Of a stretch of DNA of 64,000 nt, positions 1 to 64,000 are shown one piece after another. The notes beneath the pieces were generated by a model. The model had not been told where the DNA came from and searched no databases. It saw nothing but the letters and a program-made list of their open reading frames with translations. The position numbers were made by a program, and so were the translations under genes. Each line of letters starts with the position of its first letter. Positions within the stretch are counted from its first letter, which is position 1. The DNA lies in the NCBI GenBank assembly GCA_030682375.1, contig JAUXOL010000016.1, positions 82,577 to 146,576 on the forward strand, read 5' to 3'. The stretch is from Gallionella sp. GTDB lineage: Bacteria; Pseudomonadota; Gammaproteobacteria; Burkholderiales; Gallionellaceae.

Positions 1-1034
1 GCGCGATCAACAAGGGCTTCACCAAGTACACCGCGGTCGGCGGCACGCCGTCGCTGAAGCAGGCGGTCATCGCCAAGCTCAAGCGCGACAACGGGCTGGA
101 CTACACCGCGAAGCAGATCCTGGTGTCCTGCGGCGGCAAGCAGAGTTTCTTCAACCTGGTGCTGGCGACCATCAACCCCGGCGACGAAGTCATCATCACC
201 GCGCCGTACTGGGTGTCCTATCCCGACATCGTGATCATCGCCGAGGGCAAGCCGGTGATCGTGCAGGCCGACATCGCACAGGGCTTCAAGCTGACGCCGT
301 CGCAACTGGAAGCCGCGATCACTACGCGCACAAGGATGATCGTCATCAACAGCCCCAGCAACCCCTCCGGCGCGATGTACTCGCTGGAAGACCTGAAGGC
401 GCTGGGCGAAGTGCTGCGCAAGCATCCGAACATCCTGATCGCGACCGACGACATGTACGAGCACATCCAGTTAGGCTCCGACAAGTTCTACAACATCCTG
501 AATGCCTGCCCTGACCTGTATCCGCGCACCATGGTGCTGAACGGTGTGTCCAAGGCATACGCGATGACCGGCTGGCGCATCGGCTACGCCGCAGGTCCGG
601 AGGACATCATCACCGCGATGGAGAACGTGCAGTCGCAGAGCACGTCGAACCCGACCTCGATCTCGCAGGTGGCCGCCGAGGCCGCACTGAACGGCGACCA
701 GAACTGCCTCGCTCCGATGATAGCGGCGTTCCGCGAACGCCACGAATTCGTAGTCGATGCGTTCAACAAGATCCCCGGCCTGAAGTGCATCAAGGCGGGT
801 GGCGCGTTCTACGCCTTCCCCGATGCGCGCGAGGCGATTGCGAGACTGCACCAGCAGGGCAAGATCAAGGACAGCACCGATATCGCGCTGTCCGAATACC
901 TGCTGGCGGAAGCCGGCGTCGCTGTCGTGCCCGGCTCGGCCTTCGGCAGCGAAGGCTACTTCCGCATCTCCTTCGCCACCTCGATGGCAAACCTCGAGAA
1001 TGCGCTTGAACGCATAGCGAAAGCGCTGTCTTAA
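1..1034 (+). CDS. PLP-dependent aspartate-type aminotransferase (5'-truncated)
   Basis: Class I/II (fold type I) aminotransferase, most like bacterial aspartate/prephenate aminotransferases that use 2-oxoglutarate as amino acceptor in the cytoplasm. The reading frame is open from base 3, so the N-terminus lies outside the window. Visible family signatures are GFTKYTAVGGTPSLKQA near the left edge, PYWVSYPD, the INSPSNPSG substrate/PLP segment, and the Schiff-base lysine in GVSKAYAMTGWR (codon 552-554). The C-terminal arginine region FRISFATS is intact, and the frame ends with TAA followed by a strong terminator at 1069-1100. The exact substrate (aspartate, prephenate or aromatic amino acids) cannot be settled from this fragment. 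Confidence 0.93.
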   Translation, partial: AINKGFTKYTAVGGTPSLKQAVIAKLKRDNGLDYTAKQILVSCGGKQSFFNLVLATINPGDEVIITAPYWVSYPDIVIIAEGKPVIVQADIAQGFKLTPSQLEAAITTRTRMIVINSPSNPSGAMYSLEDLKALGEVLRKHPNILIATDDMYEHIQLGSDKFYNILNACPDLYPRTMVLNGVSKAYAMTGWRIGYAAGPEDIITAMENVQSQSTSNPTSISQVAAEAALNGDQNCLAPMIAAFRERHEFVVDAFNKIPGLKCIKAGGAFYAFPDAREAIARLHQQGKIKDSTDIALSEYLLAEAGVAVVPGSAFGSEGYFRISFATSMANLENALERIAKALS

Positions 1035-1068
1035 GGGTTGTATCTTCAGGTTAAACTGACTGTTCCTC

Positions 1069-1100
1069 AACGGCTCCCGTCGCAAGATGGGAGCCGTTTT
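1069..1100 (+). terminator. Rho-independent terminator after the aminotransferase gene
   Basis: A stem of about 13 bp (AACGGCTCCC plus a short extension) closes on a GCAA tetraloop and is followed by TTTTCTT. It sits 34 bases after the aminotransferase stop codon. Confidence 0.9.
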
Positions 1101-1140
1101 CTTACCTGCCTGCATCGATGCCTAGCCTTGCTCGGATTCG

Positions 1141-1180
1141 TCCTAGGACTCATTGCCTATATATTCCGGCATATGGTTTA
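1141..1180 (+). promoter_or_regulatory. Upstream motif copy A (before HDOD gene)
   Basis: This stretch holds GCCTATATATTCCGG at 1155-1169 and ATATTCCGGCATATGGTTT at 1161-1179. The same 15-mer occurs at 18510-18524, and a related core occurs at 10027-10048. It also contains the dyad-like TAGGACTCATTGCCTA, which resembles TAGGAGATTGCCTA on the minus strand near 9998-10011. It lies about 80-115 bases before the HDOD start. A regulator-binding or promoter role is inferred only from the shared sequence. Confidence 0.4.
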
Positions 1181-1255
1181 CTGCCCGGCGACCTGCTCTA
1201 ATCACGCGCATGCAGGCTTCCGCGATTGGCCTGCTCAGACCGACAGGAGCAAGAC

Positions 1256-2104
1256 ATGGACGCCACACAAACGGAAATCGCATCCCGGGTGATCGCCCAG
1301 CTGGAGAGCGGACAAGCCGAACTGCCCACGCTGCCGGACATCGCGCTCAAACTGAAGGGCATGCTGGACGATCCCGACTTCTCCAACGAGCAGGTCGTCG
1401 GCCTGATAACTACCGACCCCGTCATCGCCCTGCATGTCATCCGCGCCGCCAACAGTGCCGCGCTATCGGCCGGACATCCGGTCTACAACCTGCGCGATGC
1501 CGTTTCCAGACTGGGATATCGCATGCTGCACGGGATGATCATCAACATCACGCTCAATCGGCTGTTCCGGGCCGCCAGCCCGCTCATCGACGCCAAGCTG
1601 AGAGAGCTGTGGAAACACAGCCGCGAGGTCGCCGCAAACAGTTACGTGCTGGCGCGCGACCAGTCCCGGATCAAGCCGGAGGTCGCGATGCTGGCAGGGC
1701 TGGTGCATAACATCGGGGCATTGCCGCTGTACATGTGCGCAGATCGCTATTACCCGCAGATAGCACCGGAGACGCTGGAAAGTCTGGTGAACGAATACGC
1801 CGCCGCTATCACACCACGCTTGCTTAAGAACTGGAATTTCCCGGAGGAGCTGATCGAGATCGTCGCCGGTCATGCCGCCCAGAAATATCCGGGCAACATC
1901 GAATCCGCGGATTACATCAATGTGCTGACCATAGCCAAGCTGCAGGCGCATGACCAGCAAGAAAACATCCCCTGGAGAAACATGCTGGCCGCGGAAAAGC
2001 TGGGCTACTACTTGGCCGACTGCCGCCGCTTCCTGACCAACCACACCGAGCAACTCGCTGCGGTAAAGAGCCTGTTGCTCATCACCGCCTCGCACCCGGC
2101 CTAG
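1256..2104 (+). CDS. HDOD domain-containing protein
   Basis: A 282-residue single-domain HDOD protein, a family of HD-superfamily-like domains that have lost most catalytic metal ligands and serve in bacterial signalling. The domain fills the protein: it opens with LPTLPDIALKLKGML, continues through VVGLITTDPVIALHVIRAANSA and AVSRLGYRMLHGMI, and includes AMLAGLVHNIGALPL, where the usual HD-type helix is recognisable. The start was chosen at ATG 1256 because AGGAG lies 6 bases upstream; a longer frame from 1226 lacks such a site. The gene is a lone unit, convergent with the cyclase/AsmA gene. Its upstream region shares a motif with two Cys-rich small-protein genes in this window. The specific signalling partner is not evident. 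Confidence 0.9.
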   Translation: MDATQTEIASRVIAQLESGQAELPTLPDIALKLKGMLDDPDFSNEQVVGLITTDPVIALHVIRAANSAALSAGHPVYNLRDAVSRLGYRMLHGMIINITLNRLFRAASPLIDAKLRELWKHSREVAANSYVLARDQSRIKPEVAMLAGLVHNIGALPLYMCADRYYPQIAPETLESLVNEYAAAITPRLLKNWNFPEELIEIVAGHAAQKYPGNIESADYINVLTIAKLQAHDQQENIPWRNMLAAEKLGYYLADCRRFLTNHTEQLAAVKSLLLITASHPA

Positions 2105-2152
2105 GCTGCCAGGCTGACAGACATCCGGATCGAATCCAAGCCGAATCCGATC

Positions 2153-5100
2153 CTAGCGTACGCGCAACGTCGGAATGCTGGTGGTTCCGCCGACCAGCAA
2201 CCCGGCCGATGCACTTCCCGAACGCATAGACAAGTCTGCGCCGACCTGGCCGGACAGTTGCTGGTTCGCCACATCCAGCGAGCCGGTAGCGCTCAGTACA
2301 CCGGCCTTCATCCGCAGCCTGCGGAAACGATAACTGCCGTTCTCGAAACTCAGGTCGCCGCTCAGTTCGTCGAAGTGGGTGCGCCCCCCCGGCTGGCTTT
2401 CGCGGCTGCGCAACCGTGTCGTCTCGACGATATCGAAGCCGCTGATCACGCCCTTGCTGACGACGAACGAGCCTTCCATGATTGAAGAATCGACCAGTTT
2501 CGCCAGGCTGTCCGCCTTCATCCGGAAACGGGCCGAGCCATCCATGTCGCCGCTCAGTGCCGTGCCTAGCTTCTGCACGGTGACGACCTTGGCGACCAGA
2601 TCGCCCTTGGCCTGCCAGCCGTCGGTCCAAGATATATCCAGATTGCCGAGCAAGCGTCCGTCCATGATGCTGCCGTCCAATTCGGAGACGATCAGCCGAT
2701 CGCGGCTCAGTTCGCCGGTGGCTATCAGCTCGTCGAACGTCCAGGCCGGCAACAGCGGCAACGCGCTGCCGCGCACCGATATCACGGCCTTCATCCTGCC
2801 CTCCGCCACGGCATCGATGTCCAGTGCCAGCTTGCCATCGGCGGTATGCAATTTCGCCTTGGTGAACAGCCCCGTCGCATCGAAATTCAACTCGCCTGCA
2901 ATGCCGGATAGTTGCAGGCCGTCGGCCTGCAACGTGCCTTGGCTCAACTCGACATGCCCCACGGGATATTGAGTATCGACGGCCATCTGCAGCAGCCAGT
3001 CCGGCAACTGCGGCAGCACCGCGCCGTTGACCTGAACCCCATCCAGCGCGAGGCTGTCGATAGCCTTGGTCGATGAGAACAAGGCAGAGATCGCGAAGTC
3101 CAGCCGCGCCAGTTTCACTTGAACCTGCCCGGCCTCGCCTATCGAGACATCGCTCATTTCCAGCCGCGGCATCGGCAGTATCCGGCCGGATATCTGCCCG
3201 ATATGCACCGGCTGTTTCAGTCGCATAGCAAGCGTCTGCTCGATACCGTTCGCATAGTCACGCATCGGCAACACGAAAGGCGCGACGAACAGCGCGACTA
3301 TCATCAAAACGAACAGTCCCGCACCGACCTTGCCCCAATGGATGGGCTTGCGCCGCGCGCGAACCACCGGCTTTTCTTCGCGCGGCACCGGCTGAGGCGC
3401 ATGAGCGGCATGCTCTTCCTTCTTCATGGCGGCACGCTGCTCAGCCTTGCTCCAGACCTTGGCCTGCGCCGCCGCCATTGCCGCGACATCTTCCTCGCTG
3501 GGCATATGCGCAGCGGCGGCAGGTTTCGCTTCTTGCCTGACGGGCGGCTCGACCTGTGCGGGCGGAGCGGCCTTCTCGACGCTCGCAGCCTGTGGCGGCG
3601 CCTCTACCGCAGGCGCTTTCGGAGGAGAGACCTCGTTCATATCCATGAGCGTGATCTCGGTGAACGCCCGCGACACCGGCTCGGGCGGAGATATGGGCTC
3701 TGCCTGTTCCGGCGGTGCATTCGAAGTGACGCCGGTCTCGCTTGCGGAAAAAACGAACGGATCGAGCGTGATCGGCGGCAGCGTCTCGACAGTATGCGGT
3801 TTCACTTCCGCCACGGAAGGATCGACCAGTTCGTAGACCGCATGCTCGCGCCCATGCTTGTCCTGTTGCTGCCCGCGATACTGGAACAGGTCCGCGTATT
3901 CCTCGCTCAGCCTGGAGATGAAATCGTAATACGGCCGCGAGATGTAGATCTGGTCGATGCCGGCGAAGCTCATGATGCGCTGCGCATCGTTGATGCCGTC
4001 CCCGACCATGTTGCTCTGACCGTTCATGTCCTTGACGATACTGACCGGCCCCAGATGAATGCCGGTGCGCACCTCCAGCTCGGGGTAATCCTTGTGCTGA
4101 TGACCCGTCACCACTTCACGGAACTCCCGCGCCACTTGCAGCGCATCTTCAGGATGCTGCAGGAAGCCGATCGCGGCACCGTCGCCGGTATCCAGGATGA
4201 TGCGCTCGTCGTCGCCCAGCTTCGCCAGGCAATCCGACACCAGCTGATTGAACAGTTTCTTGATCTTGATCTGCTTGTTGACCGGCTGCCTGGTATAGCC
4301 GACCACATCGAAGAACAGCACCGTCGCGCTGGTCGAACGCTGGTACTCGGCCCCGGCCGACTTCAGCGTGGCCGCCATTCTGGCAAGCCGCTGCGCTTCT
4401 TGCTCGGCCTTTAGCGACGCTTCTTCGATGCGTGCCGCATCGGCTTCCCGCTGCACCTTCTGCCCGGCATCTTCATGCACCTGCGCCTTGGCCTCTGCCG
4501 CTTGACGCTTGAGTTGCTCCGCATCTTCGCGCGCCTGCTCGGCATCCTGCTCCGCCTTGACCCGCGCCGTCTCGACTTCCTGCAGCACCTGCAACATCGC
4601 GGCTTCGGCGTCGATCTCAATCTCGGCCTCTGCTGCCTGCCGCTTGGATAATTCGGCCTCTGCCTTCTCCTGTGCCTCGACGAGTTCGGCTCGCGCCCGC
4701 GCAGCTTCCTGCTCCGCTTTCAGTCGCGTTTCTTCCGCTTGCGTCTTGGCCCGTTGCTCGACTTCTTCGCGTGCCAGAGCGGCAGCCTCGGCATGACGCT
4801 TGGCCTGCTCGGCCTCTTCGCGCGCCGTGGCCACATCCTGCTCTGCCTTCAGGCGCAAGGCTTCTGCCTCCTGCTGCGCCTTCAGCTTCGCCGTCTCCGC
4901 CTCCTCGCGAACCTTGGCTTCTATTTCCGCGTGCGCCAGCGCCTCGGCTTCCGCTCTGGCCTGCGCCTCCGCCACCAGACGCTTGGCTTGCTCGGCCTCC
5001 TCGCGCGCCGTGATGGCCTCTTCCCTTGCCAGGGCCGCATCATGTTCCGCCGTCAGGCGCAATGCTTCTGCCTCCTGCTGCGCCATCAGCTTCGCCGCCT

Positions 5101-6358
5101 CGATCTCCTTGCGCGCCCTGACTTCTGCCTCGGCATGTGCAACGGCTTCGGCCTCGGCCTTGGCCTGGGCTTCCGCAGCCTGCTGCCTGGCTTTCTCAGC
5201 CTCCGCCTTAGCCTGCGCCCCGGCCAGCTCTGCTCTTGCCTGAGCGGCCTCCTGCTCCGCCTTCAGACGCGCGGCTTCTGCCGCCTGCCGCTTGGCCTGC
5301 TCGGCCTCCTCCCGCGCGGCGATCGACTCCTGTTCCGCCTTGAGACGCGCAGTTTCGGCCTCCTGCTGCGCCTTCAGCTTCACCGCCTCTATCTCCTTGC
5401 GCGCGCTGGCCGCCGCCTCGGCATAGGCACGCGATTCTGCTTCGGCTTTCGCCTGGGCTCGTGCGAGCTCGGCCCGTATCTGGGCAGCTTCCTGCTCTGC
5501 TTTCAGTCTTGCCGCCTCGGCTTCTTCCCGCGCCCGAACCGCATCCTGTTCCGCCTTGAGACTCGCCGCTTCTGCTTCCTGCTGCGCCTTCAATTTAGCC
5601 GCCTCGATTTCCTTGCGCGCACTGGCTGCCGCCTCGGCATGCGCGCGCGCTTCGGCCTCGGCCTTTGCCTGAGCCTGTGCCATCAGTTTTCTGGCCTGTT
5701 CGGCCACCTTGCGAGCGCCAGCCGCTTCATGCTCGGCCTTGAGGCGCGCCGCTTCGGCCTCCTGCTGCGCCTTCAACGTCGCGACTTCGATTTCCTTGCG
5801 CGCCTTGGCCTCCGCCGCGGCATGCGCACGCGCCTCGGCCTCGGCCTTTGCCTGAGCCTCCGCCAATTCAGCGCGCACCTTGGCTGTCTCCTGCTCCGCC
5901 TTCAACCTTACCGCTTCGGCTTGCGCCTCAGCATCCTTTTTCAACCTTTCGGCTTCCAGCTTCGCCCCCTCGGCGGCCAGTGCCTCGGGAGTGGGCGCAC
6001 GGAACGCAGCGGTGAAATCCAGCTCGTCGAGATTAGCCACCGAGGGTTGCTTCATCGCGGGAGATACCCCGGAAGCGGCAGTCGGAGGTTTTTTGACAGG
6101 AACGACCATCTTCGGAACATTACCGGCGTGCGCCGCACGTGCCTTGTCCTGGATGAAACCCAATCGCAGCAGATCCTTGAAGGCATCGTCCAGAATCGCC
6201 CGCAGACTGGGGGCCGCGCGCTTGCCGATCTCGCCGAACGACGAACTTCCATCCACCATCAGCAGGGCGCGTCTGATGTCCCCCGACAACGACTGGCTTC
6301 TGCCGCGAATTTCTTCTTCGCCCTTGTCCGTTCTGACGAAAATGATTTTGCTATCCAT
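2153..6358 (-). CDS. Coiled-coil / class III nucleotide cyclase / AsmA-like fusion protein
   Basis: A 1401-residue protein with an unusual order of parts. Residues 1-75 form a small N-terminal domain (IFVRTDKGEEEIRGR, LLMVDG). Roughly 130-675 are an Ala/Glu/Lys/Gln-rich coiled coil of imperfect repeats. A class III adenylate/guanylate cyclase domain follows (about 680-865) with the first metal Asp in FFDVVGYT, the second in LDTGDG, and the Asn and Arg of GDGINDAQR, so catalysis is plausible. A Pro/Glu-rich linker leads to one membrane segment near 1007-1030 (GLFVLMIVALFVAPF). The remaining ~370 residues resemble AsmA-family C-terminal regions (ALPQL, TGSLDVANQQLSGQV) and would be periplasmic, with the cyclase in the cytoplasm. 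It is downstream of, and probably co-transcribed with, a second AsmA-like gene 38 bases away. Product (cAMP or cGMP) is unknown: the usual Lys in the purine pocket is replaced by Asp. Confidence 0.85.
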   Translation of the reverse strand: MDSKIIFVRTDKGEEEIRGRSQSLSGDIRRALLMVDGSSSFGEIGKRAAPSLRAILDDAFKDLLRLGFIQDKARAAHAGNVPKMVVPVKKPPTAASGVSPAMKQPSVANLDELDFTAAFRAPTPEALAAEGAKLEAERLKKDAEAQAEAVRLKAEQETAKVRAELAEAQAKAEAEARAHAAAEAKARKEIEVATLKAQQEAEAARLKAEHEAAGARKVAEQARKLMAQAQAKAEAEARAHAEAAASARKEIEAAKLKAQQEAEAASLKAEQDAVRAREEAEAARLKAEQEAAQIRAELARAQAKAEAESRAYAEAAASARKEIEAVKLKAQQEAETARLKAEQESIAAREEAEQAKRQAAEAARLKAEQEAAQARAELAGAQAKAEAEKARQQAAEAQAKAEAEAVAHAEAEVRARKEIEAAKLMAQQEAEALRLTAEHDAALAREEAITAREEAEQAKRLVAEAQARAEAEALAHAEIEAKVREEAETAKLKAQQEAEALRLKAEQDVATAREEAEQAKRHAEAAALAREEVEQRAKTQAEETRLKAEQEAARARAELVEAQEKAEAELSKRQAAEAEIEIDAEAAMLQVLQEVETARVKAEQDAEQAREDAEQLKRQAAEAKAQVHEDAGQKVQREADAARIEEASLKAEQEAQRLARMAATLKSAGAEYQRSTSATVLFFDVVGYTRQPVNKQIKIKKLFNQLVSDCLAKLGDDERIILDTGDGAAIGFLQHPEDALQVAREFREVVTGHQHKDYPELEVRTGIHLGPVSIVKDMNGQSNMVGDGINDAQRIMSFAGIDQIYISRPYYDFISRLSEEYADLFQYRGQQQDKHGREHAVYELVDPSVAEVKPHTVETLPPITLDPFVFSASETGVTSNAPPEQAEPISPPEPVSRAFTEITLMDMNEVSPPKAPAVEAPPQAASVEKAAPPAQVEPPVRQEAKPAAAAHMPSEEDVAAMAAAQAKVWSKAEQRAAMKKEEHAAHAPQPVPREEKPVVRARRKPIHWGKVGAGLFVLMIVALFVAPFVLPMRDYANGIEQTLAMRLKQPVHIGQISGRILPMPRLEMSDVSIGEAGQVQVKLARLDFAISALFSSTKAIDSLALDGVQVNGAVLPQLPDWLLQMAVDTQYPVGHVELSQGTLQADGLQLSGIAGELNFDATGLFTKAKLHTADGKLALDIDAVAEGRMKAVISVRGSALPLLPAWTFDELIATGELSRDRLIVSELDGSIMDGRLLGNLDISWTDGWQAKGDLVAKVVTVQKLGTALSGDMDGSARFRMKADSLAKLVDSSIMEGSFVVSKGVISGFDIVETTRLRSRESQPGGRTHFDELSGDLSFENGSYRFRRLRMKAGVLSATGSLDVANQQLSGQVGADLSMRSGSASAGLLVGGTTSIPTLRVR
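4340..5950 (-). repeat. Imperfect coding repeats of the coiled-coil region
   Basis: About 1.6 kb inside the cyclase/AsmA gene is built from degenerate repeats encoding variants of ARLKAEQEAA, AQAKAEAEARAHAEA and ARKEIEAAKLKAQQEAE. The protein pattern is that of a long continuous coiled coil. The DNA repeats diverge by many silent changes, so they are not a recent tandem expansion. Confidence 0.8.
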
Positions 6359-6396
6359 ATCTTGATATTAACCGTTGACTTGCCGCTCGATCGAAA

Positions 6397-8106
6397 TCAC
6401 TGCGTTACTTTTGATTTTGGCGCGACTTGCTTGCCGTTCGCCTTGTTGCCGAACAATTTGTTCATGAAGCCGCCCAGCTTGACCCCAAGCGCCGTACCCA
6501 GTCCGGGGCCGAGCACAGCCGTACCGACTGCAGCTCCGGCCAGGGCCGCCCTGCTGACATGAACCTGCGGATGCTCCAGCGTACCTGCAACCACCAGCGG
6601 CATGCTGACTAGACCGACGGTTCCCTTCACATCCACATCCAGCACACCGTTCAATTGCAACGCCGGATTCATGTCTATCCTACCCGTTGCATTCAGGGCG
6701 CCGGACGATATCTTCAGTTCTCCAAAATGGTAACCGTAAGCATCCACGTTCAACGATCCGGTCAAGTCGCTGAAGCGGGTCACACCGCCCGCAGCCTTGC
6801 CGGAATTGCTCACGGCCTGCGCCAGATCGACCTTGCTCAGCGTCCCGTCGCGCAAATGGAACTTCGCTGCCAGCTTCAGATTCTCCGGGAAGCGGTCGAG
6901 TCTGTCCAGATTCATCGACAGCCTCGTCTGACTCTCCATACGCCCGGTGAACAACACCTCGTTGGTCAGCGCCTCAACCAAGGGACGCATGCTGATGTTG
7001 CGCGCCAAGAGGTCGGCATTCAGCACGGATTTCCTTCTGTCCATGCGCACCTCGCCGGAAAGACTCCCCGCATACAGCGCAGTTTTCAACCCGGTCAGAT
7101 CAAGCCGCGCCGGACTTAGCACGACATGTGATTGTATGGAGTCTATTGCGAGAGGCTGCCTGAAACTTTCGGAAACCAGCGCCGTGACACCGGTCATACG
7201 CAAGTCGCCGGCGAAACGCGCACCTTCCGCCAAGCCATTCAAGCTATCGGCACGGCAATCAAGCTTGCCCTTGAATGACAGCAAGCCGGTCAACCCTACC
7301 GGCCTGCCCAGCAACGCCATCAACCGTTCCAGAGGAACCTCGGCCTTTCTTATCTGGGCACGCACATCGAGTCCATTCAAGAATCCCAGTCGCCCGCCAC
7401 CCTCGATGCGCAGCCCCTGCGAAACGACCGAGAATCTCTGCGCCACCAATTCCTCCCGCCCTAACTCTCCGTCCAATTGCAATTCGTCGATAGGCAATTT
7501 CGAAAATCGGGAAAATTGCGGCGCAATCCAGTCCCTGGCTCGCACCTGCACGGAGAAACGCCGATCCGGCAACGGCGACAGAACGACATTCAGCCTCTGG
7601 TCATCCAACGCAAACCATGCTCGCGGCAACACACCCGGCCCGGCGAACTCGAGCTTGCCTTCCAGCGGACCGATCGCCATCTCCGGTGCCAGCAAAATCA
7701 ACCCCGACAGCCTCAACTCGCGCACGGCGGCACCCTGCTTGACGACAGGGGCATTGGAGAACGCATCCGCCAGTCGACTCAATTGAGCCAAGTGTGCCGC
7801 ACCATCCCGCACCTCGACATTCATCGCCAACTCCCCGGTCAGCAAATCCGACAAGACCGGCGACACATCGACCGAGCGCAACGCGATGCCGTCCTGCCCG
7901 CCCAGCAACACATCACGCAACTCCAGATGCGGCAAAGGCAGCACGGCCGCACGCAGGCTCGCGACACGAACCGGAACCTGCAGCCGCGCACTCAGCGTCC
8001 GCTCCACCTCCGGGATATAGGTATTCAACGGCGTCAAATAGACCGCAAGCATTGCCAGCATCAACAAGGCGAGCAGAGCAATCAGCAGGCGCTTCAGCAA
8101 ACGCAT
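6397..8106 (-). CDS. AsmA family protein
   Basis: A 569-residue AsmA-like protein, a family of inner-membrane-anchored proteins with a large periplasmic part built of beta-rich repeats and linked to outer-membrane lipid and protein homeostasis. The first ~25 residues are a signal anchor (LLKRLLIALLALLMLAMLAVYL), followed by the family-typical entry NTYIPEVERTLSARLQVPVRV. Near the C-terminus lie GALNATGRIDMNPALQLNG and a glycine-rich tail (GAAVGTAVLGPGLGTALGVKLGG, shown here in part). It is the first gene of a minus-strand pair with the cyclase/AsmA fusion, and its N-terminal region is similar in plan to that protein's AsmA part (compare VLPLPHLELRDV with ILPMPRLEMSDV), suggesting duplication. 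Its exact cargo is unknown. Confidence 0.85.
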   Translation of the reverse strand: MRLLKRLLIALLALLMLAMLAVYLTPLNTYIPEVERTLSARLQVPVRVASLRAAVLPLPHLELRDVLLGGQDGIALRSVDVSPVLSDLLTGELAMNVEVRDGAAHLAQLSRLADAFSNAPVVKQGAAVRELRLSGLILLAPEMAIGPLEGKLEFAGPGVLPRAWFALDDQRLNVVLSPLPDRRFSVQVRARDWIAPQFSRFSKLPIDELQLDGELGREELVAQRFSVVSQGLRIEGGGRLGFLNGLDVRAQIRKAEVPLERLMALLGRPVGLTGLLSFKGKLDCRADSLNGLAEGARFAGDLRMTGVTALVSESFRQPLAIDSIQSHVVLSPARLDLTGLKTALYAGSLSGEVRMDRRKSVLNADLLARNISMRPLVEALTNEVLFTGRMESQTRLSMNLDRLDRFPENLKLAAKFHLRDGTLSKVDLAQAVSNSGKAAGGVTRFSDLTGSLNVDAYGYHFGELKISSGALNATGRIDMNPALQLNGVLDVDVKGTVGLVSMPLVVAGTLEHPQVHVSRAALAGAAVGTAVLGPGLGTALGVKLGGFMNKLFGNKANGKQVAPKSKVTQ

Positions 8107-8167
8107 AAAAATCCAAATTTGATGTTGACCGAACTGGGCAAAATCACTATCATGCGCACCTCTTCAT

Positions 8168-8243
8168 TCCCTGATAGCTCAGTCGGTAGAGCGACGGACT
8201 GTTAATCCGCAGGTCCCTGGTTCGAGTCCAGGTCGGGGAGCCA
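8168..8243 (+). tRNA. tRNA-Asn (anticodon GTT)
   Basis: A 76-base cloverleaf with acceptor stem TCCCTGA/TCGGGGA (one G-T pair), D-arm AGCTCAGTCGGTAGAGC, anticodon GTT at 8201-8203, T-arm GGTTCGAGTCC, discriminator G and encoded CCA at 8241-8243. The anticodon reads AAC/AAT codons. A terminator follows at once. Confidence 0.97.
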
Positions 8244-8251
8244 AGAAAATC

Positions 8252-8280
8252 AAGGCCTTGCAGCAATGCAAGGCCTTTTC
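8252..8280 (+). terminator. Terminator after tRNA-Asn
   Basis: A perfect 11-bp stem AAGGCCTTGCA/TGCAAGGCCTT with GCAA loop, followed by TTCTTTT, begins 9 bases after the tRNA CCA end. Confidence 0.9.
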
Positions 8281-8456
8281 TTTTGCGCTCGACATTCGAA
8301 AGTCCGCAGCTCGGCATTGAAAACCATGCGTTGCAATGGTTCCAGAGGCAAAAAAATCCGATGGTGAGTGTCCCACTAGTCCGTGAGTGGGGTATGGCAA
8401 TGCGCTTCATGAGGGCATTGTAATGCCTCGGGGAAATCCTTGGGGGATGGCTGCGA

Positions 8457-8486
8457 GAACTGAAAACCTGCGAAACTGAAAACCTG
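8457..8486 (+). repeat. Tandem AACTGAAAACCTG repeat, left copy
   Basis: Two near-identical 14-15-base units, GAACTGAAAACCTG and GAAACTGAAAACCTG, lie side by side. A degenerate inverted counterpart is found at 9212-9240, so the pair brackets the small gene at 8834-9112. Confidence 0.5.
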
Positions 8487-8833
8487 AAAAGCTGGGTAGG
8501 CTGCCTGCCCCGCCCTTGCCGTCCCCCGGCAGACACACCCGACGTGGGCCATAGGGGTGCCGAGTGGGCGGTTTCGAGGAGGCGGAATGGCTGCCCCCAT
8601 GCGGGGAGATGACGGGGGCCATGGGGAAATTTTCGGGGGGATGCAGGTGGAGGCTGCCTAATCACCTCCATTAATGTGAATTTGCAAAGACGGCTCTCAC
8701 TAGTACCTCGAAAGTTGGCAATAGCTTCTTGGGAAATCTCACCGGCAATTTCTGTCCTCCCAGTTTGACATGCAAGATGGCGACGCGCAGACTGCCACAC
8801 ATTGGCAAATATGCAGTAACTCAGGAATACAGA

Positions 8834-9112
8834 ATGTCTAAAAAACGGTTTCACTGCCAATCGGTTACTCACGCAGGCATCAAAAGTATCAGCATCACCG
8901 ATGATGAACATCACTTCTGCATTACTTTGGAAGACGCAGCCAATAGGTTAAGTTTTTTAAATGCGGCCATCGCTACTGACAAATATCCTATCGAGATGGA
9001 GTTGGTGAATTCCTGTCCCAAGCTGATAACCGGCACAACGGTGAAATATCGTGTGATACAACACGACGCAGTGAAATTTGCCCACTCACTCGAAAAAGCA
9101 CTGAGCCATTGA
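8834..9112 (+). CDS. Hypothetical protein (92 aa)
   Basis: A 92-residue frame starting MSKKRFHCQSVTH, with CAGGA about 8 bases before the ATG. The composition is balanced, without signal peptide or membrane segment. It contains segments such as ISITDDEHHFCITLEDAANRLSFL and PIEMELVNSCPKL that look like a real folded small domain rather than random translation. It is not recognised as a known family. Base composition is lower in G+C than neighbouring core genes, and it is bracketed by inverted AACTGAAAACCTG-type repeats, so it may be acquired DNA next to the tRNA. Confidence that it is a gene is moderate. Confidence 0.5.
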   Translation: MSKKRFHCQSVTHAGIKSISITDDEHHFCITLEDAANRLSFLNAAIATDKYPIEMELVNSCPKLITGTTVKYRVIQHDAVKFAHSLEKALSH

Positions 9113-9211
9113 GAGTAACAACGTACACCGTCTGTACTGCCCGTATTTAAGGTGGGCAGGCTTACGAAACTGTATTGCAGTTCGATTTCGAAAATCAGAA
9201 TTCAGAATAAG

Positions 9212-9240
9212 CAGGTTTTCAGAATTTCAGGTTTACAGTT
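9212..9240 (-). repeat. AACTG-AAACCTG repeat, right inverted copy
   Basis: The minus strand reads AACTGTAAACCTGAAATTCTGAAAACCTG, a degenerate version of the left repeat at 8457-8486 in opposite orientation. Confidence 0.4.
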
Positions 9241-9331
9241 TTTCGCTGCCCCTCCAGTTTTCCGGTTCTGACATCGGCGCAGGTTCAGCTTGCGGCAAGT
9301 TCGGGTTCGCTTCGACTGCTGCAGGAGATTA

Positions 9332-9568
9332 ATGTGGACATCCCTGGCATATGTGAAGAACCCGCAGCATGAAAATCAGGCTGATGACGACTCGGAACAC
9401 CAGTCCGTCACCGTCAAGGTTGTGCGATGGAATCCCGACGACACCGCCGTTGTTCTGTATAACGGGCGTGAGATATCCGTGAAAAAGGAGTCGCCCTTCA
9501 TAAGGGAGTCCGGCTTGGTGGATATTGTTGAGCAAGATGGCCGATGGCTCATCGTCAAGGCACGTTAA
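9332..9568 (+). CDS. Hypothetical protein (78 aa)
   Basis: A 78-residue acidic protein starting MWTSLAYVKNPQHENQ. The ATG at 9332 follows AGGAG by 4 bases, which decides this start over an upstream in-frame start. The central part, VTVKVVRWNPDDTAVVLYNGREISVKK, followed by DIVEQDGRWLIVKAR, reads like a small all-beta domain, but no family is recognised. It precedes the S4-domain gene by 74 bases on the same strand and could be co-transcribed with it. Function unknown. Confidence 0.6.
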   Translation: MWTSLAYVKNPQHENQADDDSEHQSVTVKVVRWNPDDTAVVLYNGREISVKKESPFIRESGLVDIVEQDGRWLIVKAR

Positions 9569-9642
9569 GCGGTTACTATCCAGCCATTCGGCTCGACCGA
9601 CGATCGATTTACAAGACCCATAAAATTCGGAGGCCTTCATCC

Positions 9643-9861
9643 ATGCAACAAATTGAATTCCAGCTAAACGGCGAATTTGTAGAACTCAACCAACTCCTCA
9701 AGATGGTCGGCTTATGCGACAGCGGCGGTGCAGGCAAGGCCTTGGTAGCGGAAGGCGTCGTTTCCGTCGATGGTCAGATAGAGTTGCGCAAGACCGCCAA
9801 GATACGCGCAGGCTCGGTCGTATCGCTAGGCGATGTACGCATCAGTGTGCTTGCCCAATAA
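9643..9861 (+). CDS. S4-domain RNA-binding protein (YbcJ-like)
   Basis: A 72-residue protein made of a single S4-type RNA-binding domain. The characteristic segment LNQLLKMVGLCDSGGAGKALVAEG, then VSVDGQIELRKTAKIRAG, matches the small stand-alone S4 proteins related to E. coli YbcJ, thought to bind structured RNA. CGGAGG lies about 9 bases before the ATG. Domain recognition is firm; the RNA target is not known for this family in general. Confidence 0.9.
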   Translation: MQQIEFQLNGEFVELNQLLKMVGLCDSGGAGKALVAEGVVSVDGQIELRKTAKIRAGSVVSLGDVRISVLAQ

Positions 9862-10271
9862 GACTCGAACATTGAATTAGAAAATCTCCGCAACCCATTT
9901 TTCAAACCTCCCTCCCCCTGCGAATAGCCTCTTCGGCCTAAATATTTTCAGATCGCTCCCTTTCCGCGACCAGTTCGACGATATCACCCCAAACATCTAG
10001 GCAATCTCCTAGACCTGGATATATAGATATTCAGGTCTATTGTTTTCCATGCTCCGAAACCGGAATATGCGGTTTGGGCAAACTTGCCGAAAGACAAGGA
10101 CGCAATGCCGCGGGGCTAATGGATCATCCAATGCCAGCCGGGCTGCCAGTTCACGATACACAGTGACTGCTTGAATCCATTCGATTTCGGATTGTTGCGT
10201 CCTCATAGTTGAAATTAAAGAACAGCGCATATCACGGGTATCGCTGCATATTTTGCAGGAGGAGCATCACG
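9862..10271. other. Intergenic stretch with hairpin and motif copy B
   Basis: No confident gene lies here. It holds a 12-bp hairpin at 10011-10038 and the shared upstream motif at 9996-10048. A 73-codon minus-strand frame (10009-10230) overlaps both, lacks a clear ribosome site, and is not called. Confidence 0.5.
9996..10048 (+). promoter_or_regulatory. Upstream motif copy B (before Cys-rich gene 1)
   Basis: Contains TAGGCAATCTCCTA (dyad), then CCTGGATATATAG and ATATTCAGGTCTATTGTTTTCC at 10027-10048. The last part aligns with the minus-strand sequence ATAATCCGGTCTATTCTTATTCC upstream of the paralogous gene (18475-18497). AGACCTGGATAT/ATATTCAGGTCT forms a 12-bp hairpin with ATAG loop, so a terminator for the upstream S4 gene is an alternative reading. 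Confidence 0.45.
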
Positions 10272-10439
10272 ATGGGAAAGAACACCTCACAGACATTCAG
10301 CGTCCAGGCCCAGTTGATCAGGGAGCTACAGGCTCAAGAAGGCCATGAGCCTTGCTACGCCACGCCTGTCGCTGAACATTGCAGCCAGAAAGCTCTGGAG
10401 AAATGCTGCTGGCGCTACGATTGTTATCACGAGGGTTGA
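10272..10439 (+). CDS. Small Cys-rich protein, paralogue 1 (55 aa)
   Basis: A 55-residue protein with AGGAGGAGC just upstream of ATG 10272. Its pattern SVQAQLIRELQAQEGHEPCYATP, then HCSQKALEKCCWRYDCYHEG (read in pieces), is matched across almost its whole length by the gene at 18183-18386. Five cysteines fall in a C-x(9)-C-x(6)-CC-x(4)-C arrangement with the conserved W-R-x-D-C-Y motif. The layout suggests a metal- or cluster-binding or redox module with an N-terminal helix, but the family is not one I can name. No signal peptide. Function unknown; the paralogy is seen directly. Confidence 0.75.
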   Translation: MGKNTSQTFSVQAQLIRELQAQEGHEPCYATPVAEHCSQKALEKCCWRYDCYHEG

Positions 10440-10574
10440 TAGCTCTCGTTAGCGCAAGCCCTGACCGAGCAGTCGTCTCGCAATAGCGCGTCGGCAAATC
10501 TTCCGCCCCCTGCTCCCGCCGCCGCTGGAATCCGGCAGCCTTGAAATGCAGAGGCAATAAATCGAAAGAGCTCC

Positions 10575-11066
10575 ATGACATACTGGAAACCGATTGTCAT
10601 CCTGATCTCAGCCTTGTTGCTACTGGCGGTCGCAGCGCTGCTGTATCTGCCCCAGATGAATCACAAGACACCCGCTCACCTTAATGCCGGGGATAATCCC
10701 GACACCAGCGAAGTCTCATCGGATGAAAAACCGGAATTTGTCCACTTGGGGGAATTCCTGATCAACCTTAACGGAGAGGATCGTCCCCAATTCCTGAAGA
10801 CTTCGATCTCGCTCAAACTGGGCAAACCCGGATACATCGAATCGATCGAGGCCAGCATTCCGGAGATCAGGCATCACGTGAACATGCTGCTGCAGACCCT
10901 GACCGCAACGGAACTGTCCACCCACGAAGGCAAACAGCTTCTCGCCAAGCAGATAAAAGAGCACACAGAGCATGTCATGGGGTATCGTAAAGCGACCGAA
11001 ACTTCCGGCATGAAGAAAAGTATCATCGCGGATGTCCTGTTTACCTCGTTTATCATCCAACACTAG
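10575..11066 (+). CDS. fliL: FliL-like flagellar basal body-associated protein
   Basis: A 163-residue FliL-type protein: a membrane segment at about residues 7-28 (VILISALLLLAVAALLYL), a short linker, and the FliL periplasmic domain with EFLINLNGEDRPQFLKTSISL, IPEIRHHVNMLL and the C-terminal VLFTSFIIQ. FliL sits beside the MotAB stator in the inner membrane and aids torque or stator stability. No flagellar genes are nearby; the next gene follows by 8 bases and is a small unknown. It is therefore an orphan FliL paralogue or a relocated fliL. The family assignment is solid, flagellar use is inferred. Confidence 0.85.
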   Translation: MTYWKPIVILISALLLLAVAALLYLPQMNHKTPAHLNAGDNPDTSEVSSDEKPEFVHLGEFLINLNGEDRPQFLKTSISLKLGKPGYIESIEASIPEIRHHVNMLLQTLTATELSTHEGKQLLAKQIKEHTEHVMGYRKATETSGMKKSIIADVLFTSFIIQH

Positions 11067-11074
11067 CCGACAGC

Positions 11075-11302
11075 ATGCTTGCACTCATCTCCCGCTTATT
11101 GAACCGGCTCAAGCCGCAAGACGATATACCGACCGAAATTCGACGGGCCCGGCAATTGATCTCGGCCATCGACGCTGGCGGCATACCGCTCGATCCAGCC
11201 AGGATCAGCAGGATCGCGGAAGGCCTAGGCCTGGAGGTATCAAGAAAAGCGCGTACGGAAGACACCATAGCGCGCATACGGATCGCGCTTGAACGCTATT
11301 GA
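11075..11302 (+). CDS. Hypothetical protein (75 aa)
   Basis: A 75-residue basic protein (LISRLLNRLKPQDD, then GGIPLDPARISRIAEGLGLEV and TIARIRIALERY). It starts 8 bases after the FliL stop codon and is probably translated from the same mRNA. The helical content and conserved-looking GIPLDPARI segment resemble small uncharacterised betaproteobacterial proteins, but I cannot name a function. No Shine-Dalgarno is obvious, consistent with coupling to fliL. Confidence 0.6.
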   Translation: MLALISRLLNRLKPQDDIPTEIRRARQLISAIDAGGIPLDPARISRIAEGLGLEVSRKARTEDTIARIRIALERY

Positions 11303-11436
11303 CCCGCTTCCGCTATCGCGATGGCGGCATGATTGCCCCCTCGGCCGAACAAACGACAGTCCTGAAATCGCGCATCGTTCCGCTATATCGCATAAACTCG
11401 CCCCACCCCGCCTCCATCTCGACAGACTGACAAACC

Positions 11437-11628
11437 ATGAAATATCGTCACTACAAAGGCGGCATCTACGAAATAATCTGCGAAGCGCGCCTTGAGTCCG
11501 ATCCCGATATCATCATGATCGTTTACAAATCCGACGAGGGTTTGATCTGGACTAGGCCTGGCGACGCGTTCTTCGAGCTTGTGCAACATGAAGGAAAAAT
11601 CGTCCCGCGGTTCGCACCCATCGGCTGA
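11437..11628 (+). CDS. DUF1653 domain-containing protein
   Basis: A 63-residue DUF1653 protein. The family pattern Y-R-H-Y-K-G-G at the N-terminus, then a vanishing linker, LIWTRPGDAFFELV and VPRF near the C-terminus are all present, which covers the full length of the domain. Proteins of this family are small, cytoplasmic and of unknown function. It is followed by a DUF3301 gene and a YkgJ-like gene on the same strand. Confidence 0.85.
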   Translation: MKYRHYKGGIYEIICEARLESDPDIIMIVYKSDEGLIWTRPGDAFFELVQHEGKIVPRFAPIG

Positions 11629-11674
11629 AGGCTGGCACTTTCCCGACCCATTGTTCAGCAACGGAAATCACGAA

Positions 11675-11992
11675 TTGGACTTCTCAACCTTATTTATCCT
11701 GTTGCTATTGGCGGCACTCGGCAGCTTCTGGCTGCACAGCCTCCGCATCCTTGAGATAGCCCGGGATGCTGCCAAAAAAGCCTGTATCAGGACAGATGTG
11801 CAATTCCTGGACGATACGGTCGCCAGCACCAGCATGGCGATGACGCGCGACCACTCAGGACGCAGGATATTCCGCCGCAGCTATCGTTTCGAATTCAGCG
11901 AAACCGGCGATTCCAGGATAGAAGGACAAGTGCTCATGCTGGGAGACAGTGTCGAGTCGGTCACGATGGATGCCTATCGGATAATGCCATGA
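11675..11992 (+). CDS. DUF3301 domain-containing membrane protein
   Basis: A 105-residue protein with an N-terminal membrane helix (FSTLFILLLLAALGSFWLHSL) followed by the DUF3301 core: ARDAAKKACIRTDVQFLDDTVA, an Arg-rich strand, RRSYRFEFSETGD and a final hydrophobic strand. The start is uncertain. I prefer TTG 11675 because the membrane helix then begins at once, as is usual in this family; ATG 11588 would add 29 residues and overlap the DUF1653 gene. The stop overlaps the next start by 4 bases (ATGA), showing translational coupling. Function unknown. Confidence 0.75.
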   Translation: MDFSTLFILLLLAALGSFWLHSLRILEIARDAAKKACIRTDVQFLDDTVASTSMAMTRDHSGRRIFRRSYRFEFSETGDSRIEGQVLMLGDSVESVTMDAYRIMP

Positions 11993-12270
11993 CTACCATA
12001 ACGTGCGCCTCATGCAAGGCCTGCTGCTGCCGTCTGGAAGTGATGCTGATGGGCGACGACGACATTCCGGCCGAGTTGACGGAACAGGATCGCTGGGGCG
12101 GATGGGTCATGATGCGCCTGGACGACGGCTGGTGTGCGGCACTGGACCGGAACACCATGCTGTGCAGGATTTATGAGCGCCGCCCGATGATCTGCCGCGA
12201 CTATCAGGCGGGAGACAGCGACTGCCTCAATGAGCGGCTCGCCTCCCCCTACATGCTCGGCTCCAGTTGA
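11989..12270 (+). CDS. YkgJ-family cysteine-cluster protein
   Basis: A 93-residue member of the YkgJ/zinc- or iron-chelating domain family. The N-terminal CASCKACCC cluster, the acidic ELTEQDRWGGW region, and the C-terminal LCRIYERRPMICRDY with further cysteine in SDCLNER give the eight-cysteine pattern of the family. It overlaps the DUF3301 gene by 4 bases. Members are thought to bind a metal or Fe-S cluster, but the role is not established. Confidence 0.88.
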   Translation: MTTITCASCKACCCRLEVMLMGDDDIPAELTEQDRWGGWVMMRLDDGWCAALDRNTMLCRIYERRPMICRDYQAGDSDCLNERLASPYMLGSS

Positions 12271-12325
12271 AATCTCGCGCACCTTAAGCCGCCAAGGAAA
12301 GCAGCGGGGAACGGGTGCGAGGCCA

Positions 12326-12652
12326 TCACGCCTGCCAGACCCCGAACCCGGCACTCCGCAGATCTATGCCGATCTCGATCTCCCTGTCGCAGGCCTCGTC
12401 ATAAGACATCGGGTTGAACCCCTCGTATATATCTGGCAGCAAGCGCAGTCCGTATTGCTTAACGTACCTGTTGGACTGGATACCCGCCTTGTGCTTGTCG
12501 AAGCGCAAGTCCGGGTCCAGTCCGGTCATGCCTACATACACGCAAGGCTTACCGGTGATGTAGCCGGGATTGCACTTCTTGAACTTGCCCTCGTCCAGCA
12601 CTCGACTGGACAATTCGATCACATAGACGTTGTAGTGATTGCGGCGTGCCAT
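12326..12652 (-). CDS. GIY-YIG nuclease-like protein
   Basis: A 108-residue protein with a GIY-YIG-like fold: YVIELSS for the first strand, then PCVYVGMTGLDPDLRFDKHKAG, where VYVGMT stands for the YIG half-motif and the Arg/His/Lys that follow match the family's second motif. The later RLLPDIY and EACDREIEIGIDLR segments carry the usual conserved Glu. The start is set at ATG 12652 (MARRNHYNVYVIEL); a longer frame from 12706 adds residues unlike the family. It is convergent with the YkgJ-like gene. Whether it is an active nuclease is not known. Confidence 0.75.
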   Translation of the reverse strand: MARRNHYNVYVIELSSRVLDEGKFKKCNPGYITGKPCVYVGMTGLDPDLRFDKHKAGIQSNRYVKQYGLRLLPDIYEGFNPMSYDEACDREIEIGIDLRSAGFGVWQA

Positions 12653-12689
12653 ATTCGAATCAATTCGTAAGCGCCCCGATAGTCCGGGC

Positions 12690-12770
12690 GCATGAGTTTC
12701 CCACAATTACCGTGGATGCCCCTGTGGAAGAGATGTGGATAAGCGGCAAATCTCCTGTGGAGACAGGCCG
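12690..12770. promoter_or_regulatory. Cluster of DnaA-box-like sequences
   Basis: The non-coding gap between the GIY-YIG gene and parC contains TGTGGATAA at 12734-12742, which is the perfect complement of the DnaA box TTATCCACA, and several weaker TGTGGA/CCACA repeats on both sides (CCCACAA, CCTGTGGAAG, CCTGTGGAG). Their function is not known; it could be a titration site or chance. Confidence 0.35.
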
Positions 12771-12877
12771 GTACCCAGACCGATTAAAACTTGCGCTCGC
12801 CGCCCGTTGCCCCGGATCGCACCGCCTCAAAGCAGAGGCTGACGATAGCCAGCCTCCTCCCCTATGCTCCTGACAAC

Positions 12878-15287
12878 CTAAGGTTTCAGCGAGACCACCG
12901 ACGACTTGCCCTTCATGGTCAGCATCTTGCCCATGCGGGCACGCTTGCCGAAATGGCCTTGCAGGTCCTTGTCGTTAAGCTGTATGACCTGCTCGCGGCT
13001 ACCGTTGGTCGCGCTCACCGTGACCTTGGGACTGACGATGACGGTGACCGCGGCCAGCTCGTCGCCCTCGGCGATACCCATCACCACAACGCCCTTGCCG
13101 CCGCCCGCAAGCTGCTTCATCTCGGCGAGCAAAAAGGCCAGCAAACGGCCCGAACGGCAGGCCGCGACGACCAGCGACTTCTCCGAAGGAGCGAACAATG
13201 CAGGCTGCAGTATCTGCTCGCCTTCCACGCTGATAAATTGCTTGCCGGCCTTGTTGCGGCCGATCATGTTGGCTATCGTGCAGCTGAAGCCGTAACCGGC
13301 AGAGGTCGCCAGCAGCACATGCTGTTCGGCGTTGCCGCAGATCACATGCACGATCTTTGCGCCGGTCGCCACGTCGATCAACGTGGACAGCGGCACGCCG
13401 TCGCCGCGACCGCCCGGCAACTGGTGCACCGGGATGCTGCACACGCGGCCGTTGCTGCAGATTACGATGCAATGGTCGGTGGTGCGGCACTCGAACGCGG
13501 CCAGCAGGCCGTCGCCTTCCTTGAATGAGACGCCGGAGAGGTCGAGGCCGTGGCCTTGCCTTGTGCGCCCCCAGTGCTTGCGCGAGATCACCACGGTGAC
13601 CGGCTCGTCCACGACCTGCGTGGTCAGCACGACGCGCTCAGCCTGCTCAATCAACGTGCGGCGGTCGTCGCCGAAGGTCTTGATGTCGTCGTCGATCTCT
13701 TTCGCCACGCGGCGGCGCATCGCGGAATCGGAGCCCAGCAGCTTGCCCAGCTCTGCGCCTTCGTCCTTCAGCTGTTGCAGCTCGCGCTCGATCTTGATGC
13801 CTTCCATCCGCGCCAACTGGCGCAGGCGAATTTCAAGGATGTCCTCGGCCTGCCGGTCGGTCAGCTCGAAGCGCGCGATCAATGCGGCCTTGGGATCGTC
13901 GGACTCGCGGATCAACGCGATCACTTCGTCCAGATTGAGGTAGACGATCATGCGGCCGTCGAGGATGTGGATACGGTCGTTGACCTGAGCGAGTCTATGC
14001 TCGCAGCGGCGGCGCACCGTGGCCAAACGGAACTGCGCCCATTCGCGCAGGATCTCGGCCATCGGCTTCTGCTTCGGCCTGCCGTCGAGGCCTATCATCA
14101 CCATGTTGAGTTGCAGCGAGCTTTCCAGGCTGGTGTGCGCGAGCAATATGGTCATCAGCTCGTCGGCAGACTGGCGGCTGGATTTCGGCTCGAACACCAG
14201 ACGCACCGCCTGATCCTTGTCCGATTCGTCGGCCACTCTATCCACCACGGACAACAGCAGCTGCTTGCTCTGCACCTGTTCCTGCGACAATGCCTTCTTA
14301 TTGGCCCTGACCTTGGGGTTGGTCAGTTCCTCGATCTCCTCCATGATCTTCTTCGCGGAGGTGCCGTGCGGCAGTTCGTACACGGCCACGCGCCACTGGC
14401 CGCGCGCCATCTCTTCGATCTTCCAGCGCGCGCGCATCTTCAGCGAGCCGCGTCCGGTGCGGTAGCACTCGCGTATTTCGTGCGGCGACGAGATGATCTG
14501 TCCGCCGCTGGGCAGGTCAGGGCCGTTGATCGAGGCCATCAGCTCCGCATCCGAGCAGTCCGGATTGCGCACGCACAGCGCGGCAGCCGTGCCGATCTCG
14601 CGCAGGTTGTGCGACGGGATCTCGGTCGCCATACCCACCGCGATGCCGGATGCGCCGTTGAGCAGCACCATCGGCAGGCGCGCCGGCAGCATCGCGGGTT
14701 CCTGGAAGTGGCCGTCGTAGTTCGGCTTCATATCCACCGTGCCCATGCTCAGCTCGGACAGCAACAGGTCGGCTATCGGCGTCAAGCGCGTTTCCGTGTA
14801 ACGCATCGCCGCCGCGTTGTCGCCGTCGCGCGAGCCGAAGTTGCCCTGACCATCGACCAGCGGGTAGCGCATCGAGAAACCCTGCGCCAATCGCACCATC
14901 GCCTCGTAGGCCGACGAATCGCCGTGCGGATGGAACTTACCCAGCACTTCGCCGACGACGCGCGCCGACTTCACATGCTTGCTGTTGTGCGCCAACCCCA
15001 TCTCGCGCATCGCGTAGAGGATGCGGCGCTGCACCGGCTTCTGTCCGTCGCACACGTCCGGCAAGGCACGCCCCTTGACCACCGACACGGCGTATTCCAG
15101 ATAGGCGCGCTCGGCGTACTGCGCGAGCGGCACGGAATCGCCGTCGGGCGGCGGCGGCAGCGGCGCGAACTGGCGGACATTACCGCCGCCGCTGCTCGCT
15201 ACGGGTTCAATCACTTCCTGTTCGGGTTGAATATCGTCGGCAGGCTGCTCGCTTTCGACGCCTTCGAACAGATCGTTTTGCGGAAGG

Positions 15288-15295
<8 letters not shown>
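12878..15295 (-). CDS. parC: DNA topoisomerase IV subunit A
   Basis: An 805-residue ParC, the breakage-reunion subunit that with ParE decatenates daughter chromosomes. The catalytic tyrosine is Tyr166 in [10 protein letters not shown]; the quinolone-resistance region [12 protein letters not shown] has the wild-type Ser and Glu. The first ~50 residues are an acidic/proline-rich extension relative to E. coli ParC. The C-terminal part has degenerate beta-pinwheel blades. The start at ATG 15293-15295 overlaps the end of parE by 8 bases, so parE-parC is a coupled operon. The length and motifs separate it from GyrA, which has a characteristic GyrA-box. Confidence 0.96.
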
Positions 15296-17258
<1,963 letters not shown>

Positions 17259-17346
17259 CTGCCACTCCTATTGTTAAACGATATACAGCGGAAATTCGGA
17301 ATTTATCGAGGTTTCAACCGGGAACATGAATATGGGCAGGCCAGTT

Positions 17347-17784
17347 TTATGACCCGATGTCCTCATTCCACAAGTCCGGATGCCGATCTATGAAACTCTT
17401 CATCATCTGGATGCAGGCGCCGTCCTGCAGCACATCCAGCCGCACACCCCGAGCGCGAAGCGCATCTTCTTCGCCCATGAAAGTTTCATTCTCGCCGATG
17501 ACCACTCTGGGGATGCCATAGAGCATTATCGCACCGCTGCACATGGCACAGGGCGACAAGGTGGTATAGAGAACGCACTCCCTGTAGATTCTTGCCGACA
17601 GTCGTCCGGCATTCTCCAGCGCATCCATTTCCCCATGAAGGATGGCGCTGCCATTCTGTACCCGGCGGTTATGCCCCCGGCCGATGATGCGCCCCTCGTG
17701 CACAAGAACCGAACCTATCGGGATACCGCCCTCCAACAATCCTTTTTCCGCCTCTTCGATAGCGGCGAGCATAAATTCATCCAC
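17347..17784 (-). CDS. Cytosine deaminase, FCY1 type
   Basis: A 145-residue zinc-dependent deaminase of the CDA superfamily. The first motif is ILHGEMD (His and catalytic Glu) and the second SPCAMCSGA. Beyond these, the EGGIPIGSVLV segment, the GRGHNRRVQNGSA substrate loop, IPRVVIGEN and the C-terminal DLWNEDIG match yeast cytosine deaminase Fcy1 closely, which favours cytosine to uracil (pyrimidine salvage) over tRNA-adenosine or guanine deamination. E. coli CodA is unrelated in fold, so this is the fungal-type enzyme. It lies alone on the minus strand behind a leader with three hairpins. Confidence 0.85.
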   Translation of the reverse strand: MDEFMLAAIEEAEKGLLEGGIPIGSVLVHEGRIIGRGHNRRVQNGSAILHGEMDALENAGRLSARIYRECVLYTTLSPCAMCSGAIMLYGIPRVVIGENETFMGEEDALRARGVRLDVLQDGACIQMMKSFIDRHPDLWNEDIGS

Positions 17785-17852
17785 GTATACCTCACTACTC
17801 TTAATCCCGGCACCGCAGTGGTCGCCACAGAGGGCTCAGGCTCCAGAAAGCA

Positions 17853-17923
17853 ATAACGCCGTATCAAGCGGCGTTATGTGTCGGCTTATGGGGTGCCGAC
17901 CGTGTCAGCAAGCGAATTGCTGA
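17853..17923 (-). promoter_or_regulatory. Three consecutive hairpins upstream of cytosine deaminase
   Basis: Adjacent inverted repeats are ATAACGCCG/CGGCGTTAT (17853-17877, 7-base loop), GTCGGC/GCCGAC (17880-17900) and TCAGCA/TGCTGA (17905-17923). They precede the minus-strand deaminase start by 70 or more bases. They could be a structured 5' leader, a terminator, or operators; the sequence alone cannot separate these. Confidence 0.4.
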
Positions 17924-18130
17924 TGGAAGTAACAACTAGAGAAAATCAATCGTCCCGGTCTCGATAAATGCCTCCCTTGCTGGTCAACTTTCCACAACCC
18001 CGTGGTTTAAAACAACCACAATTATTTTATACCCCCAATCTCTCGCGAATTCAACTTGAATCGTCGACTCCTGCAATGGTCTATTCCTGAAATGCCGAAT
18101 ATTTCCGCGCTTAAAACAACCTCCAACAAA

Positions 18131-18154
18131 AAGGCCAACCGAAAGGTTGGCCTT
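18131..18154 (-). terminator. Terminator of Cys-rich gene 2
   Basis: AAGGCCAACC, GAAA loop, GGTTGGCCTT is a perfect 10-bp stem. On the minus strand it is followed by TTTGTTGG and lies about 30 bases after the small gene's stop. Confidence 0.8.
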
Positions 18155-18182
18155 CGCCCGACAAGGTACAGAACCTGAGGAA

Positions 18183-18386
18183 TCAGCGGGTCCCGACGCC
18201 TCGTCTTGCATTGTCCTCTTCGGACTCGCAATAGCAATCGTGACGCCAACGGCATTGCTCTTCCTTCTTCCGGCTGCAATTGTCCGCAGTCGGCGTCGCA
18301 TAGCAGGGCGTTTGCCCCTGCTCTTCCTGTATCTGCCGGATCAATTCGGCCTGTATGCTGAAGCTGTGCCCCTTTTCCGGTTCCAT
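18183..18386 (-). CDS. Small Cys-rich protein, paralogue 2 (67 aa)
   Basis: A 67-residue protein closely related to the one at 10272-10439: SIQAELIRQIQEEQGQTPCYATP, then NCSRKKEEQCRWRHDCYCES, with a charged C-terminal tail. The chosen ATG (18384-18386) has GGGAGG 5 bases upstream; upstream in-frame ATGs add residues the paralogue does not have. The Cys spacing differs slightly (one Cys of the CC pair is replaced, an extra Cys follows the motif), so the shared core is C-Y-A-T-P, C-S-x-K and W-R-x-D-C-Y. It has its own terminator and an upstream motif shared with paralogue 1. Function unknown. Confidence 0.75.
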   Translation of the reverse strand: MEPEKGHSFSIQAELIRQIQEEQGQTPCYATPTADNCSRKKEEQCRWRHDCYCESEEDNARRGVGTR

Positions 18387-18474
18387 ATCGCCTCCCGTCT
18401 GTGTCATCGCCACAATCAGCCGCCCCATGTCGGCATGTCAGGACTTTGCGCGTAAATCGTAGCAACTTCCCAGC

Positions 18475-18524
18475 GGAATAAGAATAGACCGGATTATCTA
18501 TGCAATCCGGCCTATATATTCCGG
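18475..18524 (-). promoter_or_regulatory. Upstream motif copy C (before Cys-rich gene 2)
   Basis: The minus strand reads CCGGAATATATAGGCC and, 12 bases on, ATAATCCGGTCTATTCTTATTCC. The second part matches copy B at 10027-10048 with a run of identical bases (GGTCTATT), and the first holds a 15-mer identical to 1155-1169. It lies about 90-140 bases before the start of the small gene. Confidence 0.45.
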
Positions 18525-18534
18525 ACGCCAAAAC

Positions 18535-18562
18535 AAAAGGCCAACCTTGCGGCTGGCCTTTT
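18535..18562. terminator. Bidirectional terminator after efp
   Basis: AAAAGGCCAACC, TTGC loop, GGCTGGCCTTTT forms a 12-bp stem with one G-T pair, with A-tract and T-tract on either side. It ends the minus-strand efp transcript 20 bases after the stop codon. Confidence 0.85.
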
Positions 18563-18582
18563 TCGGGTTCGTACTGCAGCGA

Positions 18583-19137
18583 TTAAGCGCGCTTCTTGAA
18601 CTCGTTGGTGCGGGTGTCGATTTCGATCTTGTCGCCGATTTCGATGAATGCCGCGACCGGCAGTTCGAAGCCGGTGCTGAGCTTGGCCGGCTTCATCACC
18701 TTGCCGGAAGTGTCGCCGCGCACCGACGGCTCGGTGTAAACGACTTCGCGCACGATGGTGTTGGGCAGTTCGACGGAGATGGCCTTCTCGTTGTAGAACA
18801 CCACTTCGCAAGCCATGCCGTCTTCGATGTAGTTGATCGCATCGCCCATGCTCTCGGCTTCGATCTCGTACTGGTTGTAGTCGCCGTCCATGAAAACATA
18901 CATCGGGTCGGCGAAGTAGGAATAAGTCACTTCCTTGCGATCCAGGATGATCTGGTCGAACTTGTCGTCGGCGGCGTACACAGTCTCCTTGCCTGCCTCG
19001 GTCAGCAGATTCTTCATCTTCATCTTGACGACGGAACCGTTACGGCCGGAACGGCTGTATTCGGCCTTCAGGATGACCATAGGCTCGCCACTCACATTAA
19101 TGACGTTACCGGCGCGAAGTTCTTGTGCTGTTTTCAT
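18583..19137 (-). CDS. efp: Elongation factor P
   Basis: A 184-residue EF-P, which binds the ribosome between P and E sites and relieves stalling at polyproline stretches. All three beta-barrel domains are present ([12 protein letters not shown], domain [17 protein letters not shown], and domain [23 protein letters not shown]). The loop at the CCA-contact tip reads SRSGRNG with Arg at position 32, the residue that EarP rhamnosylates, rather than the Lys of EpmA-type EF-P. The gene begins 3 bases after the earP stop, so it is co-expressed with its modification enzyme. Confidence 0.97.
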
Positions 19138-19139
19138 GT

Positions 19140-20450
19140 TTACTGCCCCTCAATTTCGAAGGCGCGCATTCTACCGATTTCCTGATAAAAATCCAGTAAA
19201 TTCAACGCCAGATTATTTTTCGCCAATTCCCGCGCCCAGTCTTGGGCTCGGGCATCCAGTTCGCCGCTAACGGCGGCGTATGCCAACCATGCCGCACCGG
19301 CCGCTCCTTCGCCGTTCCACTCCCGCCACAAGCCTTGCACCGCCTCGCTTGCCGCAGGACTGAGCGACGCACTATACAGACTCAGAAAGGCCTGCAGCTT
19401 TTCCCAATGCACCGCATCGTGCTGCGGATATATCTGCCACACGAACGGTTTTCCCGCCCACTGCGCGCGAACGCAAGAGTCCTCGCCGCGGACGAAATTG
19501 ACATCGCATGCCCATAACAGTTCGTCGTAACGTTCCTGTTCGACGAACGGAAGCACCTGCACCTCCAAACTGCCACGCCGGTAGCCCTTGCCTGCGCAGG
19601 ATTCGGCATCGCCGAAATATTCCCCGACCTGGGGCAAGACGCGCCCTTCCGGCACCAGGCACAGCACCGGCTGCTGTCCATTCGCCCAGGCATCGAACAG
19701 CCCGGCCAGCGCGGCATTCTCATAGGCGAACAGCGAAATCTTCAGCGTATCCGCCTCAGGCATGGCCAGGCCTAGCGACTGCCAGTACGCCTGCCGCTGT
19801 GCGACATCGCCCAGGAAGGCATCGCGCCGAGCCAGCAAGTCGCGCTCCAGCAGCAGCCCGCCGGTCTGCTTCGTGAATCCGGGAAAGAAAAAATACTTGG
19901 TCAACGGCAGCGAAGAATGCGGCGACGGCAACCTGTGGCAGCCATGCACCCAGTCTTCGGCGGAAAGGTATTCCAGATTGATCCACACCGGTTTCCGTAC
20001 CACAGGCGAAGCGTCTGCGTTGTTGGCTGCGGCATCGCCTCCCTCGCTGTACCGCTCTGTACTATCTCCTTCGGCTATGCCTTGCCGCCTAGCATCCATC
20101 TTCGCCTCTGGCACGGATTGCTTGCTTGTTTGCGCCATCGCCTCGACATAACTTTGCGGCAGCTTGCAGCCGAACGCCTCGATTACCAGCCCGGCTGGTT
20201 GGACCTCCGGGAACGGATCGCGCCAGCGCCTTATCTCGACACCGCGCTGATGCTGCGATTCCAGCACCGCATCGGCCTCGGGACACAGCTTCGCGAAGCT
20301 GCCGAGATCGTCCACCCACAGCCGCACCTGCAGACCGAACTCATGCGCCAGTTGTCGCGCCAGCCGCCAGCACACGCCGATGTCGCCGTAGTTGTCGATG
20401 ACGTTGCAGAAGATGTCACACCGTTGCGGCAAACCAGCCTCATTCCGCAT
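19140..20450 (-). CDS. earP: EF-P arginine rhamnosyltransferase EarP
   Basis: A 436-residue EarP (DUF2331 family), a GT-B inverting glycosyltransferase that transfers L-rhamnose from dTDP-rhamnose to Arg32 of EF-P. The N-terminal [17 protein letters not shown] carries the two catalytic-region Asp residues (D19, D23), and the C-terminal half has the nucleotide-sugar-binding part with [38 protein letters not shown] and the PFVWQIYPQ motif. An oddity is an apparent insertion of about 45 residues (roughly 108-152) rich in Ala/Glu/Asp/Arg between YVEAMAQ and [14 protein letters not shown], where related proteins join directly. It overlaps the preceding permease gene by 11 bases. Confidence 0.95.
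19995..20129 (-). repeat. Apparent intragenic insertion in earP
   Basis: About 135 bases (a multiple of three) encode a low-complexity insert ([20 protein letters not shown] and flanks) within an otherwise conserved region of EarP. It keeps the frame open. It resembles intragenic palindromic or repeat elements known in other bacteria, but no second copy was found in this window. Confidence 0.45.
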
Positions 20451-21639
20451 GCAGCGCCTCCACCGGGTTCAGTCTGGCCGCGCGCAGTGCCGGTGCAACG
20501 CCTGCCGCGAGGCCTATCGTGATCGCTGTCAGTTCGGCGAGTACAGCGAACAGCCAGGGCGTATGCACCGGCAACGCGGGGAACAGCAGGTGCAGCCCCT
20601 GCGCAATGCCGACGCCTAGCGCCAATCCCATCAGACCGCCCATCGCCGAAAGCAGAATGGCCTCGCTCAGGAACAGCGTCAGCACCTGCCGTTCGCGCGC
20701 GCCCAGCGCACGCAGCAGGCCGATCTCGGCGGTACGTTCGGTGACGGCCATGGTCATGATGGTGAGAATGCCGACCGCGCCGACCAGCAGCGAGATGCCG
20801 CCCAGCGCGCCGACCGCGAAGGTGATCACGTCCAGCACGGAGCCCAGCACCTCCAGCGCCTGCTCCTGCGAGATGACGGTGAAGTCCTCGCGCCCATGGC
20901 GCTCCTTTAGACGCTCGGTGATGATGCGTATCACCGTGTCGGCATCGGCGCTCGGGCGGTAGCTCACCTGGATTTCCATCAGACCGGGGCGGTTGAGCAG
21001 CTCCATCGCGCGCGCCACCGGGATGAACACCGCATCGTCGAGATCGAGGCCGAGCACCTGTCCTTTCGGCTCCATCACGCCGACCACGCGATAGCGCTGG
21101 CCGCCGACGCGCAGGTACTGGCCCAGCGGGTTCTGGTCGGGGAAGAGCTCCTGTCGCACTTTCGAACCCAACACGACGAAGGCGCGCGCCTGCTCGTTGT
21201 CCTCGTCCGGCCAGAAGCTGCCGCTCTGCACCTTCATCGTGAATGCCTGCGCGAAATTCCGCCCCTCACCGAACACCGTGGTGCGGCGCGTCTTGCCGTT
21301 CGCGCGCAACTCGGCGTTGCCCATCACGCTGGCGTTGACGTTCTCGACATAAGGCAGGCCGCGCAACGAGATCGCATCCTCCAGCGACAGTTGCCGCACA
21401 GAGCCGAACACGCCGACATTGCTGCCCTGCGTCTGCGTCTTGCCGGGCTGAATGGAGACGATGTTGGTGCCGAACTGCGAGAACTCGTTGAGCACGAACT
21501 GGTGCAAGCCCTCGCCGATGGAAGTCAGCAGAATCACCGCCGCGATGCCGATGGCGATACCCAGCCCGGTGAGGAAGCTGCGCATCCGGTAGGTGAGGAA
21601 ACTGGAGGTGGTCAGCGTGACCAGGTCGCGAAGCAGCAT
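20440..21639 (-). CDS. ABC transporter permease B, MacB/FtsX type
   Basis: A 399-residue MacB-like permease with one N-terminal helix (FLTGLGIAIGIAAVILLTSIGEG), a large periplasmic domain, and three C-terminal helices (VGALGGISLLVGAVGILTIM, LFLSEAILLSAMGGLMGLALGV, LAELTAITIGLAAGVAPALRA). The short ERTAEIGLLRALGA loop is the family's coupling helix, and NPVEALHAE is the usual ending. It pairs with the ATPase and permease A upstream to export a substrate, probably a peptide or lipid. It is separated from permease A by a 4.2-kb block containing a STAND gene and a RhuM-Doc gene, and it overlaps earP by 11 bases. The cargo is unknown. Confidence 0.92.
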   Translation of the reverse strand: MLLRDLVTLTTSSFLTYRMRSFLTGLGIAIGIAAVILLTSIGEGLHQFVLNEFSQFGTNIVSIQPGKTQTQGSNVGVFGSVRQLSLEDAISLRGLPYVENVNASVMGNAELRANGKTRRTTVFGEGRNFAQAFTMKVQSGSFWPDEDNEQARAFVVLGSKVRQELFPDQNPLGQYLRVGGQRYRVVGVMEPKGQVLGLDLDDAVFIPVARAMELLNRPGLMEIQVSYRPSADADTVIRIITERLKERHGREDFTVISQEQALEVLGSVLDVITFAVGALGGISLLVGAVGILTIMTMAVTERTAEIGLLRALGARERQVLTLFLSEAILLSAMGGLMGLALGVGIAQGLHLLFPALPVHTPWLFAVLAELTAITIGLAAGVAPALRAARLNPVEALHAE

Positions 21640-21644
21640 TAGAT

Positions 21645-21743
21645 CGTCATTCCCGCGAACACTCGCGGCCTGTTCTTTATTGCTGGATTCCGGCCTGACC
21701 GGAGGTCAGCCTGTCCTGAGCCTATCGAAGGGCCGAAATGACG
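21645..21743. repeat. MITE/REP-like intergenic repeat (99 bp)
   Basis: The ends are inverted: CGTCATTCCCG at 21645 and, on the other strand, CGTCATTTCGG from 21743. Inside lie CTGACC/GGTCAG and CCTGTCCTGAGCCTATCGAAGG, a sequence known as a widespread repeat in proteobacterial intergenic DNA. It lies between permease B and the STAND/RhuM-Doc block. It is probably a MITE or REP remnant. Confidence 0.6.
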
Positions 21744-21769
21744 GTCGAATGAATTATCAGGCTGCGCAT

Positions 21770-22771
21770 TCATGCATTCTCACCGTTAATCAAATTGATA
21801 ATCACCTTGACCATGATCTCCCTCTCGTCCGGCTTGCTCTCGGCAACCAGCAAAGTAAACGCGACCAGCGCATTATCGGCGATGCGTTTCTCGCCCACAG
21901 CGTTATACAGAAAACCGTGGCGCTCCATAAACCAGACAAAAACCGCGGCGGCGATGCGCTTGTTGCCGTCGGTAAACGAATGGTTCTTGACGATAAAGTA
22001 CAGCAGATTGGAGGCCTTCTCCTCGATACTGGGATACAGCTCCTTGCCATCGAAAGTCTGGTAGATCGTCTCCAGCGAGCTTTTAAAGGAATCATCTTTT
22101 TCATTGCCGAACAAGCCGCCGAGATTCTCCAGTTCGCGCCACAACCGAATCTGCCCCATCGCCTCGTCGTAAGTGATGCGCGGCAACTCCAGCGTGCGCG
22201 TTCCCACCACCTGCAAACGCTGGTGATCGTAATCGTCCAGCACCGTCAGCGCGTGGCTGTACTTCTCCAGAATCGCCAGAATCCCGCGCGATTCATCGGA
22301 TGACAGATTTTTGTTGTGGATCAACCGGGCAGACAGCGCAATCGCCTGCCTGAGTTCGGCGAGTTTCTCCCGTTGCGCTTCGAGGCGCTGCTGATTCAGG
22401 GTATAGCCCTGCACCAGATATTCGCGCAGACGCTGGGTTGCCCAGATGCGGAACTGCGTGCCCTTAATGGAATTAACCCGGTAGCCTACCGATATGACGG
22501 CATCCAGATTGTAAAAACGGATACTGCGCCGGACTTGCCGTTTGCCTTCTTGGCGAACTACCGAGGAATCCTCGGTAGTTGCGTCCTCATCCAGCTCGCC
22601 AGATTCGTAAATATTCCGCAAGTGCAAGCCGATAGTGTCGCTGTCCTTGTCGAATACCTCCGCCATCTGGGCCTGAGACAGCCAGAACGTATCCTGCTCA
22701 AAGCGCACATCAATCCGCGTTTGACCGTCGGCGGTCTGGTAAATAGCGATTGGTCCGGTTGATTGATTCAT
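21770..22771 (-). CDS. RhuM-Fic/Doc family protein
   Basis: A 333-residue two-part protein. Residues ~5-125 resemble the RhuM (virulence protein) domain (WLSQAQMAEVFDKDSDTIGLHLRNIYE, IRFYNLDAVISVGYRVNS, FRIWATQRLREYLVQGYTL). Residues ~195-325 carry a Fic/Doc domain with the motif HSFTDGNKR at 264-272. This matches the Doc-type (kinase) and Fic-type (AMPylation) consensus, so its activity on a target protein such as EF-Tu could be either. It starts 9 bases after the STAND stop codon, as in an operon. Toxin-type Fic/Doc proteins usually need an antitoxin; no separate antitoxin gene is seen, so inhibition may be built in or supplied by the RhuM part. In this block it probably acts with the STAND protein, but that is an inference. 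Confidence 0.85.
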   Translation of the reverse strand: MNQSTGPIAIYQTADGQTRIDVRFEQDTFWLSQAQMAEVFDKDSDTIGLHLRNIYESGELDEDATTEDSSVVRQEGKRQVRRSIRFYNLDAVISVGYRVNSIKGTQFRIWATQRLREYLVQGYTLNQQRLEAQREKLAELRQAIALSARLIHNKNLSSDESRGILAILEKYSHALTVLDDYDHQRLQVVGTRTLELPRITYDEAMGQIRLWRELENLGGLFGNEKDDSFKSSLETIYQTFDGKELYPSIEEKASNLLYFIVKNHSFTDGNKRIAAAVFVWFMERHGFLYNAVGEKRIADNALVAFTLLVAESKPDEREIMVKVIINLINGENA

Positions 22772-22780
22772 GGCAACTCC

Positions 22781-25700
22781 CTATGCAAGCTTCCCTATCA
22801 CCGCTTCCGCGTCTTCCAACTCTTCCTTGCGCCGCCAGTAGCCGTGCTTCTCGATCAGCCGCCGCGCCTCGGCGATGTCGTCCTTTGCGGTGCGGGGAGG
22901 TCCGTCGTCGTTGCGCCACGGGTATTCCGCCTCGCGGAAGAACAGCCGAGAGCGATGCATAAGGATGTCGGCCTGGTACAGAGGCATGGGGCCGCGCTCG
23001 GCGATTTCCCAGGCGTCGTCGAGGTCGGCATGTGCGCCGTTCAGATCGCCTTGCCGCACACGCAGCCAAGAACGGGTAAGTAATCCATCGGGAAGATGGT
23101 CCATCTGGCTTGCATAACGCAATTCACCCATCGCGGCCTCAATAGTCTCTGCGACGTCATCTGCATCCATGCCAAACACATTAGAGTAAAGCACGATACG
23201 GCCTTGTGTTAACCGAGCGAGAGCAATAGCAATACGTACCTCATTTATTTCCGCGACCTTAAGCATTTGTTCCGCACGTACTGCCAGCTCGCTCAAGCTG
23301 GAAAAACTCAACAAATCGACCTGATGCAAAGGTATAGCACTGCACTGTACACGCCAAGCCTCACGTTCCGTTTTTGCAAGTAATGCTCCGCAATACATAA
23401 CCCCTTGTAACGAATTCAAGTATGGACTCAACGGATGACGTTGCGCCTGCATGCGTTCCGCATCCTCAAACAATTTAACAGCCTCGACAGGATGACCAGC
23501 TTGGTGCAAGGCGTATGCATTAGCTGCGAGAGCAACCATTATTTGAAATTCATCCTTACTACGATCAGCATGTGCTGTCATCTGCTCGGCATTTGCTAAT
23601 GCTTGTTCCACACGCCCCAGAAGCAACTCCAGCAGACTCAAATTAGCTGCACCTGTTGCGGCATTGTCCCAATCATTTTGTTCGATAGCCATCTCCAGTC
23701 CATACTGCATTGGCTCCAATGCCTCGGCTGGTCGGCCTAAGGCACTCAAATAAAATGCCGCACTATTCAGCAAAAATGCTTGAGCATTCTCAGAGAGCCC
23801 CGGCAAAAATAATCGCCAAGGCCGTTCAAAAAAACTAGCTAGCCCTCCCAAATCAGAAGCTGCAGCACCAAGTTTATGCAAGCTGTAAGTCTGATTTCCT
23901 CGCAAAATCCGATCCCTATAAATCTCATTGCATGCTTTTTTCGGCTCCCCTGCCAAACACCCGTGCACCACCGCTTGGTACAGAGGAAGCAGTTGCTCAA
24001 GCGTAGGCTTATCGCCTTCCTTTGTCGTGATAAGCTGTTTGTAAATACGCCGATGCGCCTCGCGCCATGCCGCCGGCTGCTGCTCGCGCAGCCGTTTGGC
24101 AAAGTATTCGCGCAGCAGCGGGTGGGCATCCAGCGAAACCAGTGCGCCCGACGCATCGTGGCTTGCCGAGATCAGTTTTGCGGTCTCCAGCCGCGAGAGC
24201 GCCATGTTGCGTTTCGCGTCGTTCTTTTCGACCAGCAACTCGGTCAGCCCCTTGATGGCGGGCGCTTTCAGCAGCGCGTGGATACAATCCGCCGTGGCGG
24301 GCCGGTCGAACAGGCCCATCAGTTGCAGGATCGCCAGCGCACGTTGCGCCTTTTTGTTTTCCTCTATGTTGCCGCTGTCGGCGGACAGCCATTGCACATA
24401 GGCGTCCATCACGCGGAAGGCATGGCCGCCCTGCTCTTCGGCATCAGCCTCTTCCAGCTTTACCTGGTCGCGCTTGCGGATGTCGCCCGCATGCGCGTCG
24501 CGCAGATAGGTGCCGAGCAGGTTGAGCGTCAGCGCGTGCCCCTTTACGTCTTCGACCAGTTGTTCGTATTCGCGCTGCGCCCCCTTCACGCCCAACGATT
24601 CGAGCAGTTCCACACCCGCCTCTTTCGACAGGTGCTTGAGTTCGATTTCCGGCGCTGAACGTTGCCGAAATGCCTTCAGGTCGGGGATCGGATAGCGCGT
24701 GGTGACGACGCACAGCCCCCGGCTGTTCGCGGCCAGTGTCTTAAGCAACGCGGAAATGCCGTAATCCTTGAGCTCCCCAGGCATCGCGGCGGTGGGGGCG
24801 TATTGCAGCGGCTCCACGCCATCGAGTATGAGCAACGATCGTTTAGCGCCGACAAGCTGCGCCAGCCGTTTTCCCTTCTCGGCGACATGACGCGCGCTGT
24901 TCGCCATTTCCTCGTCGCCGAAGAACACCAGCGCTTCCTTGAGAAACAGGTCGGACGAGGCCGATTCGCTGATCCCCTGGCTGTAGAACGACCACGCGAA
25001 CACCGCTTCGCAACCCGGCCAGTCCTTGCCTGAAAGTTCCGCCGCCCACTTCGCCACCAGCGAGGTCTTGCCCTCGCCGCCCATCGCAACAAAGGTCAAC
25101 ACACGCGGGCGGTTTGCTTCACCGTTGACGGCCTTATTCCAAGCGTCGTCGAGCCAGCCCGTCTCGGCCTCGCGTCCGATGAGGTTTTCGGGGGCATATT
25201 TGAAAACGTTGAAGTGATCGAAATCAACGTGCAGTTTGCCTCGCGGAGCTTCCCTGATCCATCCGGCAAGCAACTTGATGAACGCATCGCGACCAAGCGG
25301 CTCGCGACTGACGGAATTACGCAACAAACGGGTGACAAGACTCTCGGCAATCAACTCGTGCTCGTCCGGCGTACCCGCATCGAGTCCCTGCGCATGGATG
25401 AACTTTGCTATCCGGTGGGCCGCTTGATCGAACAGACCGGGAAGATCGAGGTTCTTCTTTTCGATCTCCACCCCGCCGATGGTTTCCACTTTCGCCAGAC
25501 TCGTGTGGTAATTGCCGACCAGCATGAGGCGACATTTCTCATGCTTGCGCGCGGCTTGCAGCTTGGCCGCCCAATCTTCCACTGCACTTTTCTGGAATTC
25601 GTTGACAGTTGATTTCACTTGGACGGCAAATGCACCGTAAGCATTGTTCCAGACAAAATCGAACTGTTCATCCGCATGAGCAGGTTCAAGCGTAATTTCG

Positions 25701-25822
25701 CTGAAAGGCGGATCGGCTTGGGCAATATCGAGCAAAGCGACCAGCGTCTGCACGAGATAGCCGCGAATGGCTATTGGGCCGCCTGCATTGTCTCTGGACT
25801 GACTCATCGTGACGTTTGCCAT
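22781..25822 (-). CDS. Nuclease-like / STAND NTPase / TPR protein (candidate defence sensor)
   Basis: A 1013-residue protein of three parts. The N-terminal ~150 residues have the PD-(D/E)xK-type signature FDFVW (Asp55) and AVQVKS (Gln68, Lys70), as in restriction-endonuclease-like effectors. The central part is a STAND (NB-ARC/NACHT) NTPase: Walker A GGEGKTS (248-254), Walker B SLLILDG (329-335), sensor VVTTRYP (372-378), and the family motif WSFYSQG. The C-terminal ~450 residues are helical repeats (AEALEPMQYGLEMAI, AVKLFEDAERMQA) like a TPR sensor. This effector-STAND-sensor plan matches antiphage Avs-type proteins, but it is not an assigned Avs family. It starts 3 bases after the upstream permease stop, so it may share the export operon's transcript. 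Composition is uneven: about 23.1-24.1 kb looks lower in G+C than the rest. Confidence 0.85.
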   Translation of the reverse strand: MANVTMSQSRDNAGGPIAIRGYLVQTLVALLDIAQADPPFSEITLEPAHADEQFDFVWNNAYGAFAVQVKSTVNEFQKSAVEDWAAKLQAARKHEKCRLMLVGNYHTSLAKVETIGGVEIEKKNLDLPGLFDQAAHRIAKFIHAQGLDAGTPDEHELIAESLVTRLLRNSVSREPLGRDAFIKLLAGWIREAPRGKLHVDFDHFNVFKYAPENLIGREAETGWLDDAWNKAVNGEANRPRVLTFVAMGGEGKTSLVAKWAAELSGKDWPGCEAVFAWSFYSQGISESASSDLFLKEALVFFGDEEMANSARHVAEKGKRLAQLVGAKRSLLILDGVEPLQYAPTAAMPGELKDYGISALLKTLAANSRGLCVVTTRYPIPDLKAFRQRSAPEIELKHLSKEAGVELLESLGVKGAQREYEQLVEDVKGHALTLNLLGTYLRDAHAGDIRKRDQVKLEEADAEEQGGHAFRVMDAYVQWLSADSGNIEENKKAQRALAILQLMGLFDRPATADCIHALLKAPAIKGLTELLVEKNDAKRNMALSRLETAKLISASHDASGALVSLDAHPLLREYFAKRLREQQPAAWREAHRRIYKQLITTKEGDKPTLEQLLPLYQAVVHGCLAGEPKKACNEIYRDRILRGNQTYSLHKLGAAASDLGGLASFFERPWRLFLPGLSENAQAFLLNSAAFYLSALGRPAEALEPMQYGLEMAIEQNDWDNAATGAANLSLLELLLGRVEQALANAEQMTAHADRSKDEFQIMVALAANAYALHQAGHPVEAVKLFEDAERMQAQRHPLSPYLNSLQGVMYCGALLAKTEREAWRVQCSAIPLHQVDLLSFSSLSELAVRAEQMLKVAEINEVRIAIALARLTQGRIVLYSNVFGMDADDVAETIEAAMGELRYASQMDHLPDGLLTRSWLRVRQGDLNGAHADLDDAWEIAERGPMPLYQADILMHRSRLFFREAEYPWRNDDGPPRTAKDDIAEARRLIEKHGYWRRKEELEDAEAVIGKLA

Positions 25823-25825
25823 AGT

Positions 25826-27034
25826 TTACCGTCCCGCCAATGCCGCCACCGGATCGAGCTTCGCCGCGCGCCGCGCCGGCCACACGCTGAACAGGATGCC
25901 GGTACCCAGCGCGGTGCCGAACGCCGCCAGCACCGCCCACCACGGCGGCGAGACCGGCAGGCTGGGATACATCAGTGCGATGGCCGTACTGCCCGCGTAA
26001 CCCAGCATCAGGCCGAACACGCTGCCGATGCCGGAGAGCAGCGCGGCTTCGGCGAAGAACAGTCCGCGTATCTGTTTACCCGGCGCGCCCAGCGCCTTGA
26101 GCAGGCCGATTTCTTTCACGCGTTGCGCGACGGCGATCAGCATCACGTTCATGATCAGCACGCCCGCCACCGCGAGGCTGATCGCGGCGATGCCGCCGAC
26201 GGCCATGGTCAGCGCGGTCAGTATGCGGTCGAAAGTCGCCAGCACCGCGTCCTGCGTGATGACCGTCACGTCCTTCTCGCCGCCGTGGCGCTGGAACATG
26301 ATCTGCTCGGCATCATGCTTGGCCTGTTCGATGACATCGCGGCTCTTGGCTTCGATCAGCACGCGAAACAGGCCGGAGGTGTTGAACAACTGGTGCGCCG
26401 AGGCGACCGGCACGATGACGATCTCGTCGGTGTTAAAGCCCATCGATTCGCCCTGCGGCGCCAGCACGCCGATGACACGGAAGCGCCGGTCGCCCAGCCG
26501 TACCCACTGCCCTATCGCCGGTTCGTTGCCGAACAGTTCGCGCTTCATCTGGTTGCCCAGCACGCACACCGACGCGCTTTCGCGGATGTCGCCCGCAGGC
26601 AGAAAGCGCCCCAGCCCCATGCTCATGTGCCGCACTTCGAGGAAGTCGGCTGTGGAACCGAGCACGACCACTTCGCGGTTCAGCGCATCGCGCGACAACG
26701 AGGCCGAACCGACAGTCAGCGGTGCGATGCGTTTGACTGCGGTGCTGCCCAGAATGGCCGTCGCATCGTCCAGCGTGATCTCGCGCGGAATCTGGCCGAG
26801 CAGCATACCGGGGCCGATGCCCGCGGTCTCGGTGCGTCCCGGCAGCATGATCACGAGATTGGTACCCAGCGAAGCGAACTGGTTGATGACATAACGGCGC
26901 GCGCCTTCGCCCAGCGCGGTGAGCACCACCACGGCGGCGACGCCGATGGACATCGCCAGCATCATCAACAGCGTGCGTGTCGGGCTGCCGCGCAGGCTGC
27001 CGGTTGCGAATTGCAGCGTGTCGGCGAATCTCAT
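25826..27034 (-). CDS. ABC transporter permease A, MacB/FtsX type
   Basis: A 402-residue MacB-like permease: N-terminal helix (TRTLLMMLAMSIGVAAVVVLTALGEG, read in parts), a MacB-type periplasmic domain (NLVIMLPGRTET, RRFRVIGVLAPQGESMG), and three C-terminal helices, with VKEIGLLKALGA as the coupling loop and DPVAALAGR at the end. It overlaps the ATPase gene by 4 bases (27031-27034). Together with permease B it would form a heterodimeric permease. Its stop codon is only 3 bases from the STAND start, so the insertion is placed exactly at the gene boundary. Confidence 0.92.
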   Translation of the reverse strand: MRFADTLQFATGSLRGSPTRTLLMMLAMSIGVAAVVVLTALGEGARRYVINQFASLGTNLVIMLPGRTETAGIGPGMLLGQIPREITLDDATAILGSTAVKRIAPLTVGSASLSRDALNREVVVLGSTADFLEVRHMSMGLGRFLPAGDIRESASVCVLGNQMKRELFGNEPAIGQWVRLGDRRFRVIGVLAPQGESMGFNTDEIVIVPVASAHQLFNTSGLFRVLIEAKSRDVIEQAKHDAEQIMFQRHGGEKDVTVITQDAVLATFDRILTALTMAVGGIAAISLAVAGVLIMNVMLIAVAQRVKEIGLLKALGAPGKQIRGLFFAEAALLSGIGSVFGLMLGYAGSTAIALMYPSLPVSPPWWAVLAAFGTALGTGILFSVWPARRAAKLDPVAALAGR

Positions 27035-27711
27035 TTCGCGGGATATTCGTCGGAGAGGATGCGGCCGTCCAGCATATGTATCTGGCGATGCGCGCGCGCA
27101 CCGATCTCGGCGTCATGCGTCACCACAACCAGAGAGATGCCTTGCTCCAGCAGACCTTCCAGCAGCTTGAGCACTTCCCAGCCGGTGTTGCGGTCGAGAT
27201 TGCCGGTCGGTTCGTCGGCCAGCAGCACGGTGGGATTCATCACCGTCGCACGGGCGATCGCGACGCGCTGGCGCTGGCCACCGGAAAGCTGGTCGGGTTT
27301 ATGGTCGGCGCGATCGGACAGGCCGTAGTTGCGCATCAGCACCTCGACCCGCCCCTTGCGTTCCTCGGCCGGGATGCCCGCGAGGATCATCGGCAGCTCG
27401 ACGTTCTGCGCGGCAGTCAGGCGCGGCACCAGATGGAAGGACTGGAACACGAAACCGATCTTCTCGCGGCGCACGCGCGCCTGCTGCTCGTCATCCAGGT
27501 CGGTGACGTTGCCCCCGTCCAATAAGTAAGAGCCGGAACTCGGCCTGTCGAGCAGGCCGAGCATGTTGAGCAAAGTGGACTTGCCGGAGCCGGACGGCCC
27601 CATGATGGAGATGTATTCGCCGCCATCGACGCGCAGGTCGATGTCGCGCAGCGCGGCGACTTGCTGGTCGCCGACGGTGAAGGTGCGGCAGACGTTCTGC
27701 AGTTCGATCAT
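27031..27711 (-). CDS. ABC transporter ATPase, MacB/LolD type
   Basis: A 226-residue nucleotide-binding domain: Walker A GPSGSGKST, Q-loop FVFQSFHLVPRL, signature LSGGQRQRVAIARA, Walker B VLLADEPTGNLD and the His switch VVVTHD. The LNMLGLLDRPSSG stretch after Walker A is typical of LolD/MacB/FtsE. It powers the two permeases, with which it overlaps by 4 bases downstream; the adaptor gene ends 4 bases upstream, so the whole set is one operon. Confidence 0.95.
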   Translation of the reverse strand: MIELQNVCRTFTVGDQQVAALRDIDLRVDGGEYISIMGPSGSGKSTLLNMLGLLDRPSSGSYLLDGGNVTDLDDEQQARVRREKIGFVFQSFHLVPRLTAAQNVELPMILAGIPAEERKGRVEVLMRNYGLSDRADHKPDQLSGGQRQRVAIARATVMNPTVLLADEPTGNLDRNTGWEVLKLLEGLLEQGISLVVVTHDAEIGARAHRQIHMLDGRILSDEYPAK

Positions 27712-27715
27712 TGTT

Positions 27716-28906
27716 TTATCTTACGGGCACGGCGCGCTGCGCCCCTGCCTCTTCCGGCTGCACCTTCACGCCCGCCTTCACGCCGGCCTGATCCAGCGCG
27801 GTCACGATGCGGTCTCCCTCCTTCAGGCCATCCATGATCTCGGTGTATTCCCAGTTCGTCAGCCCGGTCTTCACGGTGCGCTCTTCCAGTACGCCGTCGG
27901 CCGCGCGATAGACCAGCACGCGCTTGCCTTCCAGCAGGGCCTGGGTCGGGATGCGCAGCACGTTGTCGCGCACGGTGTGGACGATCTCGACATCAGCGCT
28001 GTAACCGACCAGCAACTGGTCGAGTTGCGGCAGCTCGGTGAAATCGACCTCGACCTCGACGGTGCGCGCCTGTTTCTCCAGATCGATCACATAGGGCGCG
28101 ACGCGCTTGACCGTACCCGCGAAAGCCCTGTCCTTGATCGCATCCAGCGTGATACGTGCCGGGAGGGATTCTTTCACATGGGAGGCATCCACCTCGTCGA
28201 TAGGCGCGCTGACGAACAAACAGCTGTCGTCGATCAGATCGATCGCGGGCGGCGTCGGGATGCCGGGCGGAGAAGGCGTAGCGTATTCGCCCAGTTCGCC
28301 GCTGATGTCCGCCACGACACCGTCGAACGGCGCGCGCAGCACCATGCGACGCAACCCGGCCTGCGCCACGGCGATGCGCGAACGCGCCTGCCCGATCTCG
28401 CCGCGCGTAGCGGTGCAGGATGCCTGCCTGGCCTTGGCATCCGCCTCGGCGCGCTCCAGCCCCTCGGCTGAAATGAAGCCGCGCTCGCGCAACTGGCGCG
28501 CGCGCACCGCCTGTTTGCTGCTCTGGTCGGCCAGCGTGCACACCTCATCGACACGCAACGAGGCCGTACTCAATTGCTGCTCGGCGAGACGTGCCTGCGC
28601 CTGCAGGTCGTCGTTCCACAACTCCAGCAGTACCTGACCGGTCTTGACCCGTTCGCCCTTCTTCACCAGCAGATGCGCGATCTGCCCTCCCGCCGGAGGC
28701 GACATCTTGGCTCGACGGCAAGCCTTGACCGTGCCCGCGCGGGTGTTGCTGACCGTCGCTTCCACCGTGCCATGCTCCACCTTCACCAGCGCCACGCGCA
28801 GTGGCTCCGGCCGCGACAGGAACCAGAACGCACCCGCCAGCAGCACGGCAGCTGCCGCCCAGGCGAGATAACGGAACGTGAGATTACGGTGCTGCGGCAA
28901 GGCCAT
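27716..28906 (-). CDS. HlyD/MacA family periplasmic adaptor
   Basis: A 396-residue periplasmic adaptor (membrane fusion protein) with one N-terminal membrane segment (YLAWAAAAVLLAGAFWFLS). The lipoyl halves (GGQIAHLLVKKGERVKTGQVLLEL), a long hairpin coiled coil (QARLAEQQLSTASLRVDEVC, RAEADAKARQASC), and the beta-barrel and membrane-proximal parts follow. It should link the ATPase and permeases to an outer-membrane channel of the TolC type; no TolC is in this window. It is the first gene of the export operon, with the ATPase 4 bases after it. Confidence 0.92.
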   Translation of the reverse strand: MALPQHRNLTFRYLAWAAAAVLLAGAFWFLSRPEPLRVALVKVEHGTVEATVSNTRAGTVKACRRAKMSPPAGGQIAHLLVKKGERVKTGQVLLELWNDDLQAQARLAEQQLSTASLRVDEVCTLADQSSKQAVRARQLRERGFISAEGLERAEADAKARQASCTATRGEIGQARSRIAVAQAGLRRMVLRAPFDGVVADISGELGEYATPSPPGIPTPPAIDLIDDSCLFVSAPIDEVDASHVKESLPARITLDAIKDRAFAGTVKRVAPYVIDLEKQARTVEVEVDFTELPQLDQLLVGYSADVEIVHTVRDNVLRIPTQALLEGKRVLVYRAADGVLEERTVKTGLTNWEYTEIMDGLKEGDRIVTALDQAGVKAGVKVQPEEAGAQRAVPVR

Positions 28907-29017
28907 GCTTCCCCCGTGATGTCTGTGAACATGCGATACGACCAGCGGCTATTGTAACCAGACGACACCCCGGATTGTGCAACATATCGCGCTCCGACTT
29001 TTCGTCGCACAAAACAA

Positions 29018-29041
29018 AAACGCCACCCGAAGGTGGCGTTT
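29018..29041 (-). terminator. Terminator of the cold-shock gene
   Basis: AAACGCCACC, CGAA loop, GGTGGCGTTT is a perfect 10-bp stem. On the minus strand it is followed by TTGTTTTGT. It ends the cold-shock transcript 23 bases after the stop codon. Confidence 0.85.
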
Positions 29042-29063
29042 CTGACAATCGATTCTAGATCGA

Positions 29064-29267
29064 TTAAGCAGCCTGGATGTTCGAAGCTTGCTTGCCCTTC
29101 GGGCCTTGAGTCACTTCGAAGGAGACCTTTTGGCCTTCTTGCAGGGACTTGAAACCGCTCATGTTGATCGCGGAGAAGTGCGCGAACAGGTCTTCGCCAC
29201 CGTCATCCGGAGTGATGAAGCCGAAGCCCTTAGCGTCGTTGAACCACTTAACTGTACCATTTGCCAT
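29064..29267 (-). CDS. Cold-shock protein (CspA family)
   Basis: A 67-residue single-stranded nucleic-acid-binding protein with both RNP motifs, KGFGFITP and DLFAHFS, and the usual [11 protein letters not shown] start and [16 protein letters not shown] ending. It acts as an RNA chaperone. AGGAAG precedes the ATG. The 200-base upstream gap up to the VOC gene is long, as for cold-shock genes with regulatory leaders, but no cold-box was identified. Confidence 0.96.
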
Positions 29268-29470
29268 GTTGTTACTTCCTTACTAGAAAAACGGGGAAAT
29301 CCCCCCCGCGGGACTATTTGAATCGAAGATTGCACATGAGAAACAGTACAGCACAGACTTTGAATCAAACACAAGCCAGCCTTTTACGTGGTTAATCCGA
29401 ATGCGTCAAGGCATTTTTCACAAATCGTGGAAAAAGACGGTTTTTCGCCCCTTCCCGGCCTGTTTCGCCA

Positions 29471-29839
29471 TCAACTGACGATGAACTCCAGCGCATTGCC
29501 ATCCGGGTCACGACAGAACAGCGCTGCACGTCCGGACTGGCTCATCGTGTAAACGATTCCCGCTTGATCCAGCTTCGTTTTCAACGCTCCAAGATCGGAG
29601 ACACCCAAGGCCACATGACGGTCGCGTCCGCCGTGCGAGGGACGCTGCAATCCTGCCTCGGGATTCGGCAACGCCATCAGGTGAATCTGCTGGCTGGCCG
29701 CGACGTCGTACCACACGCCCTCGAAGCCCATCTGCGGACGATCCGGATCGGGGCGCAGGCCGAGCACGCCTTCGTAGAAGTCGCGGGATCGCGCCAGGTC
29801 GCTGCTCAGGAATGTCGCGTGATGGATGCCCAATATCAT
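29471..29839 (-). CDS. VOC (glyoxalase/dioxygenase) family protein
   Basis: A 122-residue VOC-fold metalloenzyme-like protein. The two beta-alpha-beta-beta-beta halves start with GIHHATFLSSDLARSRDFYEGVLGL and RHVALGVSDLGALKTKLDQAG, and the ending FCRDPDGNALEF supplies the usual metal-ligand Glu. The metal-binding His (HHATF), His (RHVAL) and Glu are present, so catalytic competence is plausible. The substrate is unknown. It lies 24 bases from the end of purT on the same strand. Confidence 0.85.
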   Translation of the reverse strand: MILGIHHATFLSSDLARSRDFYEGVLGLRPDPDRPQMGFEGVWYDVAASQQIHLMALPNPEAGLQRPSHGGRDRHVALGVSDLGALKTKLDQAGIVYTMSQSGRAALFCRDPDGNALEFIVS

Positions 29840-29863
29840 CAGATAGCAATCATCGGTCGGCGA

Positions 29864-31072
29864 TCATCGCCCCGTAACCGGGACCACCTTGCTTGCCGCC
29901 ATCTTCGCGCGCGTCCTCGCCTCGTCGGTGTCGCGGCCGTTCGCCAGCGCGACACCCATGCGGCGGCGCTTGAACGACTCCGGCTTACCGAACAGGCGGA
30001 TGTCGGATGCCGGCACCCGCAGCGCCTCGTCCACACCGGTGAAAGCGATGCCCTTGTCTTCCAGCTGGCCGTAGATCACCGCCGACGCGCCGGGCTCGCG
30101 CAGGCTCGCATCCACCGGCAGGCCGAGGATCGCGCGCGCATGCAGTTCGAATTCGTTGAAACGCTGGCTGCACATCGTCACCATGCCGGTGTCATGCGGG
30201 CGCGGGCTGACCTCGGAGAACCACACCATGTCGCCCTTCACGAACAGCTCCACGCCGAAGATGCCCCGTCCGCCCAGATCGTCCGTGACCTTCTTCGCGA
30301 TCACGCGCGAACGCTGCAAGGCGAGCGGCGACATCGCCATCGGCTGCCAGCTCTCGACGTAATCGCCGTGCACCTGCACATGGCCTATCGGTTCGCAGAA
30401 ATGCGTCTCGATGTTGCCGTCGATGCCGACTGCGCGCACCGTGAGCTGTGTGATCTCGTAGTCGAAGTCGATGAAGCCCTCGACGATCACCCTGCCCTGG
30501 TTCACGCGCGAACCCGAAGCGGCGTAGTCCCACGCGGCCTGTACCTCGCCCGCGTTATCGACCTTCGATTGCCCCTTGCCCGACGAGGACATCACCGGCT
30601 TGACGATGCAGGGAAAACCGACGACTTCGGTCGCGGCACGCAGCTCTTCCAGACTGTCCGCAAACTGGTACGGCGAGGTCGGCAGAGCCAGCGTCTCGGC
30701 GGCGAGACGACGTATGCCTTCGCGGTTCATCGTGAGCTGCGTCGCACGCGCGGTCGGAATGACGCGCGCCAAGCCTTCCTGCTCGATCTGCACCAGCATG
30801 TCGGTGGCTATGGCCTCGATTTCCGGCACGACGATGTCCGGGCTCTCCTGTTCGATCAACGCGCGCAAGGCGGCACCGTCCGCCATATTGATCACATGGG
30901 CGCGATGCGCGACCTGATGCCCCGGCGCATTTTCATAGCGATCCACCGCGATGGTTTCGACGCCGAGGCGCTGCAATGCGATCAGGACTTCTTTGCCGAG
31001 TTCGCCGCTGCCGAGCAGCATCACTTTGGTGGCGGAAGAGGACAGCGGGGTGCCGAGTGTAGTCTGTTTCAT
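29864..31072 (-). CDS. purT: Formate-dependent GAR transformylase
   Basis: A 402-residue ATP-grasp enzyme that joins formate to glycinamide ribonucleotide (GAR) in purine synthesis. Signatures include [13 protein letters not shown] and [19 protein letters not shown] (substrate side), [11 protein letters not shown], the ATP-grasp part [49 protein letters not shown], and DIRLFGKPE near the end. It runs against the FBP aldolase gene, so the two are divergent with 115 bases between. Confidence 0.97.
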
Positions 31073-31187
31073 AAGGCGCAGAAGATGGATTTCGGATCGC
31101 CTGATTATACCTAGGGGTAAGACTATTTACTTGAACGCCCGGAGGAGTAGCATGTCCTCATCCATTTCAACCACGAGGAGCGAGATC

Positions 31188-32237
31188 ATGACGAACGTCG
31201 AGCAGTTGCTGGGAGATGAAGCGGCACATCTGTTGCAATACCGTTGCGCAGGCATTCCGAAAGAATCGTTGCACCTGCCGGGACCGGACTATGTGGATCG
31301 CGTCGTGGCGATGAAGGACCGCAAGGTCGGCGTGCTGCGCAGCCTGCAGGCACTGTATGGACATGGACGACTGGCAAACACCGGCTACATCTCCATCCTG
31401 CCGGTGGATCAGGGTGTGGAGCATTCCGGCGCAGCGTCGTTCGCGCCCAACCCGATGTATTTCGACCCGGAGAACATCGTCAAGCTAGCGCTCGAAGGCG
31501 GCTGCAACGGCGTGGCCTCGACGCTGGGCGTGCTGTCCTCGGTCGCGCGCCGCTACGCGCACAAGATCCCGTTCATCGTGAAGATCAACCACAACGAAAT
31601 CCTGACCTACCCCAACATGTTCGACCAGACGCTGTTCGCCAGCGTCGACCAGGCGTTCGACATGGGCGCGGTCGCGGTGGGCGCGACGGTGTTCTACGGC
31701 TCCGAACACTCGCGCCGCCAGATACAGGAAATCTCCGAGGCGTTCGAACACGCGCACGAGCTCGGCATGGCGACCATCCTTTGGGCCTATCTGCGCAACC
31801 CGGCGTTCAAGGTCGGCGACAAGGACTACCACGTCGCCGCCGACCTGACCGGCCAGGCCAACCACCTCGCCGCGACCATCAACGCCGACATCGTCAAACA
31901 GAAGATGGCCGAGAACAATGGCGGCTACAACGCGATCAAATTCGGCAAGACCCATCCGAAGGTGTATAGCGACCTCACCACCGACCACCCCATCGACCTC
32001 GTGCGCTACCAGGTGGCAAACTGCTACATGGGCAGGGCGGGTCTCATCAACTCCGGCGGCGAATCCGGCAAGGACGACCTGCACCAGGCCGTGCGCACCG
32101 CCGTCATCAACAAACGCGCCGGCGGCATGGGCCTGATCCTCGGCCGCAAGGCGTTCCAGAAGCCGCTGCCGGACGGCATCGCGCTGCTGAATGCGGTGCA
32201 GGATGTGTATCTGGACAAGAAGGTGACGGTGGCGTGA
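31188..32237 (+). CDS. fbaB: Class I fructose-bisphosphate aldolase
   Basis: A 349-residue Schiff-base FBP aldolase of the DhnA/FbaB type, used in glycolysis and gluconeogenesis. The core reads [52 protein letters not shown], and [20 protein letters not shown], and it ends [10 protein letters not shown]-like ([17 protein letters not shown]). The preferred start is ATG 31188, with GAGGAG 7 bases before; ATG 31152, preceded by GGAGGAG, is in frame and is an alternative. The unrelated class II aldolase is not in the window. Confidence 0.93.
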
Positions 32238-32248
32238 TGCCGGTCACA

Positions 32249-32274
32249 GGATGGACGGCTCAGGCCGTCTATCC
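32249..32274 (+). terminator. Hairpin after the aldolase gene
   Basis: GGATGGACGGC, TCAG loop, GCCGTCTATCC is an 11-bp stem with one wobble pair, 11 bases after the aldolase stop. It has no clear T-tract, so it may need Rho or only stabilise the end. Confidence 0.5.
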
Positions 32275-32369
32275 GGTGCAGGAGGTGCTTCAGAACAAAC
32301 ATCAGCCTCTTTATTTAAAACCGTGGTCCCCTGTTTGTTCCCTGTTTTGTTAGCTGGCCCCCAAAATAG

Positions 32370-33143
32370 CTAATCTGAATCAGCGGAAGTGCCCTTTGCT
32401 TCCTCTAGTGCTTTTAGCCGTTTAGTTAGCTGTTTCTTAAAATCAGATTCTGTTTTCCATTGAATAAATCGATGGCCTTGAAGGTCAAAATGGGCAGATT
32501 CGCCATCCCGAATAGTTAAAATGATTTCCTTACCTAAAGCATGAGCAAAGCCAGCCTCGTAGTAGCAATTTGGTCTAGCTCCGGATAGATCAGCAATAAC
32601 GTACTTGCTCTCCGCTATCGCTTCCAGAATCTGGTCGGAAATCTTCCCTGAATCTGGTATCTCATCAACTCTTATGCAAGTAAGACCATATTTTTTGACT
32701 ACGGGTTTAATTACCGATGTGTAAGCAGAATTGAGAACTTCGTCACCAAATTTCATGACGACAAATGCCTGAGCCTTAGGAGGCTGGAATGCCTTTTGCA
32801 ACAGAGATGTTGTGGGTATGCTCGCACTGTCCTTTTTGATCTTATTTAGAAAACTCGATGTGCAATCATTTTTCTCCTGAAATTCAGACTCCCTAATTTG
32901 CTGGAAAATACTTTTTTCGGCGGTTGCCGTGAGCCTTTCGCCCGTTGAAAATATCCTAAGGAAAGTAGCATTCTTCATGTTGAAGAGCTTTACTTTTTTT
33001 TCTTCTCCCGCACTCGTATTTAGTGAAATTACTTGGCCATTGATAAATGGAAGAACCAAACTCTCAGTGATTCTTTCTTCGGAATGATTGGCCCATAAAT
33101 GGCCTGAGTTACCGTATTCGAGATGCGCATGGTAGACGGTCAT
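32370..33143 (-). CDS. Nucleoside-deoxyribosyltransferase/TIR-like protein
   Basis: A protein of about 257 residues in a stretch of clearly lower G+C than the genes beside it. The N-terminal ~120 residues are not recognised. The C-terminal half is a Rossmann-like nucleotide-binding domain: AFVVMKFGDEVLNSAYTSVIKP, IRVDEIPDSGKISDQILEAI, KYVIADLSGARPNCYYEAGFAHALGKEIIL (read in parts), then HFDLQGHRFIQW. The ADLSG-x2-PN-x-YYE-x-GFAHALGK pattern with Glu196 resembles nucleoside 2-deoxyribosyltransferases and TIR-like NAD-cleaving domains, which often serve as antiphage effectors. The start is chosen at ATG 33143; an upstream ATG at 33203 adds 20 residues. It is alone between the aldolase gene and tldD, in an islet of acquired appearance. 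Confidence 0.7.
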   Translation of the reverse strand: MTVYHAHLEYGNSGHLWANHSEERITESLVLPFINGQVISLNTSAGEEKKVKLFNMKNATFLRIFSTGERLTATAEKSIFQQIRESEFQEKNDCTSSFLNKIKKDSASIPTTSLLQKAFQPPKAQAFVVMKFGDEVLNSAYTSVIKPVVKKYGLTCIRVDEIPDSGKISDQILEAIAESKYVIADLSGARPNCYYEAGFAHALGKEIILTIRDGESAHFDLQGHRFIQWKTESDFKKQLTKRLKALEEAKGTSADSD

Positions 33144-33270
33144 GTGAGTTTTCCAGTTAAAGATACTGTGCGGCAGACTATCACCCAAGCGACATGTGGG
33201 CAATATGCCAAACGGCCTAGATAATTCGGAAAAACCTCAGGAACGGACCACGGTTTTCATATGAGCGCCC

Positions 33271-34734
33271 CTAAGCCGTACCGCCCACCGTCAACCCGTC
33301 TATGCGCAGCGTAGGCTGGCCCACGCCGACCGGGACGCTCTGGCCTTCCTTGCCGCAGGTGCCGACGCCGGGGTCGAGGGCCATGTCGTTGCCTATCATC
33401 GCGACGCGCGTCAATGCGTCAGGGCCGTTGCCGATCAGCGTCGCGCCCTTGACCGGTCTTGTGATTTTGCCGTCTTCGATCATGTAGGCTTCGGTGGTGG
33501 AGAACACGAACTTGCCGCTGGTGATATCCACCTGGCCGCCGCCGAAATTCACCGCATACAGGCCGTGCTTCACCGAGGCGATGATCTCTTCGCGGGTCTT
33601 GTCGCCGTTGAGCATCATGGTGTTGGTCATGCGCGGCATCGGCAGGTGGGCGTAGGATTCGCGCCGCGCGTTGCCGGTCACCGGCACGTTCATCAGTCTG
33701 GCGTTCAGGCTGTCCTGCAGATAGCCCTTGAGGATGCCGTCCTCGATCAGCGTGGTGACTTGCGTGGGGTTGCCTTCGTCGTCCATCTGCAGCGATCCGC
33801 GCCTTGTCGCTATCGTGCCGTCGTCGACGACGGTGACGCCCGGAGCCGCGACGCGTTCGCTGACGCGACCGGAAAACGCGGAACTGCCCTTGCGGTTGAA
33901 GTCGCCTTCGAGTCCGTGACCGATGGCCTCGTGCAGCAGGATGCCCGGCCAGCCGCTACCGAGCACCACGGTCATCTCGCCCGCCGGTGCCGGGTCCGCG
34001 TCGAGGTTGACCGTCGCCTGATGCACCGCCTGTTCGGCATAGCGGTGCAGCATCGCATCGTCGAAATAGCCGTAGTCGAAACGCCCGCCGCCGCCCGCGG
34101 AGCCTTGCTCACGCTTGCCGTTGCTCTCGACGATGACCTGCACCGACAGGCGCACCAGCGGACGGATGTCGGCGTTCATCAGGCCGTCGCTGCGAGCGAC
34201 CATCACCACCTCGTATTCGCCCGCGAGGCTGGCCATCACCTGGGTGACGCGCGGATCGAGCGAACGGGCGTAGCGTTCGACGCGCTCCAGCAGCGCGACC
34301 TTGTCGGCGTCCTTCAGGCTGGCAATGGGATCGTGCGGCAAATAGATCGCGCGCCGGGAACCGTGACGCATCGCCGGCACGGATTGCGCGCCGCCCTGCC
34401 GCGCGATTGCGCGGGTCGCCTGCGCCGCGCTCTCCAATGCGTTCAGGCTGATATCGTCGGAATAGGCGAACGCGGTCTTCTCGCCGCTGACCGCGCGCAC
34501 GCCGACGCCCTGGTCGATGTGGAAGCTGCCTGACTTGACGATGCCCTCTTCCAGCGACCAGCTCTCGGCGCGGCTGTACTGGAAATACAGGTCGGCGTAG
34601 TCGAGCCGGTGCGCCATCATGCTGGCGAACACCTTCTCGATGTGCTGCGACTCGATGGAATACGGCGTCAGCAGCGATTGCTGGGCGGTGGCGAAGAGGG
34701 TGTCGAACGGTGCTGCTTTTTTCATGTCATTCAT
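33271..34734 (-). CDS. tldD: Metalloprotease TldD
   Basis: A 487-residue TldD, which with TldE (PmbA) forms a metalloprotease acting on unfolded or modified peptides such as microcin B17 precursors. The zinc motif HEAIGH sits in [16 protein letters not shown], and the [19 protein letters not shown] and C-terminal [28 protein letters not shown] (read in pieces) are family landmarks. The true start is ATG 34732-34734 or ATG 34723-34725; a longer frame to 34905 reads through the neighbouring gene. Its start overlaps the stop of the amidase gene. Partner tldE is not in the window. Confidence 0.95.
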
Positions 34735-35590
34735 TTCCGCAACCGTAGATGATGCGATGCGACAGCGCAGGCAGGCTGGCGCGCAGGCTGGCCTGATACG
34801 ACGGGTTGACGTCGGCGACCACCACACCTGAACCCCGCGGCAACTGATCCAGTATCCGCCCCCATGGGTCGATGACCATGCTGTGGCCGTGCGTCTCGCG
34901 GCCATTGACGTGATAACCGCCCTGCGCTGCGGCGATCACATAGGACAGGTTCTCGATCGCGCGGGCGCGCACCAGCGGCTCCCAGTGCACCTTGCCGGTG
35001 GTCGCGGTGAACGCGGACGGCAGCACGATGATGTCCACGTCCTGCATCGAGCGGAATAGCTCGGGGAAGCGCAGGTCGTAGCAAATCGCCAGACCGATGC
35101 GGCCGAACGGGCTGTCGATCACGACGACCTGCTTGCCCGGCTCTATCGTCCGCGCCTCGTTGTAGCTCTCGTTGCCCAGCTCCAGATTGAACAGGTGGAT
35201 CTTGTCGTAGCGGCCGACCTGCGCACCGGTCTCGTCGAACACCAGGCAGCTGTTCAGCACCTTGTCCGGCGAACTCGCCGCCAGCGGGATGGAGCCGCCC
35301 ACCAGCCATATCCTGTGCTTTCTGGCCGTCTCGGCGAGGAAGGACTGGATCGGCCCCCGTCCCGGCTGCTCGCGCACCGCCACCTTGTCCTGTTCGTTCA
35401 TGCCCATGATCGCGAAGAACTCCGGCAGCACGACCAGCTTCGCCCCCTGCTCTACGGCCTTGGCGATCAGCCGCCGCGCCTCGCCCAGATTGCCGTCGAC
35501 ATTGGGCCCGGAGGCCATCTGGATAGCGGCTACCTTGAAGGCGTTGGCCTGTGCGGCGATGCGTTGCTGAGTGGAATTTCCGTCCGGCAT
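34727..35590 (-). CDS. Nitrilase-family amidase (NIT1/omega-amidase-like)
   Basis: A 287-residue carbon-nitrogen hydrolase with the Glu-Lys-Cys triad: LVVLPEFF (Glu), RYDKIHLFN (Lys) and [14 protein letters not shown] (Cys). This last motif and the [24 protein letters not shown] segment fit the NIT1/deaminated-glutathione-amidase group, which repairs deaminated glutathione, rather than an aliphatic nitrilase. In many proteobacteria this gene sits with yhdP and tldD, as here; it lies between them and overlaps tldD by 8 bases. Confidence 0.9.
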
Positions 35591-35603
35591 GATTCTGTCC
35601 CTG

Positions 35604-38600
35604 CTATTTTTGAGTGTTCTGTTTGACTACGGCCTGTCCCGCCTTGGTTACGGATGGATCATCCCATGTGCCGCCGACATTGTATTCAAACGACACGATC
35701 TTATCGAGCGGATTGCCCAGCACCTTGTTGACCAGCAAGGCACCGATGCCGACTGCGGGGCCGGCCGCGAAAGCGCCCAGCAGGGACACGCTGTCGCCTA
35801 TCGTAGGCAATATCGCCACGCGCAAGTCCTGCGTCTCCTGATTCAGATCGACGCTCCCCTTCATCGTCACCTTGGCGGATGAGCCGTCGATACGGAAATC
35901 CTGCGTCTGGATCACACCGCGCCGGATGATTGCATTGCCGTTGATGCTATCGAACTCGAAACCGTCGCTGAACACATCGGTGAAATCCAGCGTGATGCGT
36001 TTCGGCAAGGATTGCAGGCTGAGCACGCTGAGCAGTTTGCCCATCCCCGGCTTCATCTTGAGGAACTGGCCTTTTTCGGCTTCCAGCCTGAGCGTGCCGT
36101 CCAGCGTCGCATAGTTGAAATCCTGCGGCGCTCCGCTCCAAGAAACGTTCGCGACCAGCTTGCCCTTGCCCGCCTTGACGGTGTCGGGATAACCCGAGCG
36201 CGACAGGATCTTGCCAGCATCGCTGATCTGCAATTGCAGATTGGCATCGGTGCGCGCCTTGCGCTCGGAGCCGTGCCATACCCCGTCGCCGACCAGACTG
36301 CCGTCCGGATTGACGATGCTCAAGCGACGCAAACGCCAGTCTCGCCCCTCGGGGTGACCAACCAGATCGAAACGCCCGACCTGTTTCCCGTCGATCTTCA
36401 GGTTCTCCACCGATATCTGCAGCGCGGGGAGGTTTGCAACGGCATCCAAGGGCAGCTCCGGTTGCGCCGTGCTCCCCGTGACACGGCTGCTCTCGGTCCA
36501 TTCGACGTTCTGCAAACGTGCCGTCAGCTTGCCGTCGCCGCGCGGCTGCCATTCCAGTTCGCCGTTCAGCACGTTGCTGGACAGGCGCGCAGCCAAGCCG
36601 TCTCCGCGAGCGCTGGCATCGATATCCAGATTGTCCACCTGCATGCCGAAACCGGAAGCCCTGCCGACACGCAGATCGGCTCCGCCTATGGGCAAACCAG
36701 CTGCCCCATCGTCCGCGCCTCCCAGCAGCCCCCCCCATCCCTGCAGCGACAGCTGCGGCACGCGTCCGACCAGCCACACGCCCTCCCTGCGCAGCCATTT
36801 TCCGGTATCGCCCGTCTGGTTGAAGGCGACGACGCCGTACTTGATCGCCATCGCGCCGTTCTCTTCGCGTCGCAACAATCGCGCGCTCAGCAATTTCCCC
36901 AGCTGTATCTCTATCGTATCCTGCCCGTCGGCCACGATGCGCTTCTCGACGCGCAACGGCATCGCATCGCCCGCACGCTTGGCGAAAGGCTGAGGCAGCG
37001 TCGAAGCGACGCCCTGCAGACTGGAGTTGATGACCAGTTCCGCGGACTTCTTCACGACGGTGATATCCGCATCCCATGGCGCACTGCCGCGCAATCGGCG
37101 CAGCCCCGGATGCGGAGCCAGCTTGTACAGCGCATCGAAGTCGCAACGCCCTCGCGCACTGGCATGCAGCATGCCGCCCTCCGCACTCTGCACGTCTATC
37201 GTGGCCGGCCCGCCCAATATGAGCGCCTGAACCTTTTCCGCCGACACGCCAGCCTCGGTGAACGACAGGGTCCCGCGCGTATCGCGCAGCAACGGCGCGC
37301 CGCCACCCAGATCGATGTCGTTCCCCTGCACCTGGAACGAACCGGTGACCTTCACCGGCTGCTCGCCCTGCAGCGGAACGCGCACATACAGATCGAGCTG
37401 CCCGCTGCCCGTCGCGCTCATGCCATCGGTGAAACCGTCTATATAACCGCGCACCGGGCTCTGCTGGATGAACTGCAGGAAGGTGGCGCTGGATGCCACG
37501 GCCACGCCCCTGATCTCCAGCGGCAGGTCCGCGCTCATCAAATCGGGAATGGCGATGGTCAGGTTCTGCAACCGGGCATCCAGCATGGTTGCGGCAGGCG
37601 CCTTGACCTCGAGCTTGTTGCCCCGTATCCAGAAATCGCCCTCGATATGTTCGACACGCGGCCAGTCCTTGCCGAACTCAAGCACTGCGTCCTGTGCATG
37701 GCCGCCTATCTCCAGCAGCGCATCCTCGGTGCCGTCCAGCGGGAAATCGCTCAGATTGCCCTTCACCCGCACGCGAAAATCCTCAGTATGTCCGGCCAGC
37801 AAGGCGCCTTTAAGCCAGTCGTTGTCTTCCTTGTCGAGCGCGACCAGCGGCGTGTAGCGGTATGCCTTGGTAACATCGCCGCGCGTCAGTGCGACGGTCA
37901 AGTCGAGCACGCCCGGCGTACCCTTCTGCGTCCGGTAACTGCCATGCAGATTACCTGCCAGATCGTCGTTGGCCAATGCGACGTTATCCACATCCACCCA
38001 CATCTCGCCGCGCTTGCGCTCCCATCCGACCTGGCCGGTCAGAGTCGCGAACGACAAAGCCTCGGGCATCGCCTCCGGCGCGTCCACCACCAGATTGCGC
38101 GAGTCTATGCTCAGACTGCCACCTTCCTCGTCGCCGTCCACGTCGAACGACAGTCCGGAGAATCCGGGTATCTGCCCGACCCTACGCACGGCGAGATCGT
38201 CGAAGCGCCCCTTGATACGATATTCCGCCGGGTTGGCCAACGGCCCCTGCCAGCGCAGACTCAGGGCGGAAAGGCTACCCTTGGGCGCATAGGCATCCAG
38301 TTGCGCGCGCAATCCTGCATCCAGCGGCACGAAGCTCGCCAGACCGGACAGTGTTTCCAGTTGCAGCAAGTTGGTGCGCATCTCTCCGCCCGCATGCCCG
38401 GCCTTGCCTGCGGCGATGCGCAGGTAGAAATCGGTGGGGGGCAAGGCAATGCCGTTCTGCAGGCGCATCGACAATCGCTGCGTGGATACCTCCAGGTCAC
38501 CATCGATCTCTTTCCATGCTGCTCGACCGCGCAGATCCAGCAGCGCCAGCTCCGGCACATCCTCGGCCAAGCGGGTCACCACATCGCGCAGCTCCACATC

Positions 38601-39446
38601 TGCGGTGATCTCATTCACCCTGCCCTGCGCGATTCCCAGCCAGCCGCGCAACGCGCCGCGCCCGCGGCTGAATTCGCGCGGCAGGTCCAGCCAGGGACGC
38701 CATGCGCTCACATCGGTGTAATCCAGCCTTGTGTATATCTGACCGCGCCACTCGGCCAGATCGTCGAAGCTCTCGCCGCGGAAATCGCCGCGCACGTCCA
38801 GCGGCGTGGACAATTCGGTCGGCGGCAAGGCTTGCAAGGCGAAGCGATGCCTGCCAAAAAAATTCTCGACGCGCAGGTTGACGTAGCTTAACGCCAGCGG
38901 CGGCGCGGCGCGGCGTTCGTCCAGCCAGACGATGTTCGCATCGTGCACGGCCATATGCGACTGACGCATCAGCCAGTCGGCCAGATCGTTGTCTCCGCCC
39001 TGGCTGGACAGCGCCACACCGCCGATGAAGAAGTTGCCCTGCGCATCGCGACGCACCAGCAACTCGGGCTTGTCGATCTCCAGACTGGCCAGCCGCAATT
39101 CCGCCGTCAGCAGCGACAGCCAGGACACGCTGCCGTCGATACGCGGCAGCGTCAGCGCGGGCTGGCCCTGGCTGTCGAGGATGCGCACGTCGGTCAGGTT
39201 CAGGCGCGGACGCAGCCCTTGCCAGTCTCCTTCTATCCGGGCGATGGTCACCGGACTGCCTATCGCTGCGGACAGCGAGGCGACGATGCGGTCATGATGC
39301 TGCCCGATGTCCGGCATGATCCAGTAGCGCAGCGCGACGATGGCGACCGCCATCAGCACGGCGCAGGCAGCCGACGCGATAATCGCGAATCGGGTCAGCC
39401 AGTTCAGGCTGTGCCATAGCAGGCGGACAGGAAGCGAATTCAGCAT
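35604..39446 (-). CDS. yhdP: YhdP family AsmA-like protein
   Basis: A 1280-residue AsmA-like protein (DUF3971/YhdP). One membrane segment near residues 20-42 (IIASAACAVLMAVAIVALRYW) is followed by a very long beta-rich periplasmic part, matching the bridge-like AsmA proteins that move phospholipids between the two membranes. Family landmarks are GSPVTIARIEGDWQGLRPRLN, IDKPELLVRRDAQGNFFIGG, the C-terminal VLSLQSLPKRITLDFTDVFSDGF, and the terminal LLNKVLGNPLDKI-like glycine-rich hydrophobic segment (SVSLLGAFAAGPAVGIGALLVNKVLG). It starts a minus-strand operon with the amidase and tldD. It is divergent to glnE (69 bases apart). Confidence 0.95.
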   Translation of the reverse strand: MLNSLPVRLLWHSLNWLTRFAIIASAACAVLMAVAIVALRYWIMPDIGQHHDRIVASLSAAIGSPVTIARIEGDWQGLRPRLNLTDVRILDSQGQPALTLPRIDGSVSWLSLLTAELRLASLEIDKPELLVRRDAQGNFFIGGVALSSQGGDNDLADWLMRQSHMAVHDANIVWLDERRAAPPLALSYVNLRVENFFGRHRFALQALPPTELSTPLDVRGDFRGESFDDLAEWRGQIYTRLDYTDVSAWRPWLDLPREFSRGRGALRGWLGIAQGRVNEITADVELRDVVTRLAEDVPELALLDLRGRAAWKEIDGDLEVSTQRLSMRLQNGIALPPTDFYLRIAAGKAGHAGGEMRTNLLQLETLSGLASFVPLDAGLRAQLDAYAPKGSLSALSLRWQGPLANPAEYRIKGRFDDLAVRRVGQIPGFSGLSFDVDGDEEGGSLSIDSRNLVVDAPEAMPEALSFATLTGQVGWERKRGEMWVDVDNVALANDDLAGNLHGSYRTQKGTPGVLDLTVALTRGDVTKAYRYTPLVALDKEDNDWLKGALLAGHTEDFRVRVKGNLSDFPLDGTEDALLEIGGHAQDAVLEFGKDWPRVEHIEGDFWIRGNKLEVKAPAATMLDARLQNLTIAIPDLMSADLPLEIRGVAVASSATFLQFIQQSPVRGYIDGFTDGMSATGSGQLDLYVRVPLQGEQPVKVTGSFQVQGNDIDLGGGAPLLRDTRGTLSFTEAGVSAEKVQALILGGPATIDVQSAEGGMLHASARGRCDFDALYKLAPHPGLRRLRGSAPWDADITVVKKSAELVINSSLQGVASTLPQPFAKRAGDAMPLRVEKRIVADGQDTIEIQLGKLLSARLLRREENGAMAIKYGVVAFNQTGDTGKWLRREGVWLVGRVPQLSLQGWGGLLGGADDGAAGLPIGGADLRVGRASGFGMQVDNLDIDASARGDGLAARLSSNVLNGELEWQPRGDGKLTARLQNVEWTESSRVTGSTAQPELPLDAVANLPALQISVENLKIDGKQVGRFDLVGHPEGRDWRLRRLSIVNPDGSLVGDGVWHGSERKARTDANLQLQISDAGKILSRSGYPDTVKAGKGKLVANVSWSGAPQDFNYATLDGTLRLEAEKGQFLKMKPGMGKLLSVLSLQSLPKRITLDFTDVFSDGFEFDSINGNAIIRRGVIQTQDFRIDGSSAKVTMKGSVDLNQETQDLRVAILPTIGDSVSLLGAFAAGPAVGIGALLVNKVLGNPLDKIVSFEYNVGGTWDDPSVTKAGQAVVKQNTQK

Positions 39447-39515
39447 CGATAGTCAGGGCGCGACGCGCCTAAATGATAGTCTGGGACTTATAATCTCAAG
39501 GGTCGACATTCTAGC

Positions 39516-42230
39516 GTGAAACCCTTGATGAATACCGCCCCCCGCCCCGCCTTCGACACGATGCTGCAAAGGACCCTGTCGTGCAGCCGCTATGCCAGAC
39601 GAGTGCTGGAATCAGACCCTCAACTGGCGGCATGGTTGCAGGCCAGCCATGCCACTCCCTGCGACCGCAGCGAGATGCTGGCGTTGCTGCAACAGTCCGG
39701 TCTGAATCTGGACGACGAGGCTGCGCTTTCGCGTGCGGTACGCCTGCTGCGCAAGCAGGTGATGGTCAAGTTGATCCTGCGCGACCTGAACGGCTTGGCC
39801 GACCTGAACGAAGTGATGCAGGCGATGACCGCGCTCGCCGAGATATGCGTGCGGCAGGCTCAGGCCTGCCTGATGCGGTCGTTGGCTGTGCAGTACGGCA
39901 GCCCGATAGGCGAGTCCAGCAAGACGCCGCAGGAGCTGCTGGTGATCGGCATGGGCAAGCTGGGCGGCGGCGAGCTGAACGTCTCCTCCGATATCGACCT
40001 GATCTTCGTCTACGCCGAGGACGGCGAGACGGACGGCCCGCGCCAGTTGAGCAACCACGAATTCTTCACCCGGCTCGGACGCCGCCTGATCAACGTCATC
40101 AACGAACTCACCGCCGACGGCTACGTGTTCCGCGTCGATATGCGGCTGCGCCCCTACGGCGACAGCGGCCCGCTGGTGATGAGCTTCGCGGCGCTGGAAG
40201 AATATCTGGTCAGCCAGGGGCGCGAATGGGAACGCTACGCCTGGATCAAGGCGCGCGTGATTTCTCCGGCGGAGCATCCCGAGATAGGGGAACTATCCGG
40301 ACTCGTCCAGCCCTTCGTGTTCCGCAAATACCTCGATTTCGGCGCGATAGACTCGATGCGCAAGCTACACGCGCAGATACGCCAGGAAGTGCAGCGCCGC
40401 GACCGCCTGAACAACATCAAGCTCGGCCCCGGCGGCATCCGCGAGATCGAGTTCACCGCGCAGGTGTTCCAGCTGATCCGCGGCGGGCGCGACGCCAAAC
40501 TGCGCATCCGCCCGACACAGCAAGTCTTGAAACATCTGGTCACCACCCAGCAGCTCGACGCAGAAGTCGCGGCCGGGCTGGACGACGCCTATGTCTTCCT
40601 GCGCAATCTGGAACACCGGCTGCAATACCTGGACGACCAGCAGACTCAGGAGATGCCCGAGAAGCCCGAGGACCAAGCGGTCATCGCCGATGCGATGGGC
40701 TATGCGGACTATGCAGCGTTGCTGGAACCGCTGAATCGCCATCGCACGCTGGTCTCACAACAGTTCGAACAGATATTCGGCGAACAGAAGGACGAAAAGA
40801 ACGACGCACCGATATGGCGCGAGGGTGTGACCGCCGAAGAACTGACCGCGCATCTGGATGGGCTCGGCTATCGCGCCGCACCGGAGACCGCACAACGCCT
40901 GCTGCAACTGCGCGAGGGCGTGCGCTACCGCCAGTTGCCCGATCTCAGCCGCCAGCGACTGGACAAGCTGATCCCGCAATTCATCGCACACAGCGCACGC
41001 ACAGGCGAACCCGACACGACGCTGGCGCGTTCGCTCGGGCTGATCGAAGGCGTGAGCCGCCGCGCCGCCTACCTCGCCTTCCTGGCCGAGTATCCGCAGG
41101 CGCTGCATCGGCTGGTTAACCTGATCGCCTCCAGCAGCTGGGTGGCCGAATACCTGACGCAACATCCGGCACTGCTGGACGAGTTGCTGGATGCCCGCGA
41201 GATGTACCAGCCGCCGCAATGGCAACAGATCGACACAGACTTGCAACAACGTCTGGCCGACTGCGCCGAAGACACGGAGCGCCAGCTCGACGTGCTGCGC
41301 CAAGCCCAGCAGGAACAGACCTTCCACCTGCTGGCAATGGACCTGCAAGGGCTGCTGCCGCTGGAGAAACTCAGCGACCACCTCTCCGATCTGGCCGATC
41401 TGATGCTGCGCCATGTGCTGGCATTGGGCTGGGCGACCTCGCGCAAACGCCATTGCGACCAGCCGAAATTCGCTATCGTCGCGTACGGCAAACTGGGCGG
41501 CAAGGAACTGGGTTACGCCTCCGACCTCGACCTGATCTTCCTGTACGACGACGACCATCCGGATGCGCAGGAGAACTATGCGCGACTGGCACAGCGCATC
41601 AACACCGTGCTGGGCAGCCACACCGCCTCCGGCCGCCTGTACGAGACCGACCTGCGCCTTCGCCCTAACGGCGCGAGCGGCCTGCTGGTCAGCTCGATCG
41701 AGGCCTTCGCCGAATACCAGCGCAGCCAGGCATGGGTGTGGGAGCATCAGGCGCTGACGCGCGCACGCTTCAGTGCCGGAGATGCAGGGGTCGGCGCCGC
41801 ATTCGAGCGGATACGCCAGGAAGTGCTGTGCCAGCCGCGCGACCTCGCCACCTTGCGCGACGAGATCGTCGCGATGCGCCAGAAGATGCACGACGGCCAC
41901 CCGAACGCCACGGAACTGTTCGACATCAAGCACGACAGCGGCGGCATGGTAGACATCGAATTCATCGTGCAATACCTCGTGCTGGCGCACGCACACGAGC
42001 ATCCGGAATTGACGGCGAACATCGGCAATCTGGCCTTGCTCAAGCTCGCAGGCGAACTGGAGCTGATCCCGATGGAGCTTGCGGAGCAGGTTCGCGAGCT
42101 ATATCGCACGCTGCGCCAGACCCAGCACCGGATGCGCCTCAACAGCGCGGCGCCTTGCCGCATCGCCCAGGACGAGATCGACACTCGCGCCTGCCGCCGA
42201 CTGTGGCTGGAACTGTTCGGCGAGAGCTGA
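39516..42230 (+). CDS. glnE: Glutamine synthetase adenylyltransferase/deadenylase
   Basis: A 904-residue GlnE, which adds AMP to glutamine synthetase or removes it in answer to PII and glutamine. Two nucleotidyltransferase domains are visible: the removing half with GMGKLGGGELNVSSDIDLIF, then DMRLRPYGDSGPLVMSF, and the adding half with YGKLGGKELGYASDLDLIF, then DLRLRPNGASGLLVSS. The LGPGGIREIEF and SGGMVDIEFIVQYL segments sit between and after them. Starts at GTG 39516 or ATG 39528 are both possible. The gene stands alone on the plus strand and ends before a strong hairpin at 42264-42293. Confidence 0.96.
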   Translation: MKPLMNTAPRPAFDTMLQRTLSCSRYARRVLESDPQLAAWLQASHATPCDRSEMLALLQQSGLNLDDEAALSRAVRLLRKQVMVKLILRDLNGLADLNEVMQAMTALAEICVRQAQACLMRSLAVQYGSPIGESSKTPQELLVIGMGKLGGGELNVSSDIDLIFVYAEDGETDGPRQLSNHEFFTRLGRRLINVINELTADGYVFRVDMRLRPYGDSGPLVMSFAALEEYLVSQGREWERYAWIKARVISPAEHPEIGELSGLVQPFVFRKYLDFGAIDSMRKLHAQIRQEVQRRDRLNNIKLGPGGIREIEFTAQVFQLIRGGRDAKLRIRPTQQVLKHLVTTQQLDAEVAAGLDDAYVFLRNLEHRLQYLDDQQTQEMPEKPEDQAVIADAMGYADYAALLEPLNRHRTLVSQQFEQIFGEQKDEKNDAPIWREGVTAEELTAHLDGLGYRAAPETAQRLLQLREGVRYRQLPDLSRQRLDKLIPQFIAHSARTGEPDTTLARSLGLIEGVSRRAAYLAFLAEYPQALHRLVNLIASSSWVAEYLTQHPALLDELLDAREMYQPPQWQQIDTDLQQRLADCAEDTERQLDVLRQAQQEQTFHLLAMDLQGLLPLEKLSDHLSDLADLMLRHVLALGWATSRKRHCDQPKFAIVAYGKLGGKELGYASDLDLIFLYDDDHPDAQENYARLAQRINTVLGSHTASGRLYETDLRLRPNGASGLLVSSIEAFAEYQRSQAWVWEHQALTRARFSAGDAGVGAAFERIRQEVLCQPRDLATLRDEIVAMRQKMHDGHPNATELFDIKHDSGGMVDIEFIVQYLVLAHAHEHPELTANIGNLALLKLAGELELIPMELAEQVRELYRTLRQTQHRMRLNSAAPCRIAQDEIDTRACRRLWLELFGES

Positions 42231-42263
42231 CACCCGCCATCAGGATATCGTTCCATCATGTAA

Positions 42264-42293
42264 AAGGCCGCTCGTATCGATACGAGCGGCCTT
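42264..42293. terminator. Bidirectional terminator between glnE and the chemoreceptor gene
   Basis: AAGGCCGCTCGTA, TCGA loop, TACGAGCGGCCTT is a perfect 13-bp stem with A-run before and TTGTT after. It lies between two converging genes and can end both. Confidence 0.85.
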
Positions 42294-42322
42294 GTTGATA
42301 CGCCAAACGATACTGCCCGGAA

Positions 42323-45163
42323 TCAGAACTCTTCCCACTCCTCGCCGTCCACCGGCTTGGCCTTGGGCTTGGACGGAGCCTTCGCCGGAGCCGCCTTGCG
42401 GGCCGGTGCAACGTGCGCAGGAGTCGGCGCGCGACGCACCGCCACTTTGCCGCCGCTCTCGTCCACCTTGAACGTCGCCACCGAAACAGACAGGTTCTGC
42501 GCCTGCTCTTCCAGAGACTCGGCCGCCGCTGCCGCTTCCTCGACCAGCGCCGCGTTCTGCTGCGTCACTTCGTCCATCTGCGTGATCGCCAGGTTCACCT
42601 GCTCGATGCCCGCGCTCTGTTCCACCGACGCCGCGGTGATCTCCGACATGATGTCCGTCACGCGCTTGATGCTGGTGACAATCTCTTCCATCGTCTGACC
42701 GGCCTGCGCGACCAGCTTGCTGCCGCCTTCGACCTTCTCGACCGAGTCGCCGATCAGGGTCTTGATCTCTTTCGCCGCTGCGGCAGAGCGTTGTGCCAGG
42801 TTGCGCACTTCACCCGCCACGACCGCGAAGCCGCGGCCCTGTTCGCCCGCACGCGCGGCTTCCACCGCCGCGTTCAACGCGAGGATGTTGGTCTGGAACG
42901 CGATGCCGTCGATCACGCTGATGATATCCACAATCTTGCGGCTGGATTCGTTGATCGAATCCATCGTGGTAACGACTTGCTTGACGACCGTCCCGCCTTT
43001 AGAGGCAACGTCCGATGCTCCCTGCGCAAGCTGGTTGGCCTGCTTGGCGTTCTCGGCGTTTTGCTTCACGGTCGAGGTCAGTTCCTCCATGCTTGAAGCA
43101 GTCTCCTCAAGCTGGGAAGCTTGCTCTTCGGTGCGTTGCGACAAGTCACTATTACCGGCAGCGATTTCCTGTGCGGCAGTATTGATGGTTTCCGTTGCGA
43201 TCTTGATGTCACCGATGATGCTGCTGAGCTTCTCAGCCGTAGCGTTGGAATCGTTCTTCAGTTGGCCGAAGGTGCCGCTATAGTCATTGGTGATGCGGTC
43301 AGTCAAATCGCCGTGCGCCATCGCCTCCAGCATGCGCACCACTTCCTGCAAGCCGGCATCGGAAGTTTGCATCAGGCGATTGATGTCCATACTCAGTTTC
43401 TCGAAGAAACCTTCCTTGCCTTGCATCTCAATCCGCTTGGAGAAGTCGCCTTCTACCGCGCCCTCCACAATACCGGCCACTTCTTTTTCGACGGCGACTT
43501 CGGCGGTGCGGTCATTCCACTCCATTACCGAGCCGAGGCGTATGCCCTGATTGTTGACAATCGGATTAGCCGCCAATGCGAAAGTGCGCCCCCCGATCAT
43601 GATCTGGGTGCGATGAGTTCCGTTCAGCGAAGCCAGCATGGATTTCTGATGCGCCGGATCTTTGTGGAAATTATCGATGCTGCCTCCGAGCAACTTGCTT
43701 GCGGTGAAGTTCGGCAACGCCTTCCGGATATCGGCTTCGGCTTTCTGCATCAACGTTTCAACGGCCTTGTTCATGTAAACAATCTGCCGATTGGTGTCGG
43801 CGATCATCACGCTGGTCGACACATTATCCAAGCCAATGCGGATGCCCAGATTGGCGTCGGCTTCCTTGCGCGCTTCGACGATATTGATCCCGAGGAAAGT
43901 CTGCATCGACTTCATCGAGTTCATCATGCGGCCGATTTCAGTATTCGGCTGGGTCTTGATCGAGATGTGGTAATCGCCACGCATGATCTCGTTGATAGTC
44001 ACCATCGCGAAGCGCAACGGTCGCAGGATGCTGCGCAACACCAGCATCGCGAACCCGGCGATCAGCAGTACGACTGCCAGCAACACGACCATCGACACCG
44101 ATCTCTGAGTCTGCATATTCCGATCCAGTTCGGCACGATATTGCTGGGCTTGCTCCGCGTCTTTCGCAATCATCATTTCAACCAGATTGCCGATCTGCTC
44201 GGTCGGTTTACGGTCCATGCCCTTGACCAGGCCATCGACTACCTTGCTACTGCCGACGTTGCCACCCTCAAAGGAACCCAAGGCCCGGTGATAGTTGCTC
44301 ATCAGCTCGGCATGCGAAACGAGCAAGGCATCGACCCCCTCGGTTTTTACACCGAGTTCCTTCATGATCGGCTTCAGCTTGTTGAGATCATCGGAAACCT
44401 CAGCCCCCTTATTGTCGAACGCCTTGCGATATTTGGCATACTGCTCACCATCGTGGCCGCGCAACAACAGATTCTTCCATTCCTGAATCTGCTCCTTGAA
44501 ATCCACCTGCGCCTCACGCGCCAGATTCACCGCTCCCGTCAATCTGGTCGCCCGCTCCATATGCAAGGTTGCCATTTCATTGCTGGCGGTCTGTCCCTGC
44601 AGGTTATAACCCGCCAGTGCAAGCATCGCGATCAGCATCAACCCCAGCATGGAGAACAAGCGCGCCTTGATCGAAATCTGATCGACCCAGTAATACAGAT
44701 GATTGAGAATGCCGGGCGAAACCAGCATGCCTTCATGCAAACGATATTTGTGCTGATCCGCACGCATATCCCGATACAGGGCTTCCGCCGATGCAATCTG
44801 CTCGCGCGTCGGCTTGCTGCGTACCGACATGTAACCTATGGTTTTCGGCCCCTCATACAAGGGCGTGACATTGGCCTGAACCCAATAGAAACCGCCATCC
44901 TTGCGCCGGTTCTTGACGATACCGGTCCAAGGCTTGTCATGCTTCAGTGTCTTCCACAGATCGGCAAAAGCCTCGGGCGGCATATCAGGATGGCGAACCA
45001 TATTATGCGGCGCACCGATCAACTCTTCGCGGGTAAAGCCGCTGGCTTCGACAAAAGCATCATTGCAATAAGTAATGATGCCCTTCAGGTCGGTCTTGGA
45101 GGCCAGCAAATCACCGTCCTGCATCACGAATTCTTTGTCATTTACGGGCTGGTTGTTACGCAT
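42323..45163 (-). CDS. Methyl-accepting chemotaxis protein 1 (PAS-4HB-HAMP-PAS)
   Basis: A 946-residue chemoreceptor. A first PAS domain (residues ~15-125; [37 protein letters not shown]) resembles the Aer-type PAS. Two membrane helices follow (about 167-188 and 350-373) around a helical periplasmic part, then HAMP and a second PAS (~445-560; [21 protein letters not shown]). The signalling domain (about 660-905) is nearly identical to those of the next two receptor genes, and it has the tip [20 protein letters not shown]. The C-terminus EEWEEF fits the x-W-x-x-F tether for CheR/CheB. Its ligand is not known; two PAS domains suggest redox or energy sensing. Confidence 0.94.
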
Positions 45164-45302
45164 ACTCTTCTCCGGATTTTGAATTCTTGTATTTGATTTC
45201 TACGGGCAGCCGCTACGCAGTTTGTCTGCTTACCCCTTTGCTCGGAAATGACGACTTAATCGGCACATCCATACTTTAATTGCAGCACAATCAACCGGCT
45301 TA

Positions 45303-48300
45303 TTAATCTTGCGGGTTGGCGAGCATCTTTGTCGAGTCCCTTCGAGACGATGTACGACGCATGACGCTACCTCCGCCCTCTTCCAGCTTGAACATCGCCA
45401 CAGTCCCGGAAAGGTTCTGCGCCTGCTCTTCCAGCGACTCCGCCGCCGCCGCCGCTTCTTCGACCAGCGCCGCATTCTGCTGCGTAACTTCGTCCATCTG
45501 CGTGATCGCCAGGTTCACCTGTTCGATGCCCGCGCTCTGTTCCACCGACGCCGCCGTGATCTCGGACATGATGTCCGTCACGCGCTTGATGCTGACCACA
45601 ATCTCTTCCATCGTCGATCCAGCCTGAGCGACCAGCTTGCTGCCGCCCTCGACCTTCTCGACCGAGTCGCCGATCAGGGTCTTGATCTCCTTGGCCGCCG
45701 CCGCGGAACGTTGCGCCAGGTTGCGCACTTCGCCCGCCACGACCGCGAAACCGCGGCCCTGCTCGCCCGCACGCGCCGCTTCCACCGCCGCGTTCAAAGC
45801 GAGGATATTGGTCTGAAAGGCGATGCCGTCGATCACGCTGATGATATCGACGATCTTGCGCGACGATTCGTTGATCGAATCCATCGTCGTGACCACCTCG
45901 TGCACGACAGACCCGCCCTTGAGCGCGATGTCGGAAGCACCGATGGCAAGCTGGTTGGCCTGCTTGGCGTTCTCGGCGTTCTGCTTCACGGTCGAGGTCA
46001 GCTCTTCCATGCTGGATGCGGTCTCTTCCAGACTGGAAGCCTGTTCTTCGGTGCGCTGCGACAGATCGCTGTTGCCAGCTGCGATCTCCTGCGACGCGGT
46101 ATTGATGGTGTCCGTGGCCGCCTTGATCTCGCGGATGATCCCGCCCAGCTTCTCCGCCGTCGCATTGGAATCGTCCTTCAACTGCCCGAAGGTACCGCTG
46201 TAGTCGTTGGTGATGCGCTCGCTCAGGTCGCCGCGCGACAGGGCTCCGAGCATGCGCACCACTTCCTGCAAACCCTTGTCCGAAGTTTCCACCAGGCCGT
46301 TCACATTCTGCGACAGCTCGCGCATGAAACCTTCCTTGTCGGAAAGATCGATGCGCCGTGTGAAATCACCGTTCTTCGCTGCTTCCACGATGGACCTCAC
46401 CTCGGACTCGACCTTCAGTTCCAGCGTCGCATCCTGCCATTCCACGGCGGTGCCGATGCGCAGCCCCTTCTCATTGTTCACCGGCATCGCCGTCAGTTTG
46501 AAGGTGCGGTCGCCTATCCTGATCGTCGCCCTGTGCAGACCGCTCAACTGTTTCGTCATCGCCTGCTGATGCGCCGGGTTCTTGTGATAGCTGTCGAAGT
46601 TCGAACCCAGCACCTTGTTCGCAGCGAAATGCGGCATCACCCTGCGTATCGCCTCTTCGTTGTCCTTGAACATGCTCTCTGCAGTGCGGTTGATGTAAAC
46701 GATCTTGCCGTTGGTGTCAGCGATGGTCACGTTGGCCGTCGCATCGTCCAGCGCAGAGCGCACGCGCAATGCCTCGTCCGACACACGCTGCGCCTCGCGT
46801 ACCATGTACACCAGCGTACCCTGCATGCTGCGCATCGCCGCGATCAGGCTGGAGCTGTCGCCCTCGCGCGCATCTATCCTGTAATTCAGGTCGCCGCCAG
46901 CGATCGCCTGCGCAACCTTGCGCGCATAGTTCGGCTCGCCGCCCAGTTCGCGCAACAGCACGCGGATGATCCACACCGCGAAGATCAGGGTCACCGACAA
47001 TGCGAACACGGTGAGCATCAGGAACGTCCACCACTGGTGGCGCGCCTGCGCCTCCAGCCGGCCGGCCAACTCGCCCAGTTCCCCGGCAAGCCCATCCTCG
47101 ATCTGCTTCATGCCGTCGATCTTTTGCGTGATGGTCTTGAACCAGTGTCCCGGATCCACGCCGAATCCACCGGTCGCCGCCTTCTCGATGGCGATTCCGC
47201 GCAGACGCTCCACCTCGGCAACCGCGTCCTTGTTCACTTTTCCCTGATAAGCCTCCAGCTCCGCCTTGCTGGCATAACCGCGGAACATATCTGAATAGGT
47301 CTTCTGGTTGGCCAGCAAACCGATGAAGCGCTGATAGGCATCCCCGTCGAACCTGTCCGCCGCGAACGCGCCGTTGACGGTCGCCCGTTCGCGCCCGGCC
47401 ATCTCCTTCTCATGGAGGAACATCAGGTATGCGGTGGTCGAGCGCGCCAGTTCCTGATTCGAACTGATCTTGGCCGTATACGAAATCACATTCAGCCAAT
47501 CCCCGATCAGCCCGGTATAGAAGTTGAACGAGTCCTTCGGCGCCAATCGCAGATTGGAGATGTCGGCGCGGCTGGATTCCAGGGCCCTTATCCTTTCCTG
47601 CGCCTTCGTCAGCGTCTCGATGAAGCCCGGCTGCAAGCGGCCCTGATCCAGCGTCGAGATCAGCGCGCGCAACTCGACAATGCGCTTGTCGGTTTCCTTG
47701 CGTTGCATGGGCAGCTCGCTGGAGAACTTTGCGCCATTGGAAGCCAGAAAACCGGCCGACATGCCGCGCTCTTTCTGCGTCTCGTGTATCACCGCACTGG
47801 ATTTCACCGCCAGCTCGGTGATCACCTGCATAGACCGCAGTTCGTTCAGCGTCTGCGATTTTTCCCATACGCTGTTGGCGGAGAAATACAGCAAGCCGAT
47901 GATGGGGAAAAACAGCAACAGCAACAGGCGTAAACGCAGCGGAACCGCCGAAAGCAGCGAGTGTTCGCCGGCATGCAGATCCACCTTCTTGCCTGACCGG
48001 ATCGTCTGATAAAGCTTTTCCGCACGGGCGATTTCGCTGGCGGTCGCACGCCGGCGCACCGAGGTATAACCGACGATTTCGCCGCCCTCTCGGGTCGGCG
48101 TCACATGCGCATGCACCCAGTAATGATCGCCGCTCTTGCAGCGATTCTTGACGATGCCTTCCCAGCCATGCCCGGATTTCACCGTCTGCCACAAGTCGGC
48201 GAACGCCTCCGCCGGCATTTCAGGATGGCGCAGGATGTTGTGCGGCTGGCCGATCAGCTCGTCCTTCGTATAGCCGCTGATCTCGACGAAATCGTCGTTG

Positions 48301-48398
48301 ACTTGGGTGATGACACCCTTCAGATTGGTCGATGAGACGATATTGACGTCTTCGCCGACGAGGATTTCTTTCTGGGTCACGGGCAGATTTGTACGCAT
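45303..48398 (-). CDS. Methyl-accepting chemotaxis protein 2 (PAS-NIT-HAMP-PAS)
   Basis: A 1031-residue chemoreceptor. An N-terminal PAS ([21 protein letters not shown]) is followed by a first membrane segment ([17 protein letters not shown]), then a NIT-type nitrate/nitrite-sensing domain ([21 protein letters not shown], then [10 protein letters not shown]), a second membrane helix ([20 protein letters not shown]), HAMP, a second PAS and the shared signalling domain. ATG 48398 has GGAGG 5 bases before it; an upstream ATG (48410) adds MEDA. It ends in [13 protein letters not shown], without the W-x-x-F tether of the other two receptors, so it may depend on them for adaptation. NIT suggests nitrate or nitrite sensing, but no ligand is proven. 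Confidence 0.93.
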
Positions 48399-48568
48399 GG
48401 CATCCTCCAACTAATTATTCTTGCTGAGCCTGTGAACAGCTCTCGCATCGAATCGATCCAGGCCGCCTCTTGAAACGACTTGGGTATGAGCGAACATCAC
48501 AGACGCTCATACCCAATGTGTTTCGATTAAAGGCAAGCAGGGGCGTGATGAACACGCCCCCGAGTCGA

Positions 48569-50845
48569 TCAGAACTCTTCCCACTCCTCTTCGCCGTCCG
48601 CCTTGGCCTTGGGCTTGGCCAGCGCTCTGGCCGGGGCCTTCGCAGACGAGGCCTTGGCAGGAGCAGCCTTGCGAGCTGGTGTCGCTGCCGAGGCGCGACG
48701 CACCGCAAGCGCGGAACCGCCGCTCTCGTCCACCTTGAACGTCGCCACCGCCACCGACAGGTTCTGTGCCTGTTCTTCCAGAGACTCGGCCGCCGCCGCC
48801 GCTTCCTCGACCAGCGCCGCATTCTGCTGCGTCACTTCGTCCATCTGCGTGATCGCCAGATTCACCTGTTCGATGCCCGCGCTCTGCTCCACCGATGCCG
48901 CTGTGATCTCGGACATGATGTCCGTCACACGCTTGATGCTGACCACGATCTCTTCCATCGTCGATCCGGCCTGAGCGACCAGCTTGCTGCCGCCTTCGAC
49001 TTTCTCGACCGAATCCCCAATCAGCGTCTTGATCTCCTTCGCCGCCGCAGCAGAACGCTGCGCCAGGTTGCGCACTTCGCCCGCCACGACCGCGAAGCCG
49101 CGGCCCTGCTCGCCGGCTCGCGCGGCTTCCACCGCCGCATTCAGCGCGAGGATGTTGGTCTGGAACGCGATGCCGTCGATCACCGAGATGATGTCCACGA
49201 TCTTGCGTGACGATTCATTGATCGAATCCATCGTAGTGACCACTTGGCCGACCACCGCACCACCCTTGCCCGCCACGTCCGAGGCGCCGATCGCCAGCTG
49301 GTTCGCCTGCTTGGCGTTCTCGGCGTTCTGCTTCACGGTCGAGGTCAGCTCTTCCATGCTGGAAGCGGTTTCTTCCAGGCTGGAGGCTTGCTCCTCGGTG
49401 CGCTGCGACAGGTCGCTATTGCCGGATGCGATCTCCTTGGACGCAGTGTTGATGGTATCGGTGGCATCCTTGATGTCGCCAACCAGCGACTTCAGGTTGG
49501 ACACGGTACCGTTGACCGCATCCTTGGTCTCGCCGAACACCCCGGCGTAGTCCTTGGTGATGCTCTGGGTCAGGTCGCCCTTGGCCAGCGCATTGGCGAC
49601 GCGCAGCACGTCCCTGAGGCCGGTGTCGGTCACGTCGGACAGCTGGTTCAGCAGGTCGGACAGTTCCTTGGTGTAGCCCGCCTTCCCAGTCAGATCCATC
49701 TTGGTGGCAAAGCTGCCGCGCACGGCGGCATCTTCGACGATGGCCTTGATCTCGCCGACGATCTTGGTCAGCGCGTCCACGGTGCCGTTCACGCCATTCT
49801 TGGTCTGGCCGAACACGCCCGGATACTCTTTGGTGATCTTCTGCGACAGGTCGCCGTTGGCCAGTGCGGTGGCGACGCGGGTGACGTCGTTCAGACCGGT
49901 CTCGGAGATGTTGGACAGGCTGTTCAGCAGGTCGGACAGTTCCTTGGTGTAGCCCGCCTTGCCGGTCAGGTCCATCTTGACGCTGAAGTCGCCGCGGATC
50001 GCCGCCGCTTCGACGATGTTCTTGATCTCAGCGACGATGGCGCGCAGGTTGTCTTGCATATTCTTCATCGACCGCAGCAGTATGCCGATCTCGTCCTGCT
50101 GGCTGGTATCGATATTGGAAGTCAGGTCGCCGCCGGCGATCGCTCCTGCGACCTTCTGGGCAGTTTCCATCGAACGCGTGATGTTGCGTATCAGCATGAA
50201 GCCGATGAACACGGCAAGGCCGATGCCGAGCGTGATCGAAACGAAAGAGATGATGCGGGCGCTAGCGTAGGCTGCCTCGGATTTTTCATATTCTTCCTTG
50301 GCGACATTGATCTGCAGGTTCTTCAGTCCGTCGGCCAAGTCCATCGCCTTGGCTCCTTTTGGGCCGACGACCTTGACCATCTGCGCATTGCCCTCGGCGT
50401 AACGCCCCTGCTTGTACAGATCCATCGCGACCAGCAGTCCGTTCTGAACGAAATCCTTGCGCGCTGCCAGATACTCTTCGGCCATCGCTCTCTCTTCCGG
50501 CGTCAGGTAAGACTCCATATAGCCGCCCCAGACCTTGGTGATATCCGCGATATTCTTCTCGATCTTGTCGGTATGCATCGCGATCGGATGGTCGTGCAGC
50601 TTGCTTTCTTCCATACGCGAATCGTGCATGCTGGCCAGATGCAGCTGACGGATGTTTTCCGCCATCAGGTCGGAGATCTCGGCGATCTGCCCAAGCGGAA
50701 TCGCCCGATCGATATAGACCGAGCGCAGTCCGTCATTAGCTTGGCTCATGCCGCGCAGCCCGACGAAACCGACGATCAACAAAGCGACTGACAAAAAGGC
50801 AACCAAGTAAATCAGCCTGGCCTTGATGGTAAGGTTTTTGAACAT
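48569..50845 (-). CDS. Methyl-accepting chemotaxis protein 3 (4HB, poly-HAMP)
   Basis: A 758-residue chemoreceptor. Two membrane helices (~8-30 and ~190-212) flank a four-helix-bundle sensor ([21 protein letters not shown], then [19 protein letters not shown], a His-rich stretch). After the HAMP come two near-identical ~92-residue blocks ([14 protein letters not shown], then [14 protein letters not shown] and [14 protein letters not shown]) that read as a tandem of HAMP-like units before the shared signalling domain. The end EEWEEF is the CheR/CheB tether. cheW ends 34 bases upstream, so it is co-transcribed. The His-rich segment could bind metal. Confidence 0.93.
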
Positions 50846-50879
50846 GATGCTCCCCCTTTCGATTGATATTCTTGAATTG

Positions 50880-51359
50880 TTAAGCGGCGGCCACGTTGAC
50901 CAGATCCATGTCGCGACCGGTCATCAGTTTCTCGATGTCGACGACGATGATCATGCGGTCGTCCACGGTGCCCAGTCCGGTGATGTACTGGGCTCCCATC
51001 GCCCCGCTGAATTCCGGCGCGGCCTTCAACTGGTCCGGCGTCAGCGCGATCACGTCGGACACGCCGTCCACCACCATGCCGACCACGCGGCTGGCAATAT
51101 TCAGGATGATGACCACCGTGAGATTGTTATAAGTCACGTTGCCGAGGTTGAACTTGATGCGCATGTCCACGATAGGCACGATGATGCCGCGCAGGTTGAT
51201 CACGCCCTTGATGAATTCCGGCGCGTTGGCGATCGTGGTGACCGCATCGTAACCGCGGATCTCCTGCACCTTGAGGATGTCGATGCCGTATTCCTCGCTG
51301 CCCAGCGTGAACGTCAGCAGTTCGCGACCGTTCGCCGCCTGCCCCTGATTATCCTGCAT
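50880..51359 (-). CDS. cheW: Chemotaxis coupling protein CheW
   Basis: A 159-residue CheW that links receptors to CheA. It opens [25 protein letters not shown], and carries the conserved [22 protein letters not shown] and VVDGVSDVI segments. AAGGAGG lies 6 bases before the ATG. It is placed between the membrane cyclase and receptor 3 on the minus strand. CheA, CheY, CheR and CheB are not in the window. Confidence 0.97.
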
Positions 51360-51415
51360 GGTGCACCTCCTTCGCGTTAGTTAAACAGTGTTGCGGAATC
51401 GTAACAGCATCATTC

Positions 51416-52702
51416 TCAAGGCGCCATCGCCGGGGCCGCGCCAGCCTTCTGCAGAACAAGCGCATCGTCCAGGCGCGCAGTCAGACGGTACATCACCATC
51501 TCGCCCTTGCCCTTGACGTTGATCGTGGCCGGCGGCTCGAAGGCATAGCCGTAGCGAATGCGGTTGTAAGTGGTCTTGTCCACCTGGATGACGTCCTGCA
51601 CCGCCTCGTCGGTCAAGCGGCTGGCGATGTTCACGGTATCGCCCCACAGATCGTAGATGAATCGCTTGGTGCCGATCACGCCGGCGACGACCGGCCCGGT
51701 GGCGATGCCGGTGTGTATTCCCAGATTGAACCGGGTGAGCTCGGGATGATTGCTCATGAACTCACGCATCTCCAGCGCAAGGTCGGCGATATCGCGCGTG
51801 TAGTCGCTCTGCTCCCGATTCAGCCCGCCGACCACCATATAGGCGTCGCCTATGGTCTTGATCTTCTCGACGCCGTACTTTTCGCTCAGTTCGTCGAAAC
51901 CGGAAAAGATAGTGTTCAGTATCGAGACCATCTGCTCCGGAGACAGGGATTCCGTCAGCTGCGTGAAGTTCACCAGATCGGCGAACATCACCGTCACGTC
52001 CGCATAACCGTCCGCGATCAGCCCCTGATGGTCCTTCAGGCGCTGTGCGATGCTGCTGGGCAGCACGTTAAGCAGTACGCGCTCGGATTTCTTCTGCTCC
52101 TCGGCCAGCAACTGGTGCTGCAGATCGAGCTGGATCTTGATCTTGTCCATCTCCACGACGAAGTGGCGCACCAGAAAATACATGATCGAGGACATCGCGG
52201 CGAAGTTCAGCGCGAAGAAGAAGCCTATGGTCTTCATCGGAATGCCGCTCTGCCCGCCACCTCCGAGGTAATAGTCGAAGAAGCCGGAGATCACGGTCAT
52301 CACGATATAGGCGATGAACCAAGGCACCGAGTCGCGCCAACCGGACACCACCAGCGCGCCGATAGGTGCGAGCAGCGCCCACAGCATCACACCGCTGGAA
52401 GTGACCGAGCTGCCTATGCTCCATTGCATGACGAAGGGGACGAACAGGAACAGCCCCAGTTGTATGAAGCGAAACGCCACGAAATCGCGGGTCTTGATGT
52501 AGTACAGCAAAGAACCCAGCGAAACCAGCTGGTAGCCGAGCGGGATATTGGTCGAGAAATGCAATCCCATCGCCCAGTAGATCGCCAGCCACAGCACCAC
52601 CGCCAGATTCATGAACGCACAGGCAAAGATCAGCAAATCGCGGCGCAATTTATCTTCTTGCGTGCTGGTCGTCTCTGCGGTGATTTCAGGAAGTTGTGTC
52701 AT
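51416..52702 (-). CDS. Membrane class III adenylate cyclase
   Basis: A 428-residue cyclase: a 20-residue lead, about six membrane helices between residues ~25 and 180 in pairs (FACAFMNLAVVLWLAIYW, QLGLFLFVPFVMQW, VMLWALLAPIGALVV, FIAYIVMTVISGFFDYY), a coiled linker (DKIKIQLDLQHQLLAEEQKKSERVL), then a class III catalytic domain. Catalytic features are the metal Asp242 and Asp286, Lys282 and Asp351 (the pair that favours ATP over GTP), Asn358 and Arg362. So cAMP is the likely product. It is first in a unit with cheW and receptor 3, which suggests that cyclic-nucleotide and chemotaxis signals are linked. Confidence 0.9.
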   Translation of the reverse strand: MTQLPEITAETTSTQEDKLRRDLLIFACAFMNLAVVLWLAIYWAMGLHFSTNIPLGYQLVSLGSLLYYIKTRDFVAFRFIQLGLFLFVPFVMQWSIGSSVTSSGVMLWALLAPIGALVVSGWRDSVPWFIAYIVMTVISGFFDYYLGGGGQSGIPMKTIGFFFALNFAAMSSIMYFLVRHFVVEMDKIKIQLDLQHQLLAEEQKKSERVLLNVLPSSIAQRLKDHQGLIADGYADVTVMFADLVNFTQLTESLSPEQMVSILNTIFSGFDELSEKYGVEKIKTIGDAYMVVGGLNREQSDYTRDIADLALEMREFMSNHPELTRFNLGIHTGIATGPVVAGVIGTKRFIYDLWGDTVNIASRLTDEAVQDVIQVDKTTYNRIRYGYAFEPPATINVKGKGEMVMYRLTARLDDALVLQKAGAAPAMAP

Positions 52703-52738
52703 CTTGAGCGGTCGTCGCTGCCATCGTCTGAAGATCGG

Positions 52739-52767
52739 GCCGACTGCATGGTAGTGATGCAGTCGGC
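52739..52767. promoter_or_regulatory. Perfect inverted repeat in the cyclase leader
   Basis: GCCGACTGCAT, 7-base loop GGTAGTG, ATGCAGTCGGC: an 11-bp perfect dyad, 37-65 bases before the cyclase start on the minus strand, just after a possible TATGAT -10. It may be an operator or a 5'-leader hairpin of the cyclase-cheW-receptor transcript. Confidence 0.5.
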
Positions 52768-52900
52768 TTCATCATACCCGATTTAATCGGCCATAAAAGT
52801 CCCCGAATCGACGTAAATTTCAAGCTGCCGCTTCATAATTCCGGGCGGAAACGCTAGAATCCACGCTTTGCAACCGGCCCATCATTAAGGAACCCTGATT

Positions 52901-53821
52901 ATGTCGATGTCTGACCGCGACGGTTTTATCTGGCACGACGGCAAGCTCGTGCCCTGGCGCGATGCCACCACCCATGTGCTGACCCACACGCTGCATTACG
53001 GCATGGGCGTATTCGAAGGCCTGCGCGCCTACGAGGCCGAGAAAGGCACTGCGATCTTCCGCCTGAAAGAGCACACCGACCGCCTGTTCAACTCCGCCCA
53101 CATCTTCCAGATGAAGATGCCCTGGGATAAGGAAACCGTGATGGAGGCGCACCGCGAAGTCGTGCGCGCCAACAAACTGAAATCCTGCTACATCCGCCCG
53201 ATCGCCTTCTACGGCTCCGAGGCGATGGGCATCGCCGCCAAGACGCTGTCCACCCATGTCGCGGTCGCGGCCTGGCCCTGGGGCGCATACCTCGGCGAAG
53301 AAGGCATGGCCCGCGGCATCCGCATCAAGACCTCCAGCTTCACCCGCCATCACGTCAACGTGAACATGTGCCGTGCGAAGTCGGTAACGACTTACGCGAA
53401 CTCCATCCTCGCGCATCAGGAAGTCGCCAACGACAACTATGACGAGGCACTGCTGCTGGACGTCGACGGCTACGTGGCCGAAGGCGCGGGCGAGAACATC
53501 TTCATCGTCAAGAAGGGCAAGCTGTATACCCCCGACCTGACCTCCTGCCTGGAAGGCATCACGCGCGACTCCATCATCACGCTGGCCAAGGAAATGGGCA
53601 TCGAGGTCATCGAGAAGCGCATCACCCGCGACGAAATCTACTGCGCCGACGAAGCCTTCTTCACCGGCACCGCCGCCGAAGTCACGCCTATCCGCGAACT
53701 GGACCAGCGCAAGATCGGTATCGGTTCGCGCGGCCCGATCACCGAACGCCTGCAAAAGGCCTACTTCGACTGCGTGGCGGGCAAGCATCCGCAACACACC
53801 GACTGGCTGGATTACGTCTGA
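52901..53821 (+). CDS. ilvE: Branched-chain amino acid aminotransferase
   Basis: A 306-residue class IV (D-alanine-like fold) PLP aminotransferase for the last step of Leu, Ile and Val synthesis. It opens DRDGFIWHDGKLVPWRDATTH, has HYGMGVFEGLRAYE, the Schiff-base Lys in MCRAKSVTTYANSILA, EGAGENIFIVKKGKLYTP and FFTGTAAEVTPI, all typical for IlvE. AAGGA precedes the ATG by about 8 bases. A small zinc-finger gene follows by 11 bases, and waaF and a phosphomannomutase gene follow on the same strand. Confidence 0.95.
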   Translation: MSMSDRDGFIWHDGKLVPWRDATTHVLTHTLHYGMGVFEGLRAYEAEKGTAIFRLKEHTDRLFNSAHIFQMKMPWDKETVMEAHREVVRANKLKSCYIRPIAFYGSEAMGIAAKTLSTHVAVAAWPWGAYLGEEGMARGIRIKTSSFTRHHVNVNMCRAKSVTTYANSILAHQEVANDNYDEALLLDVDGYVAEGAGENIFIVKKGKLYTPDLTSCLEGITRDSIITLAKEMGIEVIEKRITRDEIYCADEAFFTGTAAEVTPIRELDQRKIGIGSRGPITERLQKAYFDCVAGKHPQHTDWLDYV

Positions 53822-53832
53822 GGAGCGCCTTC

Positions 53833-54030
53833 ATGAGCAACCAGGACATCACACAGCGTTACATCGAAGTCACCGCGAACGACCTGCCGCTGACCTGCCC
53901 GATGCCGAACATGAGCCTGTGGAACTCGCATCCCAGGGTGTCGCTCTCGTTCAAGGACGGCAACGAAGTCCGCTGCCCGTATTGCGGCGAGCTGTATCGC
54001 TTCAAGGGCGAGCACAAGGGACATCACTGA
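53833..54030 (+). CDS. Zinc-finger domain-containing protein
   Basis: A 65-residue protein of the small zf-CHCC type. LTCPMPN with the later RCPYCGELYRF give the Cys/His ligands, and it ends GEHKGHH. In betaproteobacteria this gene often follows ilvE and precedes the LPS-core heptosyltransferase gene, as here. The function is unknown, although related zinc-finger proteins are accessory subunits of respiratory complex I in other organisms. Confidence 0.9.
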   Translation: MSNQDITQRYIEVTANDLPLTCPMPNMSLWNSHPRVSLSFKDGNEVRCPYCGELYRFKGEHKGHH

Positions 54031-54048
54031 AACCAGCGGGTAGCGGGT

Positions 54049-54097
54049 AGCCTGTAGCCTGCAGCGAAAGCTTGCTACGAGCCACCCGCTACAGGCT
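54049..54097. repeat. Inverted repeat before waaF
   Basis: AGCCTGTAGC at 54049-54058 and GCTACAGGCT at 54088-54097 form a 10-bp stem with a 29-base loop, in a run of GTAGC/GCGGGTAGC words. The repeat ends 10 bases before the waaF ATG and resembles a simple intergenic repeat; a role is not evident. Confidence 0.4.
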
Positions 54098-54107
54098 GCA
54101 AGCTCCA

Positions 54108-55121
54108 ATGCAGAAAATCCTCGTCATCGCACCAAGCTGGGTCGGCGACTGCATGCTGATGCAGCCGATGCTGAAGCGCCTCGTTCAGCGCCATCCGCAC
54201 TGCCGCATCGACGTGCTGGCTCCGCCGTGGACCGAGAAGCTGCTGCGCCTGATGCCCGAGGTATCAGACGTCATCGTCAACCCATTCCCGCACGGCGCGC
54301 TGCAACTCGGTGCCCGTTACCGCCTCGGCAGATCGCTGCGTGCAGCGCGCTACGATCAAGTCATCGTCACCCCCAATTCGCTGAAATCTGCGCTCGTGGC
54401 ATTCTTCGCCGGCATCCCGCTGCGCACCGGCTTCGTCGGCGAGATGCGTTACGGCCTGCTGAACGATGCGCGCAAGCTGGACAAGCAGGCGCTGCCGCTG
54501 ATGGTGGAGCGCTTCGCACAATTGGCCGAAGACAAGCATGGCACCATCCCGCGCCCGCTGGCCGATCCGTATTTAAACGTCTCCGATGCGCAACGCAATG
54601 CGACACTCGACAAGCTCCATCTGACGCTGGATAAACCCGTCGCCGCATTCTGCCCCGGCGCGGAATACGGCCCGGCGAAGCGCTGGCCGCCCGCCTACTA
54701 CGCCGAACTGGCGCAGCGCCTGATCGCGCGGGGTTATGCGGTATGGCTGTTCGGCTCAGGCAAGGACAAAGCCGTCGCGGACGAAATCGACCAACTCAGC
54801 GGCAACGCCTGCGTCAACCTGTGCGGACGCACCGACCTCGGCGACGCGGTCGCACTGCTGTCCTGCGCCAAGCTCGCCGTCAGCAACGACTCCGGCCTGA
54901 TGCACATGGCCGCCGCACTCGGCAGGCCGATGATCGCGATCTTCGGCTCCAGCAGCCCGCAATTCACCCCGCCTTTATCTGATAGCGCGCATGTGCTTAA
55001 ACTCGACATATCCTGCAGCCCCTGCTTCAAGCGCGTATGCCCGCTCGGCCATTTCAACTGCATGATGCAACTCACCCCTGACCGGGTGTGGCAGGAACTT
55101 CAGCCGTTGATGACGCAGTAG
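54108..55121 (+). CDS. waaF: ADP-heptose:LPS heptosyltransferase II
   Basis: A 337-residue GT-B glycosyltransferase that adds the second heptose to the LPS inner core, at the cytoplasmic face of the inner membrane. Landmarks are KILVIAPSWVGDCMLMQP, RTGFVGEMRYGLLND, CPGAEYGPAKRWPPAYYAEL (donor binding), LCGRTDLGDAVALL, VSNDSGLMHMAAALGRPMIAIFGSSSPQFTPP and CSPCFKRVCPLGHFNCM near the end. The start is ATG 54108 (MQKILVI); a longer frame runs into the repeat upstream. It precedes the phosphomannomutase gene by 4 bases. Confidence 0.94.
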   Translation: MQKILVIAPSWVGDCMLMQPMLKRLVQRHPHCRIDVLAPPWTEKLLRLMPEVSDVIVNPFPHGALQLGARYRLGRSLRAARYDQVIVTPNSLKSALVAFFAGIPLRTGFVGEMRYGLLNDARKLDKQALPLMVERFAQLAEDKHGTIPRPLADPYLNVSDAQRNATLDKLHLTLDKPVAAFCPGAEYGPAKRWPPAYYAELAQRLIARGYAVWLFGSGKDKAVADEIDQLSGNACVNLCGRTDLGDAVALLSCAKLAVSNDSGLMHMAAALGRPMIAIFGSSSPQFTPPLSDSAHVLKLDISCSPCFKRVCPLGHFNCMMQLTPDRVWQELQPLMTQ

Positions 55122-55125
55122 CAAG

Positions 55126-56502
55126 ATGACTTCCATCTCCCGAGAGATATTCAAGGCCTACGACATCCGCGGCATCGTGGGCAAGACGCTGACCGACGAG
55201 ATCGTCGAGCAGATCGGCCACGCCATCGGATCGGAAGCGATCGCACGCAAGCAGCACACCATCGCCATCGGACGCGACGGCCGCCTGTCCGGCGCGGGCT
55301 ACGCCCAGGCGCTGGCGCGCGGCATCCGCAAGAGCGGCATCGATGTCGTCGATCTGGGCCGCGTCGCCACGCCTATGGTGTATTTCGCCACGTTCCAATT
55401 GAAGACCGACTGCGGCGTGATGATCACCGGCAGCCACAACCCGCCCGACTACAACGGCCTGAAGATAGTTCTAGCGGGCGAGACGCTATCCGGCGACGCC
55501 ATCCAGAGCCTGCGCGCGCGCATCGAGACCGGCGACCTTGTCCACGGCAGCGGCGGCTACTCGCAATACGACATCGCACCCGAATACCTCGCCCGCATCG
55601 TCGGCGACATCAGGCTCGCGCGGCCGATGAAGATCACCGTGGACTGCGGCAACGGCATCGCGGGCGACTTCGCCGCCAAACTGTATCGCGGCCTCGGCTG
55701 CACCGTCACCGAAATGTACTGCGAGGTAGACGGCAACTTCCCCAACCACCATCCCGACCCTTCCGACCCGCATAACCTGCAAGACCTGATCGAAGCACTT
55801 GAGGGTAACGGCAACGAACTGGGCCTCGCCTTCGACGGCGACGGCGACCGCCTCGGCGTGGTCACCCAAGACGGCAGGATCATCTACCCGGACCGCCAAT
55901 TGATGCTGTTCGCCGCCGATGTGCTCAGCCGCAACCCCGGCGCGGACATCATCTTCGACGTGAAATCCACGCGTAATCTTTTTGCATGGATACGCGAACA
56001 TAACGGCAAGCCGCTGCTGTGGAAGACCGGCCACTCGCTGATGAAGGCCAAGATGCAGGAGACAGGCTCGCTGCTCGCGGGCGAACTGAGCGGCCACGTG
56101 TTCTTCAAGGAACGCTGGTACGGCTTCGACGACGGCCTGTATGCGGGCGCACGCCTGCTGGAGATTCTGAGCCGCGTCGCCGATGCCAGCGCCACGCTGA
56201 ACGAGCTGCCCGATGCGATCAGCACGCCCGAGTTGCACATCAAGCTGCAGGAGGGCGAGAGCCATGCGCTGATCGAACGGCTGGCGAAAGAAGCGAAGTT
56301 CACCGGCGCGCGCGACATCATCACCGTGGACGGCCTGCGCGTGGAATACGCCGACGGCTTCGGCCTGATGCGCGCCTCCAACACCACGCCGGTGATTTCC
56401 CTGCGTTTCGAGGCGGACGACGAGGCCGCGCTCAAGCGCATCCAGAACGACTTCCGCCGCGTGCTGCTGCAAGGCAACCCGACGCTGCAACTGCCGTTCT
56501 GA
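55126..56502 (+). CDS. Phosphomannomutase/phosphoglucomutase
   Basis: A 458-residue alpha-D-phosphohexomutase of the AlgC/ManB group that interconverts hexose-6-P and hexose-1-P for LPS, exopolysaccharide and nucleotide-sugar supply. FKAYDIRGIVG opens the protein; the phosphoserine loop is ITGSHNPPDYNG; the metal loop is FDGDGDRLG; the sugar-binding loop is GELSGHVFFKERWYG; the phosphate-binding C-terminal region is RASNTTPVISLRFE. It lies 4 bases after waaF in the same transcript. Which of the sugars is favoured cannot be told. Confidence 0.94.
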   Translation: MTSISREIFKAYDIRGIVGKTLTDEIVEQIGHAIGSEAIARKQHTIAIGRDGRLSGAGYAQALARGIRKSGIDVVDLGRVATPMVYFATFQLKTDCGVMITGSHNPPDYNGLKIVLAGETLSGDAIQSLRARIETGDLVHGSGGYSQYDIAPEYLARIVGDIRLARPMKITVDCGNGIAGDFAAKLYRGLGCTVTEMYCEVDGNFPNHHPDPSDPHNLQDLIEALEGNGNELGLAFDGDGDRLGVVTQDGRIIYPDRQLMLFAADVLSRNPGADIIFDVKSTRNLFAWIREHNGKPLLWKTGHSLMKAKMQETGSLLAGELSGHVFFKERWYGFDDGLYAGARLLEILSRVADASATLNELPDAISTPELHIKLQEGESHALIERLAKEAKFTGARDIITVDGLRVEYADGFGLMRASNTTPVISLRFEADDEAALKRIQNDFRRVLLQGNPTLQLPF

Positions 56503-56510
56503 ATGAAGAA

Positions 56511-56528
56511 GCCCCGCGAACGCGGGGC
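56511..56528. terminator. GC-rich hairpin between the mutase and response-regulator genes
   Basis: GCCCCGCG/CGCGGGGC is an 8-bp stem with a very tight loop between two converging genes. No T-run follows, so termination is only weakly supported. Confidence 0.4.
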
Positions 56529-56536
56529 ATCAAGAC

Positions 56537-56980
56537 TTACTTGGTCGCTAACGCCAGCTCGCGCTGGCGCGGTTCCAGCCAGTACGACAGCTGCTGCACG
56601 AGGAGCCCAGCTAACTCTTCCGGGCTCGCGGGCTTGGCGACGCAGACGTTAGCGCCGACCTTGTAACCCATCTGCACGTCTTCCTGGGTGTATTCGGCCG
56701 AAACGCCGACGACAGGTATCTCGCGGGTCGAGACGTTGTTGCGCAAGGTGCGCAGCACCGCAAGACCGTCCAGCTTCGGCAACTGCAGATCCAGCAGGAT
56801 CAGATGCGGCAATTGCTTACGGCCGATGCTCCCCAGCCAATCCAGCACGCAAGTCCCCACCGGCAGCACAGACAACTCGATACGCAGCGCCGGATCGGCC
56901 GCAGCCTGTTGCGCCCAATCCGCAAGCTGCTGATCGTCTCCGATCAACAGCACCTTGCGTATCGATTTCGCCGTGGTCAC
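56537..56980 (-). CDS. Single-domain response regulator
   Basis: A 147-residue receiver domain without an output domain, so it acts by protein contact or as a phosphate sink. Acidic pair Asp15-Asp16 (LLIGDDQQ), phospho-acceptor Asp64 (LILLDLQLPKLDG), switch Ser94 (VVGVSAEYT) and Lys116 (CVAKPAS) are all in place. A GTG start at 56980 has AGGAG upstream and lies 9 bases after the alaS stop, so it is probably read with alaS. The kinase is not identified. Confidence 0.9.
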   Translation of the reverse strand: MTTAKSIRKVLLIGDDQQLADWAQQAAADPALRIELSVLPVGTCVLDWLGSIGRKQLPHLILLDLQLPKLDGLAVLRTLRNNVSTREIPVVGVSAEYTQEDVQMGYKVGANVCVAKPASPEELAGLLVQQLSYWLEPRQRELALATK

Positions 56981-56989
56981 CGCTCTCTC

Positions 56990-59611
<2,622 letters not shown>

Positions 59612-59788
59612 TTACTCACCAATCACTTAATGCGTTTCGATTCAGGCCGATCCAGACCGGCCGGGACAGCGCGCATCATACCATCCGCGGCCCTTGCGGA
59701 TGCCGCGAAAAGCAGCCGTCATTGGGGTCAATTCCGGCTCGAAGCGCAGCTGGCGATTTACTCATCAACAATTGAAATCTCCCTACGA

Positions 59789-60166
59789 CTACTGATTACA
59801 CAGATTTAAGCTGCGCTCAATTTTTAACATCTGTCTTTTGAGGCCCAAGGGAGTCAACGAGCGCATGTTATGCGGGACTCGAAAATCAGCAACCAGTCCG
59901 TTATGCGCCTTCTCGGTCACCAAGTAGCAAATCCGATTCACATAATGAAACCCGGATGTGATCCATAGATCGTTGTCACAACCGCTTTCCACCACAGTCC
60001 ACACATAATTTTTATCAAGGCTGCGAACCAACTCCAAATCAGCCCCGAAGGTTTCAAGGCCGAGCCCACCCCAAATATCATGCAATGCTTTGGGATGGCG
60101 ATAAGGCACAAAGAACTTGTAAAAAGCATCCTCATGCAAAATGAGTGGTGTTAGCGCGTCAGTCAT
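59789..60166 (-). CDS. Hypothetical protein paired with HNH nuclease (125 aa)
   Basis: A 125-residue protein beginning MTDALTPLILHEDAFYKFFVPYRHP. Its ATG overlaps the stop of the HNH gene by 8 bases, which shows translational coupling. The central WGGLGLETFGADLELVRSL and WTVVESGCDNDLWITSGFHYVNRICYL parts look like a well-folded alpha/beta domain, but no family is recognised. Its base composition is lower in G+C than that of alaS and the deacetylase gene, as in the HNH gene, so both came in together. It could be an immunity or partner protein of the nuclease; that is inference. Confidence 0.65.
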   Translation of the reverse strand: MTDALTPLILHEDAFYKFFVPYRHPKALHDIWGGLGLETFGADLELVRSLDKNYVWTVVESGCDNDLWITSGFHYVNRICYLVTEKAHNGLVADFRVPHNMRSLTPLGLKRQMLKIERSLNLCNQ

Positions 60167-60947
60167 TTTTGCTGATTTGATTATCGACAAATAAATCTGC
60201 TCTATGGCGCGAAAGAAATTCGACGCTCGGCATGAATCGCTCTGGTAACTCAATAAACTTCCCGTTCAGTGGCGCTAGAACATCGTTTATAAATGGCTCG
60301 TCACGCCGCTTGAGCTCTTCTGACACAATGATCTTGAAATCATCGGTGAGCGTTATTAGCCCTTTGTCAAAAGCTCGATCATGAATCGCCGATAGACACA
60401 GTCCATTGCTTGGGTTCAAGCGATTCGCCTTATCTTTACTCCAAGGCACGATATGGCTGGCAATCAGCAAGCGAGGCTCGGACAAACCAGACATGCAGCA
60501 ACGCCCCCGATAACTACTCAACACAGCACGACGAAAAAAACTTTGTTTGATGCGCTGTTCGGTAACAACCCGTCTCGTTTCTCCCGTGTAATCTTCTGGA
60601 ACAAGCTGCTCGTCTGACTCGTCTTCAGACGGCTGCGTGCGATCAAGGTTACGCCTGAGCATTTCGCATTCCAAAGCAAGCTTTTCCCAATCGGCGTGAA
60701 ATTCGGCCCATACCTCACGATCAAGATTAGACGCACCTTTCAAGCCTTTCCGGCCCGAGCTTGTTATTGCAGGATCAAGACTCGCAAAATTAACGAGTTT
60801 CATCGCTAATGCGTCAGGCGTTCGTCCAATCAGTTTTGCGAGCTGAATAATTTCAGGATTTCGACTGTGCAATCTTCCAAACGGAAGTTGGCAATAGAGA
60901 TGAAATGCAAGCTTAAGTTGATCTGTAGTCCAACGGGATGTAGTCAT
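60159..60947 (-). CDS. HNH endonuclease
   Basis: A 262-residue protein with a C-terminal HNH (HNH_2-type) nuclease domain: CCMSGLSEPRLLIASHIVPWS with His165, then NPSNGLCLSAIHDRAFDKGLI with Asn181, His189 and Asp190. The N-terminal half (~1-120) has a motif YCQLPFGRLHSRNPEIIQLAKLIGRTPDALAMKL that reads like a helical DNA-binding part. The layout is typical of small restriction-like or mobile HNH proteins seen in defence islands. The next gene overlaps by 8 bases. The G+C content is lower than in flanking genes. Confidence 0.88.
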   Translation of the reverse strand: MTTSRWTTDQLKLAFHLYCQLPFGRLHSRNPEIIQLAKLIGRTPDALAMKLVNFASLDPAITSSGRKGLKGASNLDREVWAEFHADWEKLALECEMLRRNLDRTQPSEDESDEQLVPEDYTGETRRVVTEQRIKQSFFRRAVLSSYRGRCCMSGLSEPRLLIASHIVPWSKDKANRLNPSNGLCLSAIHDRAFDKGLITLTDDFKIIVSEELKRRDEPFINDVLAPLNGKFIELPERFMPSVEFLSRHRADLFVDNQISKND

Positions 60948-60998
60948 GATGTACGCCCAAATTTAAGACAAAATTAAAGCGTCAGCCCAAGTTTGATG

Positions 60999-61922
60999 TC
61001 ACAGCGCCGCCAGCGCCTTGATATGCGCCGCGGCGCTCCGCCCCAGCGCATGCAGCTCGTAGCCGCCTTCCAGCATGGACACGATGCGGCCTTGGGCATG
61101 TTTCGCCGCAACCTTCATCAGCTCGTCGGTCACCCAGGCATAGTCGCGTTCGGTCAGGCCCATCATGCCCATGTCGTCGTCGCGGTGAGCGTCGAAGCCG
61201 GCGGAGATCAGCAAAAATTCCGGCTGGAAAGCGTCCAGCGCCGGCAGCCAGTGCTGGGTCACCGCGTCGCGGAACTCCGCACCGCCGGTACCGGCGGGCA
61301 GCGGCACGTTGACGATGTGGTCGTTGCCGCTGCCCGCGCCGACATAGGGATAGAACGGGTGCTGGAAGGTGGAGCACAGCATCACGCGCGGGTCGTCGTG
61401 GAAGATGTGCTCGGTGCCGTTGCCGTGGTGCACGTCGAAGTCGGCGATGGCGACGCGGCTAAGGCCGTGGTGCGCCAGCGCATGCGCCGCGGCGACCGCG
61501 ACGTTGTTGAAGATGCAGAAGCCCATCGCCCTGCCCCGTTCGGCGTGATGGCCGGGCGGGCGGATGTTGCAGAAGGCGTTGACGACTTCGCCCGACATCA
61601 CCAGATCGACGCCCTGCACCGCCGCCCCGGCCGCGCGCAATGCGGCCTTGTAGCTGAACGGGTTCATCGAGGTGTCCGGATCGAGGTATACCGAACCCTC
61701 TCGCGGCGCCAGCAGTTCGACCGCATCGACATAGGCCGCGTCGTGCACGCGCAGCAGCTGATCTCGGGTGACTTCCGGCGCTTCGTAACGTTGCAGGTGG
61801 TCGAGTATCCCGGAGGCGATCAGTTGGTCCTCGATCGCATGGATGCGCGCCGGGGATTCGGGATGGTGTGCGCCCATGTCGTGCTTGAGACAGAGCGGAT
61901 GGCTGATGTAGGCGGTATGCAT
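60999..61922 (-). CDS. Histone deacetylase family protein (AcuC-type)
   Basis: A 307-residue zinc amidohydrolase of the class II HDAC/AcuC group. The active-site segments are RPPGHHAERGRAMGFCIFNN, ADFDVHHGNGTEHIF (Asp, His zinc ligands) and LISAGFDAHRDDDMG (Asp ligand), with LEGGYELHALGRSA near the end. It may remove acetyl groups from protein lysines or from acetylated polyamines. It is divergent to the Pat-like acyl-CoA synthetase gene across an 85-base gap, so the two could be a reversible acetylation pair. Confidence 0.92.
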   Translation of the reverse strand: MHTAYISHPLCLKHDMGAHHPESPARIHAIEDQLIASGILDHLQRYEAPEVTRDQLLRVHDAAYVDAVELLAPREGSVYLDPDTSMNPFSYKAALRAAGAAVQGVDLVMSGEVVNAFCNIRPPGHHAERGRAMGFCIFNNVAVAAAHALAHHGLSRVAIADFDVHHGNGTEHIFHDDPRVMLCSTFQHPFYPYVGAGSGNDHIVNVPLPAGTGGAEFRDAVTQHWLPALDAFQPEFLLISAGFDAHRDDDMGMMGLTERDYAWVTDELMKVAAKHAQGRIVSMLEGGYELHALGRSAAAHIKALAAL

Positions 61923-62007
61923 GGCAATGAATTCTGTAGAGGCCGCAGGAAGTGTAATACTCAGGTGCTATCATATCCAACGAATCCATAACCAGAGCTA
62001 AAAAATC

Positions 62008-64000
62008 ATGGGAAAACACTACCTCAACACGCTGTTCGCTCCAAAATCCGTCGCCGTATTCGGCGCCAGCGAACGAACCGACGCGGTCGGCCAGATCGTG
62101 TTTCAGAACATGCTGGAGAGCGGTTTTCAGGGCGAGCTCTACCCGATCAACCCGAAAAGCCCCGAGGTGCAGGGCAAGCGCGCCTATGCCAGCATCGCCG
62201 ACATCGGCAAGCCGGTGGAGCTAGTAGTGATCGCCACGCCGCCGCAGACCGTGCCCGGCATCATCGAGGATTGCGGCATCCACGGCGTCAAGGCCGCGGT
62301 CATCATCACCGCTGGTTTCGGCGAGGCCGGCCCGGCCGGCGTCGCGCTGGAAAAACAGCTGATCGAAGCGGCCAGGCGCTACAACATCCGTCTGGTCGGC
62401 CCCAACTGCCTGGGCATCATGCGCCCCTCCATCGGCCTGAACGCCACGTTCAACAAGGGCGGCGCGAACACCGGCAACATCGCCTTCATCTCGCAGTCCG
62501 GCGCGCTGTGCACCGCGATCCTGGACTGGGCGCAGAGCAACGATGTGGGCTTCTCCAGCGTGGTGTCCATGGGCTCATCGACCGATGTGGACTTCGGCGA
62601 GATCCTCGACTACTTCATCTCCGACCCCAAGACCAGCAGCATCCTGATGTACATCGAAGGCATACGCAACGCGCGCACCTTCATGAGCGCGCTGCGTGCC
62701 GCCGCGCGCATCAAGCCGGTGATACTGGTCAAGGTCGGCCGCCATGCGGCGGGTTCGAAGGCCGCGATGTCGCACACCGCCTCGCTGGTGGGCGCGGACG
62801 ATGTTTTCGACGCCGCCGTCAGCCGCGTCGGCGTGGTGCGCGTGCAGACCATCACCCAGCTGTTCACCGCCGCAAAGGCGCTGTCCTGCGGCTTCCGCCC
62901 GGTGGGCAACCGCCTCGCGATCGTCACCAACGGCGGCGGCCCCGGCGTGATGGCGACGGATCGCGCCGCCGATCTGGGGCTGGCGATGGCCACGCTGTCC
63001 GACGGCACCATCGAATACCTCAACCAGCACCTGCCGCCGAACTGGCCGCACAGCAACCCGGTGGACATCATCGGCGACGCGCAGGCGGACCGCTATCACC
63101 ATGCGGTGAAGGCCTGCCTGGAGGATGAAAACGTGGACGGCGTGCTCGCCATCCTCACGCCGCAGGCGATGACAAAACCGCTGGAATCGGCGCAGGCGCT
63201 GATCGAACTTTCCAACACCCACAGCAAGCCGCTGCTGACCTGCTGGATGGGCGAGTCTCAGGTCGCGGAGGCGCGCAACGCCTTTGCGCAGGCGCACAAG
63301 CCGCATTTCCGCACGCCGGAACCGGCGGTCGAGGTGTTCTCGCACCTGTCCGCCTACTACCGCAACCAAAGGCTGCTGATGCAGATGCCCGGCCCCTTCG
63401 CGCATCACATCGAACCGGATGTCGAAAGCGCCCGCCTGATCATCGAAGGCGCGATGCAGGAGCACCGCAAGGTGCTGACCGAGATGGAATCCAAGGCGGT
63501 GCTGTCGGCCTTCCACATTCCGGTGGCCAAGACCATGGTCGCGCACTCGCCGAACGAGGCGCTGCTGATCGCGCAGCAACTGGGCTTCCCGGTGGCGATG
63601 AAAGTCAATTCGCACGACATCACCCACAAGAGCGATGCCGGCGGCGTGATGCTGAATCTGGGCAATGCGCACGAAGTGCGCGCCGCCTACCAGCACATCC
63701 ACGACAACATCCAGCGCAATCGCCCCAACGCCAAGATGGACGGCATCTCCATCGAGCCCATGATCGTCAAGCCGAACGGCCGCGAGCTGATGATAGGCGT
63801 GACCAGCGACCCGGTGTTCGGCCCGGTGATCACCTTCGGCGCGGGCGGCACGGCAGTCGAGATCATGGGCGACCGCGCCGTAGCGCTGCCGCCGCTGAAC
63901 AACTTCCTGGTGAAGGAGCTGATCGGCGAAACGCGCATTTCGAAGATGCTGGGCGCGTTCCGCAACATGCCGCCCGCCAACATGGAGGCGCTGGAAGACG
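62008..64000 (+). CDS. Pat-like / ADP-forming acyl-CoA synthetase (3'-truncated)
   Basis: The frame is open from ATG 62008 to the end of the window (664 codons) with no stop. It has an N-terminal CoA-binding domain (LFAPKSVAVFGASERTDAVG, PINPKSPEVQGKRAY), a succinyl-CoA-ligase-like part (LVGPNCLGIMRP, ISQSGALCTAILDWAQ, SHTASLVGADDVFDAAV with His256), and an ATP-grasp part starting near residue 490 (VLSAFHIPVAKTMVAHSPNEA, FPVAMKVNSHDITHKSDAGGV). This arrangement fits ADP-forming acetyl-CoA synthetase or the Pat lysine acetyltransferase, which adds a C-terminal GNAT domain; the end lies outside the window, so the two cannot be told apart. The neighbouring deacetylase favours Pat. Confidence 0.9.
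   Translation, partial: MGKHYLNTLFAPKSVAVFGASERTDAVGQIVFQNMLESGFQGELYPINPKSPEVQGKRAYASIADIGKPVELVVIATPPQTVPGIIEDCGIHGVKAAVIITAGFGEAGPAGVALEKQLIEAARRYNIRLVGPNCLGIMRPSIGLNATFNKGGANTGNIAFISQSGALCTAILDWAQSNDVGFSSVVSMGSSTDVDFGEILDYFISDPKTSSILMYIEGIRNARTFMSALRAAARIKPVILVKVGRHAAGSKAAMSHTASLVGADDVFDAAVSRVGVVRVQTITQLFTAAKALSCGFRPVGNRLAIVTNGGGPGVMATDRAADLGLAMATLSDGTIEYLNQHLPPNWPHSNPVDIIGDAQADRYHHAVKACLEDENVDGVLAILTPQAMTKPLESAQALIELSNTHSKPLLTCWMGESQVAEARNAFAQAHKPHFRTPEPAVEVFSHLSAYYRNQRLLMQMPGPFAHHIEPDVESARLIIEGAMQEHRKVLTEMESKAVLSAFHIPVAKTMVAHSPNEALLIAQQLGFPVAMKVNSHDITHKSDAGGVMLNLGNAHEVRAAYQHIHDNIQRNRPNAKMDGISIEPMIVKPNGRELMIGVTSDPVFGPVITFGAGGTAVEIMGDRAVALPPLNNFLVKELIGETRISKMLGAFRNMPPANMEALED

Follow-up and report, generated by a model that had tools for sequence, protein, structure and literature searches.

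A single conserved membrane protein of iron-oxidising Gallionella-type bacteria joins, as its sequence and those of its relatives show, a domain of the nucleotide-cyclase type to an AsmA-like one, and we see an even chance that it is a class III cyclase anchored in the inner membrane, with an AsmA-type lipid groove as its periplasmic C-terminus that serves as a receptor or a clustering anchor. The window, that is, the whole stretch of 64,000 nucleotides of Gallionella sp. DNA that was analysed, encodes this protein in one open frame of 1401 aa (6358 to 2153, minus strand) with the domain order that the first-pass annotation had read from it. The domain search proposed at that stage places both PF00211 and PF05170 over cut-off within the frame, as does one scan of the orthologue L167. 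The features, all on the minus strand, are as follows.

2153 to 6358, minus: whole fused gene, 1401 aa, open frame
6134 to 6358, minus: N-terminal winged-helix-like domain, residues 1-75 (conservation, model, VIA-align)
4364 to 5992, minus: Ala/Glu-rich charged helical rod, residues 123-665 (composition, i,i+4 charge pairing, periodicity)
3833 to 4345, minus: putative class III cyclase domain, residues 672-842 (PF00211 and alignments)
3344 to 3832, minus: Pro/Ala-rich linker, residues 843-1005, about 165 residues (translation, spacing in relatives)
3272 to 3328, minus: predicted membrane helix, residues 1011-1029 (hydropathy)
2156 to 3268, minus: AsmA-family predicted periplasmic domain, residues 1031-1401 (PF05170, all-beta model)
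6397 to 8106, minus: stand-alone AsmA-family gene, 569 aa, 38 bp upstream of the fused gene (PF05170, 46.7 bits)

The join is real and conserved. A frame of at least 700 aa that matches the cyclase is listed for at least 55 of the 158 genomes of the family (Gallionellaceae), a lower bound from which L015, a chimeric contig, was left out, and in all 55 of them, the window's and 54 others, the cyclase and the AsmA-like part lie in one frame; the fusion recurs in two further families, in G604 and in eight of the nine matching f212 genomes. In each of the three domains dN falls far short of dS across the 11 pairs compared, the cyclase being the most constrained between the window and L001 (dN/dS 0.06, against 0.17 and 0.20 for the other two domains), such that all three, the AsmA part over its length, are by this measure under purifying selection. 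The one-frame join in 54 further genomes and the low dN show that it is due neither to chance nor to a frameshift. That two or more separate genes were joined by a sequencing or assembly error could draw on L111, whose N-terminal domain lies with a portion of the rod in a frame of its own, and on the piece of this cyclase in the chimeric L015; set against the 55 of 55 family genomes, the f212 genomes and G604, an error of this kind is vanishingly improbable, and for the cyclase-AsmA join it is already contradicted. In the cyclase tree, where 57 distinct cyclase domains represent the fused frames and from which seven short-form rows were left out as duplicates, the fused cyclases fall in one 64-row clade (support 100/96) and hence probably stem from one origin; of the seven f212 rows that the tree labels as unfused, six carry an AsmA part, and none was seen in the seventh (L086).

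The central domain can be assigned to the class III cyclase core by its profile together with its catalytic residues. Residues 672-818 match PF00211 (Guanylate_cyc) with 23.1 bits against a cut-off of 21.9, a genome-wide profile search also puts PF00211 over cut-off in the fused frame, and the nearest solved chains by profile are the catalytic domain of rhodopsin-guanylyl cyclase and Ma1120. With the class III cyclases it shares the core domain, the two metal Asp residues and the transition-state Asn/Arg pair, which alignments locate, in agreement with the first-pass annotation, at Asp684, Asp726, Asn790 and Arg794. The same annotation had the Lys of the purine pocket replaced by Asp, a claim that proved to be one residue off: when aligned with Ma1120 and with the canonical cyclases of the same genome the Lys column, four residues ahead of the second metal Asp, holds Leu722, which Asp723 adjoins, and the partner column of the base pocket, elsewhere Asp or Cys, holds Asn783. 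The adenylate-type Lys/Asp and the guanylate-type Glu/Cys pairs are both absent, Leu722 and Asn783 being found instead, and we therefore class the domain neither as an adenylate nor as a guanylate cyclase. The substitution is a property of the entire subtype, Leu, Ile or Val occupying the Lys column in 89 of its 90 rows.

The fused protein differs from other class III cyclases in this altered pocket, and also in ending with a membrane helix and an AsmA-family domain. Unfused cyclases of the same subtype (L033, L165, L169 and L028) have the same altered pocket but carry PEGA-like or FHA ends and not AsmA, and they show no match to the N-terminal domain. In L033, L165 and L169 a predicted membrane helix follows the cyclase and precedes a PEGA-like end, just as it precedes AsmA in the fused protein, although the PEGA match is over cut-off in L165 only and below it in L033 and L169. 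Since PEGA-like ends occur behind a membrane helix in these relatives, the comparison suggests that the subtype swaps periplasmic modules. The Pycsar PycC pyrimidine cyclases likewise combine a class III core with changed residues in the base pocket; their specificity residues, as reported in PMC11224242, are F100/R142/Q144 or F60/K104/F109, and the Leu/Asp/Asn set seen here differs from these. Membership of the PycC group was tried with the PADLOC models, which returned no family at E<=1.

Do the retained residues imply catalysis? After reduction of 73 fused frames to 58 distinct proteins, the window included, the two metal Asp residues and both members of the Asn/Arg pair are retained in 55, and in the remaining three (L159, L161 and L162) catalytic residues are changed while the fusion is kept. 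These three exceptions and the altered pocket would suit an arrangement in which the cyclase-like domain acts mainly as a nucleotide-binding switch that steers an AsmA-like lipid handler from the cytoplasm, with no need of a messenger. We consider this improbable, given the retention in 55 of 58 and given that a flexible linker is as much of an obstacle to signalling in this direction as in the other.

The C-terminal region had been claimed as AsmA-like behind a membrane helix, and both elements are recovered. Hydropathy gives a single hydrophobic helix at 1011-1029, and exactly one also in each of 15 relatives. The C-terminal 397 residues match PF05170 (AsmA) with 42.5 bits against a cut-off of 29.8, the genome-wide search places PF05170 over cut-off inside the fused frame (32.7 bits), and all 14 C-termini of alignment A5, the window's among them, match it at E<=0.01. 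Sequence scans of the entire protein against Pfam and PDB did not pick up the AsmA part, a PDB sequence profile search with the C-terminal domain gave nothing convincing (best E 0.29), and the sole NCBIfam match was GspN-like and sub-threshold (19.5 against 50 bits). The model of the domain is all-beta (pLDDT 80.9), and along its predicted strands hydrophobic faces alternate with polar ones to a degree reached by one of 2000 shuffles. Fold comparison of this model is unspecific: Foldseek returned no row at E<=1e-3, the best being a porin (E 8e-3), and the VIA-align rows mix lipid-transfer proteins with porins, so that the Z-scores for TamAB (9xdd, 5.6), Vps13 (6cbc, 7.2), Atg2 (6a9e, 7.0) and LPD-3 (9cap, 8.6) are in several cases equalled by porins.

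In predicted topology, a helix followed by a beta-rich domain matches the layout of the AsmA family (PF05170), E. coli AsmA for example, in which an N-terminal membrane helix precedes the beta-rich AsmA domain. In contrast to that family, the AsmA part of the fused protein is short (about 370 residues) and stands behind a 1000-residue predicted cytoplasmic cyclase part. The predicted beta groove is common to the bridge-like lipid transfer proteins; compared with TamB, Vps13, Atg2 and LPD-3, however, the groove is probably too short to bridge membranes, and at about 370 residues the periplasmic part is unlikely to span the periplasm. The authors of PMC10900882 similarly judge the 361-residue PA2708 too short for this.

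At its other end the protein begins with a domain conserved in 16 of the 16 rows of alignment A3. Its model (pLDDT 76.6) aligns by VIA-align to winged-helix chains with Z up to 8.1, the rows lying at about 6-8, a range that the tool's own warning treats as middling, and we therefore call the domain only winged-helix-like; Foldseek with this model gave no row at E<=1e-3, and a PDB sequence profile search with the domain gave nothing convincing (best E 0.29). Of the coiled coil of about 540 residues that the first-pass annotation described next, a helical rod of about 545 residues stands, but no clear heptad is seen in it and the coiled-coil label is not demonstrated. The hydrophobic peak of the window's rod lies at 3.58 residues, against 3.5 for a heptad, and the peaks are scattered across 49 rods, both figures being taken without a known coiled coil as control. 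Opposite charges at i,i+4 outnumber same charges by 84 pairs to 7 in the window, and their excess over shuffles reaches a Z of at least 3.3 in 48 of the 49 rods, which is the charge pairing expected of a single-alpha-helix-type sequence; together with the 3.58 period, it is at least as compatible with a single alpha-helix, or with a straight bundle rich in Ala, as with a coiled coil.

Between the cyclase and the predicted membrane helix lie 84 (L168) to 237 (L135) residues, Pro/Ala-rich in the window, and a linker of this length and composition makes rigid conformational coupling less likely. The AsmA-like end might then do no more than tether the cyclase to the inner membrane, possibly close to sites of lipid transport. 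Regulation would come from the winged-helix-like domain on the cytoplasmic side and reach the cyclase by way of the helix leading into it, as is the case for class III cyclases that carry sensors at the N-terminus. The separation by the linker, the conservation of the N-terminal domain and its presence without the long rod in f212 proteins lend this some force. Yet purifying selection over the length of the AsmA part and the 14 matches in 14 are more than an anchor needs, and L158 lacks both N-terminal domain and rod while keeping cyclase and AsmA; we hold it possible but doubtful.

The gene neighbourhood bears on partners. The upstream AsmA-family gene, a paralogue of the fused AsmA part, is a probable operon partner of the fused gene in the window; in the 46 readable cases, after 12 of 58 had been set aside (seven without room, five cut at a contig end), such a gene stands upstream in 20 and none in 26. 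Among these 20, two offer nothing longer than asmA frames of 98 and 101 aa, the frame is cut in one, and in L111 the separate N-domain frame lies between the two genes. A convergent downstream cluster, which includes the window's aminotransferase frame, recurs in 35 of the 62 loci, of which some are the same DNA twice, and neighbour clustering over the 62 gave asmA-family frames but no partner that accounts for function. Scans of 1900 to 8400 for promoters (2, against a chance mean of 1.2, sd 1.1) and terminators (4, against 5.3, sd 2.4) were near chance.

Class III cyclase active sites form between two protomers. In the receptor or clustering-anchor reading, the AsmA-like end would bind lipid, or pair with itself or a neighbour, at the inner membrane; this would gather or dimerise the protein, allowing a pair of cyclase domains to meet and make a cyclic nucleotide to be read by the cell's cNMP-binding proteins (a cNMP-binding domain is found at 14 places in the same genome, 11 over cut-off), and the winged-helix-like domain and rod may supply reach or another input, from the cytoplasm. 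With so long a linker, such control by clustering or proximity is favoured over a rigid conformational signal. Against this reading count the absent purine Lys, the three changed fused proteins and the linker itself, as well as the 26 cases without an upstream asmA gene, the unspecific C-terminal fold match and the short AsmA part. Its stronger form, an envelope-lipid receptor in which the periplasmic AsmA groove, on taking up lipid or a partner, directly sets cyclic-nucleotide synthesis, is rather unlikely; the product may not be cAMP, because the whole subtype is without the purine Lys. Some functional link from envelope to nucleotide chemistry is nevertheless likely, since the join of cyclase and AsmA is genuine and conserved and a single origin explains it best, and this suggests, short of proof, that the fused protein may couple envelope state to signalling.

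No description of an AsmA-cyclase fusion was found in the literature searched, which is not to say that none is in print, and the accessible part of PMC4886424 does not mention AsmA. The finding singles out a subtype of class III cyclases whose base pocket is unusual, and it bears on the way in which the state of lipid flow to the outer membrane is reported within Gram-negative cells: with a conserved single protein that extends from a nucleotide cyclase as far as an AsmA-family groove, such reporting could be tested directly by removing the periplasmic part or exchanging it.

The fused gene is a single open frame encoding a 1401-residue protein, in which a winged-helix-like N-terminal domain, a helical rod, a class III cyclase, a linker, a membrane helix and an AsmA-family C-terminus follow one another. 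It lies among these features:

2153-6358, minus strand: fused gene
1226-2104, plus strand: HDOD-domain gene (PF08668), convergent on the fused gene
38 bp upstream of the fused gene, minus strand: AsmA-family gene (569 aa), resembling the fused protein's C-terminus
8168-8243, plus strand: tRNA-Asn gene, just upstream of the AsmA-family gene and opposite in strand

The HDOD gene stands between the fused gene and an aminotransferase-like frame, the latter being a neighbour in other loci as well. Where the upstream DNA could be read (46 cases), it holds a stand-alone asmA-family frame in 20 and none in 26.

In a scan of the whole protein only the cyclase (PF00211, residues 672-818) exceeds its Pfam cut-off, at 23.1 versus 21.9 bits. 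Scanned alone, the C-terminal 397 residues reach 42.5 bits with the AsmA profile PF05170 (cut-off 29.8), and a genome-wide profile search places the same profile over cut-off within the frame at 32.7 bits. All 14 C-termini compared, the window's included, match PF05170 at E<=0.01. Scanned at full length, the orthologue L167 exceeds both cut-offs (AsmA 35.2, cyclase 29.4), and L158, an orthologue devoid of N-domain and rod, exceeds that for AsmA (34.3) with its cyclase below (15.4). There is one hydrophobic helix, at residues 1011-1029, as there is in each of 15 relatives examined. The first-pass annotation of a cyclase, a membrane helix and an AsmA-like region in one open frame is borne out. 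A positively charged flank marks the cytoplasmic side of a membrane helix (the positive-inside rule); since the charged stretch RARRKPIHWGK precedes this helix, we infer a cytoplasmic cyclase and a periplasmic AsmA part. The predicted C-terminal model (pLDDT 80.9) is, short helices excepted, all-beta beyond its first two helices, with strands of alternating faces (1 of 2000 shuffles scored as high). Structures that resemble it include apolipoprotein B, LPD-3, Vps13, Atg2 and TamAB, but likewise many porins, and AsmA membership therefore rests on the profile rather than on fold comparison.

Could the join be a frameshift artefact? A cyclase-profile match occurs in 134 of 158 Gallionellaceae genomes, and in at least 55 of these, counted among the matches listed, it falls inside a frame of at least 700 aa. 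Cyclase and AsmA-like part share one frame in every one of these 55 cases, 54 of them fetched regions and the other the window; six of the frames are cut by a contig end, which in L129 falls inside the AsmA part. Searching the order gave a cyclase match in 64 of 399 genomes; outside the family the fusion recurs in one genome (L164) and in 8 of the 9 genomes with a match in another family, f212, whose form, where whole, has no long rod, a weak N-domain match (22-24 bits) and a cyclase beginning at residue 99 or 108 (L167, L168). Such recurrence within and beyond the family rules the artefact out. In a sample of the class, 9 of 321 genomes match the subtype, counting the own genome; beyond that genome the matching proteins are short and lack the AsmA part. 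Across 11 pairs each of the three domains shows a dN much lower than dS (dS saturated in two cyclase pairs), with dN/dS between the window gene and L001 of 0.17 for the N-domain, 0.06 for the cyclase and 0.20 for the C-terminus.

At L111:5104-8815 the N-domain and part of the rod occupy one frame and the cyclase-AsmA portion the adjacent one, either a real split or a frameshift. The first 474 bases of a contig labelled Elusimicrobia (L015:1-474) are 98.5% identical to the window gene's cyclase and run in frame into sequence that by eye resembles an Obg-type GTPase, probably an assembly chimera. A tblastn search with the cyclase (window 3833-4348) matched 13 plasmid records, mostly rhizobial, all below 60% identity (29-33% among the 10 matches listed).

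A tree of 90 cyclase domains places the fused and f212 rows together in one 64-row group (support 100/96). Seven of these rows were labelled unfused at tree-building, and with those labels fusion state changes three times, not once; six were later found to carry the AsmA part, which was not found on checking the C-terminus of the seventh, L086. On sequence evidence, then, the fusion has a defined anatomy, is conserved and under selection, and belongs to one clade, in which the cyclase tree suggests that it arose once. In the next branch (L093, the same protein as L169) the cyclase is accompanied by a membrane helix and by an end that resembles PEGA at a score below cut-off, and further unfused relatives have PEGA-like ends too, just below cut-off in the own-genome paralogue L033 and over it in L165 and L166.

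The catalytic residues read by the first-pass annotation, two metal aspartates and an Asn/Arg pair, are confirmed as D684 and D726, N790 and R794. Among 58 distinct fused proteins they are retained in 57, 55, 57 and 57, respectively, and all together in 55; substitutions at metal, Asn or Arg positions occur in the related fused proteins L159, L161 and L162, which may possibly have lost activity while retaining the fusion. The base pocket had been misplaced by one residue: the purine Lys, which in Ma1120 and the canonical cyclases of this genome lies four residues ahead of the second metal Asp, aligns with Leu722 (Leu/Ile/Val in 89 of 90 subtype rows, Ser in one), and the Asp taken for its replacement is the next residue, Asp723 (Asp in 89 of 90). 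In 88 of 90 rows Asn stands at the Asp/Cys partner position. This altered pocket is common to the whole subtype, the paralogue L033 (G000:C15:186543-187052; membrane helix and PEGA-like end) included. ATP specificity cannot be assumed from such a pocket. Pycsar cyclases are a case in which a changed base pocket can signify a pyrimidine substrate (PMC11224242), but the fused protein has no match among the PADLOC models.

The N-domain model (pLDDT 76.6) resembles winged-helix domains of GATOR1 subunits and MccB (Z up to 8.1); a Foldseek search with it gave no significant match (best E 0.22). The domain occurs in 17 of 274 sampled class genomes, own genome included; outside the own genome the frames that encode it are 90 to 337 aa long, and in other class members it stands alone in short proteins (L066-L081). 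In the rod behind it (residues 123-665, 33% Ala), opposite-charge i,i+4 pairs outnumber same-charge ones by 84 to 7, and the hydrophobic periodicity peaks at 3.58 residues. Among the 49 rods of at least 120 residues the charge excess has Z of at least 3.3 in 48, and the hydrophobic peaks are scattered. Judged on the charge pairing and periodicity of these rods, a single alpha-helix or Ala-rich straight bundle would suit the sequence no worse than a heptad coiled coil; of the ~540-residue coiled coil first proposed, the long helical rod stands, with the coiled coil as one candidate form among these. At a rise of 1.5 Å per residue, a 543-residue helix would measure ~80 nm. The spacing from N-domain to cyclase varies from 29 to 913 residues among distinct fused proteins.

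Most likely, the AsmA-like part in the periplasm would dimerise or cluster the membrane-tethered cyclase, and the winged-helix-like end would supply a second input; for this we infer activity, product, lipid binding and dimer control. Cyclase end and AsmA core are separated by 133-291 residues in all but one of the 58 proteins (the exception, L007, has 350 and an AsmA match that begins late); this distance counts against rigid coupling, and two serious rivals are that the AsmA-like end is an anchor only and that control runs inside-out.

A non-exhaustive literature search turned up no account of a class III cyclase that carries an AsmA-family end. Given the PEGA-like ends of unfused relatives, the subtype seems to swap its periplasmic end, with AsmA as one of the alternatives. 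With cNMP-binding domains at 14 places in the genome (11 over cut-off) and cyclases at seven, the cell would probably be able to read a cyclic-nucleotide signal.
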